A stretch of DNA of 61,423 bases from Ectocarpus siliculosus. Lineage: Eukaryota > Sar > Phaeophyceae > Ectocarpales > Ectocarpaceae. Under the pieces are notes generated by a model, which was given only the letters and a program-made list of their open reading frames with translations, did no database searches and was not told the origin of the DNA. Below, piece by piece: positions 1 to 61,423 of the stretch (its first letter is position 1; each line of letters begins with the position of its first letter). Location: assembly GCA_000310025.1 (NCBI GenBank), contig FN649733.1:697460-758882 (forward strand), given 5' to 3'. Made by a program: the position numbers and the translations under genes.

Positions 1-54
1 AAGCTGTCTACCTTTTCGAGCATCCGTTCAGCAGGCGCCTCGTCCGGCCCAAAT

Positions 55-76
55 GGGGGGGGGGGGGGGGGGGGGG
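55..76. repeat. G homopolymer, 22 nt
   Basis: An uninterrupted G run, followed about 15 nt later by a second run of about 9 G. Both lie just 3' (in the minus sense) of the partial minus-strand gene. Runs like this recur through the window, and their exact length is doubtful. Confidence 0.9.
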
Positions 77-216
77 CACAGACCGGATGGGGGGGGGACG
101 CATTAGTCCTTGCGGTCGGCAGGGTTAACCAACCACCAACGTACCGGAACCGAGTACACGGCAGTAGGTGCGACATTGATAAAAAGCCTGCTCGCGTGAA
201 CAAAAATCCAACCTAC

Positions 217-1237
217 CTGGAACGTGTAAAAATCATAAGTGATGCCCTGGTTGTCCTCCAGCACCAGCGTGGCCACGTCGTTAACGCCCATGTTGAGCGA
301 GTGGTGCGGATGCACGCCGCCGCCCTCGCCTCCCCCGCCCGCCTCTCCCTCCTGACCCTCCCCGTCCCCCTCAGGCACACTAAGTGCGACCTCCGTCTTC
401 CCGGGAGGCTCGACGTCCTCCGCAAGCCTTCGGCTTCGCGCGGGACTGTCATGGTTGCACGGACACGCCTTCCCGGGTGAACATTTGTTGCGGCAGCGGC
501 CACTCCTAGCGTCCGGCGGGCGCTTCGGCGGCCTCACGAGACGTGCCGCCACTATCTCGAAGCTGTAGGATACCTGTCAGCGGGGGTGGTTGGCGAGAGG
601 GTTGCGTTGTTGTTTCTTCGCGAGCTCTCGGCGGGGAGAGGTAGCACGGAGCACAGTAGGAAAAGCTCTTCTTGGACCCCGGCCAGTGAACACGTGAGTG
701 TAAGAGGGTATGGGTGTGGTTCGTCCAGCTCCGCGGCAGCAACGAAGGAAGACAGAAAGATGGCAAAAGAGTCGACAACGGACGCATCCCGAGGGGGATC
801 AAGGATGCACAAAAACCACAGACCCCACGAAAATTCCAAGAAATTAGCCAGGTGCTCTTTTCCTCAAAGACTCCCCTTACTCTCTCCCAAGAACCTTACA
901 CACGAGGGGGGACCAAGGATGCACAAAAAGACTGAAAAAGAACATTCCAAGAAATTGGCCAGTGCTCCTTTCCCCTTACGTCTCCGAAGAACCTTACACA
1001 CGAGGGGGGACCAAGGACGTACAAAAAAAACGACAAGAGAACGTTCCAACAAGGTTTCGGCGGCCAGTGCTCTTTCTCTCGAGACAGACTCCTTACCTCC
1101 CCGAAGAACCTTAGATCGAGCGCCGTTCTGGTTGGGCGCACCACAAGGCTGCAGTCGATGTCCTCAACGTGGAGCCCCTTGGCAGCCTCGAGTTCGTTGT
1201 CGGGCATAATGGCGTGCCTCGTGCAGTACAGCGATGA
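217..1237 (-). CDS. Partial gene, two exons, unknown function
   Basis: Two minus-strand exons join in phase. Exon 1097-1237 has its acceptor at 1238-1239 and its donor GTAAGG at 1091-1096, and gives 47 codons. Exon 217-573 has acceptor CAG at 574-576 and donor GTAGGT at 211-216, and gives 119 codons. The junction reads LRFFGE / VSYSFEIVAARL. The second exon has a basic Cys-rich stretch (four Cys within about 12 residues), then a Gly/Glu-rich low-complexity linker, then a more ordered segment containing GVNDVATLVLEDNQG. A Met in the upstream exon (MPDNELEAA) could be the start, but the frame is open above it, so a further 5' exon is possible. The gene continues past the left edge; a possible next exon at about 14-50 (ending MLEK before a GT) has no visible acceptor. 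I do not recognise the family. Confidence 0.6.
790..1110. repeat. Tandem repeat of about 100-110 bp, three copies
   Basis: The phrase GAGGGGGGACCAAGGATGCA recurs near 790, 902 and 1002. Each copy also carries a CCTTAC box and a CGAAGAACCTTA-type box. In the third copy these are the donor and the last codons of the minus-strand exon at 1097-1237, so the duplication unit spans an exon 3' end and its 5' splice site. Confidence 0.75.
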
Positions 1238-1779
1238 CTTGAGGATGGCACGCCAGGGTTAAAAAGGTTGAGAAGGGGGGCGGAGGAAGAGCGGCAACAA
1301 ACGTGCAGTTCGGCGATGATTCGAGAGAGGAAAAGCGGCAACAAGAAAGTATCGGACTTGGTGAAGTCTGTCCTTAGCTCCTTGAGCTGAGAAACCAGTC
1401 ATGCCAGGCCAGATCAAAAACACCCGCCACTGCTGACGGTTGACACTCGCTACAGCAAGATGCAAACGTGCACAATTAAGCCCACGAACTACAAACCGTG
1501 GTGCTAGCTGCTGAGAGACTGCGTTCCCATTGGTGAGCTATTTTACATGGCGCGGGCGTTTCTAGTTCGAGACACCCAAATAAACACGTTCTATTGCCGC
1601 TCTCTCCGACGTTTCTCACGAAACTCTCGTTCACGATCTCTAAGCTTCACAGAAATAGCTGTTCGCGACACCGTCTGATGCAGGCGGCGCGAGCACGCAA
1701 TCGGGAAATCCCAAAGGCTGCAAATCCGTCAAGCCCACAGCGGGTGCCGATCAAAAACGACACCTCCTGTTTGAGTGCT

Positions 1780-1950
1780 TGTATGCATAGAAACCACGTT
1801 CGTTCACAGGAGCGCATGCATTGAAACCACGTTTGTTCATTGTCCATGCATACAGGCCACCTCTTCGTTCATAGTCTATGCATATGCATCGCAACCACGT
1901 TTGTTTGTTGATCGTCGTCCATGCATGGAGACCACATCTGTTGGTTGAAA
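1780..1950. repeat. Degenerate tandem repeat, about 38-45 bp
   Basis: The pattern GCAT-x-GAAACCACGTTTGTT followed by a TCCATGCAT word recurs four times (about 1785, 1817, 1885 and 1922) with substitutions and small spacing changes. Confidence 0.6.
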
Positions 1951-2084
1951 GAAAAGTCCACACATACCTTGGGATGTCTCGCATCGAGCAAGTAGAAGAG
2001 AAGGGTTAGAAGGAAGCAGCCCACGACCGCCCGCAGGACCTCGTGCCGTCTTTGCCGCACCACCACCTTTTCGTGTTGGATTAG

Positions 2085-2088
2085 AGAG

Positions 2089-2167
<79 letters not shown>

Positions 2168-2171
2168 GGGA
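2085..2171. repeat. (GA)n microsatellite
   Basis: About 80 nt of nearly perfect GA dinucleotide, with G interruptions near the end. Confidence 0.97.
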
Positions 2172-2356
2172 GTTGTCATTCTGTGAACACCGCCTACAGC
2201 ACAAGTGATCTATTCAGCGCAGGATGCATCTCACTACCGTGTGGAGCAAGGAACGGTCCCTCAGCAGTGCCGGCACGTATGATACGTGCCCGCCAGATTC
2301 ACCTTACGGCCGTTGTTACGTTTTTACAGCAGCTACTTCTACAGCAGAAATATTTC

Positions 2357-2550
2357 GCTTCCAAACTTCCAAATTTCCAAACTTGCAGACCGTTGAACCT
2401 CGATTTGCGGCCGAAGGCAGAAAATGAAAATTTAGAAAAAATGGTGACTACTGGCACCGAAAAAAATGGAATTTTTTCAATTTTGTTGGGAAAAAATAAA
2501 AAAATGGAAAGTCGGAATTTGGAAATTTGGAAAAATTGGAAGAAAAGCGC
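2357..2550. repeat. AT-rich inverted repeat, possible MITE or hairpin
   Basis: The left arm contains CTTCCAAATTTCCAAACTTG. The right arm contains GGAATTTGGAAATTTGGAAA, which is its approximate reverse complement. The interior of about 150 bp is much more A-rich than its surroundings. No target duplication was identified. Confidence 0.5.
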
Positions 2551-3689
2551 CATACATACGCAGTTATAGCTATAAAACGCCCCTTACCAGACACCAGTTC
2601 TGCTGCAAAAGGTGGCCATGAATACAGCTTACACCGGCACCACTGGAGCAGAGTTGAAGTACAGATTCGAAAACTTCATAACCGGACCCACCCGGGCCCA
2701 TCAGGTGACTGAGGTCAGGTAGTTACACGGTCCAAAAGAGTTGTCACAAAACATGAAAACCAAGTAAGCATTGAAATGATCCTGTGTTGTTGCTGTGTCT
2801 GGGTCAAGTATGGTGGTGCAAACGGCGAAGTAACTCATCCGCATAACTGGTTCTAATTATGCCCATGTCTGCGAGTGACATGTACGCAACATTTTTGCAC
2901 AAGTGGAAACTTCTTCAGTGGTTACACGCCACTGCCAGTTTTAAGCAAGAATGCTACGCATGTATGCGCAGTGCGAAGGTGCACCGATTCTGGTAAAAGT
3001 CAACGGACGGGTACCCTGCGAATCGGGCCCAACCTCAAACACGCCCAAAAAAAACTAGGCGCACCGCCGCAGTGTATGTAGTCGGTACGCTCTTTATGGG
3101 TACAAAAATGTTTGATGAATGCGTACCACATGTGCGACTTGAAACAAGCGATCGGCGACATACAGCAGTACCAACGGCCCTCCTCTTGGTGCGGCCATGT
3201 CGCTCTCATGTGTTTGCAAGGAGCGGCAACCACAATTCAGGCAAGGGCTTGTAGCGAACCTCCAACCCAGAGATCGCTGAAATGTGGCACCCGGCACCCG
3301 GAAGGAAAATGTTCTGCTATTGCACTCCCCGCCTTGCCCCGCAAATCCCCCTAGAGTCTTTTCTATTCACCAGCTGCGCACACGGTACGCACACGGTACG
3401 GTACGCATACAACACTATGACGTCGTGTAGGGGTACAGTAGCAGCGCGGGTACGTCTGTTGGGCGCGCGTGTGTTTGTGGGTAGCTGAAAATGAACTCAT
3501 GTGGCCTGAACCGGCACTACTGAGGGGTCCAGCGTATCTAAACCGGACGTAAATAGATCAGCCCGCGCTACTGCTGTACCAGCACTTGTCAGTGCCGAGC
3601 GAGTTCACCGGTATTTTAGTCATGACGCCGGGCAGTGTGGTACGCACTGCTGTTCGATAGGCACTCTACCGCTGCAATTCGTATGGTTC

Positions 3690-3965
3690 ATGTGTGTGTG
3701 CGTTCGTCCCATCTATTCTGGCGCCGGTGTACAGGCCTTTCGGCGTATATATGTGGTATTTATTTATTTTCTCCCATCATTGGACTCTGTCGTCTGCACC
3801 TCTGGCCCCTGTCCTCCACTTCTACCAGCTAGACGACCCAACCGGGGTCACATAGGAGGGGGGGGGTTGGACCCTCTCCTGCGGTTCCTGCCTGAGATAT
3901 TTTGATGGCGAGAAGGGTACAGCAATCCCTTCCCTCGCGAATTGTGAAGTCGATCAAGTTTACTA
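3690..3965 (+). repeat. Dispersed repeat family B, diverged copy
   Basis: Shares with 33003-33250 the opening GTGCGTTCGTCCCATCTATT, the GGTGTACAGGCCTTTCG-type segment, a GGGGTCACA block and the closing block with GCGAGAAGGGT, TCCCTTCCCTCG and GTGAAG. The middle is diverged. Confidence 0.65.
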
Positions 3966-3989
3966 ACAACGCACTTGCAGCGCGTAGCT

Positions 3990-4122
3990 TCCAACGGAGG
4001 CCAGGATTAAATTAGCGAGAAAAAACTCACTCTGTCGGGACTCGAACCCATGACCTGGCCCTTAGCAGGCTGCGAGGTTACCCACTATACCACCGGGGCG
4101 ACCGGTTATGTCGGTCGTGTAT
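3990..4122 (-). mobile_element. tRNA-derived SINE head, minus orientation
   Basis: On the minus strand this reads as a tRNA-like sequence: GCCCCGGTGGTATAGTGGGT (A-box type) and, about 45 nt later, GGGTTCGAGTCCC (B-box type). The anticodon-loop-like segment reads CCTGCTAAG. It lies head to head with the plus-strand SINE that starts at about 4126. Only a short body is recognisable. Confidence 0.7.
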
Positions 4123-4125
4123 ACC

Positions 4126-4385
4126 TGCCGGTCGCCCCGGTGGTCTAGTTGGTAGCCTCGTAACCTTCTAGAGGTCAGGTTAGGAGTTCGAATCCCGGCG
4201 TAAGCGAGCTTTTCTTGCAAAGTGAGTTTTTCTCTCGCTTCCGCTCCTGGCCTAGTGGATAGCGCTAGTTCGTGTGTACACAGAGGGAAGAGAGTGCTGA
4301 ACTCTTCTCGCATTAAAAATCGAAGGCAAAGTACCGCAGGAGGGGAGGGTAGAGAGGGGCCCTTCTGTGTGACCACGGGTAGGAG
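4126..4385 (+). mobile_element. tRNA-derived SINE family A, full copy
   Basis: The head reads GCCCCGGTGGTCTAGTTGGT (A box near 4138) and GAGTTCGAATCCC (B box near 4185). The body includes AGCGAGCTTTTCTTGCAAAG, GCTCCTGGCCTAGTGGATAG and GTACCGCAGGAGGGG, and it ends near TTCTGTGTGACC. The same order appears in reverse complement at 26062-26312, which defines an element of about 250 bp with internal RNA polymerase III promoter boxes. Confidence 0.8.
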
Positions 4386-4445
4386 TAAACGGCACTATAA
4401 TAGTGCTGTGAGCCCTGATTTGAAGTGAAGACAAAAAAAAAAAAA

Positions 4446-4640
4446 AAACTACCTGACGTGCCGGGTCACACAAGAGGAACGTCACACAGACAAGAGGAAG
4501 GTCACACAGGAGACTAACTTCTTGTTTGTTTTATTGCCCCGCCTTTCCCCTTCGGTGCTTGCCTTGGGTTAGGGTTAGCCATCCCTTTCCCTCGTCCACT
4601 GTGGAGCCGAAGTTAAGTGTGTTTACACGACCTATGGATC
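4446..4640 (+). repeat. Dispersed repeat family B, partial copy
   Basis: Starts at CTACCTGACGTGCCGGGTCA and includes a duplicated CAAGAGGAA-GTCACACAG block, then GGTGCTTGCCTTG, CCATCCCTTTCCCTCGTC and GAGCCGAAG. These match the second half of 33003-33250. Confidence 0.75.
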
Positions 4641-5898
4641 GCTTTCCACCTACAGGGTTGCTGGAAATAAATCTCGGGAATAAACTCCTCCGCGGAGAGA
4701 ATCGACCCCACAACCTGCCGCTACGGAGTGGATCGTGTAACGCGGAATACCAACAGGACTGGAGCCAAGCTTTCAATCGGTCACCAACCGATTGTGCTGT
4801 ACATACAGGGGGTGGTTGGGTACACCGCGCATGCACTCTGTAGATATAAAATAAATAATAGGTCGTCATAGGCGAGGGGCAAAGTCAGTTATGTCAACCT
4901 CTACTGCTGCTGTGGAGATGTGGAGACTAAGAAACTACATTATGTCTTCATGGTGTTGCACACCACATGGTTGTTGCTTTTGTTCTAATCTCCGCATGAA
5001 AAGATGAAAAGCCGGTCTCAGCTGCCCAGTACCTTCTGCTCGTACTCCTGGTGTGGAACCGCTACCGCCTACACTGCCTGCTGACTACTTAAGGAGCCTG
5101 CCTGCTCTATTTTAATTAAGGAATAACAAAAACCTCGCCCTCTGAACCGCCTGCTGCGGTTGTGTGGAAAATTTACTGCGGAAATCAATCAAGACGAAAA
5201 GTGGTCATCAGTCACCCGTTACAACTGCTGTACTGCTGTACACACATACAGCAGTAGACTGTTGTGTGGAACTTTGGAAGCACCTAACGCTTGTACTGCT
5301 GTAGTAGTGCTTCTAGCGCCGTGGGGGTGTGTCCCTGTTACAGCAGTGCACTCGGAACTCGTTTCCAAGAGTCTTAAGGAATAATAAAAACACACACAGA
5401 AAGACTACCCATTCGAGTGATTCCCACAGTTTCCAAGAGTCTGCAATAGGTCTCGGGAACATGTGTGCCGAAAATCCAACCAAACATTTTAGCGCTGCCT
5501 TGCGGCTGATGTTGAGCACATCCATGGCACCACATGGTTCGAGATCAGCAGAGTCAATCTACTTGCCTTACGCTTTGTCTTCTCCAGGACTTCCATGGCA
5601 AAGCGTTGGGGGGCGGGCTGGGAAAGAGTCGGGGAGCGAGCGAGCGAGTGCGAGCTCCAGAGAGGCCAGAGAGACCCGGGACGGGAGAAAGAGGAGCAGG
5701 CAAAGAGTGTCTCTCGCCGCTCTTTCACGAAATTTCCGGTACGCTTCCACAAACCACGGATTCACGGTTATACCGAATCAATCCTTCGTAAAGAGTGCCG
5801 AGCATAACGCCTCCTCCCATTATTTCGTTCAGCGGGTGTGCTGTTGCCCATGCTTTTTTTGTTTGGCTTAGCGGCCGCACACACCTTGCCAACCTGCC

Positions 5899-8800
5899 AT
5901 GGCGAAGAAGAAGGGCGGTGCTGCGAAAGGGGCGGCCAAGCAGGAGGCAAAGGAGCTGAAGAAGAAGAAGCAAGAAGAAAAGGCATCGAAGGCGGCTAAG
6001 AAGAAAAGCGGCAAGGTATGTAGTTAATTACAACCGCCTTTCAGCACGCTAACATGTACAAGTATGGAGGAGGGTACGGGGTGAGTGTTTCGCTACCATG
6101 GTCGATGCAAGCCGTCATGGCGTGGTTTGACTTCTATGGCCCCGGCGTGTTTCTGCTGTGGGATGATCGGCCAATGACCCAAGCCCCTGTCCTGTTGACT
6201 ACGTCTCTCAGCAAGGGCCATGACTCGCTCCCCGAACCCCCACACAAACACGAGGGATGCACTTGATTGAATGAATGTTAATTAACAGTCCCGCCAGCTT
6301 GGTACGCTAGAGCTGGTAGAGCAAGGGCATTACATACCACACGTGCATAGTTGGACAAGCTACAAGTACCAGCCTCGGCTGAGGTGAACACCATAAAGGA
6401 GAGCGCCCGTGAGAAAGGCATGTATTTTTCAAGTCGCTACTCAGCAGGTAATCTACAGTAGTAGGGTTCTTCCACCTGTTCCTCAGAGACATCCAAGCGG
6501 ATACACTTGCATGCTGACAGCTGACATACACCTTCCAGACAATCTCCCGCTCATACATACATATGAAGCTGGCACAATTCAAGCATAGCTTGACTTGCGC
6601 ACGTGGGGCAAAAGTAGAACGTTAGCCTATTTTATGGTAGAGACTATGCATGTCGCACAGCGCTCGGCACTGAGGCTCGACACTAGCTCTTCAGATGTTC
6701 CGTTTCCGAAAGGGTCAATCGTACTGCCGAAAGCTGCAGGTAAGGTGGTTGTGTGAACAGATGACTACCGGTTAAAGAAAACCTTTACAATATTTGTATA
6801 TTTTTGTGGGGATAATGTGCTTGCTCGAAATGCTGTCTTCTAACACTGTACGAATAGTTGCACATGAACAGCTACCTGGGCACATGCGGCGGGATATGCT
6901 ACAACGACACAAGCGAGGGCACGGGTTCTTATGATTTATCTGGACGCCTTTGAACTAGTTTTGTGGCTGTAGCCTGCATTAAAGTTATGCTCAATCATGT
7001 TGCCCCCGTCTGCTGTTGCCGTCATTATACCCCGTCAACACCCCGCCCAGGACGCTCGCGAGGCCGGCGAGGATGACATCGAGGCGATTCTGGCCGACAT
7101 TCTCCAAAAGGAGGCCAAGCAAACCGCGGTCAGTATAGTACATTACTTCTTGCAACCACCGACGTTTGCTCATTCGGAGTTCCACCCCGCAGGCCTTATT
7201 CACGGTGCACTTTAAAAGCCCCGGGCGTGGTCTTGAGAGATGTTCGATGCGCGTTTTTCTTTTTTGAGTTTGTGAGCATGAAACATGTTAGTAGGGGCTC
7301 GATACGTCTTTGTCATGGTCGAGGATGCGTCAACGAAAAAAGGACGCGAGGTTGAGTGCACTACAGGCATATTGCCTTGCCTGTCTGTCCTACAGTCTAG
7401 AGGTGTCAGAGCGAAGAGCGGAAAGGGTAAATTACCGACGCAAATATTTTTCTGTGTGGGCTGGGGCTTGTGGTCGCGATCTCGCCCCACCTCCTCGGTC
7501 TGCGAGCGGTGGGACCCCAGGACTTCGTTGGGCCTAAAGCTCGTGACCAGCGTGTGGGCACATAGACGTCCGTCAAGTCCTCGTATATTCCGGCCGTAAA
7601 AGCGTATACCGATCGTGTGGCCTCCGATGATGGGTTCTGAGAGGGTTCAAAGCAGGTCGATCGCCCAGATTACGGCCGTAAGGCGTACCTTCAGTAGGGA
7701 GTCTGGCCATGTCGTAATTTGGGCGGTCGACCTGGTTTGAGTCCTCCCAAGGTCAGCCGTTGGAGGCGGGTCGGACGCACGACCGGGTGGCCTCCAACGG
7801 TGGATTCTGGGAGAACTCAAACCAGGTCGATCGCCGAAATTGCAGCATGGCTTAACTCCCTGCTGAAGGCATGCTCTCTACGGTCGGATTGTTCGAGGGC
7901 TTGACGAAGGTCGAGTGACTAGTCTCCGCGAGAGCCTCCCAGTGCGCCCGCCAGCCTTGTTCGTGAAGGCGCGAACCGCAAGCGTCTATACCACAACCGC
8001 ATCGGCACTCTATGGCTGTATAAACGAAGTTCTTCCGCTCAGAAAACTCAACGAAACTCATACATTGTCGTGGCTCAGGTTGTTCGAATATTCCATTCCA
8101 GTACACATACTAAATTGTAGCAGACACTCGGACATTGTCGTAGCTCAGGTTGTTAGAATATTGAACACAAATGCACAATAGCCGAAATACTACCCATCCG
8201 AGGAAATGCCCCAATCGAAAGGGGTGTGTTGAAATCAGTGTTCCCCTTCCTTGTTACTCCTGTTCATGGAGACTCGAGGATCCCGTAGCTGTTTAAGGAG
8301 ACTCGAAGATCCCGCTGCATTGATCTCCCCTCTCTCTCTGAGACGAGCTGTCACCTCCCCTCCACGGTCGCCTGTCTGAACGAGCGTATTTTCGAGAAAT
8401 CATCAATGATGTCATCGTCTGAGACTAGGCGCTGTCGAATCGCATTTTTCTCGACGAACCTTATCATGAGTTTCGAGGCTTGGTCCTGATTCAGACAAAA
8501 CTAGAGTGGTCTTTCTCTGTTCCCTTTGTTTTGGCTGTCCGTTTTGATTCACCCTTGGAGATGAATCGGTCACCCTCCGACTGTCCGTTTCGGGGTTGGT
8601 TTACCTCCCACCAGGTGACGGTAACGGTGTGCGATGGCCCGCCTTCTCCCAGGGCCAACTTCACGGTGACCTCCCTCCCCTCCGGCGACATGATCCTCTT
8701 CGGCGGGGAGTGCTTCGACGGCCAGGACACCAAGTGCTTCAAGGATCTCTTCCGGTGTGTGCTGCTGCTGCTGCTGCTGCTGCTGTAGACTTGTTTTGAG

Positions 8801-10311
8801 GCAGTACGTTATTGCTTGATCACATCCGCTCCGGCGTGCGTTGTCTCTGCTCTCTCTCGCGCACGCGGGACCGGGCTGATGACATGTTGTACCCGCGCGG
8901 TAATTTCCGTTTGGATCTTGCAGAAGTAGGCGGTAGATTGGATCTGGAAAGGACATCTGCCCCTTATCTTGTTTTATGCTAGTGTGGGCGCGCTGGGTGG
9001 AGAGTACTGGTTGGTTGCAGTCGACCAGGACCCGGCCGATTCAGACATTTGAGTGACCCAAACACAAATCGAACCTGCATGTTTCAAACAACAAAGGACT
9101 GGTGGCTAAGCTTTTGTTCCCCGGTTACTTGATTGTGAACCGTTGTTGGGGATTTTGGTAGCACCAAAAAGGCCGCTCAGGGTACAGCGACGAAGATGAG
9201 TGTTCCCAGTGCTCCTACAACACGGGTGTGTTCGTTCGTGTCAACGCCATGCGACGGTCTGTCGTCCGCGGGTCGGGTTGGGGGTTGACTTGCGAGCCCG
9301 GGTTCAAAGTCGGGGGTGGTTTTGTGGAGACCACCTTCCATCATAAAGGTACTATTCTACCATATCTCCAATGTGGAGACCACCTTCCTTCATAAAGGTA
9401 CTATCTCCCCAACGTCCGTCGAGGACGATTCCCTCTATTCACAGTTTGGTTGATTAATTTGATGATTCGGTGGTAGATGTTGGATGAGACCTGGCGGGTT
9501 TGCAACGGTACTTTGGGTTGCAATTAAATGCCACACTTCTCCAGCAATGCTTGAAAGCGGCACCCCCTATGGCCACCTCACGCGGGCATGGTACTTGCTC
9601 ATCCCTCTGTTGTTGTGACCGGGGGTTTGTATCTTAAGGAAACATAGGACATAATTACAAGTGGTCGTGATGTTGAACGACAACGAAAAGCGGACCATTA
9701 TTGTGTTCTCATTTCAAACTGTAGGGCTTCCTTTTATGAAACCAAAGCCGGAACATTGGCTGATTAACGCCCGACAACAAATCGGGCCAACCATTGTACC
9801 AGAGTTTTCATTTAACTACAGGGCTTGCGTGTTTGTCAAAGCCTAGCTTGAAAGGTTGAGTGATTTACTCTAACCAAGAACGTCGTGTTTTTTTTGCCAC
9901 AGGTGGAACGTCGAGAAGAACGAGTGGCGCCAGATCGAGTCGCCCAACACCCCGCCCCCCCGGTGCTCTCACCAAGCGGCGTATTTCAGAGATCACTTGT
10001 ATGTGTTCGGCGGGGAGTTTGCCACGACGGACCAGTTCCGCCACTACAAGGACTTCTGGCGACTCAACGTCAAGGTAAAGGCCAGCTATTGTGTGTGTGT
10101 GGCGTGCTGGTTTATTCATTCTAGTGATCTGTTGTTGTTTTTGGCAAGACTTGGAAGAGGAATCGCACCTGCGCTACATTTACGCTGGGAGAAAATTTCT
10201 GTCTTGTGTTTGTCTCGGTCTTCTCTCGCCCTACAAGGTTAGCTGCTACATCCATCCTCTCGAAATCGAGACCACCTGTCCGCCTGCACTGCTGTGTCCG
10301 CGTTTTCATGT

Positions 10312-10348
<37 letters not shown>

Positions 10349-13300
10349 TGCTGCTGTCGCACAGACGAACGCTTGGGAGCAGCTGGAGACGTCCGGCAAG
10401 TCCCCCTCAGTGAGAAGCGGCCACCGCATGGTGGTTTGGCGCAACCAGCTCGTCCTTTTCGGAGGGTTTCACGAGGCGTCTCGCGTTACGAGTTGGTTCA
10501 ACGACCTCTACATCATGGGTTTCCAGGACCTCAAGTGAGCCGGTTCTCGGGTTGGTGGGATGGATCGCTGTGTAGTGGTCTGGGTCGTTTGGGTGGGATG
10601 GGCCGTTGTGTAGTGGTCTGGGGCGTCTTGTACCTCCAGGACCTCAAAAGTGGAGCGGTTCTCAGATTGGTGGGATGGAGTGGGTCCGGTTCGTTTTGGC
10701 GATATGCTTAAACCACAACGAACCCATCCCTATCCACAAAAGAAGAGTCCGGGATAAAATATCAATGAATCCATACATAGCGTTAGCGGAAGCACTGCCT
10801 GTGTTTAATGTGTTGCATCTTTTTCAAGAGACTTGAATGGAACTCGGTCCAGTTGGTTGGCTTGGTTCGATCTGGCGCGGATTTATGAGACTTCGCCTAA
10901 TGGTGCCCGGTAGTGCCACGCTCCTCGTGCTGCGCAGCAGAGGGCAGGCATATCACAGCAAGACCCCGAGTCGGGGGCGCGGGCTGAATTGATTGCCACG
11001 ATAATAAGAATCTGGCAGATAGCTACAGATTTACGTTTCTTGACACGTTTTGAAGGGGATTTGAGGCACTCCTTTGCTCTGCGTGTGTGCCGTGCGGTGT
11101 GTGATGCGAGATCAAGCTTGTCGTTGAGTTGCTAGTTGCGCCGCGCCTTCCGTCCTCCCCCCCGGTTGTTTTTTTGCACACGCAGGTGGCGGCGGATAGA
11201 GTTCCCCGCCACGGCTACGATACCTGCCCCAAGGAGCGGGCACCAGATGGCGGTGTACGCACCGGGGGAACAAATATTCCTGTACGGGGGGTATTCGAAG
11301 GTCAGTCTGGTGTTGTCTTCTGTCGTGCTGTATCGTTTTGATGGCCATCATCTGTTGTCTTGGCCAGTGTGGTCGCATGTCCTCCCCCCTCTCCGGGCCC
11401 GCAGCTCTACGTTCGTTTCCCATTCTGTCACCTTGCGAGTGATAAAAATCAACTGAGACTGAGACTAGCCTTGCGAGTGGTAATAATCATATCACCACCT
11501 TTAATCCTACCGCCTCCTGACCCCTCCCCTTACCACAGGAGAAGGAGCCTGGGCAGAAGAAAGAGGGCAAGACTCACAACGACATGTGGGTTTTGAACAT
11601 GAAGCCAGCCGTATCCGGGGGAAATCCGACATGGGACCGGGTGCGCCAATTTGTCTGTTTTTTCCTGAGAGAGCAATGGGGAGGGGGGGATGCTTCCTTG
11701 CTGGCTGCCTGTTTGATGTTTTGTCGTCTTGTGCGTTCCGTTCGAATTGGATTCGCGGTGATGAACTGGTTCGTTACAAACGAGAGAGAGGAACCGAAGA
11801 ATATACGTCCTGAGAACGGCTGCAGTAGGCTACTGTAGGTGTTGAAAACGTGGGACGCAAGAGGGTGCTTGTCACGGGAGAGTACCAGCATGTAACAACA
11901 TTTATGGCAGATCTGTGGTCAACGAAGCAACATCTCTAACAGCACCAATAACAACAAATTAAAACGCATTTTCTTGTGTCAGATCGGAAAGAAGGGGGCC
12001 CCGCCGTCGATCCGATCCGGAGCGGCGATGACGGTCCACAAGAACAGGGCCTTGCTCTTTGGAGGCGTTTTGGACCACGAGGGGCCGCAGCATGCCCTCA
12101 GGTGAACGTCCACATACAGTCCCCCAGAGTCTACCCGCTCCTGAGTTTATGAACTGCTGTGGGTTCGCTCCTAGTTTAGTGAAACCGTGGGTTTCCCTTT
12201 TGGCTCTTGCACAGTGAAGAGTTATGATTGGTGGGTTCACACATTTACACACCAGGGTGCAGTGTCCTCTGCGGTGCCCCCCCCCCCCCCTTTGACTTTG
12301 ACGACCTACTGCTGTTTGCGGTGCTCGCATTGGTCATTGGCACGATGTATGGCCGTAGTAAGACAGCAGTGGATGGTATGTTAACGACGGGCATGAATGT
12401 AGCATGACGATCGATATCCGCAAGTGTTCATGCGGGGCGTTGGCCCATCTATTATAGAACCCAGGCCCCATGCGGCTGCGCAAATACTGCACGCTAGCTA
12501 CAGTTTGTTTTGTGAGGCTTCTCGAAGTCATCGGCAGAATGAGTCTTGCCTCGGTGAGGTCACGTGAACGTGGCGTTTGTGTGAGTTGGGCGCATTTCTT
12601 GAAACAACTTGGAGAATTGTTTCCTGCTATGCGTGCAGCCGAAACGGCGTCCAATCGCGCGCGTGTTGTCGCCCGGTGCGATGAATCTAGCGATTATTTG
12701 TCTCTTTGTTCTCCTTTACTTAGTCGGATACCTCGCGTGCTTGCACCCCCCGAGCGAACGCCACCAGTGTCGGTTCGCAACGTCCTCCCGGTGTCGGTTT
12801 ACAACGCCCTCGCAGTGCCTCACCACCCCTACCCTACCCTCAACGGTCTAACACCTAAGGCAAAAACATTAGTACACCCCCCCCCGCCGCCCCCCCCGGT
12901 GTTTGCCATCGGGGTTGGGTTTTGGTCGCTTGGCAGCGATGTTGTAAAACAAGCCGATCACTTCGTGAGCTCGGCAACCAGGTTACCGGGTTATTTTTGC
13001 CTTTTTTTTTTTACGGTAACCATAAATGGTGGTCGGGCAGATTATGTTGTGCGGGGTCGAGAACCCTCACTCCGCGCAAGGGGGATAATCGCATCACGTT
13101 GTGTTAAATTAGTCAAGCACCCTCGAGGCAGTTACACAGTGCTGTAACTGTCTCTGGAAGTGAAAGCACCAGAAAATAAATTAAGTCATACGCAGCTGTC
13201 ATCCGTACGCAAGGAAGTAAGCACAAGATGCCGAACACCATTACAAGTAGCAGGATGCAGCGCGCCCTTCATGCGACTCGCCCAATACCTCACGGCGCTT

Positions 13301-16300
13301 CGCGCTTGGTGATGTGAGAGCCTGGTCCGGTGAGAACCCGGCATGCTCCGTCCCGTTTTTGGATGGATGCGAGGTCAATGGTCTAACGACTACGGCATGC
13401 ACGACTATGAGTACAACCCCTCCCCGCCGCCGCCGCCGCCGCAGTAGAGTTTTTACTTTTTGTCAAGGACCTCGTATCCCTTGGACTACACACTCGACTT
13501 AAAACACTTACGCCCCCCCCCCGTCAATGACAAAACAAGGTCGGTGTTCTACAACGACCTCTTCGCGTTCGATATGGAGCGGCGGCGTTGGTACCACCTA
13601 GCACTGAAGAAGGCAGGCAAGAAGAAGGTCAAGGAGAAGGGCAAGGGAAAGCATGGGACAGCAGGGTCTGAACAGGTTTGTTTGTGGTGCTAAATTGCGG
13701 CACAAAAGATCGGTTTCTCTTGTTGCTAAAGGTTTGTTTTTTCTTGATATTTTAGTCAGATGTTATTACCCCCCGTGACAACATTGTGCGCAATGTGGGA
13801 AACGAAGATCATTTGATTGACAGGAAGCATCGTTGCACGTTTTTGGACTTGTATTTCTAAGAGCTTTGGTATCCTCGTGAGTTTTATGAGGCTGAGACTA
13901 CGTAGTCTAGTTTATCCTGTGAGATCGTTTGTTTGCCGTGACGAGTGAAGCGTAGCGAATTGAGGAGCCGGACAGACGTCAATGAGGAACAGTGACTATG
14001 AAGACGGAACAAGAACGCAAGCGCAAGCACGTGGAGGGGCCGTAACGCACGCACGTCTTCTTGAACGAATCCGCTGGTGCAAAGGAGTTCTGGACTTTTC
14101 TTTTTTTTAGCTTCGGTAAAGAGCACGAGGAGAGGACTGCGTTGTCTTCTTGAACGAATCCGCTGGTGCAAAGGAGTTCTGGACTTTTCTTTTTTTTTGG
14201 CTTTGGTAAAGAGCACGAGGAGAGGACTGCGTTGACATGAGGCATCGCTCACGCTGTGCCGAATAGCGTCACAAGATCACGCCGCCTCCACCCCCTTAGC
14301 GCAGCACCATCAACGATACGTTTTGTTTGTTCTCTCTAGTAGGGGCAAGCCGTCGAAGGTCAACACGTACGACCAGGCAGAGGGAGGGTTGCGTCGAGAG
14401 CAAGCATTCTCCATTGTTTGAGAAAAAACATGGAAAAATTCACAACCACGCCCCCGAAAACCACCAAGTGCTTTCGTAACGCCCCGCAAAACCATGAATT
14501 GTTTTCGTAACGCTCCTGTTTCCAGATTCAGGCGCAAAACGACGACCATCAGGAGGAGGAAGAAGAGGACTACATCGACAGCGATGACGAGCGGGAGGAC
14601 GGCGAGAAAGCCCCGCACGAGAACGCGTTCGTGTACATCGACGAGTCCGGCAAGCTGGTCTACGTGGAGCCGGAGGAGGAGGAGGATGGGGAAGGCGACG
14701 CCAAGGGGACCGGAGTGGCGGCGAGTTTGGAGGAGAAAGAATCCGGTTTGGAGGAGGAGAAGGAGGTGGGGACAAGACAGCGCCAGGACTCTTGCGGTCT
14801 CGTTGTGGGCGGCGTAGATAGGGATGAGAGGGAACCCGAACCCCACACGCATCCAAGGAAACGTAGACCCCCCACCTGTCGTTGTGCGACGGTTGTTGTA
14901 TGTCAGTTGTGAAGCACCCCTCGTGATACACGGGGAAGGGAATGTTTGTGGCCGACTCGGTTTGATTTTGCCGATCCCTTCCAACCCATTGGGAAGACAA
15001 AAAAAACAACAACCAACACACAAACATGTGTCATGTCACACGAGTTTGTCGTACACGAGCGGGTACGACTGCTGCTGCAGCGAAGCAGAAAGGCTCAAAA
15101 GGTTTGTGGATGTCGTGAACATACTGTTCTGCTTATGCAGGGTCAATCGCTCTGGTTTGTTTCTTTGTCGCTCCACGCAGTAGCTAATTTTAATCGCTCT
15201 TTTTCGTTTTTTTTTCGCTCCACCCTGTTTCTATTTTTTTCCTTGTTTTGCCAGGAGACGAAGGACGAGAAGGGTCACGCTGTCGCGGAGGAAGCACCTT
15301 CGGCCACTACGGCAAGCGACACATGTTCATCCCAGCAAGCTCACGGCGGATTGGAAGAGAAGCAGGACGACAAAGTAAGAGGGGATGGTGTCGCCCCATC
15401 CCCTGCTGTCGATGCTGCCGACATTCACGTCCAGCTCCAAGTCCAATCGGGTTCGACGGCAGATTCGGTGCCGGATGCCGGGAAGGACGAAGGAGGGGAT
15501 GCGGAAGAAGCGTCCCCGTGTCCATTGCCCCGCATTAATCCCTGCCTCACCGTGCGGGGTAACACTCTCTACGTCTACGGCGGGCTGCTCGAGGTACCAT
15601 ACTACCGTAGGGGGGGGGGGGGAGTAGTATATTACATTACCGTAGATGACATGACGGAAGATATCACACCCCCGTGGACCGATTTTCAAAGCTCGAGTAC
15701 TCCACGACGAAGATGATCCGTAAACGAAACGGTCTCTACGTTTTCGGTTAGCTCTCGACGAGGCGGCTTCAACGCCGCCGTTTTCGGGGATGCCACTATT
15801 TCTGCGGTGGAGAAGTTGAGCTTTGAATATAGGTCCAGGGGGTGTGATATCTTGTGTCACCTATGGTAGTCGTGCCGACGTTGGTTGCGTTCAGACAGAG
15901 ACCGGAGTTGTTCGTAGTTTTATGCGCTCAAGCTAAGCTGAGCTGCATCATGGGCTGCTCGTTGTTTTGTTCATGGCGCACGTTCTGAGGGTTTGTGGAG
16001 GGACAAGGGAGTTTCGTATATAGCCGGGACTGCCTCTCCGTTTCTTTCAAAAAGTGCTGCCGCCTGTCAAGAATGCCTCACGACTGCTGTAAATATTCAA
16101 ATGTTCATTGTGGTACCTCTCTCGGTCTTTTTTTTTCTTCTTCAATGTCCAGGTTGGTGACCGCGAGTTCACGCTGGACGACTGCTGGAGCCTGGAGCTC
16201 AACACGCGTGTGGCTTGGAAACGGGTCCAGGAGGGCACGATGGACGAGCAAATGTGGAAGGGGGAAGAGGACGAGTCGGAGATGGGGTCAGAGTGGGGAG

Positions 16301-19300
16301 AAGAGGAATCAGACTCTGATTACTCCGATGACGATGATGATGACGGGGGGGAGGAGGTGAGGGGCTGGTTTGTTGCCTTCGGTTTGTACGGATTGACTGC
16401 CTACGCAAAGAAAGTTTTAGTTCGAAAGATTAATCAGGCAGGGGGCACGCAGACCGTAACCCCAACCCTAACCCCAACTTAGCCGACATTATGATTGCTA
16501 GCTTGGAAAAACCTGCGTAGACTGCTGGGTTGTACGGAAGGCTTGCGTGAGAGATGCCTTAGCCTCTGAGTCGGTGCTCGAAGGTCAGTGCCGTAGCACG
16601 TGGTGGGAGCCACGCGGTTTGTAGAGAGGGATAATTTTCGCCACGCATCTTCCGTAGCCACAAAGGGACCCGCTGCTGAAGCCGTGGTGCGGACGCTCAC
16701 ATGATGAGCCAGTTCAGCGTCTCTCTCGCACCCGACATTTTCGATCTACTAAATAGGTCGCTCGTGTACCGCGACTGGTGTGCTCATCGCTTTCGGTTCT
16801 TGCAGTCTGTTGGCGGTGTCGGTTTTGCCCGGTACTGTGATCAAGGAGACCCTGAAATACTGTCTTGAGGTACTGATCGAGCACCCGTATCACGCCCCCC
16901 CCCTTCAAAGAGTGTAGTTAGCCGAATGTCTGTGGTCATGTGTCTGTTGACGGTTGTTGACCCGTGTAGGCGGGAAGCAAGCAGAATGTTTTGTCGGGGG
17001 GGGGGGGGTCGGGGAAAAAGAGAAAGCCATGAGGACATGTACTACCCAGCTCACTATGACACCCCCTGCAAAAAGCAGACCCGGCTGATGTAGACAGCTA
17101 GTTTCAAAAGCTGAGCTCTCTCTCCCCCACCCCCGGCCGCTCATGCGAGCTTTTTGAACATGTTGGTGAAGCGGATTTGAGGCAATCTCTGTTGGAGGCA
17201 ATCTCTGTCTTCCCACTGTTCTTCTCCTGTACCAGTACTGCTGTACTGTAGCCCAAAGAATAGTAGTACTGGGTTCTTCCAATTTGAGGTTGGAATCAGC
17301 GTACTAGACGCTTTAGTTCGACTTTTGACGTTTCATGATTACTCATTACGTGTGGTTAGTGGGACGTTTGGTTGGTGGGTGCAAGTTTGATTGATTGTGG
17401 GCGTGAGCGACGATCCCAAATGGACCCTCCTTCCAGAGTTCCCGGTTACCGTATACCCGTGGGACAACATGGTGCTTCGTATATACCAAGGATTTTATAC
17501 TACCCCAACTCGGATCCACACGAGATCAACCCCCGAACTTGAGCGACAGCATTTATTTTCTTTTCGCCCGGCGTGACTGTTGTAGTTGCCTTGCGTTTGT
17601 TGTTGGTGGTGGTGCCGTTGTCATGATCCGGTTTTCGAAGGGGCACCGCCAAAACTCAAGCGTTTCCTCAGCCCGTCAGTCTGTCTGAAAGTTACCATTT
17701 TATGCATATGGTTTCGATTACATCTGTCTTACTGCTGACGATGTGATGGTTTCAATTCTTGTTGCTGATGGTTTGATAACTTCAATTATATCTATCTGTG
17801 TTGCTAATGATCTGATTTCTTCAATTATGTTTTTTACTGTGGTGGCGATGATTGGATGGTTCTCGATAATATCATCTATGTTGCTGATGACTTTTCGTGG
17901 TATTTCGGCACTGCTGTGGTACACAACAGGACCGCGTCAAACCGGTGTCGGCCGGCATGAGCTGCATGACCCTGGATGGGGGCGACGCGGTTGAAAACGA
18001 CGGTGCCGCAAAGAAGACTGCCAAGACCGAAAAAGGTGATGTGATGAAGACATGCGACCTTCATTTGTACCTTTTTTTGTCATTGTTGTTGCTGTACGTC
18101 TAATTTCGTCATGCTGCCGGGTACACGCACGTACACAAGTCACGCGCCTGGCCTTCTCCCTGCTACATTTTCTGGGTGCTGGCAAGGTTTCCTGTTGCAA
18201 ACCAGCTTGCGAACTCTGCTTAGCCATCTTTTGCTCCCCACGAGACCCACCCACGCTTTGATGATTCCTCGCTCTGCCGCGGAAGAAATTCGAACATGAA
18301 CGCAAGCGGTGTTCTCGCTGTTGATTGGCTGTCGAAAACCGGCTCTTGCCCGACTGCTGACTGGGCTTGATGTCTCTCTCGGCTTAAGCCCTCGTCTGTG
18401 CCACGACTTCGAGGTGGCGCATTCCAGGAGTTAGAGTAGTGAGTGTGGTGTTTTTCAGGGTTTCGCGATTGTGTACCTATCGTTCACGTCCATGCGCAAC
18501 GGCAGTTTCGCAAACAAAAGACACGCCTCCTTCAGGCACCGTTGTCCTTTTGACGTTTCGTGTTCCACGGCCCAGCCGTCCATCCATTCCGCCCTGCTGC
18601 ATCTCATGTCTTGTTGGGCCGCTTTATCGCCGTGCCTCTTCCTTTGCCTGGTCGACGATATCGATCATAACTCGACCATGACTTGGATTTTATCGACGAT
18701 ATCGATTGCAACTTGACCATGACGTGGGTTTTATCGACGATATCGATTGCAACTTGACCATGACGTGGGTTTTATCGACGATATTGATCGCAACTCGACC
18801 ATGACGGGGACTGTTTTGACAATATCGATCGCAACTCGACCATGACGTCGATATTTTATCACGGCCTTGATGATGACACCGCAGCCAAGAAGAGCAAGGG
18901 AGGCAAGAGGGGGAAGCACGGGGGTGTGCGAGAGGAGATCAGACAGCTGCAGGAGCTGCTTGACGTTGATGACCCCAACAGGACCCCCCAGGTGACCGGC
19001 CATCAGTATTAGTCAACTTGCCCACCAACCTGGGAGGGGGTTAAGAAATCAGGCTCAGAGAGATCAATTTAAGAACTTCACCTGTAAGAACAGGTGTTGA
19101 GGTAAGAATTCTACGCTAGAAACCAATATACGCCCCGGAGAAAACGGAAACGAGCCTTCCACATACAGCGTTTGTTCAAAAAAAGTGGTGCCGCGTAAGC
19201 TTTTTGTTTGTGCTGTTGTGGTCACTTCCTTGTTTCGCTCTGCTCTCGTGTGTACTACCAAGCAGAAGTATTTGGTAACCTGAGTTCTCGTCCGCTCTTG

Positions 19301-20969
19301 TTAAGGAGGGGCACGATCCCGGGGGTTAAACAGAAGAAAGTCTTCCTTCCCCTCTCCGCTCTCATCGCGTGGTTCAGTAGTAGCTCCCTCAATGCAGCGC
19401 CTTTTTTTGTTGTGTGCTGATCCTACAGGTAGGTTTGAAAAAGTCACAGGAGTAGTCGATGTAATGATCCTGATGAATTGAAGAACTTCAAAGAGGGAAA
19501 ATGAAAAAATATGTGTTGGGGAGGGGATGCCTGGATGGTGTGTATCCCCGGGAACGTCCTGTGTTGTCTCTTGGAAGTACAAATCCGATCGTCGAGCGAA
19601 GGCAGGAAGTTCCATGCACGACGCGCTCTGAACCCGTTCCACAAGATTCTAGTCACGACTATTGCTGTAGTTATGTTTCTTTTTCTCACTCGGTGACGGT
19701 GTTTGTGTGAGAATTACCACAGCCAAGCAACGGACTACCGTAATGACACAAGATAACACACCCCCTGGACCGATTTTCTGATACCGATTTCTCGACAGCA
19801 GAAAGAGTCACAGCGCGGAAAACGGTGGCGTTGAAGCTGTCTCGTCGAGAGATTTCCCAAAATGTATTGTTTCATTTATGCACCCTCTTCGTCGTGGCGT
19901 AATCGAGCTTTGAAAATTGGTCCAGGGGGTGTGTTATCTTGTGTCATATACGGTATTCTCCTGCTCTCGGTGGGTATAATTGTTCCTGCTTTTTTGTTGA
20001 ATCGTGTTATGCCTCCCATTTTTTTATGCGTGGAATCGACAGGCCGGCGAGGTGATGCGCGATTTCTTCGATCGCACGAAATTGTTCTGGACAACCGAGA
20101 TCGTGCGAAGAAGAGACGAGTCCGAGGTGCCCTTGGAAGCCATGACTGAGAAGGTATACTAATTGTGATGTGACATGTCCTCCAATAACCCACAAAAGAA
20201 CCCTCCAAAATAATCCTCCAAAACTCCCAATAATATTCAATTGAACAAGACTGCTTTATATAGCGTTATTTTTTGTCGTCTTTGGTAATTGCTTTTTTAG
20301 TTTTAGTCGAATCCTGGGTGTTTGTGGTTTTCAGTTGTGATGACTTGTTTTTTTTAGTTGATGTGATGATTCCTTTTTGGTGGTTGGATTTGTGTATGCA
20401 TACTTGTTCGCGGGTGGTGTGGTGTGGTGTGGAAATTATCGAAGTTTGTCACACACACACACATGTATTTGGTCTTCATGCATCAACCCCGTTTTGTATT
20501 GGCACGCTTTCCTCCGAGACTACCGTGTTAGTCGGAGAGTCGGCAAGGATCGGAGGGTTAGAACTAATCGGAGAGTTAGCATCCGAGTTCTTCAAAAACG
20601 ATCGCACTGCCGACTCTCCGAGTATTTAACCGACTACCGAAACAGATCTTGTCAGATAGGCAAGTGGTTCTCTGTCCTGTCATATGTTTCAATGTTTCCG
20701 TCGGTACCAAACAAGCGGTGCCCTGTGCAGCAGCAAGTAGTTCCAGCCATGCGACTTTCATTGTTTGATGAATTTTTCGGGTGGATGCATTCGTTCCACA
20801 GGGGCTCAGACGAGACGCCTTCGCGCTCGCGGGGGAAAGGTACGCTGAGCTCGAACCGTCGCTGGCACGCCTCAACGCTCTCGAGGCGGAGCAGCGGGGG
20901 TTGGAGGCACGGGAGGCGGAGAAGAGGAGGGAAAAGAAGGCCTCCGGTCCTCGTTCGAGTCGAAGATGA
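5899..20969 (+). CDS. KLHDC4: Kelch-repeat protein of the KLHDC4/Kel3 type
   Basis: Sixteen exons join in phase to 807 aa: 5899-6015, 7051-7128, 8615-8754, 9903-10074, 10365-10534, 11186-11300, 11539-11640, 11983-12101, 13540-13675, 14526-14765, 15255-15593, 16153-16356, 17930-18035, 18885-18991, 20043-20153, 20802-20969. The start has a good context (CTGCCATGG) and opens a Lys/Ala-rich tail (MAKKKGGAAKG). Residues 70-370 hold kelch blades with diagnostic strands: MILFGGECF, HLYVFGGEF, QLVLFGGFHE, IFLYGGYSK, ALLFGGVLD. A further blade (TLYVYGGLLE) follows an acidic linker at about 384-540. Acidic residues recur at 615-645. Residues 690-790 (EVMRDFFDRTKLFWT and the following helix) match the DUF4110 C-terminal domain of this family, and the end is basic. 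Order, spacing and length fit human KLHDC4 and yeast Kel3. The molecular function is unknown; a protein-interaction scaffold role is inferred from the propeller. The donor of exon 7 (GTGCGC) is weak. The introns carry several MITE, SINE and tandem repeats. Confidence 0.93.
7615..7848. repeat. Three related 60-bp blocks, one inverted
   Basis: Block 1 (about 7618-7678) and block 3 (about 7788-7845) are direct copies that share GCCTCC-GATGGGTTCTGAGAG-type sequence and CAGGTCGATCGCC. Block 2 (about 7710-7768) is inverted: GGCGGTCGACCTGGTTTGAG through GTTGGAGGC. The arrangement can form a strong hairpin. It lies in KLHDC4 intron 2. Confidence 0.65.
8055..8165. repeat. Duplicated 31-bp motif, period about 71 bp
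   Basis: ACATTGTCGT-x-GCTCAGGTTGTT followed by xGAATATT occurs near 8062 and 8133, within KLHDC4 intron 2. Confidence 0.6.
8760..8786. repeat. (CTG)n microsatellite
   Basis: About eight CTG units directly after the donor of KLHDC4 exon 3. Confidence 0.9.
9324..9410. repeat. Tandem duplication, 49-bp period
   Basis: GTGGAGACCACCTTCC followed by TTCATAAAGGTACTAT-type sequence begins at 9324 and again at 9373, in KLHDC4 intron 3. Confidence 0.8.
10312..10356. repeat. (CCG)n/(CTG)n microsatellite
   Basis: About 38 nt of CCG units followed by CTG units, ending 8 nt before the acceptor of KLHDC4 exon 5. It probably serves as, or replaces, the usual polypyrimidine tract. Confidence 0.9.
12885..13425 (-). 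mobile_element. Poly-G-headed SINE-like family C
   Basis: Inserted in KLHDC4 intron 8. On the minus strand it begins with a G-rich run, then TACTCATAGTCGTGCATGCC, GTCGTTAGACCATTGACC (A-box type) and GGGTTCTCACCGGACC (B-box type). A body of about 350 bp follows, with CTTCCAGAGACAG and GGTTACC blocks, ending at the conserved CGATGGCAAACACC. It matches 28425-28905 (opposite orientation) and 45950-46545 (same orientation) along nearly its whole length. Confidence 0.75.
14055..14234. repeat. Tandem duplication, 89-91 bp, two copies
   Basis: Copy 1 is 14055-14143 and copy 2 is 14144-14234. They differ mainly in the length of a T run and at two substitutions, which suggests a recent event. It lies in KLHDC4 intron 9. 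Confidence 0.92.
15638..15869. mobile_element. MITE-like element with terminal inverted repeats
   Basis: The left end runs from TACCGTAGATGACATGACG to a CACACCCCC block, then GGACCGATTTTCAAAGCTCGA. The right end is the approximate reverse complement: TTGAGCTTTGAATATAGGTC, CAGGGGGTGTGATATC, TTGTGTCACCTATGGTAG. It is 232 bp with no coding capacity, in KLHDC4 intron 11. It shares its ends with 19736-19955. Confidence 0.8.
17700..17890. repeat. Degenerate T-rich tandem repeat
   Basis: The pattern TTGCTGATG-TTTGAT-TTCAATTAT recurs about four times with drift in KLHDC4 intron 12, upstream of exon 13. Confidence 0.5.
18650..18850. repeat. 41-bp tandem repeat, about five copies
   Basis: The unit contains TTTATCGACGATATCGATTG and CAACTTGACCATGACGTGGG. 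The first copies are nearly identical and the last ones drift. The array ends about 40 nt before the acceptor of KLHDC4 exon 14. The ATCGAT core is self-complementary. Confidence 0.88.
19736..19955. mobile_element. MITE-like element with terminal inverted repeats
   Basis: The left end TACCGTAATGACACAAGATA followed by ACACACCCCCTGGACC pairs with the right end GGTCCAGGGGGTGTGTTATC followed by TTGTGTCATATACGGTA. The arms are about 42 bp with one or two mismatches. The element is 220 bp, non-coding, in KLHDC4 intron 14, and belongs to the same family as 15638-15869. Confidence 0.85.
20519..20638. repeat. Short inverted repeat, possible small MITE
   Basis: TTAGTCGGAGAGTCGGCA at the left and TGCCGACTCTCCGAG followed by TTAACCGACTA at the right are mostly complementary. 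The span of about 120 bp sits in KLHDC4 intron 15. Confidence 0.6.
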
Positions 20970-22296
20970 TGCCTGCACGTATAGTGTTGTTGGGGGCCAT
21001 AATCACGGAATGTTGTGTCGTGTCGAGGTCACATGAGTGCCTTCATCGATCGTTGTGTGGCAGGAGAATGGTCGGTCCGTGGTAGACGGACCTGTCCCTG
21101 TATGCAGCGAAGAACTGGATGAACAGCGAATTATTTGGCGCGGGGGATCCATGTGCGTGTGGGGGGGGGGGCGTAACCAGTGTGTGTTGCAGCTGTCGAG
21201 CAGAGGGGAAAATTCGTTTGCAGGTTGAACTTCGTCTCTGGCCTGCCTTCCTGTCTTGTCTGACTGAGCGATGAAAGCCGAAAACATCCTCCAAGCGTTC
21301 GTTCTGCTTGCCACCGAATCATCACAGAGGAGCCAGCCCGGAGATCACCGTGCACCTGCGTTGAGTTTGTTGCGGGAAGAAAACATTTTTGTGGTCATGG
21401 ATGTGGAACACTCCTCCCCATCCTTGATGGTGGCAACAACATGAATGCCATCCGAAGTTCATGCTCCCGCCTCAGGTTGCAACAATCATTAACGGTGCCT
21501 GCGTACATATCTATTCTGAAGATAGGCTTCAGTTTCTGTCAGCGAAAGTCTCAAAACCTATATTCGATTTTGACCCCCAGGTTCTATGCCCCAGAAATTT
21601 GACCCCAGTTAGGCGGCATTTCCGTTTTTCACTTGGTTTTAGAGTTGGCGATCTCCGGTTTCTTCCCTTCGAGCATTCTTGGTCGATGGTCCTCGAGGTT
21701 GCAAAAACAATTTTTTGAGTGAGTTCGAAGACGTGTTCCTCCTGCCCCCGTCCGCCCATCCTGCAAGTTTGGTGCCAAAGCTTCTGTCCGTTTTCGAGAA
21801 ACTCGTCTCTCCTTCGATGTCATAATTGCTCACTTGCCGCACTCCATTGAGTCCAATGCGTGCACAAGGGGCCGGAAACTTGTGCAGCTACATGACTCCC
21901 GAAAACCAGTGTAGTACTTTTGTGAGAATGCAGATTAGGTTGCAGACAGCTAACTGCTGATCGCCAGCGCAACAAGGGACGGGCGCTGTTTCTTCTCGGT
22001 CATGCACTGGGGCCGCCTGTCGCCTGTCGCACGCATCTTACAGTGCCGATGACAGATTGCAGACAGCAGACCACTGGGCACCCTACGACGTATAGGTATA
22101 TGACTCAAACTACACAGATCAGAGGCCTTCTCAGACACTTGCAATAGCAGTGAGTGCAGGCATCATAGACATCGCTGCCGCACACACTGGACGCACAATA
22201 TCTAACAAAAACAAAGGTTTTGGCGGCTTACACCGCCACGCTTGAGTGAAGCGAGTCACAAGACGAATTGGTAAGTGGCGGTGTGTCCATCGCCGC

Positions 22297-22356
<60 letters not shown>

Positions 22357-23182
22357 TTTGCACCATACTTCCTTCACCGCTCACGGCAGCTGCGGTGAAG
22401 TGTTTCAGAAAGAGTCATTGCGAAGCATGGAGTGCGGAGTGCGGATAAGAAGTGTCGGCAATACGAAATACATGTACGGTACGTCTCATGTCGAGAGCAC
22501 TGAAAAGCGGACGTGGAGTCCACGAACTCGCCCGTGTGCGCTGCTTACCGTCCGCATTGTTTGCTCTTGTTTGTTGGTGGTGGGCAGGCGAGCGTTGGCT
22601 GTGGGCTTGCTTGGGAAAATACTAAATAAAGACATACATTTGACATATATACATGCATGCACGCATACAAAACAGGAGCTCGGACAAACATTGTGTACTC
22701 CGTGCGTGATGGGTGTGGAACGACGCATAGTTTGCGAGATGTATGCATGGATGTCTCGACGCAGCGCGCGAGAGAGCCAGACCTTGCTTGGCTGTGCAGG
22801 ACAGGAGGAGAAGAACTTCCTTGGAGATATTGGACGGACCCACACTGAAAATGCAATACAGGGAGCCACGCATGTATGTATTAGAACAAGCATGTAGGAT
22901 GCCGTGTTTTGCTCTGTGTGAAAGCACAGCGTGCAGTGTGCACACCCCAAAGGAACGAAGCTAGTGTGAGCGTAGAGCGGCTGTGGAGGGAGCGTCTGCG
23001 CGGGGCACGAAAGGGGGAGAGCACAGAAAGCTGTGGCAACAAAAGGAGAGAGAATCGGAAACATACATGGCTACAAACCGTTCGAGAAGAGCAAGGTTGC
23101 ATCCCCATCCATCCACCCGCCCTTGGTTTATCCGACAGCTCTTTGGCTCGCGTCTTCCCTCGGCGCCGTCAACGCACTCGCT
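20970..23182. other. Intergenic region between convergent genes
   Basis: Lies between the 3' ends of KLHDC4 (+) and the IPT-like gene (-). It contains a (GA)n tract but no exon I can support. It should hold both 3' UTRs; I cannot place polyadenylation signals with confidence. Confidence 0.6.
22297..22352. repeat. (GA)n microsatellite
   Basis: About 55 nt of perfect GA dinucleotide. Confidence 0.97.
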
Positions 23183-26100
23183 TCAGGAAATCTGGAAGCT
23201 CTCCAGGCTATTGTGATCCTGCATGGCCAAGGGACCGTAGTCAAAGTCCGCGTGCACGTCGGCGATGATGATGCCCCCGTCGGCAGGGTTAAGAGCAAGA
23301 CTGCCGCCGCCGGTGTTGATCGCCACGATCTTGAGCGGCCCGGGCTCGTCGGCCCAGACGTAAGGGTTGTCGTCATTGAAGATCTTGGTGATGGAGATCT
23401 GGGTTGGCGACAAGACCTGGGGGAGGGGGCGGGGGGGGGGGCAGAGACCATTGGCTTGGCAATGGATTCCGATGTTTTCCACGCTCACACAGCGGACGTG
23501 TTTTTGGCTTTAAGAGCCCAGCGAGAACCTCAAAGAACCCGCAATAAGCAGTCAAAAATCAATAATACAGCTGCGGCAAAGATAGGCCACTGAAAAGAAA
23601 ATCCGATTTGACGATCGATCAGAATGTTTTTGGCTTGTCCCGACCATGAGAAGTACATGATGAATGGTTCAAGAGAAAACCGGATTGAAGACCGTGCTGT
23701 TGGCTTGTCCCAACCCTCTAATAAAAGACAGGCCTCTGGCATGTTTGTCTCTTTGAATACCAGTTGATTTTTATACTGTACCTTCTGGTGGATGGCGACG
23801 CCCTCCTGCAGAGGGGGGTTGAAGTACAACGTCGTGGCCTTCGTGTTGAAGTTTGTTCCGTTGATGAACAGCCTGTTCAATGGACCAATCAAAGCGAAAA
23901 AAAGGTTCACGTCACTGCTGAAAGTCTGCATGTCCATGCGACCAATGTTGTTCAGACAATGTGCAGCCAAAACACGACATTTTTCAATATCGTGCGCTAC
24001 TGCTGTACAGGGTTGTTGTCGGTCAAGTGCTGCAGCAAAAAAAATACGATGGTTGAGGTCGTTGTGCCCTTGGTGTGCTGAATACACCCCCGGTCATCTG
24101 GGCGAGGCCAGTGGATCGATGCTTCTTGGCCGACTTTACGACTCACGTGGGGGTGGTCTGCATGTAGATCTTCGTAGAGGAGGCCTCTACGGTAGGGGAG
24201 GGAACAATGGTGGCGATCTGCACGTATGCAACACAAGCAAAACAATAAAAAACGAAAATGGGAGGGGGGGGGGGGGGTCGACGGAGTGGGGAACAGGCCG
24301 TATTACCATGAATATTGATAAGCGTGAAGTGTTGAGAGGGGTCAAGAACCTGCTTCTTCTCAGCGCACAGCTGGATGCCTAGTGGCGATCCCAGTTGCGA
24401 AAGGGAGAAGAGTGTCGGAGGGTGTCTAGCTTGGCAAGAACATGTGGTGCACCAATCAGAATGCCGACCAGCCCCGCCATCATACCAACAATAGCCCCGT
24501 CATCATGCCAGCATTCCCAAGCCATGTACTACGAGGGAAAGGGACGGCTGCACCCTTCTCCCTGCTCGCGATAAAAACTACAATAGGGTAAGTACGTCAG
24601 GAGGAGGAGAAACGCACCTGCAACGCGTAGCCGAGCAGGGAAAGGTCGCCAACCTTGACGGAGGTGAGGTAGAGTCCGGTGGGAGACTCGATATGATAGC
24701 GGGACAACCACCTTACAGGATTCAAGACAGGATACAGGAAACGCAGCAAAGGTCTTGATACAGATATCTAGCGCCCACACTCAACTTCATGCTCAACATT
24801 GTATGAGGCTTGAGCACCGTTTGTCAGCCCGGTCGGGTCGTCGATATCGCATGATGAATCGTCTTTGTACGTACATACAGATAGCTAGCGCCCACGCTTG
24901 AAGAACGTGGCAGCTAAGAATGTCCATGCTCGACATTGTAGGGAACATGGGCACCGTTTGTCAGCCCTGTCGACACCGCATGAGTCAGTCGTGTATGTGA
25001 TACAGATAGCTAGCGCCAACACTTTGGAAAAACTTGGAAGGTACGAACTTCAAGCTTAGTACATTAAACAAAACTTGAATCAGCTCATTTAAGAACCCCT
25101 ACACTAACTAACACCCATATAGTATAGCGGGCATTTGTAGCCCACAAGAGGAACTGCAGAACGCGCCACCACTTGAGAACCTCTCATTATCTTGGCCGAA
25201 GCTCGTTTCTTGTTTTGTCTATGGGGTATAGTAGAATACCCCCACGGCGACTATATAGGTTTTAGCGCAGGCTTCTCGATTGAGCACCTGTGATTAAGCC
25301 CAAGTTCTTACATTAGTCTATCTTTAGGCTCAAGTTCTTAACTGCTAAATTCTGAAGTCGATTCTTTTTTCGCGATGCTCCGTCCTCTAGAGGACGCGTG
25401 GTCAATGGTCTAACCGCTCACGCATGCAAAACATAAGAGTACGCCCCCCCCCGCTCTCTCCCGGCCAGCCAGCAAGTACAGATATCATCTTCCAGCCTAG
25501 TAGAAAAAAAAAAAATACAAAGGAAATTTTCCCCCGAAAAAAAGGAAACATCTTGCTCAAAATTAGATACCTGCACGTGGTGGCGCATTCTGTACTGTAA
25601 AAACCCTAGCATCGTCCAAAGCTATAGGCGGCTAAGAACATCATTCATTCACTCTCAACACTTTATCGAACACAAGAACTTTGAGGACCATCTGTGACCT
25701 ACACTAATAGCAGCCATTGGTAGCCCACGTGAGGAAAAACAAGAACCCCAGCCTCGGCTCAAGCTAAGACCTTCTTGACGTGCGGGGGCTATCTGTAGAG
25801 TGGATAAAAAGCGGCCCACGCGGGATGGAAGAAAAACAGAGTCGCGTGTGCGGTATAACTATAGAAACATGCGCACCGATGCCACCCTATCTGTGCGGAG
25901 GAGAGCACCTTTCACGAAGACGTAAGAAATCAAATTGAGGTGCTGACTTTGTAGTCTAATGAATGGGTTATTCATACGCAAAATATACTTCTATGTTTTA
26001 GAGCCCTTGGCCTCCCAACTGTGACGACAGCAGTATCTCCTGGGCAGACTGGGATTTTTTTTTTTGCCTATACTTCACACAGAAGAGTTCCTCTCCCTGA

Positions 26101-26907
26101 GGCCCCCTACCCACCCCTCCTGCGGTACTTTGCGTTTGTTTGTGTACACACGAACTACTAGCGCTTTCCACCCAGGCCAGGAACGGAAGCGAGAGAAAAA
26201 GTCACTTTGCAAGAAAAGCTCGCTTACGCCGGGATTCAAACCCCTGACTGACCCTGGCCGCTAAATAGAAGGTCTCCCAGGATACGAACTAGACTACCGG
26301 GGCGAACGGTCTGGCCAAGTAATAAAAAACCTTTTTGGGCCCATAAATCATGTTGTCATCGGGTGTAGTACCATTGTGTGGGGGGTACTATCCTCCATCG
26401 TATAAGGTAGGCAGCAATAACATGTATGCATATGTGCATAATGCATACCCAAAACTGCTATCGCAAGCTTGGAAGAATTGTCACAACCAACACATAGACT
26501 ACACACAAACAAACGACGACACCAAGCGGACCCCTGATATTAATAGTCCCCAGAAGCAATAGTCCCCAGAAGCAATGACTGTCAGGAGGGGATATGGTCG
26601 CTATTCAGGGCAGGCCAGTGCCGGCATACCGTAGAGTCGGGGTGCAGCAGCAGCAGTGGTGCCATATCATTTCATGATCGCTATACAGCAGCACGTATTG
26701 TACTCAATAAAGAAGTGGGTGTGTAAATTACTGAACTTACTTCTTGCCAGGCTGTAGGCTGAGCACCATGACGGTGGAGCTCTGGACGTCCACCTTGTAG
26801 TCCTGGCCCTCCGTCATTCTCGGCGCGAAGGACAGCTTGAGGGAGGCGGCGTCGAGCTCATCGAACCCGCTGCCTGCGATGCGCACCTTAGGAGCCATGT
26901 CGTACAC
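23183..26907 (-). CDS. IPT/TIG-like repeat protein, 3' exons only
   Basis: Five exons in coding order join in phase to 218 aa: 26741-26907, 24618-24711, 24147-24217, 23782-23872, 23183-23416 (stop at 23183-23185). The acceptors and donors are good, for example donor GTAAGT at 26735-26740. Two segments look like the same module: one with VRIAGSGFDELDAASLKLSF then GQDYKVDVQSSTVMVL, the other with LFINGTNFNTKATTLYFNPP. This G-x-x-F followed by L-x-F-x-P pattern resembles IPT/TIG-type beta-sandwich repeats. The last exon carries GPLKIVAINTGGG and ends IADVHADFD and a short tail. I recall similar repeated segments in predicted extracellular proteins of stramenopiles, but this is memory and not a search. 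The upstream exons, including any signal peptide, were not found between 26.9 and 30 kb. Function unknown; an extracellular or membrane role is inference. Confidence 0.78.
24765..25035. repeat. Tandem repeat, about 125 bp, 2.2 copies
   Basis: ACAGATA-x-CTAGCGCCCAC followed by a CTCGACATTGTA word and CACCGTTTGTCAGCCC recurs near 24768, 24886 and 25002 (the last partial). It lies in the 2-kb intron between the first two recognised exons of the minus-strand gene. Confidence 0.8.
25380..25455 (-). mobile_element. SINE-like family C, head fragment
   Basis: On the minus strand this reads as a G run, CGTACTCTTATGTTTTGCAT, then GAGCGGTTAGACCATTGACC, the conserved head of family C. No body follows. 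Confidence 0.7.
26062..26312 (-). mobile_element. tRNA-derived SINE family A, full copy
   Basis: On the minus strand the head reads CGCCCCGGTAGTCTAGTTCG (A box) and GGGTTTGAATCCCGGC (B box). The body has the same order as 4126-4385: AGCGAGCTTTTCTTGCAAAG, CGCTTCCGTTCCTGGCCTGG, GTGTGTACACA, GTACCGCAGGAGGGG, TTCTGTGTGAAG. The A-box region has drifted slightly. Confidence 0.8.
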
Positions 26908-29900
26908 CTGAGCAATTCTCTCCTCGAAGGTTACCTACTCGAAGGGCCATCATCAGGCAGCGAGGGAGCGGCGGCATGATGATACATTCCTACAGCAGTA
27001 GCAGTAGTGTCTACGATGAGAGACATGGTTGGGACAAGCCCGAAATCCCTCTCGCAAAATCCGGTTTGCTCCTATTTGGTACGAAGTGTACGTATTTCTC
27101 ATGATTGGGGACAAGCCAAAAACACTCTCCTAGATCCGTTTTTCTCTTGAGTCTCTCATAAACCGCAGCCGCTACTGATGTAAGCGTTGTGCTGTGCTGC
27201 TCGCAGAACAAAGTTGTGCCAGTTCACTGCTGCTGTGGTACACTCGATCGAGGATTATGCCGCCTTGTGTCCACTGCCTTGGGCCCATAGAGGGGCAGAC
27301 CACGCGCACACACAAACACCAGCGTCCGACGTGGACATCCGAAAAACACTACCAGGTATGCAAATTACTTGCTGTCGTTTTGTCCAACTATCTATATAAG
27401 AGACAATTGTGCATGCTGGCCACGGCTTCGGCATGTACAACAGAGAGGAAATTACATAGGCACACACACAACCATGGCAGGACAAATCAGTAGCCTTTTC
27501 ATCGGAGAGTCGTACGGTATATAGTCGTACGGAGAAGAGAGCAACAGAGGTACACGAGAGCAGCTAGCTCTAGAGCACCTCTGCGTGATATGTGGCCCTC
27601 GCGTGTTTTCGTTGTTTTTTTGCTTCTGGCGGCAGGGGGGGGTGGTGTGCTGCGTGCGGGCAACCTTGTGTGTTTTGGATTTTGGAGAGCGAGAAAAAGA
27701 GAGGGCGGAGAGAAAAAACAAAACACCACACCATTTGCTTCTTCTCTGCTGCTCATCGAACACGCACGCGATCCCCCAACAGGTGGCTTCCCCGGTGTTG
27801 CAGGGTTGGGGCCTACTGCTGCAGCGATGGGGGGCATCCTTCCTGCTACAAGCTCCACCGCAGCTGGGCCCAGCGGTGTTTTTTTCAATACCTCCCCTAC
27901 TGCTGCAAGCGGGTCGATGTTGTCGGCAAAAGCTGGCAAAAAAACGACCTCTACAACAACGAACCAAACTCATCCACCCCGGAAAATTGCGCAAACCGGA
28001 AAGCATGCAAAGGATCGATTAAACGGGAGAGGGGCTCCTCGTCGACCGCCCTCCGGCGCACATGTTTGGGTGCCCTGTGTGGTTCTGGAGCCCCCGTCCG
28101 CGTTTTTGGTCTTCTTTCGTTGGGTGTGTCATCGTCTCGATATACATATTGTTTCCGGTGAACGTGACGGGTGGGAAGAAGGTGTGATTCTGTGCGCTCG
28201 GCGCTCCTCTCTTCATCGCTGACCCAATCCCCCCCCGCCTCTCTCTCTCGCCCAAAGCCGGCCCCTACCGGACGCCACTAGCTGCTGCTGTCACCTCTCT
28301 ACACTTTTGTGCAAGAGTTTAGTGTGCGACCTGTGCTTTCCCTGCAAATCTGGTCACCCATCACACGGCTTTTAGAGATGCCTCTCAGAGAACGAATAAA
28401 TTCGGGCTGACTGAGGCAGGGGGGGGGGTTGCACTCATAGTCGTGCATGCCGTAGTCGTTAGGCCATTGAGCTCGCATCCCTACAAAGCCGGGACGGAGC
28501 ACGCCGGGTTCTCACCGGACCAGGCTCTCACATCACCAAGCGCGAAGCACCGGGAGGTATTCGGCGAGTCGCATGAAGGGTGCGCTGCATCCTGCTCTGG
28601 TAGTTGCACTTCCAGAGACAGAAATAAGCACTGTGTATGTAAGTAACTGCCTCGAGGGTGCTTGACCAATTTAACACAACGTGGTGCGATTATCCCCCTT
28701 GCGGGGAGTGAGGGTTCTCGACCCTGCACAACGTAATCTACTCGACCACCATTCATGGTTACCGCAAAAAAAAAAGACGTAAAAAAAAAGTGGTAACCTA
28801 GTTGCCGAGCTCACGAAGTGATCGGCTTGTTTTACATACAACGTTGTTGCCAAGCGACGAAACCCCAACCCCGATGGCAAACACCGAGGGGCCGACGGGG
28901 GGGGAGGGGTGCTGACAGAATCAGGGGGCGTTTTTTTTTTAGCTAACTGATGGCCACCCCGCTCTCTGGGAATCACCGGCACCCCCCAGAACTCAAAACG
29001 CACGAGCATACCCCCTTCAAAGGTCAGTCTATCTAGTAATGAGCCGCGGAGCGCGAAGCGCGACACTTTTTCCTTCATCCCCAGAAGGGACAAAAAAGGC
29101 TCTCGATATCGGGCTCTTCCAACCAATGGGCCCTTCCGCAATTTCCGCCTAATTACGGTACGTCAACATATTTTCATATTTTGCCTTTGCTTTGTTAGAC
29201 CAGAACGAGGTCTATAGAGCCCCGATTTACGATCTGCTGGCTTGTGATGAGGAACACTCTCTGTCACACCGGTTTGGGCGCGCTCTGACAACAGATGTCC
29301 GTGCTTGACACGCATCTGTCCCCAAAATCATACAGGATATCTTGACCCCTTTCCCCGGGGAGTAGTAGAGGCTCTAACGCAAGATAGACTCATGTATTGC
29401 AAGGCATTGAGTAGGCTGTAACGCAAGATACTCATGTTGTACTGCAAGGCATTGAGTCGTCACCCGCGGTAGGTAAGGAATGATATAATAAAGAAGCACC
29501 CCCAAAAATCCCGGAGATCCCGGAGAGACGGAAATAGAGCCCTGTGAGAAGCCGAGAGACCCGCAGGAGGGAGGGGGGGCGGGGGGGAGCCTTACAAGGC
29601 TTACGCAACAGAGGGAGGGCCTTCAAACGTCGAGATAAATGGAGCGCTCTCAGCGCCCGACAGAATTTTCCAGCTGGAATTTTCCAGCGGGCTCCCAGTG
29701 AATCTTTAAAGCCATCTACAGTAGTAGCATTCGAGCGGACACAACCAAAACGCAAGCAGCACGCACCAGGGCGATGACACGTGCAAGAGCAAGATCACAT
29801 GCTTCCTCCTCCCGGACTCACCGATGCCGACGCGATGCCTGCCACCGAAGAAGCTAGGAGAGCCGCTGGCAGTGTCCATATTCGGAGAACACCCATGTTT

Positions 29901-30271
29901 CGGTGTGTGCAGGAGGCTTGGGGATGTAAACCTCCCACCAGCACCCTCTTGGTTGCGCACGTGCGTCTCGTCCGGGTGGTGTTCAGCGCCGCTCCCAGCG
30001 TTATTTTGCCTCCGTGCCCTCTTCGCGCTACGTTAGCTCTGCTTCCTCTGCCTGCTGTCCTGTAGTTTGTTCCGCCTCAACAAGCAATGTCATGAACAAA
30101 TATCACAGAAGGAACACAAAGAACAAGCACTTGTGTTAGGGGGGGGGTGGTAGGTGATGATTCCCAGCCCACAGCCCCCTCGCGTAGAAGCAAAGAGCTG
30201 GTGCACGTATGCATCACAAAAGTAGTGCAACTCAAGGTGGTGTGCGCAGCGCCCACACCCCAACCAAGGCA
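26908..30271. other. Intergenic region between divergent genes
   Basis: Separates the minus-strand IPT-like exons from the P450. It contains one full family C SINE, a short tandem duplication at 29371-29460 (CTAACGCAAGATA and GCAAGGCATTGAGT repeated) and several weak open frames at 27.2-28.0 kb whose splice sites or composition do not convince. The missing 5' exons of the minus-strand gene should lie here if the assembly is right. Confidence 0.5.
28425..28905 (+). mobile_element. Poly-G-headed SINE-like family C, full copy
   Basis: Begins with a G run and TTGCACTCATAGTCGTGCAT, then GTCGTTAGGCCATTGAGC (A-box type) and, about 50 nt on, GGGTTCTCACCGGACC (B-box type, with a CCGG/CCGG T-arm-like stem). 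The body continues through GCGAAGCACCGGGAGG, CACTTCCAGAGACAG, CTGCCTCGAGGGTGCTTG and GTGAGGGTTCTCGACC, and ends at CCAACCCCGATGGCAAACAC. Two A-rich runs sit near 28767. Confidence 0.78.
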
Positions 30272-33200
30272 ATGATGGAGTATCTAGCCGGCAGAAAAGT
30301 GGAGGTAGTGGTCGTGGGATCGGTCGCAATGCTGGCCTGGGTTGCCCTGAGCTACTACTGGTGGTGGCGATCATCGGAAGCGGCTCGCGTCAAGAACTTC
30401 GTAAGATCTCACTCCAGCAGCGACGGCAGCCTGCCGTCACCGATGCCCGCGCTCCCACGGTGGTGCGGCTTTATCGGAGGCCACACGCTGGTCATGCAGC
30501 CAGGAGAGGTGCGCACAGTCTGTAGTAGTAGTAGCGAACCCAGCAGCCAGTCATGTTAACGTGGTCGCTTGGTGGTGATGATGCGTGATGCGTGTGGCGA
30601 AAGACGTCATCACCCTGTGACAGACAGCGGTGTATTTTGTTGTGTTCAGCAGCATCATCCATGCGGAGTGTTCTTTTCGGCACAACCAGAGGCGTCGACT
30701 GCCCTGGCCGCTTCGCCGCGAAACAGATGCTTCCCCCCCCGCCCCTCCCCCGCCCGACCTATGTGAACCTCTCTCTCTCTCTGGATTCTTCCGGGGGGGG
30801 GTGGGGTAAGCTGTACAACCGGTTATTGAACGCTGGGAAAAGGGGAAAAAGTAAAGGCTTCTTTCTGTGCATAGCACAGATCAGATTGGTGTGACAGCAG
30901 TGGCCATGTCACAGATTTTCTGGGGCACGCACAGCACGACGAGGAACGAGGAACCGGCGAGGTTGTCGCTTTACGCTTTTCCGCGAGCGCCGCATGGTTA
31001 GGCCGCTCTCAAACATCCTTCCGGCGTAATCGTTGGCGTAGTTAGTTTGGCCACCTCTGATTGCTGCTTTTTCCTCTGCTAAGGGGTGTTTTTGCCGATT
31101 TGCCGTTCAATGTTTCTTTGCGGGTTACGGCACTATCTCACGGCCACCGCCACGCCGACGAACCAATCTCTGCATTATTCCTTGGGAACGACGAAAAAAT
31201 CCAGAACCATCCGGTTGTTTGGCGGTTGCTGCGTTTTGGTCCGACCGTACGTATGCGTATTATGCACTACACACACATAGAACGGGCCCGCCGGAGATAA
31301 GAAACGTCAAAAGCGGGTCGAAGCTCAGTTATTCACCACTGCCGAGTGAGGTTCCTTTTACAGAGGTTACAAGTACCATAGTCTGTAGGATCCACCGCTG
31401 ATGGCATGTGTATGCGAGGTACTTCCAAGCATATAGTTACATTAAGGAAAAATAAGTACACACACAGAAAGACTAATATATTACCCATTCGAGATTAGCC
31501 GCAGTCGAACGGGATGTGGTGGAGTCTTTTCAGTGAGTGGAGGAAAACCGGCTGGGTACTGGATTTATGTCGAGTCTTTTTAAGTCTATTTATCATGTTC
31601 CAATTTATTTACCAGGTGGAATAGACGCAGAATTCAGAATATTCAGGCGATTTTCTCGCAGCCAAACTATATCTGCCAGGGGTGGAAAATTGAAAATTGC
31701 CGCACATCCGAGATGCGCAAGAATCCCGCTCCGTTTCCCTACAAATATTTCTTTTTTGCCCCAGGCATTTCTCTCTGCACTATTTTCTGAATAATCGTTG
31801 AACGTGACTTATGAGATGTTTGCTTCAGAGGTGTACGCCCTAATTTGGTTAGTAGACGCTAATTCCACGTGCATGTACATGTATGGTATTCTAACGGCTG
31901 TAGATGCAGTTTTGGAAGATGAGCTGGTACAGCCCCCAATGGTTTCAATTGCTTGGTATCACCGCTCGTTTTCGGGCGTGTGGGACGTGGGTTCGAATCT
32001 CGGAGCAGTCACACGAAGCGAAAGGACTTGGAAACATAATTTGTATCCCCTGCCTTGCGTATTTTTTTTTCATTATTGTTGACATTCGATGTAATCGCCA
32101 GCGCAACTGTACCTACTACACGTCGCTGGACCCACCTAGGTTCAAACGTGGTTTGGAGGATGGTTAGACAGGGAGAATATAGCGAGAGATAGTAACCGCA
32201 GTCACTTCGTGAAGGCGTTTTGTTACACGCATGCACTCTTCCCTTAGGAAAAACCGTCTTATCACCATCCCTCGCAGTGTATACCCTGTCGTCTTGTCAC
32301 CATCGCTCGCAGTGTGTACATACCCGTGCGGTCTTTCCTCTCAAAAGCTACGATCCGGGGTCACAAGGCAGAATTCCACTCTTATCTACGATGCTGCCAC
32401 CCTTTGTCTGCGTATACAACATTTCGTACTCCTGCATCTAGACGATTTTTACGCGAGTAGGAGGGAAACACGTGAAATTCCGTGGTGGTGACGACAGGCC
32501 AAGAAACAAGGGTTGGGCTCCGTGTCTTGATGAGGCAGCTACGGCCAGGATGTTGCCGATCCAACCATGGCCGGGATTGAAGCGCGTGTTGCGTCATGCG
32601 ATGCTCATGGTCGAGGGAAGGAAACAGGCTGCAGATGGAAGCGACGAACCATACATCACGAAGACAACGACTGCGACACACTTTTAGGGTTTTCCATCCA
32701 GGATACACATGTTGCGTTTTCTGGTTTGTGACACTCTCGACGGCGGTGCCCCCCCCCCCCGCCCTACACCTCCACGACGAACAGACCGTGTGGCAGCTGG
32801 AGGGGTGGGCGAAGGAGTTCGGAGGCGACTACGAGTTGTACCTGGCGGGCAACAAGGTCACCGTCGTCTCGGGCCTCTCCGACATCAGGCGGATCTTGAC
32901 CCTCCGCCCCTCGAAGTTCAAGAGGGGTATCGTGACGAACCAGACCAAGTGGGCCTCTGAACAGGTCCGTTGGATCTTAAGGACTTCACAGTAGTGTCAG
33001 TGTGTGTGCGTTCGTCCCATCTATTCTGGCGCGGGTTTACAGGCCTTTCGTCGTATATACCTACCTGACGTATCAGCCGGGGTCACACAAGAGGAAGGTC
33101 ACACAGGAGTTTTTCTCATTTTTGTTTTGTTGCCCCACGTTCCCCCCTGCGGTGCTTGCCTTAAGCTTTTATCGCGAGAAGGGTTGAGCCATCCCTTTCC

Positions 33201-36200
33201 CTCGTCGATCGTGAAGCCGAAGTGTGTTCACTCACGACCTGGATCGCCTTCAACTACAGCAGTAGACACAAGAATTCAATCACGGCTCTCACCATGTTTG
33301 ATTCCTCGCGGACTAGTGTTTTTTGGCGAGGATGTCTAAGAGTAGATGCCCGCACTTACGTGTGGTATGTATTCCTGTCAAGCAAGTCCGTGCTGACAGA
33401 TAAGGGCCCTTGTACTAGTAGTCGAGGAAGTAGTCTAAGCGCTCGCGTTGTCGCTAAGAACAGGAAATCGGAGGAGTCTCGGAACGAAACGCGGGTCAAT
33501 TCATCCGAGCTACAAGAAACAGGCGACACGAAACAGGGGAATTTTGACGCTCCCCTGAGAGGCACAACAAGCAAGAACAATCAAGGTTTAGGTTCATAGC
33601 TGGGGTGTGTGTCGAATAGCAAATAAGACGCCTCCCATCAACTTGGTACTCTCTTCTTGATATTCCCTAGCCTCTCCACCACCCCGAGCGCATTTTGTTA
33701 ATCCCGGCGTTTGTTTTCTGCGTAGTGTGGAGATATCGCGGAGCCCCCTTCATGCTGCACGAAGCTCGTACGTGACAGCGGTGCTGCTGCCTATTTGTTG
33801 TGGATTTGATGCCACTTCTTTTTCCATCTTCCCAATCCAGTGCTTTCGGCGGTTTAATTGGCCTTAAAAAAGAAGAGGTTTTCAGAGAAGAAAAACGTGT
33901 GTTGTGTTGTCAGCCTCGAACCCCGGCGTGTACGTGGCCTCTTCACCGCGAGACCCATTCATCTATCTGCATCGATACTGTTCGCACAGGTCGGGGTGCA
34001 GAGCAGCCTGTTCTTCGAGGAGGGGAAGACGTGGGGCCGCTCCCGGCGGCTGATCTCGCCCAACCTCAACGGGCACAACGTCGCGGCCATGCTGCCCATC
34101 ATCGCCAAGGTCGGCGAGCGCTTCTGCGGCAAGCTGGGGGACAAGGCCGACGCGAGGGAGGTGGTGACCTCCAGGGACAGCTTCGCCCGCTTCACGCACG
34201 ACATCGTCGCGCTGGCCGCCTTCGGCGTGGACGTGGGCGCCATAACCGCCACTGAGGAGGAGCCCTGCCCTTCCTTCGACGCGATCGAGCGCATCACGTC
34301 GGCCTTGATCAGTCTCATGGGAAAGCCCGCGGAAATGTGAGGAGAGCGCGCATGATTTTGCAGGGTTTATGATACAGGACACCCTTGGTTGTGTCCCCAA
34401 GAGGAGGGGGGGCGGGAACGATGGAGGCCTTAATGGCATTTTTTTTTTTACGAAGAACCGATACAGTTTGATTGCCTGGTTATTATCGCGACGCAGTTGG
34501 TCTGCACCGCGCCGGCTGCGGATCGAGAGGGTCCCGCAGAAAGGAATACCTTTTAAGCAAGGGGTACGTGGATGTCTTGAGCAAAATCCACGTTGCCCGG
34601 TCGGAGGCGCAAGGGGTAAAGAAGAAGGACTCGTGTATATATTTTGTACTGTCTGATTCGCTTTGTTGCCCGGCAATCGCCCACTGCTCTCATTCTTGAG
34701 AATCTGCCGAAGAAGGCACGTATTGCTACTTCTACATGATACGACACCCTTGTGCACCGTACTGATCTACTGCGCCCCCGCCCCCACCCCCGCTCCTGCC
34801 GCCCGCGATTTTCTTCTCCGCGAAAACTGTTCTTAATTTAGACTGAAGTGGAAGTACCTCCCCATGGTGCCGTGGGTACGCGAAACGAAGCAGCATTCCC
34901 GCCGCCTCGAGAACGTTATTCAGGTGACTTCGAAGATAGTGCTGCTGACATCACTACACTTTGCTGACGTCACTAGCCTTTTGCTTGCAGAACTAAGTAC
35001 TACACGGGGAGACCTCTCGCTTGTACACGAAGGATTGTTTTTACCTGGCGCGTGTTGTGTTGATTTCGTTCTTTCTTCCCATGTTGCGCTGGCGCGTTGC
35101 CGATTTTTGGTGCGCCCCAGTTTTTTGTTGTGCTCTTTGCGCTAGTGCTAGTGTGTCAGTCTGTAGTATTTTGTTCGTTTTTTTGTTTTCAGCGAAACCC
35201 GCGTTGGCAGGAAGTTTACGCTTGTCCCCCTTGCGATCTTTCGTTTGTCACTCTGGGCCTCTTCAATGGTCACAGCGTTAGAATAATGTGTTCGATGCCG
35301 GTGTGACATCTGTCAATTTTCCTGCTTGTTGTGCTGCTGCTGCTTGTGCTGCTGCCAAAAGGGCGCCGTCAATGCAGTGCGAGCGGACGCTAAACTAGCC
35401 GACGCAAACCTAGGCGACTCGGCTGCCGAGGGCGATGTCGGCATCGGCGGAACTATGCTTCGCAAAATCGTGAGCACCTTTTCCTGTTGTAGTGCGATGG
35501 TTGGCACAACGCGCCGCCTGTTGCAAGGTCCAAGCGACTTTGCTGTGTGTCCGTACAAGTCTTTCCTCGCGACTTTTCCGCCCCGTTTCTTCCCGAAATA
35601 CTACTGTGCCTTGGGCCCTGGCCCTGCAACACAACTCTTTTGTGTGACAACAGCGCTATATTATAGATTGTGCGGCACGTTCAGTTCAATCACAAGGGCG
35701 CCATGATGGGCGGGCTCAAGCCCAGCCGCGTAGTATCGGCTACCACGCGGTGGCGAGATTAGAGACAGAACGACTCAAAGAATGAGGGAACTGACCGGTT
35801 AATTTGGAGACCGGTTTAGCGCCTGTTGTTGTTTCTGCCGCCCCATGCTAATTCCAACACCATCATGATCTCCCCCAGACGTACATACTCCAAAGGGATA
35901 TCTCTCCGAACCACCCCTGTACGTAGAGGTCTGTGTCTCAGCCTAGCCACGAGAGAGTGTCACGCAAGCCTGTCGGTTGCTCGTACAATCAACGACCCTT
36001 TAATGTTGTTTTTTTGTTTTTTTCGCTCCTTGTTGACTCGATGACCATAACTCGTCGCTTTTTTGTTGTTTTTCTGTGTGTGTGTATGTGTGTCTTTGCC
36101 TGTGCGCACGACGGATGATGGGCCGATGGATCGTGTGGCGCCACTCAGATCGGGGCAACTAACGGCTCCGCGAACAGCAGCGACCGCATGCTGTTCAACG

Positions 36201-39200
36201 AACGAGAGCTCATGCACCAGGCAAACGGGTGGGTGCCTTGAGAGGGACTGCTCCTGTTGCCCTGTCTTTCTCGCTCGCCGGACAGTAGAAGTATATGGGA
36301 TGAGGGGGTTGCAAGATGTCTTGTACTGTAGGGATTCATGTTTTGCACTGTGTGAGAACAACGCCGCTGCTGGCTTTGACTTGCGGCATCGCGCGCACGG
36401 TGTCTTGTGGTAGGTTGTCTCCGTCGATTGTGCTACGTGTCGAAGTGCATTAATGTCGTACAGGCGCACGTGGAGTATCGAAAAGTGGATGTTGGGAATC
36501 GTACAGTAGCACACGACTTTTTACTACGCGGTCGGCAATGTTTCACAGAGCTGACGGGCACCTCGTCAAAAAAAAAAATTCCCCGTACGTAAGGATCTGA
36601 CCTCGGCTCGACTTGTCGCCTATTGACGATTCGGAGTGAAGACTTCATGGCCATCTTCATGCGAATGCCCTCCTCTGGCTCTTGCTCCTTTGGTATGCAA
36701 CAATCACACATGCGTTGTCCAGAAACTGCATGAGCTCCAAAAACTTCTTCAGGTCTTCACACAATCAAAGTGCTGTTACTGCTGTAGTCTCCCTTGCCTT
36801 ATCAACAACACTGTAATAGCTCTCGCCTTCCTATCGATCCATCGCCACACCGTGAAGCCGAACTCGAAAGACAAGACACTTAGAGCGTCGTTTGTTTTAG
36901 CTGTTTCGTCACCCACGGTGGATTTCCTTAGTTAACTGAATTAGATCATTTGCAGACCTGCAAAAAATTAAATTATGACCTGCAAAATTAAGATTTTGGA
37001 TTGTCATTTATGAAATGTTTTTTGATAAAATTGTTTTGCCCTTGAACGATGATTCGATTAACTGTGCGGCCGCATCATCAGGCTGTTCGTGGCTGCGACC
37101 GAGACGACAGCGCTTACCCTGTGCTGGTGCATGTACTATCTCACCAAGAACCCGAAGGCGGCTCTGCGTTGCCGCGCCGAGGCTCTCAAAGTGGCGCCGG
37201 AGAGGTGAGAACAATTTTCTTGCTCTGTACCATCATGTTTTTGGTGCGCTTGGTGCAGCTTTCTGTTGTTGTTGTTTTTGTTGTTATTAATGGGTTGCTG
37301 CTCCCTCCTCCTGCGGCGATAACAATTTTATTACCACGACTCGCCGACCTTATGGTGCCGAAAGGCTTCACCTCTTCCATCTTTCCCAAGTGTCCGGTTT
37401 GCCATCCCCATTGCTGCCGCTGTCTATTTATTCTGTGATACAACCTACCCTGCACCAGTGAGTAACTACCCCTAAGCCCTCGTACCAGCCTCGTATTTTC
37501 AATAAACGCCGATGACAAACGCCAAACAGCGCTCCTAATGTCAGCGCCATCCAGTTGTCGTCAGTCGTATGCATCGCAGCGTGCTCTGGTCGGTTACGTC
37601 ACCTCCAACTCTAGCGAAAGTGTTAGCCCCCCACCCCTCCCCCCCCCTTTTTTAGCCACCTTCGGCGAAGTAAGAAATTAACGATTGGCCATCGGTGATC
37701 GGTCCTGTGGGAGCTACGCTCTCGAGGACGCGTGGTCAATGGTCTATAACCGCTAAGGCATGCAAAACATGAGTACCCCCCCCCAACGCGGAGAGCCTGG
37801 TCCGGTGAGAACCCGGCGTGCTCCGTCCCGGCTTTGTAGGGATGCGAGGTCAATGGTCTATAACCGCTAAGGCATGCAAAACATGAGTACCCCCCCCCAA
37901 CCCGCGCGCGCGTTTTGAGCGACCTTCTTTGGAAAAGTAGGACGACATAGTTGACCATCGGTGATCGGTCCTGTGAGAACAACGCTCTCGAGGACGCGTG
38001 GTCAATGGTTAAACATGCAAAATATGAGCACGCCCCCCCACCCCCCCCACCGCCCCAAGTGACTTGACTAATGTGAGCAAGAAAAATTTCCCCTGCCTGC
38101 CTTCGTTTCCGGACGGCGGATTGACTGCCTGTTCGTCTTTGCGGATTGCTGATTGCTGTGGATTATTGTTGTGGTGGTTGAAAGCGATGGGATGGTGTCC
38201 ACGGCAGAGCAGCTGAAGAGGCTCCGGTTCTGCGCCGCGGTGTTCAAGGAAGCGCTTCGGCTTAGGACGCCGGCACCCCGCTTGTCCTTCACCTGCACGG
38301 TGAGGGGAGAGAGAGAGCGTCCGGAGCTTACGTTTCGTAGCCGTGTTTCAGAAACGTGAGATAAAACTACGCAAGTGCCGCTTCGTGCTTGAAACCGCAC
38401 GGTGAGGATGTCAAGAGCTGTGGGCTTGGCAGCTCCTCAGCAACGCAATGCGAAAAGGCAAAAAGCCCATCGATATTCCGCCAAGCAGGGACAGACCAGA
38501 CTCTTCCATGGTAGTGTGTCAGGTATTGCTGGTGGAGTCGTAAAAGACTTGACTGCGTTACCTGCTGCAGTAGACCGCAGCGCGAAGAGGAAGAGGCCGG
38601 TGATCCTGCCTCGCGTTGCGGCGAGCCCCAAGTGGCGAGAGTTGGCGGTATCTTAATTTTCTACCGGTGTCTACACAGCACACAGCAGTCACGCTGTTGA
38701 GTTGCTGTTCTCGCCCCTCTGTACGCTGGTTTTGGTGATGTTAGGTGTTGATATCTTTCAGGAAAATTGTCGCCTTATTTACTCTCGTCTCACCCCTCTC
38801 ACTCGTTGTTCTTCTCTTTACGGAGCTGAGCATTGTTCAGGTAAGTAAGAATTCAAACAACAGCGGTTGCCTTGGTGAATAGTGCGGTAGTGCGGTGTTT
38901 ATATTTAGTACCCGCCGAGATGACGTCTCCTCGGTAAAACCTAATTTTTTTGATGCAAGGAATCGAGTCCCTCCCGTCTAATATTCATATTTTCTGGCTC
39001 CTTCGGTTGCGATGCTGATGAACCTTTCAGGAGGACTTCACGATGAAGAGCGGACGGGTGTTGAAGAAGGGGACCGCGGTCCTGACGCTCAACCGGGCGG
39101 TTGGAATCTCGGAAGACTTTTTCACGAGGGGGGACGAGTTCGTGCCAGAAAGGTACATCGCGTGTAGATATGCGTGTATAGGCGTCCCTGGCCTAGCAGG

Positions 39201-40965
39201 CTGGGCGGGTGAGCAAGAAGCAAAAATATTGTGACGCTGTACCAACGATTTCAACTGCACAGTTCTATGTGGAATTACATAGGTCTGTTTTCATCTTTGG
39301 GGTTTCGCCCTTTTAGGTAGGAAGATATGTACCATGGTATGTACCCCTTTTTGTTTTCTTCTTGACGTCGCTGGTTTCCCTCTTCCACCGAAGGAATGAT
39401 GATCTTTCATCCAAGGCGTGAGGAGTTTGGGTGGCGGAGGTGGGAGCATGTTACGTATCAGTGCAACCGCAGCGGTGAAAACGAGACTGCTTGCCGTGCC
39501 ACGTGCCGCCTCTTTTTTTCGCGACAAGAGCGAACGTTGTCCGGGTTGGTTGCTCGTATGAGTAATGGTGGGTTTATGGAGTGCAGGTGCAAGACGTAAA
39601 AAACCACCGATCTCTAGCTCGCAACAGAGACAAAATAGCACGTGGTGTTCTAACAGCATTCTCGATCAACCCCTGATCGATGTCTCCGCCGACTCGTCCC
39701 GTGCGCCGCCGCAACAAACTGCTATTCATGCGTGCCACCGTCGAAACAGGTGGATCAGCTCCGAGCGTGAGAAAGCGCTGTCAGAAAAGCAGAGCACGTG
39801 GATCGGGAAAGGCGGCATCTCCCACGAGGAGGAGGCGTTTTTGTCGATGGGACACGGCCCAAGAATATGCCCCGGGCAGGTGGGTAACGTTTTGTGTCTT
39901 GGGTCGAGTTTGGGGGCGAGTACTGTTGAAAGTTGTTGTGATATTTTGGATCATGTGTGAATAGACGTTGTGAATGTACCGGAGCGTTGTGGAGACAACC
40001 AACAGTTGACAAGGACAGCAGGGTTGTTGGGGATGAAGGATTGTCTGATGGCTGACAATTGGCTCGATGGGTTTGACCGCATTACGACGACGACGACCAC
40101 ACCAAGTAACCGCATCAACAATGGCAACACAACAGCAGTAAATAGTTCGTCCCTCATACGAGAAGTGACGAAAACAGCAAACAGCGACGACGACGAGGAC
40201 CACAACGACTGCATTTTTAGCAACAACAATCGACGCAACTGTGCTGTGTACCGCACGTGCTTCCCCTCTCACGATCGCGCAGGATATGGCCAAGGCAGAG
40301 GGGGCCATCATCATCGCCGCTATCTGCGCTCGCTTCGACCTCTCGCTCGCACCCGGTCAGGTGCGTCGTGTTTCAAAAGACCACCATTTAACCCGAAACG
40401 GCATACGAACCAGCACATTACGCCACCGCCCACTGCCCAAACGGCACAAGTGGTGACGCATTCTACCGAAAAGTGCGTGAGGTATTGAGCACTCCCTAGA
40501 TCGATAGTTAAAAATCGATTGCTCCACAACCAAGAGGGTAAGAAAAGGAGGCTAGGAGAGGGTAAGAAAACAGACCGATAAACGTGCAAGGAAAGCTGTC
40601 GACGAGATACAGTATTTCCAACAACCACTCTGTTCGGCAATCGCACCCGGTTGGTCGTGGGGCAGTCGAGCCACGAACGTCGGTATGGGGCATGCGCGAT
40701 GATTCGCACGTTTACGGCATCTAGCGGATGCAGGATGCAGCACCACTCCTTGTCAACAAAGTAGCAAACGCGGAATCTCTCAACTAAACATGCTCACGAT
40801 TACCCCACCCCACCCCACCCCATGCCCTGATGTACCCCCCCCCCCACCCCTGCCCTGAAACACGCGCTTGGCGGACAGGCGGACCCCCCAGAGGAGTATT
40901 CTTCCTTCACATGCGGCCCTAAGGAGTTCAACATGATATTGACCAGGACGGCGAAGGACGAGTGA
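30272..40965 (+). CDS. Cytochrome P450 monooxygenase
   Basis: Twelve exons join in phase to 562 aa: 30272-30508, 32785-32964, 33990-34336, 34842-34923, 35362-35469, 36149-36228, 37082-37204, 38185-38299, 39031-39152, 39750-39879, 40283-40360, 40879-40965. The N-terminus has a hydrophobic anchor (VEVVVVGSVAMLAWVALSYY), so the enzyme should sit in the ER membrane facing the cytosol. The I helix reads FVAATETTALT (Thr353/354 region), the K helix FKEALRLRTPAP (Glu408, Arg411) and the PERF-like motif FVPERW. The haem loop is SMGHGPRICPG with ligand Cys505; the usual Phe at its start is Met498. Exon 3 carries a WGRSRRLISP C-helix motif with the haem-propionate Trp and Arg. I assign no CYP family. 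Substrate unknown; haem-dependent oxidation with electrons from a reductase follows from the family. In-frame ATGs also exist at 30209 and 30275. The exon 2 acceptor follows a C-rich tract and is the least certain junction. Confidence 0.93.
33003..33250 (+). repeat. Dispersed repeat family B, best copy
   Basis: Inserted in P450 intron 2. It runs from GTGTGCGTTCGTCCCATCTA through CAAGAGGAAGGTCACACAGG and CGGTGCTTGCCTTAAGC to CCTCGTCGATCGTGAAGCCG and CGACCTGGATCGCCT. It aligns with 3690-3965 and, in its second half, 4446-4640. Confidence 0.75.
37718..38045 (-). mobile_element. SINE-like family C, three tandem heads
   Basis: The head GTGGTCAATGGTCTATAACC followed by GCTAAGGCATGCAAAACATG and a C run occurs at about 37731, 37850 and 38000 (the last truncated). 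One GAGCCTGGTCCGGTGAGAAC block lies between the first two. A GATCGGTCCTGTG segment precedes two of them. It lies in P450 intron 7. Confidence 0.7.
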
Positions 40966-41396
40966 TGGTTTCGTTGTTTTTTGTTGTTTCATTGCTTTGA
41001 GGAAGCAGGTTGGTTGGCCTGACCTGACCCTAGCCGCCCGACTCTTTATGGATATGAGGGGAGGGATGTGTCCGCTCGTTGCGGTCTGTCTTGTTTTGGA
41101 GGAGGCCCTCCCGCGCTCGACTACTGCGGTGTCGCCCTCGGTTGTGTTGTTCACACTGCCATCTCTACCTGTGGGTGTGTTCGGCGCGTACACAGCGTGA
41201 TGACCTCAAAACTGAGGGAAAAAGGATGGGATTTTTGTAAGGCGGGGATTACCTCCGTATGCGGCACAGACAGGAGTTGTTGTATCACCGCTGTGTGTGC
41301 TAGATACGTGGGGAGTGTGTTTCGGTGTTGGGAAGCTTCGATGTCTGTCTGTTCTTCTCCTGTGCCCGCCTCCGTGTTATTTTTTGTGTTTTGGTT

Positions 41397-41488
41397 GCAC
41401 GCATAGCAACTAACTGGTGATTTTTCCTTTTTTCATGAAGCTGCACGCATAGCAACTAACTGGTGATTTTTCCTTTTTTCATGAAGCA
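41397..41488. repeat. Perfect 46-bp tandem duplication
   Basis: GCACGCATAGCAACTAACTG through CATGAAGC is repeated exactly, at 41397-41442 and 41443-41488. Confidence 0.95.
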
Positions 41489-42369
41489 GTTCGAGCCGGG
41501 GTCTACATGCATACACGTATGCACATCATTACGTACTCTGTGGGTGATGTGGTGGGTAGCAGTGCGCTTGCTCTATAGGGTTGAAATGCGCGGGGATGGG
41601 ATTATTGATTGATGGACAGCTGGCGGTCGTTGGTACATTTTTTGTCACATCAAGAATTTTGTCAAAAGCCCCTGGGAGGTACATTTTTGTCGCATCAAGT
41701 TTTTTGTCAAGTCTCTTGGAGTACTGTTCTCATCCTAGATTCGCGGGTGGCGCTGTGGTACATACTTGTAGCTGCTTTGTAAAGGTTCTGCGTGTGCGTA
41801 GCCAGCCTCTGATCTTGTTCTGATTAGCGCTGCCGTTAAGTTTGTGCGTACAGTGTGGGGAGAGAAGGCGGGTGGTTTGACATCAGCCGAGGTCCGAGGA
41901 CATGATGGAGTTCTCGTTTTGGGTATTAGAGTTTCTGTCCTTATCATTCATCACGGATTTTGGCAAGTAACGACCCCTTCCTTGTTTTTGTTTCATTTCG
42001 CTCATGTGCGCTGTTTTTCGTTCGGTTTTGGGGGTGGGTCTGAAGTTGAGGGGTGGTTGTTTTTTTGGTTGTTCGAAACCGAGGATGGATGAGATATGTA
42101 TCCGTAGTCTACATGTCATGCGTTGTGTTGCGGCTGTTTCCGATCCGTGTTTCTACTGGGCGAGAGTCACTTGTTGCACGTCCAATGGAAAAGGGAGAAA
42201 AAGAGGGCAACATCACGCAGCAGCAGCAGTGATGATGAGATGAACAAGTTGTTGAAGAATCGCACGTGTCTACTGCTGTTGTCTCTGGCACGTTTCGTAA
42301 TGTAGGCAGGTGCAGTTCATGCACGCACCCGTTGTTGCCTTAAGTCATCTACCAAGCAGCGTGGAAATA

Positions 42370-42625
42370 AGTGATTTCGATGAGCTTTGAAAGGCTGTGA
42401 CAAGTCAAGGAAACGCTGGAGACTTTCGTTATTCAAAATTCCGGCTCGACGCATTTGGTCGTCAGTGCTTATAGATACAGCACCGCACAGTAAGTAGCCT
42501 TCGTTTCAATGACAAACCAAGGAGGATCTTTGAAAGGCTGTCACAATCAAGGAAAAGTTTGAGACGTCGTTAGTCAAAATTAATTCCGGCTAACGCATTG
42601 ATTGGTCTTCTTTCAGTGCCACTAA
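42370..42625. repeat. Diverged tandem duplication, about 150 bp period
   Basis: CTTTGAAAGGCTGT-ACA-TCAAGGAAA, a GAGAC-TCGTTA-TCAAAATT block and TTCCGGCT-ACGCATT occur in the same order near 42380 and 42529. Confidence 0.75.
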
Positions 42626-43066
42626 AGCTTCGATACAATGTGTCTCTCGGTTTCACTCTGTTCACAGCTGTTTTGGACCGGAATATACCCACTCGTACCC
42701 CCGTTTTGAGGCCATGTCTAAAACTTGGCAAGCCTGTTCGATCGACCTGCTAAAAGCGGTGTGGTGAGCCAGCCAGGTACGAGGAGAGCCCCCCAGTGCG
42801 CGGTCTTCTGTCTTCTATATAATATATCCCTGTTGGATCATGATCCATGATCCGTGGATAGGGTACATATACGCATACCCTCATTTGTCCGTGGTCCGCT
42901 CTTCGTTTGCCTCGCTCCAAAAAAAAAAAGCGGAGCAATATAACCACACCCACACACCCACACCAACTAACACCAACACACCAACATCTCTTGGATGAAC
43001 TCTGTCTGGCGCAGGAGGAGAGAAGAGAGGTACTGTAGTGCTGCTGTAGTCAGCAGCTAGGCAAGC

Positions 43067-44585
43067 ATGGAACGACGTTCGCGAGGAGCGTCGGCGATGG
43101 AGGAGTATCTCGAAAGGCCTCCCGACATCAACCTTTGGCCCCAGGGCAGGCAAGAGTGCCACCGCTGCGGGAAGAGGGTTAGGCTCTACTGCCCTGATTG
43201 CCTCATCCTCGTGGGCACGCCGGATGGGGTGGAGACTCCAACAGAGCTACGGCTACCGCTTCAGGTGGGGTGTTTGTGAAAGCGTGTGGAATGCGAGCTC
43301 AAAGCTCAGTTTTCCTTCGTGACCTGGAGCTGCTGTGTGCGGCACATGTTCACAGAAAGAGTGCCAGACGCAGCAAACGTTGTTCAGCAGCCAGGATGAT
43401 GTCGTCCGAGGGTGGATCTGATATTCGGTCCTGCGTACGATAGTCGTGTGGATGGGGTATGTGGTTTGGAGGTAGCCGAGTTCGAGTGCCCCAAGTATTG
43501 TTTACTGCTGTTCAGGAGATTGTACGAGATACCATACCCCCTCCACCGATTTTCAAAGATCGACGACAGGATGCCAAGAATCATTTGAATATTTGAATGC
43601 TCAGTCCAGGGTGGGTGTTATCTTCCGCAACCTTCGGTACGCTATATTGTACTCTCGCCTTTCAACCTTTCAAGTACAGATAGTGTTGCGCTGCAGCAGC
43701 TTGAACAGCAGACCCGATGTCCGATGTCCAGTTTTCGCAGCAGCAGAAATCTTGGTTGTTCAGACTATGCGTACAATTTTATACTTGCACGAGCTGTGTT
43801 GGTGCTCAGCTGAGAAAGTGTGCGTGGAGAGCAAGATCCCCAGAGGTACTGCTGTAATGTAAGAGCTTGGTAACGCATGTATGTCGAAATAAAGAGACGG
43901 AACGGGCTGGTTCCGCGTACACCTCTTGAATGGTACACACGGGCGTGAAAAAACGATGTTACGAAGTACGACGGACGAACGGGAAATCGTTCCCCCTCCA
44001 CCCTCTGACGCCATGATTACTGAAGGCCCCGGATGAGGGAAAACTAAAACTCCTCCAGCTGGCTTGGTCACCCTCATGAGATCCGTAAAATTATCTACCA
44101 GACGTCTATATGCACTTCAGAAAGGCGATTCAGGGAGAGTGAGGCCTCGGATATCGTCGCAGCGTCTCGAACAAATGGGATACGCTTGCTACAGGTGCTG
44201 TCCGCGTTTGAGGCTGTCGAATAACGACGAAAGAGCCTCGAACATCGCTCGCTCTACCCATGGCTGTCCCTGCGTCTTCGTGTCGTGCTTCACAACCTCT
44301 ACCACATAGCCTTTTAACCTTCACCCTGTGGCTTTGCTGCTGAAGTCCCTTTTCATGTGCGCGTTTGTGTTTAAAGTCTCACGCCATTCCACTTACCAAC
44401 CTCTTGTGCACGTACTGTACATGTACCGGTTCATATGTCGGTGGTGGCCCCCCGGCGCTAGTCAGGTGGATGTCGTCGTGACAGCTGAGGAGAGGAGACG
44501 CTCTTCCGGCGTGCACGTTGCCGTCATGGCCCCCCAGGTGACCATACCACGAACACCGTTGTCGTTGTTGTTGTTGTTGTTGTTG

Positions 44586-44616
<31 letters not shown>

Positions 44617-47600
44617 CTGCCTGCCACCCGAGTGACCGCGCCCAGAAGGAATGATGTATATCCACGGCTTGACGAGCGATTACACGACTTGCGGTGGTGT
44701 CGTATTCCAGCGACTTCAGCACTATCGACTTCTGCCGGCTTGTTGTCTAGAACTCGGCACGCGCACTCTCCACTTGGTGTTGCACAGGGGCGAATGTGCC
44801 CGTCCAAGCAGCACACTTAACAGCGTGTCTCTCCCTTGCAATCCTTTATTCCTCGCCTGTAAGCACAACCAGCTCCAACTTCAATCAATCCATTCTCCTT
44901 CGACGCAGGTGTAGGCTACCTCGGCCGTTAGCTCACGACCAGAATATATTCTGGCTTACAGTCACCTCCGGTGGTGCTATTTTGCTCCATACTCTCCAAC
45001 CAGTCCCAATTGGTCAAGACTTGATTTTTCGTCGAACTCCCTCCCTGGCTCCCTGACGTACTAATAGTCCGTTCGAGTCGTCTCCTTCGAGGGATCTGGC
45101 GGCGATGACCTCTCGAGCTGCAGCTACCGACCGGAGAGCGACTTCGTCGTGTTCCCGAGCGCGGCGTCGGTCTGTTGGTCCGAGCTATCGGAGGAAGATC
45201 TCGCGCGGGTGCGTCGGGTAATCCTCATCGACAGCAGGCAAGGACGTCAGTAGAACGAATTTTTCGCGCATGTTATTTTTGTCAATTTGAACAATGTTCA
45301 GCAGGCAAGGACGTAGGACGAATTATGAGGCTTTTATTTTTTCATGAATACAAGTGTTAAGAGTCCTGCTTGGTGTGGAGCAGTGGTCCACCCTGGTCTT
45401 CGTTGCGTGTAATACAAGTAATCAACATCAAACGTCGTATGTATTGCGATATTTTGAGTACTTGAAGTCCTCCTTGTCCATGTGTTGTTTTGAGTACTTG
45501 GTGTCCTCCTATTGGGCAAACGGTTCGTGTCGGAAGGAAATGATGGACGTTGAAACCGGAAAGTCGGCTTTGGGAGTCCCGATGACCGGAAGGACAAAAA
45601 AGATGAAAACACGGTAGCAAGTTGGCTGGGATTGATTGGGTTTGTCCAGGGTGTCAATCTTTCGCGAAGGTGTCGTTGAAAGTTGTAGCCGGTGGCGCGA
45701 ACGTGAAGCATGCCTTTGCATCCAGGGTTCCGACCAGGGTTCCGAAGTGTTGACGAAGGTTACTAAGTACTAGGTGTGGTTATTTTCACTAGTTGAACTG
45801 GCTCAAATCACTGGTAGATCCATTTTGGTCTAAAGAAGTTATGTAATGCGGGAAAGCATTGTCATCAGTTGACGTAATTGGTTAGCCTAACCTTTTCAGG
45901 ATCGTGAATGACCTCCTCGATTAAGACTTTCATCAAACAACCCTCCTCCCCAGCTCCCCCGGTGTTTGCCATCGGGGTTGGGTTTTCGTCGCTTGGCAAC
46001 GACGTTGTTAAGCAAGCCCCCCCCCTCGGTGTTTGCCATCGGGATTGGGTTTTCGTCGCTTGGCAACGACGTTGTAAAACAAGCCAATTCACTTCGTGAA
46101 CTCGGCAACCAGGTTACCGGTGTTTTTTTTACCTCTGTTTTTTTTTGGCGATAACCATAATGGTGGTCGAGTAGATCATGTTGCGGAGTTGAGAAACCTC
46201 ACTCCGCGCAAGGGGAATAATCGCACCACGTTGTGTTAAATTGGTCAAGCATCCTCGAGGCAGTTACACAGTGCTTATAACTGTCTCTGGAAGTGAAAGC
46301 ACCAGAAAATAAATTAAGTTATACGCAGCTGTCATCCGTACGCAAGGAAGTAAGCACAAGATGCCGAACACCCTTAGCAGGATGCAGCTCGCCCTTCATG
46401 CGACTCGCCGAATACCTCACGGCGCTTCGCGCTTGGTGATGTGAGAGCCTGTCCGGTGAGAACCCGGCGTGCTCCGTCCCGTTTTTGGATGGATGCGAGG
46501 TCAATGGTCTAACGACTACGGCATGCACGACTATGAGTACACACACACCCCTACAGCGGCGTCCCGACCAACCAACCTTCCCCCTACACCTCTCTTGCAT
46601 TAGCGTGTTTTGCGAGTTCCGTTGCCCTTTATGGCCTGATCTCTTTACCAATTGATGGGGGATATTTCGGTGTTTTGTGCTGCTTGTTTCCACTCGCAGG
46701 TGGGTCAACACGGGTGCCGTAGTCGGCCACCCCAAGCTCAAAGGACTCCGCCACGTTCGCATCCGCGAACCCCCCGCCGTGAGCCAGTTTTGGCGGTGGC
46801 ACACAGAAGGGGAGGGCCACATATGCACCGCAGAAGGTACGGAGTTGCAACTGCATCATCCCCCCCCCCCTGTTTTGTCGTGGCGAACCCTAGTTAAGGT
46901 CGGGACATGGGCACGAGGACTTACGTGAGGTCAGGACGCTTTTGGTCTCTTGTTGTGTCGCTGCCAACACTGTTTGACGTTTCTTTTTCTTGGGGAAGTG
47001 TTGGTCGCAAATTGTTTTGAAGTTTTGCCCATCGAACTTGCTCGGGTAAGATGTACCGAGCACCCGTGTCGCTCGCCCCCCCCCCCCCCCCCCCCCTGTT
47101 TTGGGGGGAAATAATTTTTTGGAGGGTTTTTGTCTCCTGAAAAAAAGGGGTTTGAAAAACCCCCGCTGGAAGGGCCAAAAAAAAAGGGCCAAAAAAACCC
47201 TGAACAAAGAGCCTGGCAAAGGACCCCACATCCTTTTGGGCCCAACTTAAAATTTCCCCAACCGTGGGGACAAACCCCTGGCCCCCCGGCGCCGGACCGG
47301 TCTTGGCCCCCAACTAAAACACCCCCCCCGCCGGGACCTACAAACCCCTGGCTACCCACCCCCGAAACCGTTTTGGGACAACTGAAACCCCCCCCCCCTC
47401 CGGGAAAAAACCCAACCCGTCCCCCCCCAACTTAAAAAAAAAAAAAAAAATTTTGAAAACCCCCGTAACCCGGAAAATTGTTTGAAACCCCCCCACCGGG
47501 ACCCCCCCCGGGGGTTGGCTTATCCCCCTTCCCGGAGAAGAAACCCAAACCAAACAACAAATACCTTGGGGACTATGGAACGGAAAACCCTACCCCCCCC

Positions 47601-50600
47601 GCTGAAAACCAAGGGGCCGCCCCCCCCGGGGGGAAAGGGGGAGGGCGGTCCCCCCCGGCCCCAAGAAAAAGGCNNNNNNNNNNNNNNNNNNNNNNNNNNN
47701 NNNNNNNNNNNNNNNNNNNNNNNNNNNNNNNNNNNNNNNNNNNNNNNNNNNNNNNNNNNNNNNNNNNNNNNNNAAAGGATTCCCCCCCTTTGCCTTCCGG
47801 AACCCCCCCCCCGGGACCCATTTTTGGGGGGGGCCCCCAAAAGGGGGGGCCCCCATTTCCCCCCCAGAAGGTGGGGGGTGCCAACCCCCTCTCCCCCCCC
47901 CCCCTGTTTTGTTGGGGGGACCCCTAGTTAAGGTGGGGACAGGGGCCGGGGGACTTACGGGGGGTCGGGGCGCTTTTGGTTTTTTGTTGGGTCGCTCCCA
48001 CCCCTTTTTGGCGTTTTTTTTTTTTGGGGAAGGGTTGGTCCCAAATTTTTTTGAAGTTTTCCCCCTCGAACTTGTTCGGGTAAGATGTACCGGGCCCCCG
48101 GGTGCCTCCCCCCCCCCCCCCCCCCTCCTCTGTCTTCGGGGCAATTACTTTTGTGGAGGTCTTTGCTCTCGTGAACAGAGGTGCTTCGAGAACCACCGGC
48201 TGACAGGCCAATAAAAAACGGCCGATGACAACCATGACGAATGAGCTTGCAAATGTACCCTACATCGTTTTGGCACTAGCTTAAATTTACCACAACGTTG
48301 TGTACAAACCCTTGCACACCGGCAGCAGTACCGTTCTTGCACTCTAGCTAAACTACCGCCACGTCGTGTACGTACAAACCCTTGCATACCGACACCTGAA
48401 CCGTTTTTGGACTAGCTGACACCGCCGCCACATCGTGCAAAAACCCAATCACGTCGCCACCAAGCTTACAACAAGAGAGAAAATTCTTGATAGCACCAGT
48501 AACCTGTAAATTTGTTTGATACGCACCAGCGTGTACTCTCCGCGGTGTTTGCATTATCCCGCTTCCTGACGATGACACCAAAACGAACGACAGAGTACGT
48601 TGCGTACTATGGACCGGAGAGCCATACGCCCTCAGCTGATACCAACGGCGCGGCCTCCCCAGGGTGTAAGGGGGTAGGCCGTACCACCAGGCCCCAATGA
48701 AGAGGGCAGGAGGGAAGATGTGCGTGATGTTCGGAGGTAGAGAGGCCCCTCAGATGGGACAGCAAGGGGTACCAACATCATACTTTTACTATCCTAGCCC
48801 CCAGCTGTGCCCGGTCTACGGTACGCCTCAGTTGCACCCGGGCCTGCCCACCCCCTGGTTGGCGCGTGCGTTCTTGATGCATCGTGCTTGTTGACGGCTC
48901 GTCGTCTCTGTCCCATTTTTGTTTTGCTCAAAGCGACGTACCTCGTGCTGAAGGACTTCGAGGAGGCGACGGGATTGGTTACTCGGGGTGGTCGGCTCGA
49001 GGACATCCTCTTCCTCTTTGCCCTCATGGGCTCGAGGATCAAGGTTCGGCCGGCGTATTAGTCCGAACGTCACTCGTTTGTCGGCTTTGTGCGACCGGAC
49101 CGGACGTTGTAGTTCCCGTTCGGAGATCAGTCTTCGGAGATCGGTCGTGTGCAACCTTTAACACAAACCATTTCTGATACCATTCTCTTACCCGGCAAAA
49201 GTTCGGTTTATTAGTAGCGTCTCACGTCCTAGTCCCTAGGCTCGTCGTCTTAGGTTCTCCTTTTCGTGTCTCAAAGTACTGTAGCCTTTATCTTGTTGAT
49301 GATACCATTGTTTGTTTTGTTTGGGTTGCAATCGTGGCGTGAGTATTTATGGGCCAGCATTAGTCAATCGTTTCTGTACGCTTCATCCATGTCGTTCTCG
49401 TGTTCAACCCCCATGGGGGCGCACAGAAAAAATCGGTGTTGCGAAAGACAGAAAACAATTACGCCTTCTGATTGGGTGATGCGGACAGTTCCAGACCTAG
49501 GTTCAGGGGGGAACGCGGCGTCCCCACTTTAAGTCGAAACACTTGTTTTCCCCGCTCGCGGTTTCCTGTCAGGCTGCCTACGAGTCCGATCCATCTAAGT
49601 TGGGGAAGAGCTGCCCTTCATCGGAAGAGGCCAAGCAGGTGAGGGGTGGTACGCGAGGGTACACGTCCGGATATAACCACGTGGTTGATTTTGTCGACAG
49701 CTAGGTGCGCGACAAGCTGCACGAAAGCAACCAATCTGCGACAGCTTCCCTGTTGTTGGTGGTGGTGTTGTTTGATGTTGGTGTGCAACAAGGCTTGGTG
49801 GAGCATGCGAGCAACGATGTTTGTAGTGTTGTTCGATGTTGGTGTGCAACAAGGCTTGGAATAGCATGCGATACGATGGTGACGGTGTTCGTGTTTTTTT
49901 TATATGTTGGTGTGCAACAAGGCTTAGAAGAGCACCCGAGCAATTGCGAAGCCCACTGCGTCGGCTTTTTCAAGGCATCCTTCCGTTTCGAAGACAAACC
50001 AATCAATGTGAGCTCCTTTGTCTCCCCCCCCAACGAATCAACCTACCAGGTGGCCGACTCATGTTTCAAACCTCGTAGGAACATCAGCAGGCAGGATATA
50101 TCCCTTACAAAATAGGTTGGCAACCTCCCACCTCTTCACCCCTGGCTGTCGTAATTGTGGCATGCGAGGGTCTGTTCACGCGTGATGATGCGTGACCCCC
50201 CCCCCCGATTCCCACCACTTTTCGATCCTTCAGCGCCGACGAGTTCGACTTGTTCAGCTAGATCGCCTCGTCAAGGCCAAGTACAAGGGGCTGGACGCGT
50301 TGAGGGAGAGGGACGGGGACGAGGCCGCGATTGAAGAGTTCTTCCGAAGACGTCGCGGGGAAAGGTATGTAGATGTTATCGTAGGGTTGAGGGCGTTTCC
50401 TGTGTTTTCAGCACAACAACGCGGCGTCCACGGCACGGCATTCACTGCATCGAGCCGTAACACTACGCTGCTTGAAGCAATAATCTCGTGCTTGCAAGTA
50501 ACAAGTCATGCTTGCAGTTTGTTTTGGTCTACGGAATCATCATGTGTGTGTGTGATGCCCGCTGGTGGCTTCAAAACCACACCCGTGAGGTGTAAAAAGT

Positions 50601-51262
50601 CAACCACCAGAGTATATAGATGACACACACACAAAAGAAGGGTGTTTGGAACAGCGATTCTGAAGACGATGATTTCCTCCTCTTGTGGACGTCGTGCTAC
50701 TGGGTGTTGGGAGCTTTGCTTTCTTACCGAGGGCGACGGGCGCTCTTCTTCCGCAAGAGTTAGCCCAAGGAGAGCGGGAACGAGAGAGTGGGTCGGGCGG
50801 CGGTGCCCAAAGACTGACCGCCCGCCCGTACCAGCAGGCAGAATCTCATAAGCGGTTATTTCCAACGGGTCTGGATTGCTTCTAGAGATCTCTTCTTGCT
50901 TTCTGCACCCTTTGCGCGCATACGCATGGATCCCATGCTTCCGGTACGTCTGTATGTAGTCATGCATTGCCGTGCCATGCCGACCGCTGCCGGTCGCAGG
51001 ACGTTTGCGAAACGTTACCGCGCAAGCTTCAGTTTTTAACAACCCCCCCCCCGCCTGTTCACTGCGCGTGATTTCTGGTTGAATGTACTGCTAATTCCGT
51101 TCATACAGTGTTTACGACGCCGCTTCCACGACCAGCGCTTCCCTCGCACAACAGCCAGTCGGGGACTGTACTGAGCAGGGCGAGGTTGCTGAGCTGAGAG
51201 AGCCGTCGACTACAACTGAGGAAAACCGCAGCGGCGAGAACAGCAGCGACCGCATCTTGTAG
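43067..51262 (+). CDS. DTWD1: DTW-domain protein, tRNA-uridine aminocarboxypropyltransferase type
   Basis: Eight exons join in phase to 345 aa: 43067-43264, 44466-44537, 45068-45237, 46700-46836, 48934-49043, 49573-49638, 50234-50364, 51109-51262. An N-terminal zinc-finger-like region has Cys31, Cys34, Cys42 and Cys45 (CHRCGKRVRLYCPDC). Then come LRLPLQVDVVV, GVHVAVMAP, FVVFPSAASV and a DSRW motif at 145-148 where the family has D-x-T-W. FWRWHTEGEGHICTAEATYL and EDILFLFALM follow, all in DTWD1 order. Human DTWD1 makes acp3U in the D-arm of tRNAs using S-adenosylmethionine; the same reaction is inferred here. Exons 6-8 form a charged C-terminal extension. Intron 3 has a GC donor (AG/GCAAGG at 45238). 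Intron 4 contains the N gap and a ghost of exon 4 created by the assembly. The start is the first ATG of the open frame. Confidence 0.9.
43521..43638. mobile_element. Degenerate short MITE-like copy
   Basis: Starts with GAGATACCATACCCCCTCC and CACCGATTTTCAAAG. It ends with GTCCAGGGTGGGTGTTATCT and CTTCGGTAC. These resemble the ends of 15638-15869, but the interior is only about 60 bp and the arms have drifted. Confidence 0.45.
44558..44616. repeat. (GTT)n(GCT)n microsatellite
   Basis: About 35 nt of GTT units grade into about 20 nt of GCT units, 20 nt after the donor of DTWD1 exon 2. Confidence 0.92.
45230..45345. repeat. Tandem duplication containing a 5' splice site
   Basis: CAGCAGGCAAGGACGT followed by xGTAG-ACGAATT-type sequence occurs at 45232 and again at about 45300. 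The first copy is the GC donor of DTWD1 intron 3. Confidence 0.75.
45950..46545 (-). mobile_element. Poly-G-headed SINE-like family C, full copy
   Basis: Same order as 12885-13425. The terminal segment GGTGTTTGCCATCGGG through GGCAACGACGTTGT is present twice (45959-46010 and 46027-46078), separated by a C run. The head end near 46500-46545 reads GGTCAATGGTCTAACGAC and GACTATGAGTAC. It lies in DTWD1 intron 3. Confidence 0.78.
46740..47673. other. Left copy of an assembly overlap
   Basis: Matches 47774-48707 at a constant offset of 1,034 bp with no indel at the anchor points checked (46740/47774, 46891/47925, the long C run near 47085/48119, 47673/48707). It is clean up to the C run and then collapses into runs of C, G and A. 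It contains most of DTWD1 exon 4. Confidence 0.9.
47674..47773. other. Assembly gap, 100 N
   Basis: Exactly 100 N, the usual placeholder for a gap of unknown size. The flanks are copies of each other, so the true gap is probably absent or negative. Confidence 0.99.
47774..48707. other. Right copy of an assembly overlap
   Basis: A degraded copy of 46740-47090 followed, after the C run, by a clean version of the sequence that is corrupted at 47097-47673. The first 63 nt are a corrupted ghost of the 3' part of DTWD1 exon 4 and should not be annotated as coding. Confidence 0.9.
49765..49935. repeat. Tandem repeat, about 60-70 bp, three copies
   Basis: ATGTTGGTGTGCAACAAGGC followed by TTGG-AGAGCA-x-CGA-type sequence begins near 49775, 49836 and 49903, in DTWD1 intron 6. 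Confidence 0.88.
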
Positions 51263-52771
51263 CATCGATCATTCCAGCCCTGTCTTCGTCCCCTGTGTAC
51301 ATAACCCCCCCGCACACACTTGCCGTCGAGGCGGTGCTGTTGGTGTAAGGGATACAGAGTAGATCCATTCCCTTAGGGTACGACGTAGACCGCAACAATG
51401 GACCCTATCGATTCACATGGGAGGTTCGATCCAAAGACGAGGGGGAACAACAGCACCCCCGTTGTGGACTCTTGAACAGAGCTAGCTCACTGAGAAGTGT
51501 TTCAGGCCGCATCGCTGGCATGTGTGCTGTGACGCTGCGGGGATGGCGTAACCTTGGGTGAAAGTATTGCTGTTGTTCTGTCGTGCATCGTTCGGCACAT
51601 CATTGGTATGGTGTTGGGTTTCAAGCATTCGTTGTTGAACTGAGGCCGGCCCGGGCGCATGACAAGTTTTGTTTCTGTGAGAAAGAAAATGAAACAAGCG
51701 CGAGAGTTGGGAGGAAAGGGTCGTAAACAGATTCCTCTGGCAACAGTAGGGGCCCAGGATGCGGTGGGTCCAGACAGTTTAGTTTGGCGCTGCCAGTTGG
51801 TCGCCGGGTTTTGATTTTTGGAGGTCTGGCAGGAGCAAGCTCACTCACCCCCCCATTCGACCGCTACACGAGCGGTGGCATCATTCGTTTCTTCGTAGTA
51901 CGCGTGTTGATAACGGCGGAGGCAGACACTGCAACATTTTCGACAGGATCCCCCCCTCCAGTCGCTATCTGCTTGTAGTTTATTGCTGTAGAGACGGCTG
52001 AAGAGTGGAACGTTGACCAGATTAGCTATGAATACAGCCAGACATCTGTACTCCTAATATTAAATGTCAAGAGTGACAAGACAACGGCAATGTGAGAGCA
52101 ACGCCCCCAGATGGGCGGTGTTTTTGGTTGGACCGGGTACCCGTGGGGTAGAAGACTTGCGTAACGTATGTGACATCAGGAGCAATGAGAGAGAGAACGA
52201 TGACACAGAAGATTGGCACGCTTCGCTCTCCATCAGAGTGGGCAGACTTCGTGATCCCTGAATGTTGGAATGGCGTGTCACATGAGCCACTGAGTCAAAT
52301 CCAGACAGTGAATGATCCAGAATGATCTGGTTTGGATCGTCGTTCGTGGTCGTGAGTCCCAAAATGCTGCGAACTGACTGTATGTCTACTGCTGCTGTAC
52401 AGCAGTGTGTCACCCCCGCCTAGCAACCTCGGGCGACGGAGCCTCCCAACGCGACACACACCAGCAAACACCCACATCGAAGTCCTTCCTTCCAAGTCTA
52501 CTGCTCGAGACGGCAGAGAGTAGGTCCGTCATGGGTGGTTGGTCTACCAGGTACTTGCACAAAACACGCTGCAGGTAGGTGCTGCAACGGACCAAACCAG
52601 GACTTCGAGTTGGTGTCAGAGCAACGTGCAAAGACTGGATGGCCTCAATATTTTCTTTTTAGGATTTTGCGTGAAGTCTCCGGGGTAGAAAATGACGCCA
52701 CGTGAGTGGGTGGTCCATTTCCTCTTTCGTTTCTGCTCACGCATACATACCACCCTCATCTACAACACGAC
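51263..52771. other. Intergenic region, nothing recognised
   Basis: No exon, RNA gene or repeat family that I can support on either strand. A CTACTGCTGCTGTACAGCAG palindrome-like word lies at about 52386. It ends at the Helitron-type helicase fragment. Confidence 0.5.
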
Positions 52772-52954
52772 TCAACCACAAGCAGGTCGGTTACTTCGTA
52801 GCAGCGAGTTGAAAACAACGTTGTTCACCGTGGCGTACCCATCACGATTAATTCTGTCGTGGGTAGTCAAAATCATCATGTCATCTGACCTACGAACTCG
52901 GGAAAGACCGACGTACAAATGACCGTGCCCGAAAGGATCCAGCGTGAGATCCAA
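52772..52954 (-). pseudogene. Helitron/Pif1-like helicase C-terminal fragment
   Basis: The minus-strand frame reads LDLTLDPFGHGHLYVGLSRV followed by RRSDDMMILT and about 25 further residues. The GHGxLYVxLSRVR motif is the conserved C-terminal motif of Pif1-type helicases, including the Rep-helicases of Helitrons. No upstream helicase motif (Walker A or B) is visible in the frame, and the sequence above LDLTLD does not look homologous. It is a truncated remnant with no sign of activity. Confidence 0.75.
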
Positions 52955-53203
52955 GCAAGCAACTACCGGTAATAATGGTAGCGGTAAATAATGGACAGAA
53001 AATACTGGAAATAAGTGCGGTGAATCTCCCCGAACCAAACCCGGATCGCTGATCGCTGATCGCGGCGCTTCACGGCCAGTCACCGACCGCCGACATAGCA
53101 CTTCAATTGCTGCTGCGTAGTAAACCAAACAGCGAGGTAGGCACGCAGGCACATAGCGGGTGCCAAGGGGGAGCAAAGAGGAAACAAGCAGGGCCAAGTA
53201 AGG

Positions 53204-53338
53204 ATGAAGACAACCCTAGGGAATATCGGCCACAAAGCCAAGAGGACGGAGCTTTACCGCAAGCAGAAAGGAAACAAGAAGGCGGAGCAGAAGGACCGAC
53301 GGAGACGGAGAGAGAGGGAGGCCCAGGAGCTTGGGGAG
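53204..53338 (+). CDS. Orphan first exon, RPF1/Brix-like N-terminus
   Basis: An ATG opens 45 codons ending at a good donor (GAG/GTGAGC). The peptide is strongly basic: NIGHKAKRTELYRKQKGNKK, then a KDRRRRREREAQELG stretch. The pattern of an N-x-K/R-R start followed by a charged helix resembles the N-terminus of ribosome production factor 1 (RPF1). No following Brix-domain exon is visible before the tyrosinase start 520 bp downstream. It could be a captured or displaced gene fragment, a short unrelated gene, or a 5' exon of the neighbour. The assignment rests on composition and weak similarity. Confidence 0.4.
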
Positions 53339-53858
53339 GTGAGCGGTGCGGTCTCGTGTTTCGGCGTGGTCAACCGGCGGTGTGTGCGATCTGTGGTGCT
53401 GCCGGCGCCTGGATGGTGGCTAGTTTCTACGTTTTAGCAAGTTCTGGGTGGCATCCAATACGCTGCAGGTCCCCGTCATACAACAAACCCAACCTACCGC
53501 ACACGGGCTACTTATTCAGCAGCCGGCTTGTGGTTGAAAAGTGTTGGCCTGGGCCGTGGTAAGCGGAGCCAAGACTTAATAGATTCCGTGTGTACGTGCA
53601 TTCATTCGTAGTCGGGACGTCGGGACTGTCGATCGACGGTTTCGTTAGACTATGTGATCACGCCTCTTTTCGTGTGAACACCCCATCCCCAGGCCAAGAT
53701 ATTTCACCCGTCGCGGTCGTTTGGACACTCCTACAAGCCTACAAGCACGCATCTCTCTCGTGTTGGACACGGGGAACACAGAAAACGCGGGAGAGTGCCA
53801 GAGTGCCAGATAGGCATCTGATACCCACGTTCTCGTTCCCACGGGAACCCGTGGGGAC

Positions 53859-56800
53859 ATGGATATCGAAAAAAAATGTAGCTCGACCCTGTATCCTTCT
53901 CGCCGAAGATACGGGGCCGTGGACGATTGCACCCGGAGACCGCACCACCGGCTCTTTGAGGAGTCGAGCTCGGATCGCCAGCCGTCACGGTTACCGATAG
54001 CGAGGAACGTCACCGTTGCTGTGTTGTGTGTGTTTGCCCTCCTCGCGGGATACTACAGAGCTAACAGCAGAGAGGGCAACGACGGGGGGAACGAGAGATC
54101 ACAACTACATGTAGAACGTACAGCCAGATTTGTCGAGGAACACGCAGCAGCAGCAGGAGGAGCGTCATCATCGGGCGAGTCTGACCAGGCGCTAGCTTTC
54201 ACAGCTCTCAATTTCTACCACGTGCGGGACGGGAAGCCGGGGCAGGACTACCCCTGGCTTAAGGACTTCAAGCTTGTCGAACCCCACCGCGAGACCACCC
54301 TGGCCGTAGAAGCTCCGCGGGAAGGGTTCGAGTATCGGTGGGATGTACGACCAACATGTACAGGCGACAGCTGTACCAGCAGCAGTGGGGGAGAATCATC
54401 ACCGATTCAGGCGGCCGGCGCCGTGGCAGAAGTTGTGCTTACGAGCCTTGAAGAGAACATGATCACTTTGGAAGAGGTCAACGTTGCCGACGGGAAGGTT
54501 GTTCGGCGGCTGGAGGAGACGGTGATGGTCAAGTACGTTCGCCGAGAGATCCGGTCGCTCACGGACGACGAGCGAGAAGAATTGTTGGATGCGGTAAGAC
54601 AGACAAACGCACCCTTTCGTACGTACTCAGGTAGTTCTGCCCTGCGTTGGCCCAATGATCAATGTACGAAACACGTGCTCCCGTGCTTCTGCTACTGGTG
54701 TAGCAGCCCTGCAGTCTTGCATACAGTTGTCATGGCAGAGCGGATCGGAAGTCTGACCACATAGCAAACCATGTTGAGGGAGTATTGATGCGACACGCAT
54801 GCATGAAAAATCCCTCTCGCGTTTCTCCTTGCATTATCCCACGTTTTGTCGACGCGCTCACAAGCTCACAAGCATGAAGCATGTGGTTGATGAGGAATGC
54901 TAGCTGCTACATGCAGTTTGTGGTTGGTTGTGTTCATTCTTAGCCACCCGTACTACATGTATGTACTTAGCATCTTGTCTGTTGTCGTGCTGTGCGCGTT
55001 GTTGTCTCGGGTTTGTGCAAGTTGTGGTACATAGTTATCAGCATTAAACGCTGGGTGACACCGAACCCTTCATGGTACACTTTCTGCGTTCGATAGATGT
55101 TCACGATCTGGGATGTGAGAGTTGACGGCGGCAACGGCAAGGAGCTGTACGGAGATGGCTACGCTGACATCTACGCCATCAACCGGCTACACCACAAGGC
55201 TGCTACGCACGGCACCTGCGACCACGTGAGTTCCCCCTCATTAGTACTTGACAGCTCTTGTACAGTCGTCGTACGGAACTTATTGGGATCACGCGGTGTG
55301 CTGGGTCATGTGGAGGCGGTTACGGTAGATCTATACCTCACAGAAAGTCGTGGGGTCAACCCAGGTTCTTGCTAGGTACCCCACCGTCCCCCCAGGGCTC
55401 TGACGCCTCGTTGTCTCGATCGGACAAGAGGCTCAAAGCTTTCATACCCGGCACCAGCAGTGCACCAGAACTAGACGCTTTGGAGTCAACTAAATATACT
55501 TCCTGGCTCGGCACTTCATTTTGGCTACCGTTCGAAGGTGGCTTGGGACGAAAAAGTGGGCCAATACGTAGCACCCTCCTGCTGCTGTTTTTGATGTTGC
55601 TCGCCTGCGGCTATCGCCCTTGTCTGTGTTCAACCCCACCCATTCCTACATGCGCATGGTTATCACCCAAGCCTCCGTCCAATCGCATCCATTCCTTTGT
55701 CCACGAATGGGGTGTGGTGCGGTACCCGCCTACATTCATTCCCTGTTCTCCTTGCAGTTTCACGATGGCCTTGGCTTCCTGGTGAGCCACTCGGTCCTCA
55801 CCAACACGTTCGAGTACAGCCTGCAGGCCGTGAACCCGAAGCTCACCGTGCCGTACTGGGATTTCACGATCGAGACTTCCACCTCGACGGAGACGGTGTA
55901 CGACCCGGCTTCCCCTTACACGAGGACGCCGTTGCTGGACGCTTCCTGGTTCGGCACCGCTGACCTGGACGACGGCATGGTGAGATAAATATTTTGTATT
56001 CGAGAAGGCGGCATTTTCACAGACTGGCGCGCTGTGAAAAGGGTATACGGGCGTGCTCCTGACTCCCCTCGCGCGTGTGGAGGCGTGTTTCATGCGCGAA
56101 AGCGCGGTACGTGTTGTTGTTGCTGAACCTTGAAAAGGGTACGGCGTGCTCCTGACTCCCCTCGTGTGTGGGTGGAGGCGTGTTTAATGCGCCAAAGGTG
56201 CACAGTTGTTGCGGTACCTTGTTGCGGTTGGTTGCTTTTGCCGGAGATCTACAGGACAGTAATCCAAGTCGAATCGCTACCACCTGAGTAGAAATGATTC
56301 GTTTGTTTCTTCGAACCAGCACGTGTGTTTGTTATGGAGGAACAGAGAAATAAAAGAGGGGAGGGAGCAAGTTCGTTGCTCCTGGCTTCGGGTACTCACA
56401 GTTGTTGTTTGATCTCTTGTTTTAGCCTTCTTTGACCAGGTCCGCTCAGCGCCCACTCGGAGAGTGAAGGAGCGGGGCTGGGAATTCGATCTTCCTTCAT
56501 GCTACTTCAATACCCCTCAACGTCGCCAAATATCCATATCCAAAGAAAATTTAAAATATCCAATAAGCGCTCATACAACGTTCATGAAACGCTCGTACAA
56601 TGCAAATACACTAGTTGCTCCATTACATGTTTTATCTCCAGCTTTGCGGTGGAAATTTCTTCGAAAGTCAACACCATTGTCGCATCCACTACGTTAGGTG
56701 AAGGATGGTCGATGGGCGAAGTCGGAGATCCCCAAGGTCAGAGACAACAACCCGGGTGGCCTCGAACCGGACGTGTACGGCAAGCTTCGGGCTCCCTGGA

Positions 56801-59157
56801 ACACGAACGACAGGGCGTGAGTACCACGCGCTCAGGGGGGTCCCGGCGAATGTATATGGTAGATACACATGATTCGCGACGTCCTCTGAGGGAAAGTACG
56901 ATGTTGTCGGGCGCGTACAGCTACTTTGTGTCTTGTGCGACCGGTGCGTCACCACCGCACGCTAAGTCCCCTCACAAACACACACGTGATTCGCCCTACG
57001 CCCCGTTCTGCCCACAAACGCGCGCGCGCCTGGATACACATGCATGGATCACACAGATACCTCACGCGTGGGTTGGGTCAGCTGTGCCAGCTAAACACCG
57101 ACCAGCTCTTAGCGTGGCCGACCTGCCAGACGCACTACGAGCTCACAACGGGGTTCCACACCTTCTACGACTGGGTGTGGGACAGCATGAAGGCCCCCCA
57201 CGCGCCGCTCCACCTGTGGCTCGGGGGAACCATGGACTGCGCCGGCACGTACGAGGCGATCGGCGAGCTCGTCGGGAACTCTATCGCGGAGACGCTCACG
57301 CTCCTGGTGATTTACCACCGCAGGAACCTGTTCTGCGAGGACGTTTGGTACTGCGATGGGCGCGCGGACGTAGAGACGAAACCGCCTGAGGTACGCACAT
57401 ATATACCACCGGTGGTGTGTGTGTGCCGCACGGCTCCCCCACGATCCATGTCCGTCCCAACGAATGTCTTCCATCGAATAAAGATTTCGAGCTAGTTTTA
57501 CCGAGACGGGGCCCGCTGGGCACACTCGTTGCTCGATCTAGCTGTGTTGATGATAGATTGTGCGTCGATGTCTCGCGAATCTTTTCCGTTTGTTTGTCGT
57601 CGAGCCATGGCTGGTGACACCCTTGAACTGGTCAGACTCATGTGTGCTTGCTTGACTCGTGGCCAAGTTCTTCTCCTAATCGCTGCTCTCCGTCCTGTTC
57701 TTGCCTGCATGTCAACCGACCGGTTCATGCAGCTCCTGTCGAGTGGCCAGTGCGGCTGCCACGGGTACGACCTCACACAGGGCAGCGACTACAAGATCGT
57801 CATGGAGAGTATGGAATACCTGGAAGACCTCATTGGGGATTTCGATGACACTACGCAAAGGAAGGTCGTGGAGACGCTCTGCACGGGCGTTGTCAACTTC
57901 GGGTCCCACACACAGGTTGTTGCAAGCAGATGTATTTGCGCGTGTAACGTGAAACGACGGCGCTCAGTACCACTACTCAGACCTACCGCGATCTCCGTAG
58001 AGTCCCGACCCTACCTAGCGAAGGCATCGCCTACTACCGAAATAACTGCGTTTGTGTGAGTGCCCACCAAAGCAGCCACCACCACGATCATCTGCGTTCT
58101 TGCCTCTTACCCAGTTGTTCGTTGTTCCGTTCTTCCCTCCCCCCCCCCCTCTCCCTTCCCACACCCTGGTTTTCGGCTGTCGACCTGTTTCTTCAGTCGA
58201 GCTCTTCGTACGACCCGTTGTTCTGGCCGATACACCCGACCATGGAGCGCCTATACCAGTTTCCGGTGCTGACCGGATCAATCGACGATTTTTTTTGGAC
58301 CGACGCGGACACCAATGTCACCTTCGCCGACGGCACCACCGTCTCCGAGATCACCAGCGTCTACTCCGACCACTGCATCGGGCATCACGGTAGCGACGTG
58401 TTCCCCTACTATCTGCTTGACACCGACACCGACGGCTTCGAGGTGTGTGTGTGTGTGCGGAAGGAAGAACCACGACCACCCTTATCGAGGGGAGTTCAAC
58501 CAGTGGACGTTGTTTGCGGCTTTCACCACACTGAGAACATCTGGAGCTGTTTGGTATGGTGTAACTATGTATACACTATACACGCAGTAGTACTCTTTAG
58601 AAGGCACCTCGAGCAGAGATCGAAATGATGTGAAGACAACCACGATGAAGACGACGTTCGTTCGTAGGTGGCATCTCTTCCCAACCCGCACGTATTACGT
58701 GTCGTCATTGCCTGCCGTCTAACTAGACGCCGGATTTCTTCCAACCACCCCACTACTGTAGCTCGCCCCCCCTCCATCCTGTACCCCAACCTCACCATAT
58801 CCATGACTCCAACCCCTAACCCTCGCTACTTATCGTTGTACATATGTATGGGTACCCATCCAGGTGAAAACCGGCATCCGAGGGCAGCCCATCCTCGGAA
58901 ACATGCTCACCAACCGGGAAATCCTCGCGGCGCTGGATCCCAGAGCCAACTCTTTGTCGTACGTGTACGACAAGTTCGAGTGGTCGCACTGCGAGGCAGA
59001 CGGTTTCGACTTCAACGACGCCTGGGATGATACCGAGCCGTCTTCCCGCACCACCCGGCCCTTTTCGCACCAGCAGAAGGCCCATGGGCGCTTAGGGTTT
59101 TCTCTGTACTCAGACTTTAACGAGAAGATGGCCCAGCGCCTGAAAAAGGGGTCTTAG
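53859..59157 (+). CDS. Membrane-anchored tyrosinase-like copper protein
   Basis: Eight exons join in phase to 753 aa: 53859-54593, 55097-55225, 55758-55979, 56698-56816, 57057-57390, 57733-57915, 58197-58442, 58864-59157. Residues 51-66 (VTVAVLCVFALLAGYY) form a single hydrophobic segment after a basic N-terminus, suggesting a signal anchor with the enzyme domain in the lumen or outside. CuA: FHDGLGFLVSH gives His290 and His299 with H-x8-H spacing, with LHHKAATHGTCDH upstream offering the other ligand; NPKLTVPYWDFT follows. CuB: APHAPLHLWLGG gives His450 and His454, and DPLFWPIHPTMERL gives His587. The usual HH of this last motif is IH, but the second, copper-binding His is kept. Family enzymes oxidise phenols to quinones with a type-3 dicopper centre; substrate unknown. 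The first exon encodes a 245-residue N-terminal region without recognised domain. Exon 6 carries a CGC motif. The exon 4/5 junction (56816/57057) was chosen because it closes the frame. Confidence 0.9.
56030..56205. repeat. Tandem duplication, about 105 bp, in tyrosinase intron 3
   Basis: TGAAAAGGGTA-ACGG-GTGCTC, CTGACTCCCCTCG and GTGGAGGCGTGTTT-ATGCGC occur in order twice, starting near 56035 and 56140. Confidence 0.8.
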
Positions 59158-60840
59158 AGCTCGGCACCCTCTGTCTCGGTTCATTGCGGGCAACGCCGTA
59201 CGTTATGCGGGACTCTAGGCAACTTGCCCGTTTTTTATTTCCAGCCCTCTTGTACGCGCCCCTCGAGTACCATTGAATTTGCGTTTGTTTTTGGGGCCCA
59301 ATCGTTGAGATAGTAAATAATGAAGAGCAAATGTTATTGTTATATGTACACTCTCACGTTTGAGATTGACATTCAGATTCAACGGGTGTAAATACACTTG
59401 GCAAATTTTTTGGAATTTACATGGCAGTAGAGAGATAGAAGGTCTAATTTTGTCGTACGCGGGGTGATGTTTTACGTCACGTAGCAAGACCCACAAAGGG
59501 CGTGTGACGTAACCGCGAGCCTGTGGCTGTTGCAGGGGGCGGGCCATAAGAAATGTCGATGTCGAGTCCAGGTGTTTGGCATGTTGAACATGTTCAGCGC
59601 CCAACCTTGTTGTTTGCTTCCCAGACAAAAAGGAAGCGAGCGGTGTTGTGTCCCAGGGGTGGGGCTAGGAGACAAGAAAACGTGTCATGATAATACAACA
59701 CGTTGGCGGGGAGGGGCATGCGTAAGTCGCGCCCAGACTTCACGTACGACAATCGGTCTCTCGGGGAAGCTACGGAGGTGTGCTTGTCTCGCAAGAATCG
59801 GCGAGAGACAGAGGCAAGAGTATTTCAACGCCTTGGAAAGTTAAAGTTTGGCAGTCAGTCGTGCTTACGCATGTTGGCCGGCGGTATATCGCCGCCACCG
59901 GTCGGCGTCAAATCAAGTCAATGACCGCACGGAGAGCCGGCAATTGCCTCAAGACTAGAAAAGCAAAATAACCTCCCCCCATCACCACTGCCTCGTGTCA
60001 AATGAGAGCAGGTTGGGGACCGATAGGCAACCACCACGTTCGGAGTGCTTGTACCTCTTACACCCCGTCCGGTTGTTGTACCGTATGGTGGCGAACGACG
60101 AAAAAGCATCATGATAGCAACACATGTCGTCACGTGGTTGGTGTGGATGTGGCATGTGCCATGGCATGTCCTGTCGTTGTCGTACTATCTATTGTCACGC
60201 CATGCCTCATAGTTCGTAGCCTCCGGGAAACCACAGCCGTCGCACGTCAACCCAAGCACTACAACTACACCGTTACACCTCTGTCTTTGTTTTGCCAAAG
60301 ACAGAATCAGTAACGAACAAGAACAAGATGCACTTTTTTCTTTTTTCCTGCTCCAACACGCATGATCTTCTGCGTCCGTTATCTTTTGCGGAGTACGTCC
60401 CCAACGTGCGTGGCGGACATCGAAAGCGTTGTTAACGTGTCCATTCTCGACTCTTGTGCCACTTTCTCTCTCCTCTCTTCTCTTCTCTTCTCAGAAAACC
60501 ATGAAAATCCTCTGAATACTCTTATCTTCTTTTTTCTATTCCTCAGAGAGCCATGTAAACCCCCTGAAAATTTTGCTCCGATTATCATCACCCCGGAGTG
60601 TTTGTTCTCGCCGAATCAAATCGCACCGAAACCAAATTCTTTCTCTCTCCCATCACCGGCTTCTCCGCGCACAGCACTTGACCCACCCGAAAAACACATC
60701 AAAACACCTCCTTCACATGCTTCAAGCTTTAGCGATCGCTTGCTGCTGCATAAGGAAAACACGAGGACCAAAGGTCAAAACACACATACCCGTCCTGCGA
60801 CAAACTCCAGCGATCGCGCCTACTCTTACACAGTGTCCAA
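59158..60840. other. Region downstream of the tyrosinase gene
   Basis: Contains the 3' UTR of the tyrosinase gene and an AT-richer stretch at 59280-59420. No exon, repeat family or RNA gene was recognised with confidence. Confidence 0.45.
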
Positions 60841-61106
60841 GCAACAAAGGCGGCGGCACCCGGCGACGTAGTCGTCGCATCAAATCCAAAAACAAAGAAT
60901 TCTCTTGTTTCGCCTTCCTCTGGGCTTCATCCCGGCCCCGGCGTTCGTCCCGCTCTTCATCTTGGCCGCCTTGGCCTGTTCCTGGGCCTTTTTTCTTCTT
61001 CAGCTCCAGGCCGGGAGGGGGGGGGGGCAGCGCCGCGCCCACGTGGGAACCCCCTTGCACCACGACGAACGCCTGCTTGGTAATCTCCTGGGTTTGCTGC
61101 AGCGTC
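60840..61106 (-). CDS. Possible terminal exon, unknown gene
   Basis: On the minus strand a T-rich tract and CTTCAG precede an open frame: TLQQTQEITKQAFVVVQGGS, a proline run, then a highly charged segment (EERDERRGRDEAQRKAKQE). The frame stays open to a stop near 60722, but the protein-like composition fades below about 60860, so the true end or a donor is uncertain. The partner exons would lie beyond the right edge. Not recognised. Confidence 0.35.
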
Positions 61107-61224
61107 CTGAAGAAAAAAAAAACAAGGAAGACAGAACAACAAGCAAGCGTGCGAAGCACAGCGTCAAGTATTCAGTGTGGAAAGAAAAAACGGGGGAGGG
61201 TGAAATCAAAAACGGGTACTCATC

Positions 61225-61423
61225 GGCGGCGGGGGGGGGGGGGGGCGTACTCTTATGTTTTGCATGCCCTTAGCGGTTAGACCATTGGCCCCCCTTTTCC
61301 AAAAGGGACTCTTCGCGGGGAAAAAAGGGGGGGGGGGGGGGGGGACTTTTTAAAACCCCGCCCCAACCTTTTAAACCTTTTCCCCCTTTTTTTTTAAAGG
61401 GGGGGGGGGGGGGGCCCCTCGAT
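61225..61423 (+). other. SINE head fragment and degraded contig end
   Basis: A G run, CGTACTCTTATGTTTTGCAT and CCCTTAGCGGTTAGACCATT match the head of family C. After about 61290 the sequence collapses into runs of G, A, T and C like the gap flanks at 47.1-47.7 kb, so it is probably unreliable base calling at a contig end. Confidence 0.75.

Follow-up and report, generated by a model that had tools for sequence, protein, structure and literature searches.

A 100-N gap in the Ectocarpus siliculosus assembly most likely separates two damaged readings of one 934-bp stretch

Introduction

Duplicated overlapping contigs (DOC), in the part of their description consulted here, are neighbouring contigs that overlap at their ends and have been laid side by side, and the false duplication that results can carry exons (Kelley and Salzberg 2010, PMC2864568). 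As far as that part of the source goes, the locus described here is like a DOC in its layout, being made up of overlapping contig ends set side by side. Three other described systems resemble it in one respect or another, namely homotype false duplications (PMC9516828), negative gaps (PMC3504050, PBJelly) and the stutter peaks of Sanger reads (PMC10643650). The examined part of the text of PMC9516828 contains no phase-lag pattern at a C run, and among the papers listed in searches of an open-licence library we found no description of phase-lag false gaps.

We analysed a stretch of 61,423 nucleotides from Ectocarpus siliculosus (the window), in which a 100-N gap lies within a gene for a DTW-domain protein. 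The initial annotation had proposed that this gap is false. Here we examine the overlap between its flanks, the kind of damage that each flank carries, its effect on the gene model, and its recurrence at other long C runs.

Results

The flanks of the gap, which is the sole run of N in the window, had been claimed to be the same 934 bp (Table 1). Compared without gaps at an offset of 1034, they are identical at 677 of 934 positions (72.5%), and the match begins with the opening base of the right contig and ends only with the final base of the left one (46740/47774 to 47673/48707). When 20 offsets were scanned more widely, 1034 came out on top with 846, followed by 1033 with 705, and the best ungapped dovetail among the overlap lengths tried was that of exactly 934. 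As a control, the left flank of each of 14 gaps was paired with the right flank of every other, giving 182 cross-locus pairs. The dovetail z at the window gap was 30.4, against 23.5 and then 11.1 for the top controls; the control at 23.5 consists of two flanks that share a dispersed repeat. The flanks thus agree as had been claimed, and the match reaches both contig ends with the gap between the copies. The equal length of the two segments is no independent evidence, because an ungapped dovetail gives equal lengths by definition. A single gapless alignment had also been expected. The best ungapped dovetail does have the full 934 positions, while a gapped version (686 of 936 columns identical) adds two compensating pairs of one-base gaps, all of them at 47365 to 47665, where the left copy is garbled, and leaves the net offset at 1034.

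A genome search with the clean right half of the overlap (48120-48707) returned one full-length place; the search tool can miss matches and skips common words. Eighteen weaker matches touch only the last 105 bases of the query (484-588, about 48603-48707), none covering more than 99 of the 588 bp of the query, with identities of 74-87%, and the first 483 bp of the query were found once. The segment 48603-48707 is thus probably a short dispersed repeat, with 18 other places in the genome, inside this intron of the DTW gene.

Table 1. Features of the locus, in window coordinates
Feature	Position	Strand	Remark
Exon 4, clean copy	46700..46836	+	numbered as in the initial annotation (exon 2 not located); AG before, GT after
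Left copy of the 934-bp overlap (end of left contig)	46740..47673	+	clean before the C run, garbled beyond
Intron after exon 4, as assembled	46837..48933	+	2,097 bp; about 1,063 bp once merged
Second, shorter C run	46860..46870	+	11 C; mismatch rate of the right copy higher beyond
C run, left copy	47076..47096	+	21 C called; its end overlies T bases of the right copy
100-N gap	47674..47773	.	most likely a placeholder, the gap having been estimated as small or negative
Right copy of the 934-bp overlap (start of right contig)	47774..48707	+	garbled before the C run, clean beyond
Ghost of the last 97 bp of exon 4	47774..47870	+	71/97 identical; no stop in the exon frame; GT follows
Same C run, right copy	48108..48125	+	18 C called; its start overlies other bases of the left copy
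Exon 5, to the stop codon	48934..49061	+	joins exon 4 in frame as ...CTAEATYLVLKDFE...

The damage to the two copies is complementary. To the left of the long C run it is the right copy that is garbled, and to the right of the run it is the left copy. This is seen in the fraction of bases identical to the adjacent base, which rises in the left copy from 0.32 before the run to 0.59 after it and falls in the right copy from 0.61 to 0.27, the median of the window being 0.27. Outside this locus and the suspect end of the window (0.50), the highest of the values listed was 0.405. The claim that the left copy is readable up to the C run and corrupt after it, with the right copy behaving in the opposite way, is borne out by these values. 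In the two copies, then, the damage lies on opposite sides of a long homopolymer and, if the reads ran in the directions that we infer, begins at it. The two clean edges of the run suggest a length of about 16 (about 47076-47091), its exact length not being readable. Mismatches are denser beyond the second, shorter C run: followed in the presumed direction of reading, the right copy disagrees at 16 of 106 and 19 of 99 positions before the 11-C run and at 34 of 117 beyond it. At its downstream end (61231-61423), where at least 2,518 N follow, the window looks similarly garbled after G runs; this is probably a further contig end with phase lag.

The mismatches also have a polarity, an argument that goes beyond the initial annotation, in which it was not reported. 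To the right of the C run, with the right copy taken as true, the left copy has 184 mismatched bases, of which 181 repeat the true base before them and 62 the true base after them; in the null of 2,000 draws, the mean for the preceding base was 79.1 (maximum 99) and that for the following base 55.6. To the left of the run, with the left copy taken as true, 71 bases of the right copy are mismatched; 64 of them repeat the true base after them (null mean 32.3, maximum 46) and 44 the true base before them (null mean 25.7, maximum 39). The wrong base in both halves is therefore mostly the one that a read would just have passed if it had entered from outside and traversed the C run, as a phase-lag artefact, in which wrong bases copy the base just read, would have it. 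When the roles of the copies were swapped, matches to either neighbour numbered only 13 of 71 and 60 of 184, with null means of 11.5 and 45.1. The polarity is mixed to some degree: in the left part the 44 matches to the preceding base exceed the null maximum, and in the right part with roles swapped all 60 matches include one to the following base (null 39.3, maximum 55). Over the whole 934 bp, a neighbouring base in either copy explains 246 of 247 scored mismatches, a loose criterion that about 50-75% of mismatches satisfy in long unrelated control pairs. Taken as sequence patterns, these polarities fit phase lag after homopolymer slippage in reads of opposite directions.

The gap lies in the intron that follows exon 4. 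When exons 1, 3, 4 and 5 were joined, the predicted protein matched the Pfam DTW domain (PF03942) with 45.6 bits against a cut-off of 33.7, a score that assumes a GC donor after exon 3 (AG/GCAAG at 45238) and the junction D-S-R-W; a score of 34.9 resulted when the residue read on from exon 3 took the place of the junction W. The intron before exon 4 (45238-46699) accordingly seems to use a GC donor. No Pfam match was obtained for the three single-exon stretches and no NCBIfam match for the joined protein. A search of the genome for DTW domains listed one place, on contig C33, and the present gene was not among the matches, which we attribute to its short exons. The gene is presumably DTWD1, the name given in the initial annotation, rather than another DTW paralogue.

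Replacement of the last 32 residues of exon 4 by those of the ghost lowered the DTW score to 22.4, below the cut-off. Merging the two copies had been said to delete a ghost of exon 4; such a ghost is present, but only of the last part of that exon (Table 1). The merge also mends the intron, as claimed, for the flanking exons join in frame and the intron is shortened by about half. The 1,034 bp said to be removed is about the right size, though exact only to within a few bases because the length of the C run is not readable in either copy.

We then looked at other long C runs. A search for a pattern of 21 C in 189.5 Mb found overlapping matches, 4,092 of them forward and 4,128 reverse. The 100 forward matches listed, on contig C1 up to 2.93 Mb, correspond by our count to 26 distinct runs, all of which fall within the 23 stretches examined, 22 of them 3.6 kb and one 7.7 kb long. 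N was present in 21 of these 23 stretches against 2 of 14 stretches of 10 kb taken at fixed positions, although some of the N may not be gaps. The fixed-position sample offered a single gap with both flanks, and this showed no dovetail. Gaps with both flanks longer than 300 bp were found in 12 of the 23 C-run stretches, and gaps of this description outside the window numbered 13 in all. The later sample is biased towards this fault, because its stretches were picked at C runs.

Among the 12 gaps near runs of at least 21 C on C1, three (L018, L024 and L034) show a clear dovetail and two a possible one. All three clear cases are 100-N gaps with dovetails of 398-408 bp, and by the loose criterion a neighbour in either copy explains 145 of 148 scored mismatches at L018, 141 of 145 at L024 and 114 of 118 at L034. 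Polarity is strong at L034, where, in a gapped alignment with one copy taken as true, 108 of 111 mismatches equal the following base and 37 the preceding one (null 29.6). The right part of L018 has it as well (preceding base at 88 of 109 mismatches; following base at 55, null 31.0), and in the short left part of L018 it is not significant (7 of 12). L024 shows no polarity, with 101 of 133 mismatches equal to the preceding base, 87 to the following base and 130 to either neighbour, and it is surrounded by real local repeats (80% over 461 columns). Its garbled right start agrees with the end of the left contig in 247 of 387 columns, with 130 of 133 mismatches explained, and with the repeat further right in 181 of 394, with 131 of 191 explained. 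The left contig's end thus fits the garbled start far better than the repeat does, and L024 was therefore retained as a clear case.

The two possible cases are short: L031 overlaps by 86 bp, with all 18 mismatches explained (z 5.3), and L032 by 61 bp, with 7 of 9 explained (z 4.7), while a control pair made up of L036 and L031 has a z of 5.0, a neighbour explaining 21 of its 22 mismatches. The gap at L021, of 4,083 N, had a z of 23.6 and was not counted, since 31 of its 179 mismatches lack a neighbour explanation; what is more, the control pair made up of the L031 left flank and the L021 right flank scores 23.4. L010, L025, L028, L030, L033, L036 and L037 gave no dovetail. The flanks of L021, L028, L031 and L036 share dispersed-repeat matches across loci, and such repeats can mimic overlapping contig ends when only a simple dovetail test is applied. 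Elsewhere on C1, the one-sided contig ends at L019, L022, L035 and L038 have a stretched, neighbour-copied look beside C or G runs.

Discussion

We conclude, with a probability of roughly 0.97 as judged from the assembled sequence, that a single-copy stretch of 934 bp is represented twice and that the 100-N gap is an assembly artefact. The proposal of a false gap is supported by the complementary damage, by the outward polarity of that damage and by the three clear cases on another contig; the fault extends further than had been claimed. In the proposed sequence of events, reads coming from the left would lose phase at the C run of about 16-21 bases, and reads coming from the right would lose phase at the same run. 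Beyond it the base caller would report the true base mixed with the one that the read had just passed. The assembler would then leave the two contig ends unjoined, because they agree at only 72.5%, and the scaffolder, with a contig order that probably came from mate pairs, would set them side by side with a 100-N placeholder. The underlying cause may be polymerase slippage in capillary (Sanger) reads.

Other origins of two similar segments have to be weighed against this. Two segments in direct order that are 72.5% identical could be a real tandem duplication of about 1 kb, both copies having decayed and the gap having fallen between them. However, decay would then have to strike opposite halves of the copies, changing sides at the same C run, and would nearly always have to replace a base by its neighbour, mostly the neighbour on one side; the match, moreover, stops exactly at both contig ends. 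We regard such a duplication as extremely improbable. Nor is there much room for two haplotypes or alleles placed one after the other, the classical false duplication of heterozygous genomes. That explanation has precedent on its side, since false duplications, according to the consulted part of PMC9516828, come mainly from haplotype divergence and to a minor extent from sequencing errors, and PMC2864568, in the part consulted, deals with the haplotype case. Yet the median identity of the cases in that part of PMC2864568 is 98.1% against 72.5% here, and haplotype differences predict neither an adjacent-base identity of about 0.6 in the garbled halves nor mismatches that copy a neighbour; on these grounds we give the haplotype explanation hardly any weight.

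The contig ends might, finally, derive from a dispersed repeat close to the C run, as copies that have diverged. The 18 weaker genome matches suggest that such a repeat exists, and repeats of this kind do confuse the matching at L021 and L031. Those matches, however, are confined to the short segment at the end of the query, the rest of which was found once, whereas the overlap covers all 934 bp and its mismatches are neighbour-explained almost without exception, well above the share in the controls. A repeat origin is accordingly most unlikely, and the reading of one stretch represented twice is the one that we retain.

The false gap has no bearing on the biology of the organism, and the value of its recognition lies in the correction of the assembly, here of one gene model, which is corrected by the merge. 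In this assembly, intron lengths, calls of duplicated exons and local duplications beside 100-N gaps should be checked where they lie near C or G runs, and the polarity test is a cheap means, independent of the reads, of separating read damage from real divergence. If the ratio of 100 matches to 26 runs holds throughout, the 8,220 matches to the 21-C pattern correspond to some 2,100 runs and, at 3 in 26, to about 250 false gaps, a rough figure drawn from one contig. We lean towards the view that hidden false duplications form an entire class at long C or G runs, perhaps hundreds of them, each below the standard identity cut-off and each to be found, without reads, by the polarity of its damage.

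With respect to known systems, the comparisons that follow hold for the parts of the cited papers that were consulted. The cause of DOC (PMC2864568) is haplotype divergence, while that of the present locus would be out-of-phase base calling; DOC are called from an alignment longer than 300 bp, close to the ends of both contigs and with an identity above 95%, and the overlap here, with 934 bp at 72.5%, falls outside that definition. Homotype false duplications (PMC9516828) are alike in that the false copies are mostly separated by gaps and differ by sequencing errors rather than haplotype differences, but they were classed by k-mers and read depth, whereas the present locus is known from its assembled letters. 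The negative gaps of PMC3504050 are likewise adjacent contigs that ought to overlap, judging by mate-pair distance, but do not by sequence; its six rows of them range from -1 to -43 bases, compared with a hidden overlap of 934 bp here. Stutter peaks (PMC10643650) are similar in that additional signal flanks the true peak immediately on one side or the other, in association with homopolymers and polymerase slippage. They were described in single traces, not in assembly, with peaks less than a third of the main height, whereas at the present locus a large fraction of positions were called as the shadow base. The kind of fault is thus already known, from negative gaps and from false duplications, and its identity of 72.5% places the present case below the 95% cut-off of one detector.
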